NCBI GenBank assembly: GCA_030649995.1
Contig: JAUSEV010000026.1
Location: 1 to 34,866, forward strand
Direction: 5' to 3'
Length of the DNA: 34,866 nt
From: Candidatus Uhrbacteria bacterium
Lineage (GTDB): Bacteria; Patescibacteriota; Patescibacteriia; 2-12-FULL-60-25
In this document: piece after piece, positions 1 through 34,866 of the stretch
Layout: every line of letters starts with the position of its first letter
Position numbering within the stretch: the first letter of the stretch is position 1
The notes under the pieces: generated by a model
What the model was told of the DNA's origin: nothing
Seen by the model: only the letters and a program-made list of their open reading frames with translations
Databases searched by the model: none
Translations under genes and position numbers: made by a program

Positions 1-104
1 TTGGGGGCTAAGCTCCAACGGACAAAAGGGAAACAGCCCTTGATCGCAGACTAAGGTCCCTAAATTCATACTCAGTGTCAAAGGTGGTCGGGTGACTTAA
101 ACAA

Positions 105-135
<31 letters not shown>

Positions 136-214
136 TAAAGAAAGCGTAACAGCTCACTGGTCAAGTTACTCGGCGCCGAAAACTTACCGGGGCTCAAGTA
201 TGATACCGAAGTCG

Positions 215-352
215 CGGGTTACGCCGTGCCTCACTAACGTTCGCCACGGCAGCTTCTTAGGCATTAGCTTGTTAGCTTCTTAGGATGACCTAAGAAGCTG
301 AAGGCTAAGAAGCTAAAAAGCTAAAGCAAGTGACGAGCGATAGCGAGGCACG
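215..352 (+). repeat. 23S expansion segment with short-word repeats
   Basis: The short helix found in E. coli near position 1164 is greatly lengthened here. Outer arms around GCCGTGCCTCA (230-240) and TGAGGCACGGGTAGC-like sequence (343-358) pair. The inside (about 251-326) consists of permutations of the words AGCTTCTTA, TTAGC and TAAGAAGCT in both orientations, so it can fold into an extended hairpin. No ORF or intron splice signal is visible, so it is probably retained in, or trimmed from, the mature rRNA. The same style of short-word repeat occurs elsewhere in the window, for example upstream of dnaX and groES. Confidence 0.7.
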
Positions 353-1081
353 GGTAGCGGTAAGGGAGCATTCTCTTTGCGCTGAAGCGGAAGGCGTGAG
401 CCACCGTGGAGCGGAGAGAAGTGAGAATGTCGGCATAAGTAGCAACAAGAAAGGTGAGAATCCTTTCCACCATAAACCCAAGGTTTCCAGGGCAACGCGA
501 ATCGTCCCTGGGTTAGTCGGTCCTAAGGCGAGGCCGAAAGGCGTAGTCGATGGACAGCAGGTTAATATTCCTGCACTTCCGTACGATTTCGATGGAGTGA
601 CGCATCGTTCAACTGGTCGAGTCTCCTGGAATGAGACTTCGGGCGCGCAGGGGTGTTCCGCATGCAAATCAGCGGAGCATAAGCCTCGGCGTGAGCGCGA
701 GTCTGCCGCAAGGCGGACAAGGATCGGGACTGCGGTGTCGAGAAAACCTTCTAGAGCTAATCGTATGGAAACCGTACCGTAAACCGACACAGGTGGGTGG
801 GCATACGTGTGCCAAGGTGTACGAGAGAACCCATGTTTAGGAACTCGGCAATACAACGGCCGTAACTTCGGGATAAGGCCTGCCCAGAGCAATCTGGGCC
901 GCAGCTAATGACGCAAACCGACTGTTTACCAAAAACACAGCTTCCTGCTAAACCGCAAGGTGATGTATAGGAAGTGATGCCTGGCCAGTGTCAGAACGTT
1001 AAGGGGAGAGGTCATCCCGTCGCAAGACGGGGGCAGCCTTGAGCTGAAGCGCTGATGAACGCCGGCGATAACTATAATCGT

Positions 1082-1366
1082 TTTCTCGCTACCCCCAGCG
1101 CAAGCTGGGAACAGAGTAGGGCGATTACAAAATTCGACCAAATGCTGGAACACCTGCGCATGTCATGGTACCGAGTAGGTAACAATCCATGAACGATGCA
1201 GACAATCAGCAGGAAAGACTTCGATCTCGTGTCGGAGAATCCTCAGAGACTACACGTCGAACTAAGATCGATTGAATCAAGAGTCAGTTATCCTCTTGGA
1301 AAATCCTATCAATCAAAAACTTAGATGATATAGTCCATACACTCTAGCGATAGGGTGAGGCATAAG
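1082..1366 (+). ncRNA. Group I intron 1 in 23S (site equivalent to L1923)
   Basis: A 285-nt insertion between exon blocks equivalent to E. coli U1923 and C1924. The 5' splice site is supported by a P1 helix: exon TAATCG (1075-1080) pairs with CGATTA (1122-1127), and exon T1081 forms the U.G wobble with G1121. The last intron base is G1366, as expected for omega-G. Core elements follow in order: AAATTCGAC (about 1130), GCAGACAATCAGCAGG (1198-1213), CTCAGAGACTACACG (1242-1256) and GATATAGTCC (1327-1336), the last two being the P7 strands. No homing endonuclease ORF is present. The core closely resembles that of intron 3, so the two are probably related. Confidence 0.93.
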
Positions 1367-1922
1367 CCTAAGGTAGCGAAATTCCTTGTCGGGTGAGTTC
1401 CGACCCGCACGAATGGCATAACGAGTTTGCGACTGTCTCAACATGGGACTCGGCGAAATTGCAAGTGGGGTGAAGATGCCCTGTACGCGCAGTCAGACGA
1501 AAAGACCCCGTGAAGCTTTACTACAACTTGATATTGGGTAACGGCTTAGTATGTTCAGAGTAGGTGGGAGCCGCAAGGCAACAATGAGACACCACCCTTA
1601 CTCTTTCGTTATTCTGATCGCAGACCGTCTATCCGGTTTGTGAGACAGTATCTGGTGGGTAGTTTAACTGGGGCGGTTGCCTCCCAAAAAGTAACGGAGG
1701 CGTTCACAAAGGTCAGCTAGGCACGGATGGAAATCGTGCCGATTCCGCAATGGGATAAGCTGGCTTAACTGCAAGACCAACAAGTCGAGCAGATACGAAA
1801 GTAGGACATAGTGATCCGACCGTACGATATCGGACGGCGGAAGCTCAACGGATAAAAGCTACTCCGGGGATAACAGGCTGATCTGGTCCAAGAGTCCACA
1901 TCGACGACCAGGTTTGGCACCT

Positions 1923-2317
1923 TAATACATCGGGGTGCATCAGAAGTGATTCTGATCCAAATCCTTCGACAAGCTCAGGATAAGCCCTGAGTGGAATCGA
2001 AGGGCAAAAAATACGGCTATAACGGTGGACCCGTCAGTGATTGAATATAAATTCTGGATGAAAAAATTTATATTTCGATCGCCCGGCAACACCGTGGGAA
2101 GCCACGTAAAATCCAAAGACATTTCAGTTTTTTGAAGTTTGGATCACGTGGCCCCGTAACGACTGACCCGAAAGGGGAGGGTCTGGATTTTTGATCCAGG
2201 CCAATACGCCGACGCTCGCTAGATTCAAACCGAGATTATGCCTACGAACAGGCTACGATCCGGAGCGAGATGAAGATATAGTCTGTGCCATGAGAAACCA
2301 TGGAATTGATCCGACAG
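1923..2317 (+). ncRNA. Group I intron 2 in 23S (site equivalent to L2500)
   Basis: A 395-nt insertion between GGCACCT and CGATGTCGG, equivalent to E. coli U2500/C2501 in the peptidyl-transferase loop. P1 is clear: exon GCACC (1917-1921) pairs with GGTGC (1934-1938), with T1922.G1933 as the splice-site wobble, and the intron ends in G2317. A late GAAGATATAGTCTG (about 2273-2286) is the 3' P7 strand. The core words differ from those of introns 1 and 3, so this is probably a different subgroup. No credible endonuclease ORF is present. A palindromic element (1962-2004) sits in what should be a peripheral loop. Confidence 0.85.
1962..2004 (+). repeat. Palindromic REP-like element inside intron 2
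   Basis: An imperfect palindrome with arms TCCTTCGACAAGCTCAGG and CCTGAGTGGAATCGAAGGG. The CCTTCGA...CTCAGG word recurs in shorter form at 11111-11132 and 15785-15806, both inside protein genes. Its position near the intron's 5' end, outside the conserved core words, should be tolerated by folding. Confidence 0.8.
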
Positions 2318-2333
2318 CGATGTCGGCCCATCG

Positions 2334-2421
<88 letters not shown>

Positions 2422-2739
2422 AAGACTGTGCTGTCTATAAATTCGACTATATGCTGGAAACTCTGGTGCAACTCCTAATTGGAGTAGGAGTTCAAAGGAT
2501 CTCACACTACGTGGTAAAATAGAGGTCTATGCCACGTAAAAAAGTGTTGAGTGCAGACAATCAGCAGGGAAGATTACGTGAGTGATCAAGTAAAACCCTC
2601 AGAGACTATACGTCGAATCCGCTTTAAGCGGAAAGATATAGTCCGAACTGCATGGCGACATGCAGACCCCGACAGAAACGTCGGGGCGCCGCAGAGCACA
2701 TCGCAGAATATGGAAGCGGTTATGCAAGTAACAAATTTG
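2422..2739 (+). ncRNA. Group I intron 3 in 23S (site equivalent to L2593)
   Basis: A 318-nt insertion in the conserved GTGAGACAGT/TCGGTC junction, equivalent to E. coli L2593, the site of the I-CreI intron. P1 is exact: exon GACAG (2416-2420) pairs with CTGTC (2431-2435), with T2421.G2430 as the wobble, and G2739 is the last intron base. Core words AAATTCGAC, ATGCTGGAA, GCAGACAATCAGCAGG, CTCAGAGACTATACG and GATATAGTCC match intron 1 in order and spacing. No endonuclease ORF is present, so mobility would need help in trans. Confidence 0.94.
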
Positions 2740-3025
2740 TCGGTCTCCTGTCTACTGCGCGCGTGGAAGGTTGAGAGGGCGATTCTCTAGTACGAGAGGA
2801 CCGAGAATCACGAACCTCTAGTGCGCCTGCTGTTCTACCAAGGGCACCGCAGGGTAGCTACGTTCGGAACGGATAAACGCTGAAAGCATCTAAGCGTGAA
2901 GCCGTCCTCAAGATTAACCTTCGTTATTAAGGACCCTTCGAGACGAGGAGGTTGATAGGTGGTAGGTGTAAGAGCCGCAAGGCTTTGAGCCGAGCCATAC
3001 TAATAGTCCGATGCTTCGGCCATTC

Positions 3026-3211
3026 AGGTAAAAAAAACGAATGGCAAAAGTAAGAAAAAGTGTATCGATTCGTTTACATCGCATGCCTTGCACTTATTAC
3101 ACACTGACTTCATGGTTTGGCCTTCGGCCTTCCTCTTGCGATCTTTTATTGAGTTCGCGGAGGCGGGGCCGGTGGCTCAAGCGATGAAGATCAAATCATT
3201 CATTTCAGCGT
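3026..3211 (+). other. 23S-5S internal transcribed spacer
   Basis: About 186 nt between the end of 23S and 5S. I see no tRNA in it. It contains a GGCCTTCGGCC hairpin (about 3119-3129) and A-rich stretches. The AATGGC/GCCATT complementarity around the 23S end may belong to the rRNA processing stem. Confidence 0.6.
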
Positions 3212-3331
<120 letters not shown>

Positions 3332-3352
3332 ACATTGAAATGAATTGTTTGG

Positions 3353-3388
3353 ATAAAAACACTCCCCGATCAAGGTGGGTGTTTTTTC
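3353..3388 (+). terminator. Rho-independent terminator of the rRNA operon
   Basis: Arms AACACTCCCC and GGTGGGTGTT (one mismatch) around a short loop, followed by TTTTTT. It lies just downstream of 5S and faces the 3' end of the convergent kinase gene. A-rich sequence upstream of the stem could let it work in both directions. Confidence 0.8.
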
Positions 3389-3452
3389 GTAGGCCTATAA
3401 AAAAAACCGAGTGTGTGAGGGCCACGACTCGGTTGTAGGGAAGGTGCGGGGG

Positions 3453-4874
3453 TTACTCCGGAGGCTTTTGTCTCTCAAAGGGATTTTCCAGAACGCCTTC
3501 GAGCAGACCCTTTTTCTGCTTCGGCGGTTCGGGTCTCGCTTCCGGAGGAGGATATTCTGCCGCGCGAGGCGTTTCCTCTTCCGACGGGGGAGGAGTCGGC
3601 AGTTTGGGCAGAGACGATCGTTGAACTTCTCTCTTCGGAGGAGCCACCACAACCTGAGACTTGGGCATTGACACGGGTTTTCCCTCGAGACGACCCATGT
3701 CCGGCGTTCTGACGATCGTGATGGCAGGTGCGGGGATGATGCGTGGAACCGCAGCCTTTTTTTCGACAGGCGGTGTCGCCGAATCTTCCCCGGTTCCTAC
3801 CGATTCATTCGAGGTCAGCCGCTGCCAGCCGACGATCACCGCTCCACCTACGATGAGGAGGAGTGCGGCAACCAGGAGCCACTTTTTTCCGTGAGCAGGG
3901 CGTGCGGTCGTCGGAGCGACCGTGGGTACCGGGCGTGCCACGTCCACCAACAGGATCGGAACTTCCGGCATCACCGCCGTTGCGACGCTCGTGGGCGCTC
4001 TCTCACACGCCTCAAGTGCTTTGGCCATCTCTTCCATGGTCGTGAAGCGCTCCTCACGATCTTTGGCGAGCGCTTTCATCACCACGGCTTCGAGGGCGGG
4101 CGGGATGTTTGCCTGCGGCATGCGCTGGGAGGGTGGATGCGGCATCGTGAACATGTGCGCGCTAAGCGTGGCCATGAAGTTTTCTCCACGCAGAGGCACT
4201 TTGCCGGTCAGCATCTGGTACAAGATGCAGCCCAGGGCGTACACGTCAATGCGATGGTCAACCTGCTCGCCACGCGCTTGTTCCGGGGACATATACTCCG
4301 GTGTCCCAAGGATCGTGCCATCTACGGTCAATTTCTGATCTTGATCCGGCACGACGACCTTGGCGATGCCGAAGTCCAGCACCTTGACAAAATCGGGTCG
4401 TCCTCCTCGCGTGATGAGGAAGATGTTTTCCGGCTTCAGGTCGCGGTGGATGATGCCCTTTTCGTGCGCGGCCTCCAGGGCTCGGCAGATCTGGATTGCG
4501 ATCGGGAGCGCGCGTTCGAACGGCATGGCACCGCTCTCGATCAGATGTCCGGCCAGATCTTTGCCATCGAGAAATTCCATGGCGATGTACGCCGACCCGC
4601 TCGGCGTCTCGCCGAAGTCGGTGATGTCCACGATGTTTTCGTGTCCGATCGTGGCGGCGGCTTTCGCCTCTTGCAGGAATCGTGCGATAAGTTCCAGCCG
4701 TCGCGCCAAATCAGGATTCAACACCTTGAGCGCGACTTTTTTTCTGATCAGAACGTGCTCTGCCAGGTAGACAGTTCCCATTCCGCCCTCACCCAGCTTT
4801 TCCATGATTCTGTACCGTCCAGCGACAACCTGCTTGTTCAGAGGATCCGGAAACCGATCAGGTGTTACAGCCAT
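3453..4874 (-). CDS. Eukaryotic-like Ser/Thr protein kinase, single-pass membrane protein
   Basis: A 473-residue PknB-type kinase. The N-terminal catalytic domain shows the glycine loop LGEGGMGTVY (27-36), the ATP-anchoring lysine in VALKVL (K50), HRDLKPEN with catalytic D145, DFG (167-169) and the GTPEYMSPEQ activation-segment end (190-199), so it should be active. A membrane segment (about 332-352) separates the kinase from a Pro/Ala/Glu-rich tail with no sensor repeats such as PASTA. GAGGGGA lies 3 bases before the ATG, a strong Shine-Dalgarno that neighbouring genes lack. The GC-rich codon use and P-rich linker resemble kinases of Myxococcota-type bacteria, so transfer is plausible but unproven. 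Its target is unknown. Confidence 0.93.
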   Translation of the reverse strand: MAVTPDRFPDPLNKQVVAGRYRIMEKLGEGGMGTVYLAEHVLIRKKVALKVLNPDLARRLELIARFLQEAKAAATIGHENIVDITDFGETPSGSAYIAMEFLDGKDLAGHLIESGAMPFERALPIAIQICRALEAAHEKGIIHRDLKPENIFLITRGGRPDFVKVLDFGIAKVVVPDQDQKLTVDGTILGTPEYMSPEQARGEQVDHRIDVYALGCILYQMLTGKVPLRGENFMATLSAHMFTMPHPPSQRMPQANIPPALEAVVMKALAKDREERFTTMEEMAKALEACERAPTSVATAVMPEVPILLVDVARPVPTVAPTTARPAHGKKWLLVAALLLIVGGAVIVGWQRLTSNESVGTGEDSATPPVEKKAAVPRIIPAPAITIVRTPDMGRLEGKPVSMPKSQVVVAPPKREVQRSSLPKLPTPPPSEEETPRAAEYPPPEARPEPPKQKKGLLEGVLENPFERQKPPE

Positions 4875-5011
4875 GTTTCCCCTCGCTTTCCTTTGGAATC
4901 TGTAGTTTTGAAGGTTCTTCAGCGGAAATCATTACCGCAGAAGTCGGATGATGTTACAAGAGAACACCTGATTTTAAGCTGAAATAGGCAGAAACCTATC
5001 GCCCTATGAAA
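4875..5011 (-). promoter_or_regulatory. Upstream region of the kinase gene
   Basis: About 137 bp between the flippase stop and the kinase start, both on the minus strand. On that strand a GGTAATGAT-like -10 box lies near 4930, and a GAGGGGAAAC ribosome-binding site abuts the kinase ATG. A short GATAGG...CCTATT inverted repeat near 4985-5002 follows the flippase gene but lacks a T-run, so it is only a weak terminator candidate. Confidence 0.4.
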
Positions 5012-6478
5012 TCAGATTTCCGTGAGTTTGTCAACCGTTATGTCTTTCCCGCGCCAGGAAAGAATTTCTTGCAAAGTTTTTTTAGAAACGCCGCCAAAAG
5101 CGCAGAGAAAGAAAAAATACACGAGGATTCCAGCAAAAATGGTTATTGGCAGCCATGTGTTTTGCAAGAGGAAGAGGACAAGGCTCATGATGATGGCGGC
5201 GAAGCAAGCGGCGATCGTGGTTTTTGGTTGAAACGTGATCGGGGTGGCGCGATGAGTGATCACGAGCGATCCAAGACCCACGCAGGTTTCGGAAAAAACC
5301 GTGAGCCAAGCGGCTGCCCATAATCCATATGTTGGAATAAACAGGGCATAGCCGACGAGCGTCACGAGCGCCACGACGATGTAGATCGGAATCATTTTTC
5401 GTTGGACGTTCAGGGCTATCACCGCATGGGAGAAAATGGTGTTGAGATAAATCACGGCGACCGCGATCACCAAAATTTTCATCACGTCTCCGGAAAGGGC
5501 AAAGTCTTTTCCGGCGACCGCCATCATGACTTTTGTTCCGAGGATCCATGTGCCGACCATGAGCGGAATCACGAAAATCATCATCACATCAATGGCGCGG
5601 GCGATGAGCAGGGAAAAATATGTTTGATTTTTTGTGACCCACGCTTTGGCCAAAATCGGCAAGAGGATACCGGCAAACATGAATGGCACGGTGATGAGAA
5701 TTTCGAGTACGCGATAGGCGGCACCGTAAATACCGACTTCCGCCTGCGAACGCATGAGTGACAAAATCAACGTGTCAGCTTTGAAATAGATGAGGCCGAA
5801 GGCGATCGTTACGCCCACAGGCCAAGAACGATGGAGAGCGCTTTTCCAAAAAGTCGGATCCCAGTTCCACCGAAAGTTTGCGAATTTTCGCGTGGTAAAA
5901 AAAATCCAGGCAAAATTTGCGATGCTCGCGAGCGAAACAAAACTCACAATCGGGACCAGACCCCATCCCAGACGCCCCGCAAAAAGCAGTCCGATCAAAA
6001 GCACGACGCGTCCCAAAATTTCCCCGATCGCGGCCAGATGCATTTTTAAATGTCGCTGTTGAACGCCGGTAACGATCTGTCCCAGAGAAGGAAAAAAGAA
6101 TGAAGCGATGAGCGCAAACACGGCAAGTTTGATGGTTATCGAATACGGAGAAATCCATGCGATCGCCGGCGCGATGATCACCAACACAACAAATCCCGTC
6201 AAAAGACGAAGCGTAAAAAACGCCGAGACGCAACGTTTTTCGTACGCGTCATCACCGGCGTGTTCGCCTAAGAGCGCGACCAGCGTCACATTCAATCCAA
6301 GATCAAGAAGCAGCGCGAATATCTGCAAAAAAGCGTTAGCGGTCGAATACGCGCCAAAACCCTCTTGACCGAGAAGGCGCGTCATCAATCCAACAATGAC
6401 AATACCGATGATGGTCGAAATAACTTTTCCACCAAGTTGTGCACCGGTATTCCAAGCGAGCGCGCGAGTGAGGGACAT
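5012..6478 (-). CDS. Polysaccharide flippase (Wzx/MATE-like, MVF family)
   Basis: A 488-residue polytopic protein, predicted to flip lipid-linked sugar repeat units across the cytoplasmic membrane. The sequence has about 12-14 hydrophobic segments and opens with the family-typical SLTRALAWNTGAQLGGK followed by a first helix, then TRLLGQEGFGAYSTANA. I chose the ATG at 6478 because the family consensus starts there; an upstream TTG at 6514 would add 12 unlike residues. No clear Shine-Dalgarno is seen. It diverges from a GT4 glycosyltransferase starting 85 bp away, which fits a role in surface glycan assembly together with the O-antigen ligase farther right. Confidence 0.9.
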   Translation of the reverse strand: MSLTRALAWNTGAQLGGKVISTIIGIVIVGLMTRLLGQEGFGAYSTANAFLQIFALLLDLGLNVTLVALLGEHAGDDAYEKRCVSAFFTLRLLTGFVVLVIIAPAIAWISPYSITIKLAVFALIASFFFPSLGQIVTGVQQRHLKMHLAAIGEILGRVVLLIGLLFAGRLGWGLVPIVSFVSLASIANFAWIFFTTRKFANFRWNWDPTFWKSALHRSWPVGVTIAFGLIYFKADTLILSLMRSQAEVGIYGAAYRVLEILITVPFMFAGILLPILAKAWVTKNQTYFSLLIARAIDVMMIFVIPLMVGTWILGTKVMMAVAGKDFALSGDVMKILVIAVAVIYLNTIFSHAVIALNVQRKMIPIYIVVALVTLVGYALFIPTYGLWAAAWLTVFSETCVGLGSLVITHRATPITFQPKTTIAACFAAIIMSLVLFLLQNTWLPITIFAGILVYFFFLCAFGGVSKKTLQEILSWRGKDITVDKLTEI

Positions 6479-6547
6479 GTGTGGCAGTGTAACGGGCAAA
6501 GTTCCCTTTGACAAACGGGGAAAATCACGTTTTCTTTCATGTTTTTA

Positions 6548-6563
6548 TGTTATCATTCGATGC
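6548..6563 (+). promoter_or_regulatory. Extended -10 promoter, leaderless start of the GT4 gene
   Basis: TGTTATCAT gives an extended -10 (TATCAT at 6551-6556). The ATG follows after 7 bases, so transcription should start at or next to the start codon. The same arrangement recurs at 14384 and 17591. Confidence 0.65.
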
Positions 6564-7688
6564 ATGTTGATCGGTATTGAAGCTTCGCGCGCCAACCGTT
6601 TCCAAAAAACCGGTGTGGAGTGGTATGCATACTATCTTATTCAGCAATTGAAGTCGCTTGCGGAAAGTCAGAAACATTCTTGGCTTTTGTATAGCAACAC
6701 GCCGCTGGCCATGGGACTTGAGCGAGGACCATCAAATTGGCATGAGACGCGCCTTGTGTGGTTTCCCAAATATCTTTGGACGCAACTGCGATTGAGTTTT
6801 GAAATGTGGCGACATTCACCGGATGTGTTATTTGTTCCGGCGCATGTTTTGCCCAAGGTAATTCCAAAACGCACGGTCGTGACCATTCATGACATCGGGT
6901 TTCATCATTTTCCGGAATTGTATAAACCGATTCAGCGTTGGTATCACGAGTGGAGCACGCGCGACATTCTGCGCCGCGCCTCGCGGATCATCACCGTTTC
7001 GGAATTTTCCAAGCGAGAGTTGGTCGAGTCGTATAACGCGGACGCATCAAAAATTTTCGTCATTCACCTCGGTATTGATCATGAGCGTTACAAACCGTTG
7101 TCTGTGGAACGATGTGAATCGGTGTTGCGAGCATTTCGTTTGCCAAAACCGTTTGTGCTGTTCATCGGTCGTTTGGAAAAAAAGAAAAATGTGGCGACAC
7201 TCGTCAAAGCTTTTCATCGGTACAAAGAGGCGCGCGGCCTCGGCGATCCGCTGCAGTTAGTTCTTGTCGGTCAGCCGGGTGTTGGATATGAAGAGATTGA
7301 GGAAGCGATTCGCGCGGGAGAGTCAGCCTCGGCCATTCATCTCGTGGGATACGCGAGCGAGGAAGAAAAAGTGGTGCTTCTTTCTTCGGCCACGGCGCTT
7401 GTTCATCCTTCGTGGTATGAGGGATTTGGTTTTCCGCCGCTTGAGGCCATGGCTTGCGGTTGCCCGGTTATCTGTTCTCACGCCGCGTCTTTGCCGGAAA
7501 TCGTGGGGATAGAAAATGCGTTGTGGTTTGATCCGGCAGACGCGGCAGCACTCACACGTCAACTTCTACATATTGTCAACGATCAAAGTTTGCAAGAGGA
7601 TTTGCGCCGTCGGGGTTTTGAGTGGTGTCGGCGTTATCAATGGGAACACACGGCGGAGAAAACGATGGATATTTTGACTTCATGGTAG
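6564..7688 (+). CDS. Glycosyltransferase family 4 (GT-B fold)
   Basis: A 374-residue retaining glycosyltransferase, probably adding a sugar to a lipid-linked or surface glycan; donor and acceptor cannot be read from sequence. The N-terminal half ends with TVVTIHDIGF and a SEFSKRE segment typical of the acceptor-side domain. The C-terminal half has FIGRLEKKKNV (donor-binding) and the E-x7-E signature WYEGFGFPPLEAMACGCPV. The ATG at 6564 is preferred over the longer frame from 6396 because MLIGIEASRA starts the first beta strand of the fold and a -10 box sits just upstream. It ends one base before the TrmB-like gene. Confidence 0.93.
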   Translation: MLIGIEASRANRFQKTGVEWYAYYLIQQLKSLAESQKHSWLLYSNTPLAMGLERGPSNWHETRLVWFPKYLWTQLRLSFEMWRHSPDVLFVPAHVLPKVIPKRTVVTIHDIGFHHFPELYKPIQRWYHEWSTRDILRRASRIITVSEFSKRELVESYNADASKIFVIHLGIDHERYKPLSVERCESVLRAFRLPKPFVLFIGRLEKKKNVATLVKAFHRYKEARGLGDPLQLVLVGQPGVGYEEIEEAIRAGESASAIHLVGYASEEEKVVLLSSATALVHPSWYEGFGFPPLEAMACGCPVICSHAASLPEIVGIENALWFDPADAAALTRQLLHIVNDQSLQEDLRRRGFEWCRRYQWEHTAEKTMDILTSW

Positions 7689-7689
7689 A

Positions 7690-8490
7690 ATGGGCTATGA
7701 CCGTATGATCGATGAATTGAAGGTCAATTTGATGGAACTTGGGCTTGGCCAGAAAGAGGCTGATGTTTATTTGGCGATGTTGCAATTGGGGCCGTCGAGC
7801 GTGCAAGAGATTGCGGATGCCTCTGCCATCAACCGTTCCACCATTTATCCCGTCATTGACGAGCTCCAACATCGCGGTTTGGCCTCGACTTTTGAAAAAG
7901 GCAAAAAGGTTTTGTTCGCGGCGGAAAATCCTCAACGGTTGGTTTCGCTTGTGGTGCATGAATTTTCCCATATAGAAGCCAAACGCAATCAACTGGAAAT
8001 AAGCTTGCCAAAACTTTTGGCTGTTTTTAATACTCGCAACGACAAACCAAGAGTGCGTTTTTTTGAAGGGGAAGAAGCGCTCGAGGCGGTGCGTGACGAG
8101 GTTCATGAAAGCCGCGACGCTATTTGGGAGGTGTATGCCGTGAATGAACGTCTGATCCATATCGCGAACACGAAAGGGAAAGAACGCATTGAGAGAAACC
8201 GTCGCGCGATCGGCGGGCGGGCGCTTATGGCCATTAAGCCCGGTTGTATGCCGCCCTATTTTGATATCGGTCGTCATGAAGCGCGAGTGATGAATTATGA
8301 ACAGTACCCATTCTCGGGGGATATTGCCATGACAGGCAATCATTTGTATGTGGTGAGCATGGAGGATCCGATTATGGGGATTGTGGTGGAGAGCAAGGAG
8401 ATGACCTCAGTCTTTCGCGCCTTGTTTGAAGCGGCTTGGAGTTGTGCCGCAGCTTGGATGCCGCCCCCCGGTTGGGGGCCTCCGAAATAG
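7690..8490 (+). CDS. TrmB-family transcriptional regulator
   Basis: A 266-residue regulator. The N-terminal winged helix runs LMELGLGQKEADVYLAMLQ, SSVQEIADASAINRSTIYPVI and DELQHRGLASTFEKGKK (about residues 14-75), the TrmB/MarR-like pattern with a recognition helix around NRSTIYPVI. A coiled linker follows, then an effector-like region with FFEGEEALEAVRDEV. In archaea and some bacteria this family responds to sugars; the ligand here is unknown, but the position directly after a glycosyltransferase suggests sugar metabolism. The ATG at 7690 lies one base after the upstream stop, consistent with coupling. An ATG at 7705 (MIDELK) also matches the family N-terminus, and a TAGAAT box at 7686-7691 could serve it. 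Confidence 0.88.
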   Translation: MGYDRMIDELKVNLMELGLGQKEADVYLAMLQLGPSSVQEIADASAINRSTIYPVIDELQHRGLASTFEKGKKVLFAAENPQRLVSLVVHEFSHIEAKRNQLEISLPKLLAVFNTRNDKPRVRFFEGEEALEAVRDEVHESRDAIWEVYAVNERLIHIANTKGKERIERNRRAIGGRALMAIKPGCMPPYFDIGRHEARVMNYEQYPFSGDIAMTGNHLYVVSMEDPIMGIVVESKEMTSVFRALFEAAWSCAAAWMPPPGWGPPK

Positions 8491-8496
8491 AGGAAT

Positions 8497-8535
8497 AAAA
8501 AAATTCCGCGTCCTCGAAGGTGAGGCAGCGGAAGA
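8497..8535 (-). terminator. Rho-independent terminator on the minus strand
   Basis: Read on the minus strand: TTCCGC, an inner CCTC...GAGG stem, GCGGAA, then TTTTTTTATT. The plus-strand copy has A's where U's would be needed, so it only works leftward. No minus-strand protein gene ends here, which implies transcription of the structured region to its right. Confidence 0.7.
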
Positions 8536-8760
8536 AGAACTGTGAGCGAGACGATTCAGAGCAAACAGAGGCAGAACGTTCGGTGACTGCGAGGAGCCGT
8601 TGAGCTGGATAAAGATCCGTCGGAACAGAGTGCTACGCGCCGGCGATCACGAAATCGACGGCGACTGATTGACCCTTGCCGCAAGATGCGGCATCGATGG
8701 TGGAGACTCATTTTTCCACCGGGTCATTCCTGCGCATGAGAGCGCAGGATCCAACAGCTG
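8497..8760 (-). ncRNA. Candidate structured non-coding RNA of unknown class
   Basis: A dense set of strong hairpins lies in a 677-bp gap with no convincing protein gene: GCCG.CGAT/ATCG.CGGC (8640-8663), GCCGC/GCGGC (about 8678-8693), GGTGGA/TCCACC (about 8699-8720) and TCCTGCGC/GCGCAGGA (8727-8748), ending at the minus-strand terminator at 8497. I tested by eye for tmRNA, RNase P RNA, SRP RNA and 6S RNA hallmarks and did not find them. The 5' end on the minus strand is unknown and may lie as far right as about 9065, where a TTGACA box is visible. Strand is inferred only from the terminator. Confidence 0.4.
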
Positions 8761-9122
8761 GTTTCAGTTCGTCATGCACGAGGTACGGCATTCAGCATTC
8801 CATGTCCTCCTCCTGTTTGGGTTTGGGCCGTTGGGAGTTTTGGCAAGAGGAAATCCTCAACTCTTTGGGCCATTTCTGCGGAACTTTGGTAACTTGTGAC
8901 AAACAATGTTGTATCAGATGGATCACGAGCTGCCTTGCGGGAAACCGGTTTGACGTGTGTCTTGAGTTTAAAAAAGTGCGGATGGATTTTTCTCGTCGGA
9001 GAAATGCTCCTCTTTGGAGGATCGGGTATTTGCTTTTTCATGTCAATGTGGATAACTTTTTATTTTGTCAACCATGAACTGGATGATGGTTATGACAAAA
9101 AATGTTAGAATAAAATATTCTT
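8761..9122. other. Intergenic stretch without a convincing gene
   Basis: Frames here are short and unlike neighbouring proteins; an 89-codon minus-strand frame (8772-9041) shows no recognisable features. Towards the right end the sequence becomes AT-rich and carries TGTTAGAAT (extended -10, 9103-9111) and the small palindrome AGAATA...TATTCT (about 9107-9121), which probably belong to the promoter of the next gene. Confidence 0.5.
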
Positions 9123-9152
9123 ATGACCCATTCGATTTCCTCAGGGTCATAG
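9123..9152 (+). CDS. Possible 9-codon leader peptide inside an inverted repeat
   Basis: ATG to TAG encodes MTHSISSGS. The ATG sits about 11 bases after an extended -10 box (TAGAAT, 9106-9111). The frame coincides with the inverted repeat TATGACCC (9122-9129) and GGGTCATA (9143-9150), and the main gene starts 15 bases after its stop. It could be a translated leader controlling the 9168 gene, or just an operator palindrome that happens to contain a frame. Confidence 0.25.
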   Translation: MTHSISSGS

Positions 9153-9167
9153 TGAGTCTATCGAACT

Positions 9168-10442
9168 ATGAAATTTTCCGTCGGCGCTGTTCTTGAACAT
9201 CAACCGCGCGTTTTAGAATCAACCAACCAAGAGGGAAGAATGCGAGCGCGTTTGGATGTGCTGCAGCGCTTTGACCCTTCCAATCCCGCCACGGCTTTGC
9301 ATCGAGTGGAAGAGTCCGTGACTCAAGCGTTTACCGAGCATCGTGAAAAAGACGCTTATGGTTGGATGGCGATTTTTGCCATGATGAAGGAAGAAGTCAT
9401 GCGGGATGCGTGGCTCGCTCGTCAGAAACGACACTCGGCGCAGATCACGAACGAGGAGGAATATGAAGCGGTCGCAAAGATGTATCAAGAAACGCTTACC
9501 CATTTGCGAGAAGCTCCTTTGGAGATCATTCCGCATTTGCCTTTGAAAGATTTACAACGTCGCTTGGCCGATGTGGAAGCGAATAGGAAATTTTATCAAC
9601 TCCAATCGCTTTCTCCGGAACAGGCAAAACAGGCCAAGCGGCATTTGTGGTCAGCCTTTCTTTTGGAGCTGCAGGAAGGAAAGCAGGCGGAAATCGCTCT
9701 CATTGGTATTTTGCGTTACGGTTTACCGTATTATCGTTTATCGCACGCGCCATCAGGATCCGCAAAAGAAGAAGTGGCGCTCTTAGACCCCGTCTTGTAT
9801 GTGCAAGGGACCATGCCGCGAGAGGATACGTATCGGCTTGGAAGATTTCGAGAGACGGACATGTTGTTTTTGCTTCCGGGAAATACGGAGCCAATTGCGT
9901 TGCAATTAAAAACTGGACAGGAATCTCACGCGGCTCATCGATCATCCGTGTATCGTTTAGCCATCGTTAATTTATCCGCGTCTCGATTGATTGAATGTTG
10001 GAAAAAAATAGGAGATCCATCCCATCGCATGAGCGAAATGGAATTTAAGCATTGGAAAGCTTTGTATCAAGATGTGATGAAAGATCTGGCAGAGCAGATG
10101 AGCAAGCTCGCCCTGGAACCCGCGCAACGTTTTCATCAATTTTTTCTTCCTTGGAAGCATCCGCAAACAAGACCGGTTGTCGAGAGGCCGAGAATATCGT
10201 TGGATTATGCCTTCTCTCTTCAAGAAATGAGTAAACACTGGCCTGTGATTTTGAGCTTAAAGCCCGAATTAGAGCATGAGATCGGACCGATCATCAATCT
10301 TTCAAATTTTACGCGGGCCAAACAGGCGCTCAAAGCATGGTTTGAACAAAATCCACGCCTGCCGCTCTGGCAGGGTTGGGTTCATGCGACAGAGATTTTT
10401 CCGCCATCGAGCTCACATCGTACTTTGATGGTTGGAAAGTAA
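9168..10442 (+). CDS. Hypothetical protein with a possible PD-(D/E)XK nuclease-like core
   Basis: A 424-residue soluble, charged protein that I do not recognise. The N-terminal third is helical and rich in Glu, Arg and Gln. The centre contains GRFRETDMLFLLPG, then IALQLKTGQ (about residues 225-250). An acidic pair followed by a strand ending in Q-x-K resembles the E...D...(E/Q)xK arrangement of restriction-endonuclease folds, but this is a weak motif-level guess. The C-terminus is helical with aromatic residues and no membrane segment. It lies between the structured intergenic region and the ECF sigma factor; a separate promoter follows it, so it is probably monocistronic. Confidence 0.75.
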   Translation: MKFSVGAVLEHQPRVLESTNQEGRMRARLDVLQRFDPSNPATALHRVEESVTQAFTEHREKDAYGWMAIFAMMKEEVMRDAWLARQKRHSAQITNEEEYEAVAKMYQETLTHLREAPLEIIPHLPLKDLQRRLADVEANRKFYQLQSLSPEQAKQAKRHLWSAFLLELQEGKQAEIALIGILRYGLPYYRLSHAPSGSAKEEVALLDPVLYVQGTMPREDTYRLGRFRETDMLFLLPGNTEPIALQLKTGQESHAAHRSSVYRLAIVNLSASRLIECWKKIGDPSHRMSEMEFKHWKALYQDVMKDLAEQMSKLALEPAQRFHQFFLPWKHPQTRPVVERPRISLDYAFSLQEMSKHWPVILSLKPELEHEIGPIINLSNFTRAKQALKAWFEQNPRLPLWQGWVHATEIFPPSSSHRTLMVGK

Positions 10443-10445
10443 CAT

Positions 10446-10474
10446 TTGACAGCTTTCTCGGTATTCTGATACGT
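10446..10474 (+). promoter_or_regulatory. Promoter of the ECF sigma factor operon
   Basis: A perfect -35 TTGACA (10446-10451) is followed by 16-17 bases and GATACG/ATACGT as -10. The expected start point is at or immediately before the ATG at 10482, so the message would be leaderless or nearly so. Confidence 0.6.
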
Positions 10475-10481
10475 CAGTAGG

Positions 10482-10988
10482 ATGGAAAAGCGACATTTTA
10501 CAGGTTTCTACAATTCCTATGTCGAGCGAATTTATAAATTCGTGTATTTCCGTGTTTCCGGTCGTAAGGAATTGGCGCAGGATTTGACGCAAGAAATTTT
10601 TCTCAAGGCCTTTGAAGCGTTTGAAAGATATGATCCGGCGATCAGTGAAACGTCTTGGCTCTACACGATCGCTCGAAACCATATCATTAACTATCATGCC
10701 AAACAACATCCCGGCGTTACGTTGGAAGAGATAGAAGATTCCAGTTGGGTATCCGTAGATACGCGTGAAGCCATGGCGACCAAACAAGAGATGCAATCCG
10801 TATGGGAGGCATTAAAACGTATACCAAAAGAAGACGCAGATCTTGTTCGCATGAAATATTTGGAAGGATGGTCATTTGAGGATTTAGTGAAGCATTTTGA
10901 GAAGTCATCAGGAGCGTTACGCGTTCAAGCCGGGCGCGCGCTGAAAAAACTCAAATCCAAATTGATGCAAAAATATACTCTCGTATGA
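10482..10988 (+). CDS. RNA polymerase sigma factor, ECF subfamily
   Basis: A 168-residue alternative sigma factor with only regions 2 and 4. Region 2 runs from FYNSYVERIYKFVYFRV through DLTQEIFLKAFEAF to SWLYTIARNHIINY (about residues 9-73), covering core binding and -10 recognition. Region 4, WEALKRIPKEDADLVRMKYLEG with the helix-turn-helix WSFEDLVKHFEKSSGALRVQ (about 108-150), should read the -35. It overlaps the next gene by the ATGA tetramer, so the two are translationally coupled, as expected for a sigma factor and a membrane partner. The signal it answers to is unknown. Confidence 0.93.
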   Translation: MEKRHFTGFYNSYVERIYKFVYFRVSGRKELAQDLTQEIFLKAFEAFERYDPAISETSWLYTIARNHIINYHAKQHPGVTLEEIEDSSWVSVDTREAMATKQEMQSVWEALKRIPKEDADLVRMKYLEGWSFEDLVKHFEKSSGALRVQAGRALKKLKSKLMQKYTLV

Positions 10989-11728
10989 AATTTTTCTCCA
11001 TTCACCATCTTCTGCATCGCTTACAACGTCGGGCGCGTCCTGATCGGCGTTTTGTGAATTCACTACGACAGACGTTGATGGAAGCAGGGTTTTTGCCCGC
11101 GTCGCGACGCGTCCTGAGCGGAGTCGAAGGATTTTCTTTTTGGCATTCTTGGAAAATGGCGGCCGCATCTTTGAGTATGATAATGAGTTTAGGCACGGGA
11201 ACCGTTGTCTATGCTTACGCATCGGATGCGGTTCTTCCGGATCATCCTCTGTATCCCATTCGCACCACCATCGAGCAAGCCGAATGGCAATTCGCCCGAT
11301 CTCTCGAGGAAAAAGAACGGATTCAGTTCCGGCATACACGACGCCATGTGCGAGAGCTTCGTCAATTCAGCATCCGAGATCAGATGCCGCCGCAAGCTCA
11401 CCGTCAACGGATTTTGCAAGAATTAAAACAGGCGAGCGCCTCCTCTTCCGTTTTTGGCGATGAGTCCGATGAGTTACAAAAATATCTACGAGAGATTTTA
11501 AAAATTGAGCGGCGTGAGCTGAATGAAATTTTTAATCAACAGCAAGAGGCGAGTAATGAAGATGACCTAAAAGAGACGAGGGGACTCTTAAAAAATCAGG
11601 CAGAGGAAATTGATCAGCACATGGGTTCATTGGAGCGTCGAGTGGAGCGCAGGAAACAATTATTAAAAGATCGCGACTCTCAAGCGTTAAATGAAGAATT
11701 AAATGAAGATTTGATTGATGAGGAGTAG
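10985..11728 (+). CDS. Membrane protein with DUF5667-like region, possible anti-sigma partner
   Basis: A 247-residue single-pass protein. A short basic cytoplasmic N-terminus precedes a membrane segment (about 56-75, WKMAAASLSMIMSLGTGTVV) and then YASDAVLPDHPLYPIRTTIEQA, the hallmark start of DUF5667 extracellular regions. The rest is a long, highly charged helical domain, probably coiled coil. Coupling to the ECF sigma gene suggests control of that factor, but no zinc-binding anti-sigma motif is visible. Residues about 41-50 (SRRVLSGVEG) are encoded by a palindromic repeat that landed in frame between the N-terminus and the membrane segment. Confidence 0.8.
   Translation: MKFFSIHHLLHRLQRRARPDRRFVNSLRQTLMEAGFLPASRRVLSGVEGFSFWHSWKMAAASLSMIMSLGTGTVVYAYASDAVLPDHPLYPIRTTIEQAEWQFARSLEEKERIQFRHTRRHVRELRQFSIRDQMPPQAHRQRILQELKQASASSSVFGDESDELQKYLREILKIERRELNEIFNQQQEASNEDDLKETRGLLKNQAEEIDQHMGSLERRVERRKQLLKDRDSQALNEELNEDLIDEE
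11105..11132 (+). repeat. REP-like element in the DUF5667-like gene
   Basis: CCTGAGCGGAGTCGAAGGAT (11113-11132) preceded by CGCGACGC. It is the reverse complement of the element in cysS at 15785, and the similarity extends into the CGTCGCGACGC flank. It adds the residues RVLSGVEG. Confidence 0.8.
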
Positions 11729-11752
11729 AGAATAAGCTAAACTTGGCAGGTC

Positions 11753-14287
11753 ATGTCTCGAGAAGTCCCATCAAACCAAGGAGAACAATCACCGTCTCTC
11801 CTCTCTTTGGAATTACCTCCACTCCCGCCACTGTCTCCCAATGATCTTCGCGCCGGTACTGCCGGTTTTTTGGCTGATTTCAGTTTGATGGTGGAGGACG
11901 CTCTCCGCTACGGTCATTTTCAAGAAGAAGATCGGAAGAAGATCGAACATGCAGAATTCCTCGTTGGTCAAACACTGGAAGCGTTGATTGATCTTTCATC
12001 AAATCAAGACGCGCCAAAAGCGCTTGCTACGATCTCACTCGAGGATTTTCCGGAAAATATGTATCGAGCTCTTTTCTTTTTATGCAAACGAGTGCCGGAA
12101 TTTCGCGCCCAGATTCTCGAAGATCCACATCACCGTTTGTCCGGCGATCATCCAACGGACTTTAATCTTCTCTATGTGGCTTTTCGTCGTGCGTTGGATA
12201 CCAAACCCAAAACCGGAACGGATTCGCAAATTTTAACCCTTCGCAAAGAGCGGCTCACGGCGCTCATTAAATTGGAAGAAAAAGAATCAAAAACAGAGCT
12301 TGATCGTCACACTCCCTATCCGGTTGATCTTGAGCGCGTGGGGCGTGAGGACGTCCGTCGCGGAGCCGTGGAACTTCACGCACGCATCGCGGAAGAAGAG
12401 CCGCGATTACCGATCGAATTAAAAGAAGATGCTCATCGCGTTCTGTCTTTTTTGGAAGCGGTGTTTGATCCGGAGGCCATCGAGCAGCGCAGTCACGACG
12501 ATCACAAACTGCGTGAGTTGCTGACAGTCGCTCGCGTTGTGCAAGACCCGGAAAAGATTTCTTTGGATATTTTTCCGTCCAAACTTTTTGATTCTCTCTT
12601 GAGACTCAAAATGGCGGACGTGAATCTAAACCTCGCGTTTATGGGACATGACCCGCACACGGTCAAATCTCAAGTGATCGCGAGACGGGAAGATCGCAAT
12701 ATTCTCGATCAGCCCTTGCCGTTCAATCTTTTTAACCTCGCGACACTCAACGTCAAACAACGAAAGTCAGACGGAGAAGCGAGCCTCGAAGATTTGTATC
12801 GCTACGACGAATTTACCAAACTTCAAGCTCAACATCGTTCTTCCATCGAAATTATGAGCGCGGATGCGGGAGCGAGGATCATCGAAGCCGTAGCGGGGAA
12901 TGGCAAGCCGTGGCTAAGTCGCGCGTTCGCATTTTCGCAAAAAGTATTGACGACTCCCATCAGCCAACTATCGGAAGTGTTCAGTGATAAACGCAAACAA
13001 ATCAGACGTGAGCTGGAAGAAAAATTGATTGTCGAGTGGCAAGAGCTGGTCGCAACCGATGAACCAAATTTTCTGAAGGTGGCGAATCAGATGATGCAGA
13101 TGTGTCGGATTATGGAAAAAGATGAGCATCTGCAGCGTCTAGACCTTCTCCAAAAACTCAATCAAAAAGCGGAAGCCTATCATAGGCTGGTGAATCCAAA
13201 ATTTGCTTTGGATGCGTCTGCTCTGAGCAAGGTTGGTGCTGCGAGGACTATTTTGATTCGACTGGAACATGCTAAGCGTGATTGGGAAAATCGCTATTAT
13301 TATCCGGATTATTTGGAGTCGGTCGTGGAGAAGGAAAATTATAAATTGGTCGAGACGATTGAGGTTGGGTCGCCGGTCGAGAAGATTCAGGTTATGCCGG
13401 ATGGGATGAGGATGATGGTTTGGTCAAAAGACCATATCAAGATATTTACGTATTCAGAGAAGGATCATTTAATGAAAATACGGTTAGACACCGATGTTTT
13501 TGGCATAGCATCCACCGATGTTGTTGGTGAAATCGGTATAAATAGTTTGATCCATGACGTTCAGATGACGCCGGACGGATCTCTTTACATCATGCGGAGT
13601 GATTTATCCAAGCCCACAGGTTCCTCAAGAGGCCTGATCGAAAAGTTTTCCCAAAATCATAGATATTGGCGAACAGATTTTCACGAACCGCGAAAAGGTT
13701 GGAAACGAGATGTTGCTTTTGAAAAAGAAGACGCGTTTTTGAAAAGATTTGAGCAGAGAGACGCCGGATTTTTTCCGGATGGGTGGTCGTATAAAATAGA
13801 TTCAAAACACCATGTAGGTTTCTACAGGGATAATCAGGAAGTGTTTACAGCAACAGCATATGAAATCTCAGATGTGAAACACAGAGTGCTGGCTACAGGG
13901 AGGTACCCATCGTCTTTTTTATGTTTGACAACTAATGGAATACTGATAAAAAGAGCCTATGACCCCACTGGGATTTTTGAATCCCACCACGGGGTAGCAG
14001 ACGTGCGGCCTATTTTGGCAAGTGGGTGTCAAAGTTTATTTCATTATCTTCCCGGTGAACGGGCACTGAGTTTTGATAGGGACGGAAATATCTGTATGAT
14101 TGATTTCAAGGATTTTGCATCACTCAAAAAAGAAGTTCTTATTCCAAATTCACAACCTCTTTGTCCAGATCCAAATTGCGACCCTCCTCCGATCGTCCAA
14201 ATGCAACCAGACGGTAGGATTTTTGTCGGGACGGGTGAGGGTAAGGTTTTAATTTTTGATGGTAAGCCGGTGAAGGAGAAAGAATAA
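11753..14287 (+). CDS. Large hypothetical protein with C-terminal propeller-like repeats
   Basis: An 844-residue protein of unknown function. Roughly the first 510 residues are helical and charged, starting with a Pro/Ser-rich segment, and have no signal peptide or membrane helix. From about 535 on the sequence becomes beta-rich with blade-like repeats: KIQVMPDGMRMMVWSKDHIKIF, VQMTPDGSLYIMRS and the final IVQMQPDGRIFVGTGEGKVLIFDG. This resembles WD40/NHL-type propellers, but the repeat number is unclear. A PDPNCDPPP stretch sits before the last repeat. The DNA also changes character, becoming more AT-rich from about 13250, which may mark a domain fusion. It begins 24 bases after the DUF5667-like gene and may share its transcript. 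Confidence 0.8.
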   Translation: MSREVPSNQGEQSPSLLSLELPPLPPLSPNDLRAGTAGFLADFSLMVEDALRYGHFQEEDRKKIEHAEFLVGQTLEALIDLSSNQDAPKALATISLEDFPENMYRALFFLCKRVPEFRAQILEDPHHRLSGDHPTDFNLLYVAFRRALDTKPKTGTDSQILTLRKERLTALIKLEEKESKTELDRHTPYPVDLERVGREDVRRGAVELHARIAEEEPRLPIELKEDAHRVLSFLEAVFDPEAIEQRSHDDHKLRELLTVARVVQDPEKISLDIFPSKLFDSLLRLKMADVNLNLAFMGHDPHTVKSQVIARREDRNILDQPLPFNLFNLATLNVKQRKSDGEASLEDLYRYDEFTKLQAQHRSSIEIMSADAGARIIEAVAGNGKPWLSRAFAFSQKVLTTPISQLSEVFSDKRKQIRRELEEKLIVEWQELVATDEPNFLKVANQMMQMCRIMEKDEHLQRLDLLQKLNQKAEAYHRLVNPKFALDASALSKVGAARTILIRLEHAKRDWENRYYYPDYLESVVEKENYKLVETIEVGSPVEKIQVMPDGMRMMVWSKDHIKIFTYSEKDHLMKIRLDTDVFGIASTDVVGEIGINSLIHDVQMTPDGSLYIMRSDLSKPTGSSRGLIEKFSQNHRYWRTDFHEPRKGWKRDVAFEKEDAFLKRFEQRDAGFFPDGWSYKIDSKHHVGFYRDNQEVFTATAYEISDVKHRVLATGRYPSSFLCLTTNGILIKRAYDPTGIFESHHGVADVRPILASGCQSLFHYLPGERALSFDRDGNICMIDFKDFASLKKEVLIPNSQPLCPDPNCDPPPIVQMQPDGRIFVGTGEGKVLIFDGKPVKEKE

Positions 14288-14328
14288 AAAAAGCCAACGC
14301 GCAAGAGGTGCACCAGTCAATGCCCAAG

Positions 14329-14369
14329 TGAATGAGACAAACTCTAGCTATCGTCAAAGTTTGTCTCAT
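14329..14369 (+). repeat. 41-nt hairpin repeat, copy 1, upstream of the Cas2-like gene
   Basis: Perfect arms ATGAGACAAACT (14332-14343) and AGTTTGTCTCAT (14358-14369) flank a 14-nt loop. In this copy the arms extend to 14 bp (GAATG.../...CATTC). The 41 nt are identical, loop included, to 14980-15020. The right arm lies where the -35 of the downstream promoter would be, so binding here could block transcription of the gene. Confidence 0.95.
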
Positions 14370-14383
14370 TCCATGTTTGTCGG

Positions 14384-14395
14384 TATGATGGATGC
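14384..14395 (+). promoter_or_regulatory. -10 box and leaderless start of the Cas2-like gene
   Basis: TATGAT (14384-14389) is followed by 6 bases and the ATG at 14396. The hairpin repeat ends 14 bases before the box. No Shine-Dalgarno is possible in so short a leader. Confidence 0.6.
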
Positions 14396-14986
14396 ATGGC
14401 TATGGTCAAAGACATTTCCAACGAAGATCGGATAAAAAGAGGTGAAGTGGTCAAGATGATTCTTTTGGCGGTGGGTGTCAGCGGTGTTCTCGTTGTCGGT
14501 GCCGTGTGCCCGGGTCTTTTTCAGCTCGTCAAAATCGGTCGGCGTTCGTTAAAAGAGAGCTCGTTCCGACGAGTCGTTTATCGTTTGGATAAAAAGGGAT
14601 GGTTGGTTTTACGAGATACTGGGCGTGGCTACCGCATCGATCTCACGTCTCGCGGCAGAGCCGAATTACAAGCGTACGAGCTTGGTCAAAAGGCCATACA
14701 AATTCCAAAACGCTGGGATCAAAAGTGGCGCGTGTTGGTTTTTGATATTCCGGAAACCCGCAGGCATGTGAGAGAAAAATTACGCCACGTCCTCAAAACA
14801 TGGGGCTTTTATCGTCTTCAAGACAGCGTGTGGGTTCACCCATACGAATGTTCTACGGTGTTGGAGCTTTTGCGGACAAAGTACGGAATTCGTCATGAAG
14901 CCTTATACCTTTTGGTTGAACACTTGGATCAAGATCATTGGTTGCGTAAGCATTTTTATCTGGTGTCACCAAAGAAAAATGAATGA
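14396..14986 (+). CDS. PaaX-like / Cas2-like protein with N-terminal hydrophobic segment
   Basis: A 196-residue protein. Residues about 18-45 are hydrophobic and end in CPGLFQLVK. A winged-helix-like stretch follows (FRRVVYRLDKKGWL, then RGYRIDLTSRGRAEL, 58-91). Residues 108-190 form a Cas2-like ferredoxin fold as in the PaaX middle domain: WRVLVFDIPE with D117 at the Cas2 catalytic position, and GFYRLQDSVWVHP matching the Cas2 strand-4 signature. There are no cas1 or CRISPR repeats nearby, so it is not a CRISPR adaptation gene in context. Its last two sense codons and stop lie inside the second hairpin repeat. A DNA-binding regulator or a nuclease are both possible. Confidence 0.85.
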   Translation: MAMVKDISNEDRIKRGEVVKMILLAVGVSGVLVVGAVCPGLFQLVKIGRRSLKESSFRRVVYRLDKKGWLVLRDTGRGYRIDLTSRGRAELQAYELGQKAIQIPKRWDQKWRVLVFDIPETRRHVREKLRHVLKTWGFYRLQDSVWVHPYECSTVLELLRTKYGIRHEALYLLVEHLDQDHWLRKHFYLVSPKKNE

Positions 14987-15020
14987 GACAAACTCTAGCT
15001 ATCGTCAAAGTTTGTCTCAT
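14980..15020 (+). repeat. 41-nt hairpin repeat, copy 2, overlapping the Cas2-like stop codon
   Basis: Identical over 41 nt to 14329-14369 and in the same orientation. GAATGA within it supplies the last Glu codon and the TGA stop of the Cas2-like gene. The two copies start 651 bp apart and contain essentially only that gene and its promoter. Confidence 0.95.
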
Positions 15021-15182
15021 GTGGAATTGGGAGAGGTCATCGTTGGAGGTTATCTGAATTTTGGAGGTTATTCTGGATGAAAGATGGGATGCGTCTAAAA
15101 ATGAGATTGATTTGGCAAAGCTTGGTTGATGGAGGAGCGATCTTTTTGTCTCTTTTAGAGAATTGCGATAGGCTGTGAGGAT

Positions 15183-16601
15183 ATGCTGAAAGTTTGGAAC
15201 ACGCTTCATCGTGAGTTGGAAGAATTTAAGCCGATCAAGGCGGGGGAGGTTGGAATGTATACGTGCGGGCCGACGGTTTATAACCCCGTCACACTTGGTA
15301 ATTGGCGGGCGTTTATTTTTGACGATGTTCTCCATCGTTCTTTGGAGTTTTTTGGTTATCAGGTCAAGCATGTGATGAATATCACGGATGTCGGTCATTT
15401 GGTGGGGGATGGTGATGAGGGGGAGGATAAGATCGAACGCGAAGCCGTTCGTCAGGGGAAAACCGCGCAAGAAATCGCGCGACACCATGAAGCGGCTTTT
15501 CGTGAAGGGATGAAGCGGCTGCATATTACAGAACCAAATTTTATGCCGCGGGCGACCGAGCACATTCCGGAACAGATCGCGTTGATTCAACAGTTGGAGA
15601 AAAAGGGCGCGACGTATCGTATCAGTGATGGCATCTATTTTGATACGTCAAAATTTTTGGATTACGGCAAGCTTTCCGGTCAGGCGTTGGATGAAAAAAA
15701 AGCCGGCACGCGCGTGGCCGTCAACCCGGAAAAAAGACATTCGTCGGATTTTGCGTTGTGGAAATTTTCGTATCCAAACGGAAGATCCTTCGACTCCGCT
15801 CAGGATGCTTCGCGGCGTCACATGGAATGGGAGAGTCCGTGGGGGACGGGATTTCCCGGTTGGCACATCGAATGTTCCGCCATGTCCGTCAAATATCTTG
15901 GACAGCCGTTTGATATTCATTGCGGCGGCGTGGATCATCTTGCCGTGCATCATGAAAATGAGATAGCTCAAACAGAAGCGGCAAGCGGAAAATCTCTTGC
16001 GCATTATTGGTTGCACAATGAATTTTTGTTGGTTGATGGCCGTCGCATGGGAAAATCAGAGGGCAACGCCTACACGCTCGACGATGTGATCGCCCGCGGA
16101 TTTGATCCGTTAGCTTTTCGTTATTATTGTCTCGGCACGCACTATCGTCAAAAAATGAATTTTACATGGGAAGGATTGGAAGCGGCGCAGAACGCGTTAA
16201 ATAAATTGTGGGAAATAGCGAGGAGTATCGAGTCTTCAGTATCGAGTATTCAGTATACTCAATACCCGATACTGAATACTTTTCAATCCTCTCTCGAGGA
16301 TGATCTTAATACCCCACAAGCTCTTGCCGTTATGTGGGAAATGTTGAAGTCTGATTTGTCAGATGAAGAAAAGCGTGGCGCGCTGCTCAAGATGGACGAT
16401 GTGCTGGGATTACACATCAATGATTTTTTTGGGAAAAAGATTAGAGTGCCGATAGAAGTCAAAAAATTGGCCGAAGAACGTCAAAAAGCTCGCCAAGAGA
16501 AACAGTGGGAAAAAGCCGATGAATTACGCAAAAAGATTCGCGATCTTGGATGGGAGGTTGAGGATCAAGAAAACGGGTTTGAGGTTCGAGTATTGACATA
16601 A
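15183..16601 (+). CDS. cysS: Cysteinyl-tRNA synthetase
   Basis: A 472-residue class I synthetase that charges tRNA-Cys. Visible: CGPTVYN with zinc ligand C28, a second zinc cluster in HIECSAMS and HCGGVDHLAVHHENE (about 225-260), and RMGKSEGN as the KMSKS loop (about 287-294). Unusually, the HIGH/HIGN motif reads TLGN (37-40), so the first His is a Thr. Two stretches are foreign: SFDSAQDASRRH (about 202-213), between strongly conserved KFSYPNG and MEWESPWG, and SSVSSIQYTQYPILNT (about 352-367), before DDLNTPQAL. Both come from repeats in frame. A TGCGATAGG-like -10 lies about 15 bases upstream of the ATG. Confidence 0.96.
   Translation: MLKVWNTLHRELEEFKPIKAGEVGMYTCGPTVYNPVTLGNWRAFIFDDVLHRSLEFFGYQVKHVMNITDVGHLVGDGDEGEDKIEREAVRQGKTAQEIARHHEAAFREGMKRLHITEPNFMPRATEHIPEQIALIQQLEKKGATYRISDGIYFDTSKFLDYGKLSGQALDEKKAGTRVAVNPEKRHSSDFALWKFSYPNGRSFDSAQDASRRHMEWESPWGTGFPGWHIECSAMSVKYLGQPFDIHCGGVDHLAVHHENEIAQTEAASGKSLAHYWLHNEFLLVDGRRMGKSEGNAYTLDDVIARGFDPLAFRYYCLGTHYRQKMNFTWEGLEAAQNALNKLWEIARSIESSVSSIQYTQYPILNTFQSSLEDDLNTPQALAVMWEMLKSDLSDEEKRGALLKMDDVLGLHINDFFGKKIRVPIEVKKLAEERQKARQEKQWEKADELRKKIRDLGWEVEDQENGFEVRVLT
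15785..15821 (+). repeat. REP-like element inside cysS
   Basis: ATCCTTCGACTCCGCTCAGG and the following bases to about 15821 (GCTTCGCGGCG) are the inverse of the element at 11105-11132. It encodes FDSAQDASRR in the catalytic domain, so the insertion must sit in a surface loop if the enzyme is active. Confidence 0.8.
16233..16281 (+). repeat. AT-rich palindromic word repeat inside cysS
   Basis: Permutations of GAGTAT, CAGTAT, ATACTC and ATACTG in both orientations form an interrupted palindrome. It encodes the low-complexity SSVSSIQYTQYPILNTF before the anticodon-side helical domain. Confidence 0.7.
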
Positions 16602-16662
16602 CGGAGAATTTATCTTTTAATAGATCAGGGTTTCATCAAAACACGGAAAAAGGGGGAACATC

Positions 16663-17499
16663 ATGAAGTCATCGGTAGGAGGATCGAGAAGCGCATTCAG
16701 AACTGGCCGGCAAAAGGAGCCTTTCCAGCGTCTTGACGTTGGGGAGGAGCAGCGCCTTGCTCGGCTCTGGCAAAAGCACGAGGACGCGGGCGCGCTGGAA
16801 CAGCTCGTCAAAGCCCATTTGAGGCTGGTGATCAAAATCGCCATGGAGTTCCGGTATTCCAGAGTGGATATGGATGACCTGATTCAGCAGGGTAATTTCG
16901 GTCTTGTCATCGCGGCGAGGCGCTTTGATCCTCATCGTGGTTCGCGTCTTGCCACCTACGCGGCATGGTGGATTCGGGCGTACATGCTCGCGCACATCCG
17001 GAATACGTATGGTCCGGTGCGTATTGGTACTACGACCGTAGAGAGCAGGATTTTCTTCGGCTTGGGAAAAGCGCGAGGGCGTCTGGAGTTCCGTGGGGAA
17101 GAGGTAACTTCCGCCGCCTTGGCTCACGAGCTCGGTGTGTCGGCGATTGAGGTAGAGCGCATGACTCCTCGGCTCACCGGACGCGACATCTCGCTTGATG
17201 CGCCGATGAGTCCGTTTGATGCAAGGAGTGTCAGTTCGCGGATCTCGGATCCTTGTGCCACCCCGGAAGAGTCGGTGGGAGAGTCGGAAGAGTACGGGTT
17301 TCGTCGAGCCAAGATTTTGAAAGGCCTGGAGATCCTTGATCCGCGTGAGCAGGCTATCATCCGTGATAGGCACCTTTCGCGGGATGCGGCCACTCTCTCC
17401 ACGCTCGGAAAAAAGTGGGGCATCAGTCGTGAGCGCGCGCGTCAGATCGAGGAGCGTGCCCTGGGGAAGCTTCATAGGTTTTGTAAGAGAGAAAGGTAG
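16663..17499 (+). CDS. RpoH-like (sigma-32 type) RNA polymerase sigma factor
   Basis: A 278-residue sigma-70-family factor with regions 2, 3 and 4. Region 2 shows LVKAHLRLVIKIAMEF, DDLIQQGNFGLVIAARRFDP and LATYAAWWIRAYMLAHIRN (about 47-110), which includes the melting and -10 segment. Region 4 ends with GKKWGISRERARQIEERALGKL (about 248-270). Length and the WWIRA...IRNTYGPVRIG pattern match heat-shock-type factors. AGGGGG stands 6 bases before the ATG, and the gene is GC-rich, unlike the leaderless genes around it; the kinase at 3453 shares both traits. groES-groEL lie 9 kb right, but no site linking them is evident. A strong terminator follows. Confidence 0.9.
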   Translation: MKSSVGGSRSAFRTGRQKEPFQRLDVGEEQRLARLWQKHEDAGALEQLVKAHLRLVIKIAMEFRYSRVDMDDLIQQGNFGLVIAARRFDPHRGSRLATYAAWWIRAYMLAHIRNTYGPVRIGTTTVESRIFFGLGKARGRLEFRGEEVTSAALAHELGVSAIEVERMTPRLTGRDISLDAPMSPFDARSVSSRISDPCATPEESVGESEEYGFRRAKILKGLEILDPREQAIIRDRHLSRDAATLSTLGKKWGISRERARQIEERALGKLHRFCKRER

Positions 17500-17530
17500 G
17501 AGGAAGCGCTCTTTATCCTTGCCGCTCCTT

Positions 17531-17580
17531 GAGCTTGGAAGTTTCATCGGTTCTCCGATTGGATTCCAAGCTCTTTTTTA
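17531..17580 (+). terminator. Rho-independent terminator after the RpoH-like gene
   Basis: Ten-base perfect arms GAGCTTGGAA (17531-17540) and TTCCAAGCTC (17564-17573), with a smaller inner hairpin (ATCGG...CCGAT), followed by TTTTTTA. It cleanly separates the sigma gene from the next transcription unit. Confidence 0.9.
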
Positions 17581-17588
17581 TTTTTCAT

Positions 17589-17602
17589 GCTATCATTCCG
17601 TC
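17589..17602 (+). promoter_or_regulatory. Extended -10 promoter, leaderless start of the 17603 gene
   Basis: TGCTATCAT provides an extended -10 (TATCAT, 17591-17596), with the ATG 6 bases later. Same layout as at 6551. Confidence 0.65.
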
Positions 17603-18229
17603 ATGCCAGACGGAGGATTTTTACAAGAACAACCAGTTCCATCGGTCGCTTCCGAGTCTTCACCGCCACCGATGGAAAATCCGGTGGCGGAAACGGTGCC
17701 GATTGCGGAAGAAACCGTACCCGCAGAAACGTTCTCGCTTCCCGAAGGCGAGGATGATGTTGCTTTGGCGGAACGACAGGCCGCGGCGCAGATGGCGTCG
17801 GAGCAAGAGACGTTTTTGGAAGAAGGCGAGGTTTCTGGAGGAACTGTCACCAGCTCACCCGTGTCGGAGGAAACCGGAACAGGTCAAGTCGTGACGAGCG
17901 GAGCGGCTCCATTACCCGTCATCAAAGATGACGTAACGGTTGAGGTGGAAAAAATTTTGGAAGAAGGTTTGCAGACGTACTATAACGCAATGCCTGAAAT
18001 GGCACGGGCCCGTTTTCGCGGGAAAGGCGTGGAGGTTTCCGTGCAGATTGCGAATATGGTGAGGGTTTTTCATCTGCAGGCCAAAAAAGTTTTGAAGCTC
18101 ATTCGCGATTGGTTGCTCACGATTCCGGGCGTAAATAAATTTTTTTTGGAGCAAGAGGCGAAAATTAAAACCGATCGTCTGGCGGAATTGGAACGCACGC
18201 GCCGCGAAGAGGCGCAAAATAAACCATGA
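17603..18229 (+). CDS. Hypothetical acidic protein coupled to the VirD4-like ATPase
   Basis: A 208-residue protein. The first 110 residues are low complexity, rich in Pro, Glu, Val and Ser, and probably disordered. The C-terminal half (VEVEKILEEGLQTYYNAMPEMARARFRGKG to the end) is helical, with a conserved-looking basic-aromatic segment and a charged tail. No signal peptide or membrane helix is seen. The stop overlaps the next start as ATGA, so it is translationally coupled to the secretion-type ATPase and probably works with it. The start is set by the promoter just upstream; a longer frame from 17336 would run through the terminator and is rejected. Confidence 0.85.
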   Translation: MPDGGFLQEQPVPSVASESSPPPMENPVAETVPIAEETVPAETFSLPEGEDDVALAERQAAAQMASEQETFLEEGEVSGGTVTSSPVSEETGTGQVVTSGAAPLPVIKDDVTVEVEKILEEGLQTYYNAMPEMARARFRGKGVEVSVQIANMVRVFHLQAKKVLKLIRDWLLTIPGVNKFFLEQEAKIKTDRLAELERTRREEAQNKP

Positions 18230-20811
18230 TACCTTTTTTTCTTTTTCAATTTGAGGTGGTAACTCCAAATACTGCGGACGGGGAATTTTTTTCGATTCTC
18301 TCAAACCCGATCGTAGCGCTCGTTGGGAGTCTTTTGGGCGTTGCGATCGGATTCGTCATTTTGCTTTTCATCGTACGTTTCGCGCTTCGGCATCGTTCCT
18401 TGTTTCATGCCACGTTTAAGATGAAGGTGTTGTTGATTCGCGTACCAAAAGAATTAAAAAAGGAAGATGCGGCCGCGGAAAAATCGCAACAGCAAATTCA
18501 GGAATTGATCGGCGCCATGGAAACCGTGTTTTCCACGCTGGCATCGCTTAAAGCGGAAAAAGGATTGTGGGCTTGGTTTATGGGACGTTCCGACGCGTTC
18601 GCGTTTGAGATTGTGGCGCACAAAGACAAGATTGGATTTTATGCGAGCGTGCCGGAATTGTACAAAACGTTTGTGGAGGAGCAGATTCACGCGCAATATC
18701 CGCATGCGGAAATCGACGAGGTGCCGGATTACAACATGTTCACCCCGACCGGAGTTATTTTGGGAAGTTATCTTACCTTCAAGCGACAAAATTTTTTCCC
18801 TATAAAAACCTACCGTAAATTGGAGAGCGATCCCATGAACTCTCTGACCAACGCATTGGCGAAAGTCGCGGGAGAAGACGGAGCCGCGATTCAATATGTC
18901 GTGCGCAGCGCGAATGCCGGTTGGCGCAAAGAAGGGTTGCGCATTGCGCGCGCCATGCAACAAGGAAAAAAGTTTTCTCAAGCCCACGGAGGTGGCATTG
19001 TGCATTCTGTTGGTAAGGAGTTAAAGGGATTCGCCGCGACCGCAAAGCCGAGCGAAAAAAAACCGGAAGAGACGTATCGCTTGTCTCCTTTGGAGGAGGA
19101 GATGGTAAAGGGGTTGGAAGAAAAATCTTCCAAAGGCGGACTTGATGTCAACATTCGAGTGATGGTGTGCAGTCAAAGTCCGGAAACAGCCCAGCGTTAT
19201 TTGAATGATATTTTGAATGCCTACGGACAGTATAGTATTTACGAGTATGGCAACAGTTTTGACAAAAACATGCCGCGTTTTCAGACATCGATCATTCGCG
19301 AATTCATTTATCGGCAGTTTGATGAGCGACACAGTCTCGTGTTGAACGCGGAAGAAATGGCCTCACTGTTTCACATGCCTTTACCGATCACGGAAACGCC
19401 AAAGATCATTTGGCTCTTGAGTCGAAAAGCGATTCCGCCCAGCAACCTTCCCACCGAGGGCGTGTTGCTTGGATATTCGGAATATCGCGGCCATCGTTAT
19501 GCGGTGCGCATGAAACAGCCGGATCGTCGTCGGCACATGTACATTATCGGAAAATCCGGTTCAGGAAAATCCGTCCTTATGGCCTCGATCATCAAACAGG
19601 ATATTGAGGAGGGTCGCGGCGTGTGTGTGATTGATCCTCACGGAGAATTGGTTGATGAGTGCCTCGAGTATGTGCCAAAAGAACGAGCCGATGATGTGAT
19701 TTTGGTTGATCCGGGAGATTATGAACGTCCGATCGGGCTCAACATGCTGGAATATGATCAGCGTCATCCGCAGTTGCGCACGTTCGTGATCAACGAGATG
19801 TTGAAGATCTTCGATAAGCTCTATGACTTGAAAGCCACCGGCGGACCGATGTTTGAAACGTATATGAGGAACGCCATTTTGCTTTTGATGGAGCATCCGG
19901 AATCGGGGATGTCGCTTATGGATATTCCTCGCGTCCTCGCTGACGAGGATTTCCGGAATTTTAAACTCTCCCATTGTCAATCGCAAGAGGTCAAAGATTT
20001 TTGGCAAAAAGAGGCGTTAAAAGCCGGTGGAGAAGCGAGCTTGGCCAATATGGTGCCTTACATCACGTCGAAATTGTCATCATTTATCTACAACGACTAC
20101 ATGCGTCCGATCATCGGCCAGCAAAAAAGCGCGTTTAATTTTTTTGATGCGATGAACAGTCAAAAAATTATTCTTGTGCGCCTGTCCAAGGGGAAGATTG
20201 GGGATTTGAATGCGTATCTTTTGGGGATGATCATCGTGGGAAAAATTTTGGATGGTGCTTTGGCTCGCGGCGACATGGATCCAAAGGATCGTAAAGATTT
20301 TTATTTATACATTGACGAGTTCCAGAACTTTTTGACTGACTCGATTTCCGTGATTTTATCGGAAGCCAGAAAGTATGGTTTGAATTTGGTGATCGCGCAT
20401 CAATTTATCGGACAATTGGTTCAAGGATCAAATAAGGACACGGCCATTCGAGACGCGATTTTCGGGAACGTCGGTTCCATGTGTTCTTATCGCATCGGGC
20501 CGGAAGACGCGGAGTTTTTGGTCAAAGAATACGCGCCGGTATTCAGCGAATATGATTTGGTGAATGTGGAAGCGTTTACCTGCAATGCCAAAATTTTGAT
20601 AGACAATACCGCTTCCAGACCGTTTAATATGAAACCTGTGATGCCGCCGCGTCCGGAAAATAAAGAATTGGCAAACACGATTCGAGAGCTGTCCCGTTAC
20701 ACATACGGTCGAAAGAGAGAATTGGTGGAGGCGGAGATCGCCGAGCGTCGCGCCATGGCAACCGAGGAAGCGGGAGAAGACACGGTTGCAGATACGATGC
20801 CGCTTCGTTAA
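18226..20811 (+). CDS. VirD4/TraG-like type IV secretion coupling ATPase (HerA/FtsK clan)
   Basis: An 861-residue membrane-anchored ATPase, predicted to pump DNA or protein through an envelope channel. One membrane helix (about 27-50, IVALVGSLLGVAIGFVILLF) is followed by a roughly 380-residue region typical of DUF87/VirB4-like N-termini. Walker A GKSGSGKS is near 442-449, and Walker B LYIDEFQNF near 693-701. ARKYGLNLVIAHQ (about 720) is the conserved sensor-type motif, and PFNMKPVMPP closes the domain. The other type IV secretion genes are absent from the window, so it may work in DNA uptake or exchange rather than a full conjugation system. It is co-transcribed with the acidic protein upstream. 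Confidence 0.9.
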   Translation: MIPFFLFQFEVVTPNTADGEFFSILSNPIVALVGSLLGVAIGFVILLFIVRFALRHRSLFHATFKMKVLLIRVPKELKKEDAAAEKSQQQIQELIGAMETVFSTLASLKAEKGLWAWFMGRSDAFAFEIVAHKDKIGFYASVPELYKTFVEEQIHAQYPHAEIDEVPDYNMFTPTGVILGSYLTFKRQNFFPIKTYRKLESDPMNSLTNALAKVAGEDGAAIQYVVRSANAGWRKEGLRIARAMQQGKKFSQAHGGGIVHSVGKELKGFAATAKPSEKKPEETYRLSPLEEEMVKGLEEKSSKGGLDVNIRVMVCSQSPETAQRYLNDILNAYGQYSIYEYGNSFDKNMPRFQTSIIREFIYRQFDERHSLVLNAEEMASLFHMPLPITETPKIIWLLSRKAIPPSNLPTEGVLLGYSEYRGHRYAVRMKQPDRRRHMYIIGKSGSGKSVLMASIIKQDIEEGRGVCVIDPHGELVDECLEYVPKERADDVILVDPGDYERPIGLNMLEYDQRHPQLRTFVINEMLKIFDKLYDLKATGGPMFETYMRNAILLLMEHPESGMSLMDIPRVLADEDFRNFKLSHCQSQEVKDFWQKEALKAGGEASLANMVPYITSKLSSFIYNDYMRPIIGQQKSAFNFFDAMNSQKIILVRLSKGKIGDLNAYLLGMIIVGKILDGALARGDMDPKDRKDFYLYIDEFQNFLTDSISVILSEARKYGLNLVIAHQFIGQLVQGSNKDTAIRDAIFGNVGSMCSYRIGPEDAEFLVKEYAPVFSEYDLVNVEAFTCNAKILIDNTASRPFNMKPVMPPRPENKELANTIRELSRYTYGRKRELVEAEIAERRAMATEEAGEDTVADTMPLR

Positions 20812-20846
20812 ACTGTTAGAGACCCCAAAATCAAAAATAAAAAGAT

Positions 20847-21452
20847 ATGCTCACTGATTCACCAGATCTTTTTGTGGATGAGGATGTCGTGGAAGAAGAT
20901 CAACAAAAAGAAAATTCAAAATGGCTTGTCGCTCGTCGCATTATTAATGACTTGCGAGAGCGATTGGATTCTTTGGAACGTTTGCTTGTTGATGGAGCGG
21001 AATCCGCAGATGCGGAAGCTCTGTTAGAGCGTCGAGGCAGCGAAGATCAGCCGCTCTTGGCTTCCGCCACGTTTGGAAAAGTGATGGAGGGTGTGTTTGA
21101 TGGGGAGCACATGGTGGGAGAGGACGGGCGCGTGTATATGGTTCCGTCAAACTACGCTTCAAAATCAAAGTTGGTGGAAGGTGATTTGTTGCGCTTGACG
21201 ATCACGGATGCCGGACGATTTGTTTTTAAACAAAAAGGGCCGATGGAGCGGCAACGCTTTATGGGCATTTTGACTTTTGATGACCAATCGCAAGGCTGGG
21301 CCGTAGCCGCGAACGGTTCCAAATATCGCGTTCTGCCCGCTTCAGTGTCATTTTTTCACGGCGAGCCCGGAGACGAAGTCGTGATTTTTGTGCCGCACCA
21401 CACTCCATCGCGCTGGGCGGCGATTGAAAATATTATAAAGATGGAGGGGTGA
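20847..21452 (+). CDS. Conserved hypothetical protein, beta-rich C-terminus
   Basis: A 201-residue soluble protein. An acidic N-terminus and a helix (VARRIINDLRERLDSLERLL, about 29-48) precede a beta-rich region (about 70-200) in which two similar units appear: GKVMEGVFDGEHMVGEDGRVYMVP and GILTFDDQSQGWAVAANGSKYRVLP. Each ends near a VEGD or EPGDEV turn, suggesting duplicated small barrels such as OB or cold-shock-like folds. I do not recognise the family. It follows the ATPase by 35 bases and likely shares its transcript; a terminator lies 26 bases after the stop. Confidence 0.8.
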   Translation: MLTDSPDLFVDEDVVEEDQQKENSKWLVARRIINDLRERLDSLERLLVDGAESADAEALLERRGSEDQPLLASATFGKVMEGVFDGEHMVGEDGRVYMVPSNYASKSKLVEGDLLRLTITDAGRFVFKQKGPMERQRFMGILTFDDQSQGWAVAANGSKYRVLPASVSFFHGEPGDEVVIFVPHHTPSRWAAIENIIKMEG

Positions 21453-21478
21453 GTCAGGTCATCCAAAGTTAAAAATTC

Positions 21479-21504
21479 AAAACCCCTCGATGAAGAGGGG
21501 TTTT
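21479..21504 (+). terminator. Bidirectional rho-independent terminator
   Basis: AAAACCCCTC, a GATGAA loop and GAGGGGTTTT form a symmetric hairpin with A and T tails, closing the ATPase operon. Confidence 0.9.
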
Positions 21505-21515
21505 GATATGACATC

Positions 21516-21564
21516 CCGTGCAGTATGATGGATCTGACCTATCATCAAAATAAATATAGCACGG
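21516..21564 (+). other. Hairpin containing the first copy of a duplicated 34-nt motif
   Basis: Outer arms CCGTGC (21516-21521) and GCACGG (21559-21564) enclose GTGCAGTATGATGGATCTG and ACCTATCATC, which itself has a TGATG/CATCA stem. Nearly the same 34 nt recur at about 21628-21660 inside the tRNA-like RNA. Function unknown. Confidence 0.6.
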
Positions 21565-21603
21565 TTCACATTTTTTGTCAAAAGAGTTGATTTGTGGATA
21601 TGT

Positions 21604-21616
21604 TATCATGTGTTTT
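21604..21616 (+). promoter_or_regulatory. Extended -10 box driving the tRNA-like RNA
   Basis: TGTTATCAT (TATCAT at 21604-21609) lies 7 bases before G21617, placing the start point at the first base of the acceptor-like stem. Confidence 0.5.
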
Positions 21617-21691
21617 GCCTGGGGGTAGTGCAGTACGGGATCTGGCCTATCATCCAAGATCCCAGGGGTGCGATTCCCCTTACCTCCAGGT
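21617..21691 (+). ncRNA. tRNA-like RNA lacking a normal D arm
   Basis: CCTGGGGGTA (21618-21627) pairs with TACCTCCAGG (21681-21690), one G.U. It stacks directly on a canonical T arm, AGGGG/CCCCT (21664-21680), whose 7-nt loop TGCGATT resembles TTCGAAT. Between them there is only a short GTGCAGTAC linker and a 7-bp hairpin GGGATCT/AGATCCC with a 13-nt loop. There is no D arm and no convincing anticodon, so it is unlikely to be an ordinary tRNA. No encoded CCA follows. It has its own promoter and lies about 50 bases before dnaX, so it may be a stand-alone RNA or part of the dnaX leader. Confidence 0.5.
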
Positions 21692-21708
21692 CTTGAATTT
21701 CTGTTTGA

Positions 21709-21739
21709 CGTTTCATGTTTCATGCTCCATGCTTCATGA
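21709..21739 (+). repeat. Degenerate short-word repeat before dnaX
   Basis: Four successive variants of the word TTTCATG/CTCCATG/CTTCATG stand directly before the dnaX start and occupy the place where a ribosome-binding site would be. Confidence 0.75.
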
Positions 21740-21742
21740 GTT

Positions 21743-23299
21743 ATGCCCTCTTTGAGTCAAAAATATCGTCCAAAAACGTTTGCGGAAATTACGGGGCAAC
21801 GTCACGTGACTGAGACGTTGCGCAAGGAAGTGGCGACCGGCGTACTCGGTCACGCGTATCTTTTTTCCGGTCCGCGAGGAGTTGGAAAAACCACGACGGC
21901 GCGGGTGTTTGCCAAGGCGTTGAATTGTGAAAAACCGAATGACGGGGAGCCGTGCAACACGTGCGTTCCTTGTCAGGCTGCGAATGAAGGTCGCTGGTTG
22001 GATTTGATCGAATTGGATGCGGCCACACACACCGGAGTTGATATGGTGCGTGAGGCCATCATCGAGCACGCGCGTTTTTCTCCCAACATCGGCAAGCGAA
22101 AAATTTATGTTTTGGATGAGGCGCACATGCTATCAGGAGCTTCATGGAATGCGCTCTTGAAGACCTTGGAAGAACCTCCGGCATACGCCTTTTTTATTTT
22201 AGCCACAACCGAGTGGCACAGAGTTCCGGCGACCATTGTCTCGCGTTGTCAACGTTTTGAATTTCGACGGATCGCGGATCAAGAATTGGCGACTCGAGTC
22301 AAAGAACTGGCTACACTGGAAGGATGGAAGATCGCCGATGATGTCACGGATCTCATCGTGTCTCGATCAGAGGGTTGCGTGCGTGATGCCGAGACGCTGC
22401 TCGGTCAATTAGGGTCGCTTGGCGAATCAACCATCACCATGGATCTCGCGGGCTTGGTGATTCCGCCAAGCCATCTCCCGCTTGCCGAGGCGCTTATGGA
22501 ACTTTGGGCGAATCGCGATCATTCGGCGGCGCTCGCAGAGGCACAACGATTGTTTGATGAGGGCATTCCTCTTTTGCCGTTATTTGATGATTTACTGTTG
22601 ATCGTACGCAGACAGCTCGTCGCTTCCGGTCAACCAGATGCGTCTACGGCAAAATTTTCACCGGCCGAGCTCAATGATCTGGCGTTGTTGTTATTCGAAC
22701 GTCGGCGGGATGTGAAAGCCGGAGTGGATCCATTATTCGCGTTGCAGCTTGCCGGAACCGTTGTTACAAACGGAATGTTGAAACATGGTGGGCAGAAGCA
22801 GGAATCAGGAAGTGGGAAGCAGGAATCAGATTCTTCTGTCATTGCGAGGAGAGATCCTTCGTCGAACTCGGGACAGGCTCCGCAATCTCCCACAGTCTCC
22901 AAGTCCGAAACGACAGAGATTGCCGCGCTCTCTTTGGTCGCTCGCAATGACGATTCAAAAATGTTGGATCTCGCGACCGTTCGTCGTCAATGGAACGCGA
23001 TCGTGCGCGCGGTGGACGAAAAAAATCACTCCATTCCTTTTATTTTAAAAATCAGCCGACCGGAAGAGGTGCGCGGCCACACCGTGGTCATCCGATTTCA
23101 ATACGCGTTTCATCGCGACAAAATTTTATCCGATCACAAGCATCGTTCGATCGTGGAAGCGTGCATGCGACAGGTTTTGGAGGATCCTGGACTGATCATC
23201 GAGGGGATGGTTGGAGAGAGTACGGATACACAGGAGGAGCGTCCCTATGATATGGCGACGAATATCTTAAAAGCGTTTGGGGGAAGCGTTGTGGAATAG
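21743..23299 (+). CDS. dnaX: DNA polymerase III subunit gamma/tau (clamp loader)
   Basis: A 518-residue AAA+ clamp-loader ATPase. The N-terminus LSQKYRPKTFAEITGQ is family-typical. Walker A GPRGVGKTT (about 43-51), the zinc module CEKPNDGEPCNTCVPC (65-80), Walker B VLDEAHM (about 127-133) and the sensor/Arg-finger segment ATTEWHRVPATIVSRCQRF follow in order. A helical domain III and a C-terminal domain (about 410-518) complete it. The linker (about 350-405) is built largely from two repeats: KQESGSGKQESD and a 113-bp palindrome. There is no Shine-Dalgarno; a word repeat abuts the ATG. The gene may depend on a message starting at the tRNA-like RNA. Confidence 0.96.
   Translation: MPSLSQKYRPKTFAEITGQRHVTETLRKEVATGVLGHAYLFSGPRGVGKTTTARVFAKALNCEKPNDGEPCNTCVPCQAANEGRWLDLIELDAATHTGVDMVREAIIEHARFSPNIGKRKIYVLDEAHMLSGASWNALLKTLEEPPAYAFFILATTEWHRVPATIVSRCQRFEFRRIADQELATRVKELATLEGWKIADDVTDLIVSRSEGCVRDAETLLGQLGSLGESTITMDLAGLVIPPSHLPLAEALMELWANRDHSAALAEAQRLFDEGIPLLPLFDDLLLIVRRQLVASGQPDASTAKFSPAELNDLALLLFERRRDVKAGVDPLFALQLAGTVVTNGMLKHGGQKQESGSGKQESDSSVIARRDPSSNSGQAPQSPTVSKSETTEIAALSLVARNDDSKMLDLATVRRQWNAIVRAVDEKNHSIPFILKISRPEEVRGHTVVIRFQYAFHRDKILSDHKHRSIVEACMRQVLEDPGLIIEGMVGESTDTQEERPYDMATNILKAFGGSVVE
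22795..22829 (+). repeat. Degenerate short-word repeat in dnaX linker
   Basis: Three variants of a GAAGCAGGAATCAG-like word in a row, encoding KQESGSGKQESD. Immediately followed by the palindrome at 22839. Confidence 0.75.
22839..22951 (+). repeat. 113-bp palindromic element in dnaX linker
   Basis: Perfect 11-bp ends GTCATTGCGAG (22839-22849) and CTCGCAATGAC (22941-22951), with a nested CCTTCGTCGAACTCGGGAC element related to the REP at 1962. The interior has further complementarity (AGATTGC/GCAATCT). It is translated in frame as about 37 residues of non-conserved linker. Confidence 0.85.
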
Positions 23300-23343
23300 G
23301 ATGACATGACAAAAAGGATCGTGCGGGCTATTCTCTAAATACT

Positions 23344-23631
23344 ATGGCGTGCAACACGAAGGACATGATAGGCATTCCCGTGGAAACCCGTTCCGGAGAA
23401 CGTATCGGGAAAGTCGCCAGTTTTGATTTGGATGATGCCACCGGGCGTTTGATATCGATACGCGTGAAGAGTCGCGGACTCGTTTCCGGGCTTATGGCGA
23501 ATGAATTGATCGTGTCTTGGGATGCGGTGATTGAACTTACTTCCTCAAAAGTGGTGATTGCGGATGGAGCGGTGAAAATCGGAGCGACGAGCGTAGGGCA
23601 ACCGGTATGGACGTCTATAGGCAAGGCTTGA
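23344..23631 (+). CDS. PRC-barrel domain protein
   Basis: A 95-residue small beta-barrel. It opens CNTKDMIGIPVETRSGERIGKVASFDLDDATGRLISIRV, the PRC-barrel pattern of a conserved Gly-x-x-hydrophobic turn followed by paired strands, and ends with a second strand pair. Such domains bind RNA or protein partners in RimM and photosynthetic reaction-centre subunits; the partner here is unknown. A TATTCT -10-like box lies 9 bases before the ATG, giving a near-leaderless start. Its last 25 bases overlap the next gene in another frame. Confidence 0.85.
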   Translation: MACNTKDMIGIPVETRSGERIGKVASFDLDDATGRLISIRVKSRGLVSGLMANELIVSWDAVIELTSSKVVIADGAVKIGATSVGQPVWTSIGKA

Positions 23632-24581
23632 TTCGCGCGTTGTGTTTTCATGATGTGTGTGGCTACGCGCCAACGCGCATTGAATTATTTTCGAGTTTTG
23701 ATAGTGCGGTTCCTCTCCTTACGAACGGTTCTCCCCCTGCCGGAGGGGACTTCGGTGAGCTCAGTCGAACCGGAGTTAGAGGGGGTGGGAGGGAGAGGTT
23801 AGGTGAGGTCTTTCAGGAATTAAAAAATGATCAAACGATCATCGAATCTCGCGGTCGCGTGATTTTTCCCGGTCGCGAGGTGTTGATTCAAGAACACGAA
23901 TCGCGCGAGGCGTTGTTTCCACGCAAAATCAAACGTGCGCGACAGGTGGCCAGATGGCTTGCCCGTCTTTCCGGCGTGCGTTTTGTCGCGTTATGTAATA
24001 CAACAGCGCTTGCTCACGCACGCGATGACGGTGATCTCGATTTTTTTGTGGTGACGCGGCGCGGAACGCTTTGGCAAACACGAGCCCTTGCGGTTTTGCC
24101 TTTTAAGATTCTCAAGCGTCGGCCGCAGGAGGATCGTGCGGAACGCGACGCCGTGTGCTTGTCTTTTTTTGTTGATGATATCGCGCTCGATCTTTCATCG
24201 CTTCAGTTAAATGGCGACGATCCCTACTTCCGTCATTGGTTTTTGTCGCTCCTTCCATTGCATGATGACGGCGTATCAACAGACTTGTGGAATGCGAACG
24301 CCGCGATCACCACGCGTCATCCATTCGCGAGACCGTGGATCGTTAATAAAGAATATAGAATAAAGAATAGAGAATATAGAATCCCGACCTGTTTATGCAT
24401 CGAATCTCTGGCGCGACGACTGCAGTCAAAGGCGTTTCCAACGCAAATACGATCGCTCATGAATGTTGATACGCGCGTTGTCGTCAACGATCATGTGTTA
24501 AAGTTTCATGTGGAAGATGGCCGCACATCATATCGCGATGCCTATCAAACTAAATGTCAAACCTATGGAATTGAATTTTAA
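23607..24581 (+). CDS. Nucleotidyltransferase-like protein with N-terminal winged-helix-like region
   Basis: A 324-residue protein. The N-terminus (about 8-32, IRALCFHDVCGYAPTRIELF) looks like the first helices of a winged helix. The core shows NTTALAHARDDGDLDFFVV (about 129-147), the MNT-like nucleotidyltransferase strand with acidic pair DxD, and a later acidic DDIALDLSSLQL as possible third carboxylate. The usual GS of the family is replaced by NT, so activity is uncertain. Residues about 36-68 (LLTNGSPPAGGDFGEL to GRERLGEV) and NKEYRIKNREYRI (about 248-260) are translated repeats. The gene begins inside the PRC-barrel gene and may be coupled to it. Confidence 0.75.
   Translation: MDVYRQGLIRALCFHDVCGYAPTRIELFSSFDSAVPLLTNGSPPAGGDFGELSRTGVRGGGRERLGEVFQELKNDQTIIESRGRVIFPGREVLIQEHESREALFPRKIKRARQVARWLARLSGVRFVALCNTTALAHARDDGDLDFFVVTRRGTLWQTRALAVLPFKILKRRPQEDRAERDAVCLSFFVDDIALDLSSLQLNGDDPYFRHWFLSLLPLHDDGVSTDLWNANAAITTRHPFARPWIVNKEYRIKNREYRIPTCLCIESLARRLQSKAFPTQIRSLMNVDTRVVVNDHVLKFHVEDGRTSYRDAYQTKCQTYGIEF
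23711..23810 (+). repeat. Nested palindromic element in the nucleotidyltransferase-like gene
   Basis: Outer TCCTCTCCTTACGAACGG and GGAGAGGTTAGGTGAGG enclose a second element (CTCCCCCTGCCGGAGGGGAC with a TTCGGTGAGCTCAGTCGAACCG hairpin and a TAGAGGGGGTGGGAG end). A minimal copy of the outer family lies at 25756-25786. Confidence 0.8.
24345..24384 (+). repeat. Degenerate short-word repeat in the nucleotidyltransferase-like gene
   Basis: Five variants of the word GAATATA/GAATAAA/GAATAGA in a row, translated as NKEYRIKNREYRI. Confidence 0.8.
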
Positions 24582-25941
24582 CATTACGCATTACGCCTTA
24601 CGCCTTACACCCTGGCTCTGGCGCCTCGCCATTTTTTTATTGCCTTGGCAGATTCGATGGTTTTCCGTTACGCCGATCATCGGCGGATATCCGTGGGAGC
24701 AAGGACGATTGTCGCTTTATGTTTCGTGGGTGGTGATCGTGATCTTTGTTATTTTTGTCATCCTCGCGAAGGCGGGGATCCAGTCCGATCGACCATCGGT
24801 GGATCGGATGGATCCCCGTGTCTCCGCTCCGCTACGCACGAGGATGACAAGATTGATGCTGTTCGCCATCGCGTGTCTGGTATTTCCTTCTCTTTTTTCC
24901 GTTTTCCCTCGCGCCACATTCCAATGGTGGTTAGAAATTTTTATGTTGAGTGGTTTTGTGTGGGCACTGGTTCGTTTGAAGATTTCTGCGCGTTCACTCG
25001 CCACATGGTTTATCATCTCCCTCATCCCTCATGTCTTGTTGGCTTTCCATCAATACGCAACACAGATGGTCATCGGATCAACATGGTTGGGCATGGCTAT
25101 TCAAAACCCTTTGACCTCCGGCGTTTCCGTCATTCTGCATAACGGAGATCGCATCTTGCGCGTCTACGGCGGCTTTCCGCACCCAAATATTTTTGGCGGT
25201 TGGCTGGCTGTGGCTCTTCCATTTATCGTATGGTTGACGGTTCAGACAAAACGTCGCGCAGAAAAAATAGTTTGGATGATCGTGGGAGCTGCGTTTACGA
25301 TCGCTCTCGTTCTCACTTTTTCACGCGCCGCTTGGCTCGCGGGGTTTGTTGGTTTGCTGTTCACGAGTATCTTTTGTCATTCCTGCGGAGGCAGGAATCC
25401 ATCCGATGGATCCCCGGGTCTCGCCGCTACTCGCCCGAGGATGACAAAACAATTTTTGCTTTCTTTCACCATCATTTTTCTTGCCGCCAGCCTTACTGCT
25501 TTTTTCGAACGCGAGTACATTTTTGTCCGCCTCGATGCGAATCAGGGCTTGGAACAAAAATCCATCAACGAGCGTCAATCTTCTTTTCAACAAGGATGGT
25601 CACTCTTTCTTCAACATCCCTTGATCGGAGTCGGCCCGGGAGCCACGGCCTACGCCATGCAATCACAGATCATCCCGCATTTTGTTCCGTTACTCATTTT
25701 GGATGAAGTTGGTTTGGTGGGGGTGATCGGTCTGATCATCTTGATTTTTCAGATTCCTCTCCTTGCGAAGGAGAGGTTAGGTGAGGTTTGGGCGATGGTC
25801 TGGTATGTCGCGCCGCTACTCCTCCTCTCCCTCCTCGATCACTATCCATGGTCTCTTTGGAGCGGCCGCACTCTGGTCGCTTTGGTTGTGGCATTTTTTA
25901 TCCTCGGACTTGACAAAGAACATCAAAGGCGTCTTTTTTAG
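24565..25941 (+). CDS. O-antigen ligase / Wzy-like polymerase family membrane protein
   Basis: A 458-residue polytopic membrane protein expected to join or polymerise lipid-linked glycan outside the membrane. Hydrophobic segments run throughout; GGFPHPNIFGGWLAV and HPLIGVGPGATAY are the conserved Wzy_C/WaaL-type motifs. I start at 24565, overlapping the upstream gene by 17 bases; 24508 and 24538 are possible longer starts. Its N-terminal ITHYALRLTP and three internal stretches (VILAKAGIQSDR..., CHSCGGRNPSDG..., LLAKERLGEVW) are translated repeats placed between membrane helices. It fits with the flippase and GT4 enzyme on the left. Confidence 0.85.
   Translation: MELNFNITHYALRLTPWLWRLAIFLLPWQIRWFSVTPIIGGYPWEQGRLSLYVSWVVIVIFVIFVILAKAGIQSDRPSVDRMDPRVSAPLRTRMTRLMLFAIACLVFPSLFSVFPRATFQWWLEIFMLSGFVWALVRLKISARSLATWFIISLIPHVLLAFHQYATQMVIGSTWLGMAIQNPLTSGVSVILHNGDRILRVYGGFPHPNIFGGWLAVALPFIVWLTVQTKRRAEKIVWMIVGAAFTIALVLTFSRAAWLAGFVGLLFTSIFCHSCGGRNPSDGSPGLAATRPRMTKQFLLSFTIIFLAASLTAFFEREYIFVRLDANQGLEQKSINERQSSFQQGWSLFLQHPLIGVGPGATAYAMQSQIIPHFVPLLILDEVGLVGVIGLIILIFQIPLLAKERLGEVWAMVWYVAPLLLLSLLDHYPWSLWSGRTLVALVVAFFILGLDKEHQRRLF
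24581..24612 (+). repeat. Degenerate short-word repeat at the O-antigen ligase N-terminus
   Basis: Successive ACGCATT, ACGCCTT, ACGCCTT and ACACC words directly after the stop of the upstream gene, translated as ITHYALRLTP. Confidence 0.75.
24757..24848 (+). repeat. Palindromic element 1 in the O-antigen ligase gene
   Basis: Ends GTCATCCTCG and CGAGGATGAC (10 bp), with an inner GGGGATCC...GGATCCCC stem. It is translated as VILAKAGIQ...RTRMT between the second and third membrane segments. Related to 25376-25445. Confidence 0.85.
25376..25445 (+). repeat. Palindromic element 2 in the O-antigen ligase gene
   Basis: Starts GTCATTCCTGCGGAGGCAGG, contains ATGGATCCCCGGG and ends CCCGAGGATGAC. It is a shorter, diverged member of the family at 24757, translated as CHSCGGRNP...RPRMT. 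Confidence 0.85.
25756..25786 (+). repeat. Palindromic element 3 in the O-antigen ligase gene
   Basis: CCTCTCCTTGCGAAGGAGAGG plus TTAGGTGAGG: a minimal copy of the outer element at 23711-23810, translated as PLLAKERLGEV. Confidence 0.8.
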
Positions 25942-25975
25942 AGGCGCTTTTTTTGTTTCATTTGAGGGAGAGCTC

Positions 25976-26004
25976 TTGACACCTTCCCTTGTTTTTGGCA
26001 ATGT
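25976..26004 (+). promoter_or_regulatory. Likely groESL promoter
   Basis: TTGACA (25976-25981), 17 bases, then CAATGT as a weak -10. There is no CIRCE operator (the HrcA site TTAGCACTC-N9-GAGTGCTAA) between here and groES. Confidence 0.45.
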
Positions 26005-26024
26005 GATGAACACCTGGTTTTAAC

Positions 26025-26066
26025 ATTCTTCATTCCCTATTCCTAATTCCTGATTCTTAATTCCTC
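26025..26066 (+). repeat. Degenerate short-word repeat before groES
   Basis: A run of CATTCCCTA, TTCCTAA, TTCCTGA, TTCTTAA and TTCCTC words fills the groES leader up to the ATG. No Shine-Dalgarno is visible. Confidence 0.8.
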
Positions 26067-26069
26067 TCT

Positions 26070-26378
26070 ATGAAGTTACGTCCTCTCGGTGATCGTGTGA
26101 TTATTAAAGCGCTGTCAAAAGAAGAGAAAAGCAAAGGTGGCATTATTCTGCCTGATACGGTTGATAAGGAGCGGCCGGAACAGGGCGAGATCATTGCCGT
26201 GGGTCCAGGCAAATTACTCGAGAACGGTTCACGCGCGCCCATGAATGTGAAGGTGGGAGACAAGGTGGTATTTAAAAAGTATTCACCTGATGAGGTGAAG
26301 GTTGATGAGATAGAATATCTCGTCCTTTCCGAATCAGACGTGATGGCGGTCATTGAGTCACTAGCAACCAGTAACTAG
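26070..26378 (+). CDS. groES: Co-chaperonin GroES
   Basis: A 102-residue subunit of the lid that caps GroEL. It opens MKLRPLGDRVIIKAL; the mobile loop KSKGGIILPDTVDKERPEQGEI (about 21-42) carries the hydrophobic IIL contact for GroEL; VGDKVVFKKYSPDEVKVD and YLVLSESDVMAVIE complete the barrel. The last residues SLATSN are encoded by a short-word repeat that continues into the groEL leader. It is transcribed with groEL 25 bases downstream. Confidence 0.97.
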   Translation: MKLRPLGDRVIIKALSKEEKSKGGIILPDTVDKERPEQGEIIAVGPGKLLENGSRAPMNVKVGDKVVFKKYSPDEVKVDEIEYLVLSESDVMAVIESLATSN

Positions 26379-26398
26379 TCACTAACAACCTAACCAAT
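26357..26398 (+). repeat. Degenerate short-word repeat between groES and groEL
   Basis: GTCACTAG, CAACCAG, TAACTAG, TCACTAA, CAACCTA and ACCAATA-like words in a row cover the groES stop codon and all of the groEL leader. Confidence 0.75.
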
Positions 26399-26400
26399 AA

Positions 26401-28041
<1,641 letters not shown>

Positions 28042-28057
28042 GGGGGAGAGGATGTAG

Positions 28058-28088
28058 GGGCGGGTTTTAAACCCGCCCTTTTGTTTTT
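28058..28088 (+). terminator. Rho-independent terminator of groESL
   Basis: GGGCGGGTTT (28058-28067) and AAACCCGCCC (28069-28078) form a near-perfect stem, followed by TTTTGTTTTT. Confidence 0.92.
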
Positions 28089-28092
28089 GTTG

Positions 28093-28119
28093 TTGACAGG
28101 TGGATAAGTGTGCTATACT
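28093..28119 (+). promoter_or_regulatory. Sigma-70 type promoter of the 28155 gene
   Basis: TTGACA (28093-28098), a 15-bp spacer, and TATACT (28114-28119) preceded by TGC as an extended -10. The leader is about 30 nt of T-rich sequence. Confidence 0.75.
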
Positions 28120-28154
28120 TTTTTTATCTTAAATCTTTTTCTTTAGTTCTTTGT

Positions 28155-28655
28155 ATGACGGACGACATCAAATCTAAAAAATCCGGGACGCGACGAAAGG
28201 CTATGGCGTCAAAGTCAGATGGTTCAACTCCTATTCCCACGGGTCCGGGCAGCAGTGGACCGACGTGCGGCCATGGCGGTTGCGGTTCTGATTGTCGAGT
28301 GCGTTATGTCGGTCAAACTTCACGCATCACCGACCATCACATGTTCCATACGGCGCGGGCGGTCACAAATATCTGGGCTGCCGCGATCGTTGTCGGGTTG
28401 TCCGTCGTGTTGACCGGTGCCATTGCGTTTTCCGCGGTGCAAGCTCGATCGGATCAGGCCACCATGAAAGTTCAACGCGAGAATGGCGCATTGCGATCTG
28501 ACGCGGCACGGATCGCCAATCGTCTTGAGATGATGGAAAAGGCTTTGCAAGATTTGCGTTCACTCTGTCTCGTGCAACCGGCGCCGGACGCAACGGGGGT
28601 GAAAGGAAAAACAGAAAAACCAAAAGCGGCTCCAACGACTCCTGAAACGCAATAA
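28155..28655 (+). CDS. Small single-pass membrane protein with a Cys cluster
   Basis: A 166-residue protein I do not recognise. A basic N-terminus precedes a Gly/Pro/Ser stretch and CGHGGCGSDC (about 38-47), four closely spaced Cys/His residues that could bind metal. A membrane helix (IWAAAIVVGLSVVLTGAIAF, about 73-92) is followed by a helical, probably coiled-coil stretch (about 98-135) and a Lys/Pro/Thr tail. With the GTG at 28110 the frame would be longer but would overlap the promoter, so I use the ATG at 28155. It has its own promoter and terminator. Confidence 0.75.
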   Translation: MTDDIKSKKSGTRRKAMASKSDGSTPIPTGPGSSGPTCGHGGCGSDCRVRYVGQTSRITDHHMFHTARAVTNIWAAAIVVGLSVVLTGAIAFSAVQARSDQATMKVQRENGALRSDAARIANRLEMMEKALQDLRSLCLVQPAPDATGVKGKTEKPKAAPTTPETQ

Positions 28656-28674
28656 GAAATTTACAGAGAATATC

Positions 28675-28701
28675 AAAACTCACCATTGGGTGAGTTTTTG
28701 T
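28675..28701 (+). terminator. Rho-independent terminator, probably bidirectional
   Basis: AAAACTCACC (28675-28684), a short loop and GGTGAGTTTT followed by TGTTTT. The convergent DUF3298 gene ends 16 bases further, so the stem may serve both units. Confidence 0.85.
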
Positions 28702-28716
28702 TTTCACGATAGAGAT

Positions 28717-29676
28717 TTAGCGATCCAAGAAAACGCCGAGGGGACCATCCACGTAAACGAATGATCTTAATTTGGCATAAGGCATTTCGACATGAGGTAT
28801 GCCGTTGCCATGACCGGTGATTTCATAGTCTTGATAGACACTCATCATGGATTTAGGTGTCAGATAAAACGTGTTGATATGCATACCTGGAATCAATGGC
28901 TCATTTTTTTTGAGCGCCTCCTCGAAGCCGCTAAATAATGAACGCTGAAATGGGTTTTGATCTAAGAGCGCTTGCTTTTCGTAACGGAAAAAATTTTGTA
29001 GCTGGTCAGGTTTAAAGAGGTCATCGAACGTAAGTATCTTTCCGGTTTTTACATCAAACGAGAGAACAGACGTCCAATAGATTGGATGCGCGCCGCCGAA
29101 TTCGTTTTGCAGGTCGAATCGCAGGCTTAACAAATTTTTTTCATTTAAGGAAACAGATGTTTTAAGGATGTGGAACCAACTATGGTGGTAATAGGGAGGG
29201 TGTTTATACGTGGGAATTTCGAGCGCGATTCTTTCTTTGAGTTCCTTTGAACATTGTTTTGCATAGGCTGCCACAGCTTCTGCGACAGAAGGAGCATAAA
29301 TTTTTTCATCATCATGTAGGAATGTTTCCTTTACGGTCTGTTCGATTTTTTTATTGATGCGATTCATGATATCTGCATCGGCACCGCTAAGAATTTGAGG
29401 GTATGTGACCTCGCCCACACATTCGATATTTTGGTTGATGGATCGGGTGGTGGTTACAGAGACGTATTCAAGTTGAACACCGAGCTTGACTTCTCCTTCA
29501 TTCTTCATTTTATCCACCCATTTTTTGTTGCTTTCCATCACTTCTTTTGAAGTAGTCTCTTCACGATACCAAGTCTGCGGATACCAAGGAGATGCAATAA
29601 AAATTCCCCACCCAATGAACAGGATACCGATTCCAAGAGCAACGCCGATCCCTATTTTGACCAGTCTCTTTATCAT
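28717..29676 (-). CDS. DUF3298 (RsiV-like) domain protein, membrane-anchored
   Basis: A 319-residue protein with an N-terminal anchor (about 8-30, IGIGVALGIGILFIGWGIFI) and an exported domain. LRFDLQNEFGGAHPIYWTSVLSFDVKTGKILTFDDLF (about 188-224) is the DUF3298 signature, and the final YQDYEITGHGNGIPHVEMPYAKLRSFV matches its closing strands. A preceding DUF4163-like region is likely (about 60-180). In RsiV this fold binds lysozyme and controls a sigma factor; no cytoplasmic anti-sigma segment exists here, so the role is open. It overlaps the exosortase gene by ATGA and is the third gene of that operon. Confidence 0.88.
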   Translation of the reverse strand: MIKRLVKIGIGVALGIGILFIGWGIFIASPWYPQTWYREETTSKEVMESNKKWVDKMKNEGEVKLGVQLEYVSVTTTRSINQNIECVGEVTYPQILSGADADIMNRINKKIEQTVKETFLHDDEKIYAPSVAEAVAAYAKQCSKELKERIALEIPTYKHPPYYHHSWFHILKTSVSLNEKNLLSLRFDLQNEFGGAHPIYWTSVLSFDVKTGKILTFDDLFKPDQLQNFFRYEKQALLDQNPFQRSLFSGFEEALKKNEPLIPGMHINTFYLTPKSMMSVYQDYEITGHGNGIPHVEMPYAKLRSFVYVDGPLGVFLDR

Positions 29677-31124
29677 AAAGTAAAAACGTTATTTATTTTC
29701 TTTACCAATTCTAGAATTTCAGGGTTCTGTGCATCGGCTTGATCGTTCAACCCTATTTCTATCAGTGTCCATGCCGTATCCGGATGGAGGATGCCGGCCC
29801 AAACGCGTTCTGAATAATCACTGATAGTTTTATTCTGACTCGCAAACCAATAGAGCACCGTGCCTCGAGGATCAAGGCGCACCTGTCTGACTTTCATACT
29901 CGAATCAGAGAGTTGTAACAGTTCTGAACGGCTGATCTGGTAGCCTAAACCTCGTAAACAAACTTCGGGATTGTGATGCGTACGCCAAGATTTGCTGGAA
30001 ACGAATAATAATGAAAAAGGCATGCCCGTTGCGGTTTTGCCGTCATATTTTTTTGTAAAAAGCACCTCGCGATTTTGGAAAAAACGTTTTTCAGGTTCGG
30101 TTAAGGGAATCTCTTTGAGAGAAACATTTTGAATGTCAAGCGCGAATGTCACATCATTGGAGGGAGACGCGACGGAAGATTGCGACACTCGGCTGAAAGT
30201 CAGCACAGCATCCAAAAAAAGAAAACACAAGAGAAAAATTATAATAACCCATCGCATATTTTTCATATCCTTTGTTTGAGATGTTGATGTTGATGGTACA
30301 GATAGGGGAGAAGCAAGAAATTTCTTTGTCAAAAACCATGCCAAGCACGCGCTCGCTACAAAGCCACCAACCCCCAAGGCCACATGCAGACTGTTTCCTG
30401 CCGCGGGTAATTGTAAGACGTTGTAAATATAGACAAGGCTAAAGACTCGCCAGATGTTAAAAAATAATAAGGAAGCAAAAAAGATCAGACTCACGAGCGC
30501 CGTGCGGCAAGAAAAAGATATACGTTGAAAGAAAAACAGCGCGCACAAAAATAACGCGCCGGTATAAATGCTTTTGACACCGCTGCATGGCAGATCAACC
30601 ACGCTCGCGCTGTTTTCCGTTAGAATCACCGTGGAATCGGAAATGCTGGAAATGCCCATCCAATGCATGAGAGCACTGACGATATTTGCCGTCATGAGCC
30701 GCACCGGAAATCCCAAGAATGTTTGGATGTGTTCGATGAATGGCAGAGTCAGGGTGACGATGATCGCTAAAAATACCCCACGCATCCACAGCTTTTCTTC
30801 AAGATAAAAACCGAGTAAGGAATAACCTCCCAAGAGAAAAGACGCGGCTCCGATGATCTGATAATGAAAAAAGATCGTATTCAAAAGATCAATCGCGAGG
30901 AATACGAGAAGACCGATTAAGGCTTTTTTTGAATAGGTATAGCGGAGAGAGACGAAACCTTGTTTTCGATACTGCCATCCGAGGAGCAGAAGAGCTGCGA
31001 GGAGCAGAAGAAAAAACGCGATGCCGTACTCCATGAATCCGTCTCCGGTGAAGAGACGGAAAATCCAAACCATGCTCCCGCGAAAATAGAGAAAAAAGAG
31101 GAAAACAATTATCAGAGAACGCAC
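29673..31124 (-). CDS. Exosortase fused to an EpsI-like domain
   Basis: A 483-residue transpeptidase-type membrane enzyme. The first 270 residues form about 8 membrane helices with the exosortase catalytic set: C180 in DLPCSGVKSIYTG, R226 in NIWRVFSLV and H247 in LHVALGVGG. Another helix (about 291-312) is followed by an EpsI-like exported domain with WRTHHNPEVCLRGLGYQI (C389). Exosortases cleave PEP-CTERM-type tails, and the neighbouring protein at 31131 ends in one, so the two form an enzyme-substrate pair. GTG at 31124 is used as start, 6 bases after the substrate gene's stop. Nearest described analogues by architecture are single-substrate types such as XrtN or XrtK; assignment is not settled. 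Confidence 0.92.
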   Translation of the reverse strand: MRSLIIVFLFFLYFRGSMVWIFRLFTGDGFMEYGIAFFLLLLAALLLLGWQYRKQGFVSLRYTYSKKALIGLLVFLAIDLLNTIFFHYQIIGAASFLLGGYSLLGFYLEEKLWMRGVFLAIIVTLTLPFIEHIQTFLGFPVRLMTANIVSALMHWMGISSISDSTVILTENSASVVDLPCSGVKSIYTGALFLCALFFFQRISFSCRTALVSLIFFASLLFFNIWRVFSLVYIYNVLQLPAAGNSLHVALGVGGFVASACLAWFLTKKFLASPLSVPSTSTSQTKDMKNMRWVIIIFLLCFLFLDAVLTFSRVSQSSVASPSNDVTFALDIQNVSLKEIPLTEPEKRFFQNREVLFTKKYDGKTATGMPFSLLFVSSKSWRTHHNPEVCLRGLGYQISRSELLQLSDSSMKVRQVRLDPRGTVLYWFASQNKTISDYSERVWAGILHPDTAWTLIEIGLNDQADAQNPEILELVKKINNVFTL

Positions 31125-31130
31125 AAACGA

Positions 31131-34004
31131 TCAACGCACAAATTTTAACAGGCGATGACGATAGAAAAAGAGGAGGAGCATCACACCTACAATCATCAAG
31201 AGCCATTCTTCCGGTTCTGGGACTGCGCCAATTGTGAGAGCGTTTGCTCCCATGGGATTTGCGAGCGGCGCTACGCCAGTATCAAAATCAGCCTGAAAAC
31301 GATCATTCTGTTTCTTGGCTTGTTCGAGTTGACTTTTTTGCCAATCGTTCACGAGAGCGATGAAGGAGGAATACGGCGAGACGATTGAGGCGTCTGTCGC
31401 GATTTTGTGAATTTCATCCACCGATATGCTTGTAAAGGTGAGATAACGGATGAAGACTCCGGCAGCCACTTTTCCGATGTCGTCATCAGGACGAAGCCTC
31501 GCTAGTTTAAGAGCGGGAAAAAGATTTGTTTCTGTTGCCGAACGTTTCGACACAAACCATGTTCCTTGTTCATCAACTCCGATGATGATGGAGTCTGAAA
31601 AAGTTTGATTGGCCATGAGTTCAAGCTGTTTATCCTTCAGCAATTTTTTGATCGCCAGTTGCCGTAGCGCTTCTTTTGGAGAGGCAAACACGCCACCGCC
31701 GCTCATGGTGATTTGATACGTCAGATCATCACGATAAGCCGGAAACACACCGCTTGGATGAATGAGATATAGAGGAAATTGTCCCTGTAATCGGAAGGAA
31801 GTCTCTTTTTTTATGTCATCAAAACTGCTATCATCAGTCACCATCAAGGTGACATCATATTCCGGCGGTAATGATTGGAGCGCTTTGAGACGATTGGTTT
31901 TGCCGAAGGGGATCACGGTTAAACCTTTTTGCAAAATCTCTTCGGTCAACGGAATTTTTTCGCTCAACGCATCGTTAAAGTAGTAGAGATCAACCGTATT
32001 TTGCGCTCCGAGCAAGTCTTTGAGGGGAAAGTGTTCTTTGAGATATTTTTGCCAGTCCATACCAGCGTTGCTCCCAGACACATCCAAGAGGATGGCGATT
32101 TTGGTTTGTGCGGGCAATACATTTCCAAAACGAGTTGTGCAATTATAACTTTCTTTAATCAATGGGTTCACGACATGAGGGAGGTAGAGGATGTAATTAA
32201 AGTCGCTGTATGCTTGATTCATCATCACGGGTATGTGAAGGATATCCGTGGGACAATCGGTTTTTGGAGAACCGAAGAGCGTTCCTTCCGTGTAGGCCAC
32301 AGGCTGTCCGTTGAGAATATGGGAGCGTTTTGTTTTTTGATCGCTAAATACATTGCGCATTTCGCCAAAGGCGGGGAGTGGGATACCGGCAGACAGATCA
32401 GAAACCACATACTCAAATTTTACGCGTTGATTTTTGTCTTGCGGTCTTTTGGGTAACCAGTCAGCGAATTTTGCCGGAATAGGAAACACTCGGAGCTTAT
32501 ATTGACGCGGACCAATCTGTTCCAAAAGAGCAGGGTCAACTCTCTCCCGTACTTGATTTTCATATGTTCGCCGAGCCGCTCCTTTTGGCGCGATCACGCC
32601 GGGATATTCTAAGTCCGGGCCAAGCCATAAACCGGTAACGACCGATCCTTCCGGCAAGGAAAATTCATAATAGACTTCCTGCATTTGATCGGAAGTATTT
32701 TCATATTCCTCTTCAAAACTCACCTTTGCCATGAGATTGTTTGACACCATAGCTTTTACTTCTCGCGTGACCACTCGCACTCGTTTTTCTTCTCGATCAA
32801 GCAATCCTGCTTTGAGTTGGTCTCGAGTGTTGGTTGATTTGAGAGCGTCTACGATGTAGGCGCGTTCGCCTTCTTGCATGTGAGCGTCGAACATTTCCTC
32901 ATACTGTTCGCTCGCGTTTTTTACGTCATCATCAAACGTGCCTCGATAAATAAAGGGCGAAGCGACAAAATTAAAAAATTTCTGGAATTTTTCCGCTTGT
33001 GATGGATCGAGACGCAGATGTTTTGTGTAGCCTTCCGAAATGAGATTGCTCGTCGTATCGCCGAGGTAGCGATACTGGGCGAGATAGGCATGACGCAATT
33101 CCTGACGGATGCGTTCTTTTTCTTGTATAAGAGGTTTAGCCAAAGCTTGTTTTTCCGCAAAGGTTTTAGCCTCTCGAATGTCCGCCAGTTGTTTGATGAA
33201 CTGTGTATCGCGCGTTTGCATGGAGAGGCCAACACCAATCACAACATACACGACGGCAAACCCAATCCCCAATCTTCGAGCCAGGAGAGGCGTAGCCATG
33301 TCACGCAAGCGCCCCATGGATTCCTTGAATGATTTATAGTAGAGAATGGTGGCAATAATAGGCGCTGCGAAAAAAAATACCACCTCCATGAAGAAGAATA
33401 GAAGGAAGAACAACAGATAAAAAAGAGCCAAACCCTTTGTCGCGATGAACATTTGCCACATTTCTCCAAAATTCAATCCAGAAATCAATTGATAGAGCAA
33501 GACGATGATGATGGGCAGAAAAAATAAGATGAGGAGTGCTCCATAACCGGCCACGAGCAGAGCGATTTCTTGTGAGAGCGTGTGAAGGATCTGCTTTGCC
33601 TTTGATCCCATTTTTGTTTTCAAAAGGAAGAGGAGAATACCGATCGCGCTCACGATGCCACTCAAAGTCAGGTACCAAAGAATGGGAGTCAGTTGACGGA
33701 TAAAAAGAATGCGTGCGAGCGCGAGCGTGATGAGAGGGATTTCCACGCAAAACAGCAAGGTGGCAAGTTTTTTTGGTTCTTTTCGTAAACGCGTCAATCC
33801 TAGAATGGTGGCTGCCAGAGGGGTCAAGACAAGAATGTAAGCCATGAGAGCCACATTCCAAGGAATGCTTTGCGCATCATCGATAAGCAGATAGATGAGC
33901 GGAATGCTCGCAAGCCCCGCACCGAGTAAGATAATGGCGTTATAGGTCCAAAAAATAACATGAAGAAAAACGCGGTGGGTGAAGAAATTGTAGAGTTTTT
34001 TCAT
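31131..34004 (-). CDS. VIT/VWA-domain membrane protein with C-terminal exosortase sorting signal
   Basis: A 957-residue protein. The N-terminal third holds about 7 membrane helices (to about 275). A charged helical region is followed by a VIT domain (about 405-535; VSFEEEYENTSDQMQEVYYEFSLP is typical) and a von Willebrand A domain with an intact MIDAS start, DVSGS (about 638-642). The C-terminus is a full sorting signal: VPEPEEW, a hydrophobic helix LLMIVGVMLLLFFY and a basic tail RHRLLKFVR. Exosortase substrates of VPEID- or MSEP-CTERM type in other phyla share this layout. Start ATG at 34004; a TTG 6 bases earlier is less likely. First gene of the operon; partner exosortase follows. Confidence 0.92.
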   Translation of the reverse strand: MKKLYNFFTHRVFLHVIFWTYNAIILLGAGLASIPLIYLLIDDAQSIPWNVALMAYILVLTPLAATILGLTRLRKEPKKLATLLFCVEIPLITLALARILFIRQLTPILWYLTLSGIVSAIGILLFLLKTKMGSKAKQILHTLSQEIALLVAGYGALLILFFLPIIIVLLYQLISGLNFGEMWQMFIATKGLALFYLLFFLLFFFMEVVFFFAAPIIATILYYKSFKESMGRLRDMATPLLARRLGIGFAVVYVVIGVGLSMQTRDTQFIKQLADIREAKTFAEKQALAKPLIQEKERIRQELRHAYLAQYRYLGDTTSNLISEGYTKHLRLDPSQAEKFQKFFNFVASPFIYRGTFDDDVKNASEQYEEMFDAHMQEGERAYIVDALKSTNTRDQLKAGLLDREEKRVRVVTREVKAMVSNNLMAKVSFEEEYENTSDQMQEVYYEFSLPEGSVVTGLWLGPDLEYPGVIAPKGAARRTYENQVRERVDPALLEQIGPRQYKLRVFPIPAKFADWLPKRPQDKNQRVKFEYVVSDLSAGIPLPAFGEMRNVFSDQKTKRSHILNGQPVAYTEGTLFGSPKTDCPTDILHIPVMMNQAYSDFNYILYLPHVVNPLIKESYNCTTRFGNVLPAQTKIAILLDVSGSNAGMDWQKYLKEHFPLKDLLGAQNTVDLYYFNDALSEKIPLTEEILQKGLTVIPFGKTNRLKALQSLPPEYDVTLMVTDDSSFDDIKKETSFRLQGQFPLYLIHPSGVFPAYRDDLTYQITMSGGGVFASPKEALRQLAIKKLLKDKQLELMANQTFSDSIIIGVDEQGTWFVSKRSATETNLFPALKLARLRPDDDIGKVAAGVFIRYLTFTSISVDEIHKIATDASIVSPYSSFIALVNDWQKSQLEQAKKQNDRFQADFDTGVAPLANPMGANALTIGAVPEPEEWLLMIVGVMLLLFFYRHRLLKFVR

Positions 34005-34015
34005 AGTCAATACTC

Positions 34016-34050
34016 TCTAACGTAGCAAGGGAAGATCAAGAAGTCCAATT
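34016..34050 (-). promoter_or_regulatory. Candidate promoter of the VIT/exosortase operon
   Basis: On the minus strand TTGGAC, an 18-base spacer and TACGTT stand about 20 bases before the ATG at 34004. Weak match, supported only by position. Confidence 0.4.
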
Positions 34051-34065
34051 TTTTGGCCGATAACC

Positions 34066-34094
34066 TTGACCGGTCTTAAAATTTTAGATACGCT
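34066..34094 (+). promoter_or_regulatory. Promoter of tRNA-Gln
   Basis: TTGACC (34066-34071), exactly 17 bases, then TACGCT (34089-34094). The start point would fall about 15 bases before the tRNA. Confidence 0.65.
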
Positions 34095-34116
34095 TGCTCC
34101 GCTTCAAGCCTTATAT

Positions 34117-34190
34117 TCCGGGATCGTCTAATGGTAGGACTACTGCCTCTGGAGCAGTGTATCTTGGTTCGAATCCAAGTCCCGGAGCCA
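34117..34190 (+). tRNA. tRNA-Gln (anticodon CTG)
   Basis: Acceptor TCCGGGA/TCCCGGA, D arm GTC...GAC with AATGGTAGG loop, anticodon arm ACTGC-CTCTGGA-GCAGT with anticodon CTG, T arm with loop TTCGAAT, discriminator G and an encoded CCA. The 3' 51 nt are also the antisense of the recombinase 3' end. Confidence 0.96.
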
Positions 34191-34866
34191 TACCACAGGT
34201 TGCGAACTGGTTGTTAAAACATTTTCGCACGACCCCGCCACTAGCGGGGTTTGTGGTTTTAATACCGAAGTGGTTACAGCCCCTTGGCGATATACCATTG
34301 ATATTTCAATACTTTTAGGCGAGTAGGTAATTTTTTGAAAACACTGTTTGGCGAGCAGATTTTGGGCTACGCCGGAGGAGGATTTTAATTCAGATAGGAA
34401 GAAATTCAGGGTGGCGGCTACATCCGCGGTGGAGAGTTTAGACCAATTTCTCTCAAGTTCGAACCCCACTTCCTGGGGTGAATTAAAACTCATTTCCGGA
34501 TCATTATTGAGACGGTAAACCATGTTTTCAATATAGCTCGTGTCGTGGGCGATCCGGTCTAAACTTTCTACGCAAAAATTTTCCAAACGTTCGGCGGACA
34601 TCTGCTTTACCGAACAAGCCTGCCAGTCATGTTTCATGGTTGAGGTGCAGCGGTAGTACCGATAACGACGCATCTTTCCATCCTTCCATTTGTTGGTAAA
34701 GCAGGTGGTCATTTTTGACCCGCACTCAACACAGTTGATGAGTCCGCCGAAAATAAAATTTTTGCACACCCTGAATTTCTTCACCTTGTTTTGGTGTATT
34801 TTTTGAGCCAGGGAAAAAATTTCTTCGCTCACTAATGGTTGGTGTTGACCGTTGTACAGCGTGCCA
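34140..34866 (-). CDS. Large serine recombinase, 3' part (N-terminus outside window)
   Basis: The C-terminal part of a site-specific recombinase. The frame is open to the window edge; upstream of the first internal start (GTG at 34832) it reads GTLYNGQHQPLVSEEIF, the G-x-H-x-P-L-V/I-S motif of the recombinase domain. The zinc ribbon has CVECGSKM and YYRCTSTMKHDWQAC (about 50 residues after), and a coiled helical tail follows. The catalytic serine domain lies beyond the window. The last 17 codons (WLRDLDSNQDTLLQRQ and stop) are written on the antisense strand of tRNA-Gln, as expected when an element has inserted next to or into a tRNA gene. The left boundary is therefore probably inside the tRNA. 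Confidence 0.9.
   Translation of the reverse strand, partial: GTLYNGQHQPLVSEEIFSLAQKIHQNKVKKFRVCKNFIFGGLINCVECGSKMTTCFTNKWKDGKMRRYRYYRCTSTMKHDWQACSVKQMSAERLENFCVESLDRIAHDTSYIENMVYRLNNDPEMSFNSPQEVGFELERNWSKLSTADVAATLNFFLSELKSSSGVAQNLLAKQCFQKITYSPKSIEISMVYRQGAVTTSVLKPQTPLVAGSCENVLTTSSQPVVWLRDLDSNQDTLLQRQ

Follow-up and report, generated by a model that had tools for sequence, protein, structure and literature searches.

The closest described counterparts of the arrangement reported here are the REP/RAYT systems, in which a gene lies between two palindromes that are also dispersed in intergenic DNA; the palindrome is lineage-specific, its palindromy is kept by complementary changes, and the system is often inherited vertically (PMC2817692, PMC8049555, PMC8266576). 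The RAYTs of gammaproteobacteria are Y1 HUH tyrosine transposases, their flanking REPs are inverted and carry GTAG heads, and classical REPs often exceed 100 copies. In IS200/IS605 elements, a single-gene unit has a subterminal hairpin toward each end. Among proteins, PaaX-type regulators (E. coli PaaX, PDB 8a39; Rv0674, 3kfw) join a winged helix to a Cas2-like domain, and CRISPR Cas2 shows the ferredoxin-like fold of that domain. We analyzed a 34,866-nt stretch of DNA from Candidatus Uhrbacteria (hereafter the window) that holds a gene flanked on both sides by one palindrome. As in REP/RAYT systems, further copies of this palindrome are scattered between other genes, and a single gene with a hairpin toward each end is likewise the layout of IS200/IS605. 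The features of the locus are as follows.

14326..14369, plus strand: upstream palindrome of family A, read from the sequence, with its dyad between 14350 and 14351
14347-14354: central 8-mer of the upstream palindrome, GCTATCGT, with arms ATGAGACAAACT and AGTTTGTCTCAT
14360..14389, plus strand: candidate promoter, assigned by eye, with TTTGTC at 14360-14365 and TATGAT at 14384-14389 separated by an 18-bp spacer
14396..14986, plus strand: gene for a 196-aa protein with an N-terminal PadR/MarR/PaaX-like winged helix and a C-terminal Cas2-like domain
14977..15020, plus strand: downstream palindrome, in the orientation of the upstream copy, with its dyad between 15001 and 15002

The two palindromes match at 43 of 44 nt, with 41 nt in unbroken identity, and their starts lie 651 bp apart in direct orientation with one ORF between them, in agreement with the earlier note, which had described two same-orientation 41-nt hairpin repeats enclosing a single gene. 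An exact repeat of 41 nt is not due to chance. The perfect arms measure 14 bp in the first copy and 12 bp in the second, and the 14-nt middle is identical. As had been noticed, the downstream copy supplies the stop codon (TGA, 14984-14986, inside the palindrome); the -35-like TTTGTC forms part of the right arm of the upstream copy, and the earlier claim that this copy covers the -35 region is reasonable by eye. The upstream palindrome ends 26 bp before the ATG, and the mRNA, from promoter to the start codon at 14396, would be almost leaderless. The gene neighbors cysS and an 844-aa ORF that has no match in Pfam, and an Rfam search gave no match at the palindrome/gene site. The repeat pair is not unique to this site, as palindromes of the same family occur elsewhere in the genome.

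The window has other features of interest. Two group I introns (Rfam RF00028; 1074-1357 and 2412-2665) lie within the 23S rRNA gene. On the minus strand (29673-34010), a 483-aa exosortase-like membrane protein is encoded beside a 959-aa protein with a PEP-CTERM-like tail (VPEPEEWLLMIVG...R), both recognized by eye, suggesting a possible dedicated protein-sorting pair in a small genome.

The 196-aa protein comprises a winged helix (residues ~10-100) and a Cas2-like domain (~105-187). Its Pfam matches are PaaX_M (72.6 bits, cut-off 24), a weak Cas2 and PaaX. It also passes the NCBIfam cas2 model TIGR01573, which covers only part of the domain (30.4 bits, cut-off 24.5), and matches PADLOC Cas2 models, whereas its score against the full PaaX equivalog TIGR02277 (46.5 bits) is far under the cut-off of 264.55. 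The protein carries a YDI/FDIPE...R...GF.RLQDSVW signature that we take, from motif comparison, to be common to Cas2, an assignment backed by the NCBIfam and PADLOC HMM matches. Residues D117 (of FDIPE), R126, Q142, S144, W146 and P149 are invariant in 82 of 82 sequences. The AlphaFold2 model (pLDDT 82, pTM 0.59) has E. coli PaaX (8a39) as its best Foldseek match in the PDB (E 2.4e-5, TMq 0.50), followed by other PaaX-type proteins and by many Cas2 chains. In VIA-align, PadR/MarR winged helices took up the whole match list; the evidence for the Cas2 half therefore comes from Foldseek, the sequence motifs and the HMM models. The domain order is thus that of PaaX, but the protein is shorter than E. 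coli PaaX (196 versus 316 aa), has no paa operon or phenylacetate catabolic cluster around it and keeps the Cas2-type Asp, where E. coli PaaX aligns LSEGL with FDIPE. The Cas2-like core may be a nuclease, an assumption made from the conserved Asp only; the equivalent Asp in Cas2 is dispensable for spacer integration. In contrast to RAYTs and IS200/IS605 transposases, the protein has no match to the Y1/HUH family (including Pfam 01797) in a Pfam search with E up to 1, nor to the TnpB family, and no cleavage-site motif is known for the element. No relative was found on viral contigs (IMG/VR), and phage families gave no significant match.

To define paired palindromes at other loci, 270 bp at the gene start were aligned to 220 bp at the stop in both orientations, with the 99th percentile of 3090 mispaired controls as the cut-off. 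The set consisted of 80 named homologous loci from Uhrbacteria, Zambryskibacteria, Kaiserbacteria, Nomurabacteria, Taylorbacteria and others, with more added from relatives, giving 104 non-redundant loci. Matched upstream and downstream palindromes were found at 84 of the 104, a rate that applies to close relatives because the loci were picked by similarity score; control windows 1 kb farther out gave no pair above the cut-off (0/80). The earlier note had looked to homologues in related genomes to settle whether the repeats belong with the gene, and most of them do have pairs. In an even sample of the phylum, the family occurs in 92 of 287 genomes with a patchy distribution and up to 11 copies; among the best-scoring 29 usable loci of this sample, 10 exceed the strict cut-off and a matched pair can be recognized by eye in ~20, whereas E. 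coli paaX has no matched flanking pair. The operator duplication raised earlier is rejected as a mere accident, since the pair is conserved across the phylum. The two copies of a pair may lie in direct or inverted orientation, and they showed no head motif, unlike the inverted, GTAG-headed REPs that flank RAYTs. Neighboring genes vary among the homologous loci. Six PaaX_M copies contain an in-frame stop (G113:C1:192325, G258:C1:42144, G258:C1:567655, G079:C1:221170, G310:C8:10027 and G310:C42:15468), indicating decayed gene copies beside intact ones.

A Cas2-like gene between two direct repeats, with matches to NCBIfam and PADLOC Cas2 models, could also be read as a degenerate CRISPR locus, that is, a stray Cas2 beside two CRISPR repeats. 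Cas1 was absent from all 13 genomes searched (the window's genome and 12 other carriers), so a CRISPR role is not credible, and there is no array: the "spacer" is a conserved gene. Across the phylum the pair is dyad-symmetric and its arms follow the winged helix, a domain that is absent from Cas2 and to which the Cas2-like half is fused here. We regard this explanation as having a negligible chance of being correct, and a CRISPR remnant is in practice rejected.

The anatomy of the palindromes was computed over 79 loci, with positions counted outward from the dyad. The center is the most conserved part (1.21, 0.76, 1.75 and 0.48 bits at positions 1-4), with a shared core of approximately C[G/T]RY[A/C]G, seen as CTATAG, CGGTCG and CGATCG, and as CGGCCG in the wider set. 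Positions 5-10 form a spacer with weak self-complementarity in gene-linked copies (0.60-0.79 per position), and the arms (positions about 11-18) are self-complementary (mostly 0.85-0.93) with a locus-specific sequence. Upstream and downstream copies agree at 0.70-0.98 of positions. This profile is more in line with a protein site that is contacted twice in each half than with selection for a full-length hairpin. Spacer self-complementarity is higher in gene-less copies (0.83 and 0.89 in two genomes; n = 12 and 9) than in gene-linked ones (0.67), and a hairpin or cruciform stage in the spread of gene-less copies is possible on these small samples. The hairpin role as RNA or single-stranded DNA suggested in the earlier note is accordingly disfavored for gene-linked copies and may still apply to gene-less ones.

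Covariation between palindromes and protein domains was measured by partial Mantel tests over 64 loci, with the other domain of the same protein as a control that limits, but does not remove, the effect of shared ancestry. The winged helix is the more divergent half (mean distance 0.70 versus 0.45 for the Cas2-like half). With the Cas2-like domain controlled for, arm distance correlates with that of the winged helix (partial r = 0.36, p = 0.001; reverse, -0.10); with the winged helix controlled for, center distance correlates with that of the Cas2-like domain, a small effect (0.19, p = 0.009; reverse, -0.06, p = 0.83). From the matched pairs and this domain-by-domain covariation we strongly infer that the protein binds the palindromes, very probably as a dimer with the Cas2-like core over the center. 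The same data bear on the proposal that the palindromes are ordinary bidirectional terminators or mRNA-stabilizing hairpins that flank the gene by chance. Several gene-less copies do lie <100 bp after stop codons, some with A and T runs beside them, but at most loci the upstream and downstream copies share one sequence including spacer and center, none of which terminators need to share; gene-linked spacers are often unpaired, and the arms covary with the winged-helix domain. This proposal is disfavored and appears improbable.

The window's genome (G000; 1.08 Mb, 99% complete; nearest named relatives, Uhrbacteria MAGs) encodes six PaaX_M/Cas2-like paralogues. Five are clearly paired, with a palindrome just before the gene and another at or after the stop; the sixth (C29, L020) has two palindromes with a common center, one point below the cut. 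The palindromes share the core CAAACT-N5-TATA-N5-AGTTTG, on which paralogue-specific variants are built: GAGACAAACTCTAGC (window), ACATCAAACTCTAGC (C41), TTTCAAACTTTTCC (C17), TTTCAAACTGTGCG (C4) and GGTAACAAACTTATGC (C28). At least 12 single intergenic copies of families A, B and C occur at unrelated sites without the gene, and the C28 family has two additional gene-less pairs. The families into which these gene-less copies fall are those of the paralogues. The earlier note had considered that the 41-mer might be scattered with no link to the gene; the dispersed copies are instead linked to it family by family. Their number is small, ~3 to 10 per family, in contrast to classical REPs. Their flanks look unrelated past the repeat, and several arm extensions are site-specific.

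Individual copies show further detail. One C28-type pair (L043, G000:C9, 150-175 and 463-488) is spaced 313 bp apart and the other (L044, G000:C17, 44574 and 48126) 3.5 kb apart, each in the same orientation; the latter encloses other genes and is possibly a composite or cargo unit. At L039 (G000:C38:37610) and L041 (G000:C6:41214), gene-less palindromes provide the last codons and stop of the upstream ORF, as does the downstream copy in the window. At L036 (G000:C21:97562), L038 (G000:C38:12211) and L046 (G000:C17:150), complementarity extends beyond the family arm with a sequence that differs per site (AAAAACA/TGTTTTT, AGTA/TACT), as if an older hairpin surrounded the copy or the copy had been rendered symmetric at its site.

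The placement of gene-less copies addresses the main and serious rival explanation, a PaaX-type autoregulator with two operators, in which the upstream copy is the promoter-operator, the downstream copy is auxiliary (looping or shielding the locus) and the gene-less copies form a small regulon. In support of it, PaaX has this combination of winged helix and Cas2-like core, the upstream palindrome extends over part of the likely promoter, and two gene-less copies in the window's genome lie in divergent promoters. The clear gene-less copies there, however, fall into ~3-4 convergent, 3 tandem and 2 divergent gaps (the ORF calls are mechanical and some sites ambiguous). Of 10 further sites checked in a Taylorbacteria genome (G337), 9 are free of any such gene for ~2.3 kb in both directions, and the classified copies occupy 4 convergent, 4 tandem and 1 divergent gaps; additional gene-less copies are present in G001. 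Convergent and tandem gaps thus outnumber divergent ones, gene-less copies are not promoter-biased, and their neighbors have no evident common theme. A matched operator directly after the stop would also be unusual, and it is the center, rather than the half-sites, that is most conserved. We consider the autoregulator a real minority prospect.

Comparison with relatives points to both gain and fixation of the element. Two genomes of the same genus (G001 and G002) have the order sigma factor, homologue of a 247-aa ORF, cysS, and lack both the 844-aa gene and the element there; in other relatives, too, no such gene adjoins cysS. The C4 element is absent from the matching place in G001, where another gene lies, and in G002, where there is a short gap. 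Neither the cysS nor the C4 place offered a clean empty site with exact ends, as the neighboring genes differ there too; synteny with relatives is broken around the pgi-linked single copy; and neither target duplications nor near-identical recent gene copies were seen. No two congeneric elements share flanks on both sides, and the gene tree, with moderate branch support, contains genome-specific paralogue groups. The gain of the gene in congeners and the genome-specific clades are left unexplained by the autoregulator. In its favor are loci that are vertically inherited with both copies still matched: both flanks are shared within four Paceibacteria sets (L069/L070/L072/L106/L127; L065/L081/L085/L099/L103; L092/L093/L109/L113; and L102/L118/L082), so the gene itself moves rarely. 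Between species, the palindromes at these fixed positions diverge, yet at most of these loci the upstream and downstream copies still match each other, and such joint change is expected if one protein must recognize both. The element thus appears to be both moving and fixed, depending on lineage, and RAYTs show the same mix of vertical inheritance and palindrome dispersal (PMC2817692, PMC8049555).

The reading that we prefer, for which the case stands about evenly balanced, is a REP/RAYT-like ("REPtron"-like) system in which a Cas2-type protein operates on palindromes and, in addition, represses its own promoter. The two-domain protein would work as a dimer and recognize a single type of palindrome of ~36-40 bp. 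Its winged helices would read the lineage-specific outer arms, at ~11-18 bp from the dyad, and its Cas2-like core the conserved central 6-8 bp. Protein on the upstream copy would cover the promoter and repress the gene. In many Paceibacteria the start codon lies at the outer end of the upstream palindrome, with a -10-like sequence in the right arm, a placement in which bound protein would again cover the promoter; the autoregulator draws on this start-codon position as well. Autorepression by the bound protein is, in our judgment, somewhat favored. Nicking or cutting at the center by the Cas2-like core could then lead, at low frequency, to the copying of palindromes into other sites. The weak link is how binding would give rise to spread: the case for it draws on the copies found away from the gene, the apparent gains in congeners, the conserved Asp and the fixed center, while the low copy numbers, the rare movement of the gene itself and the failure to find a clean empty site count against it. 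Protein-driven spread with nuclease action is tentative, falling a little short of an even prospect. More tentative still is the full picture of a self-propagating palindrome family served by a Cas2-type protein without Cas1, in which the arms pick the target, the core cuts the center and spread is REP-like. The earlier note had offered autoregulation and a minimal REP/IS200-like element as alternatives, and each half finds support: at this locus and in many relatives the upstream copy extends into the likely promoter, as an operator should, and the combination of a palindrome-gene-palindrome unit with gene-less copies at other sites resembles a REP/IS200-type element.

Among open-licence papers, we found none that connects PaaX/Cas2-like genes with palindromes or with Patescibacteria, and a 2025 REP survey mentions neither such genes nor this phylum. 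The protein of the arrangement is not that of a RAYT, its context is not that of PaaX and the Cas1 that accompanies CRISPR Cas2 is missing; if the autoregulator explanation is right, it would be a variant of a PaaX-type regulator.

The family is present in about a third of the sampled genomes of the phylum, at up to 11 copies per ~1-Mb genome, and database models would call these proteins PaaX regulators or Cas2. The matched, coevolving palindromes give the family a concrete DNA target and a testable activity. Even if the proteins are regulators, two domains reading separate parts of a palindrome across a phylum would constitute a natural data set for recognition codes. If spread is protein-driven, the result would be a REP-like system built on unrelated machinery and a lead on roles of Cas2-like proteins, present or past, outside CRISPR; Cas2-like proteins could then mobilize DNA alone, and the REPtron design would have evolved separately from HUH transposases.
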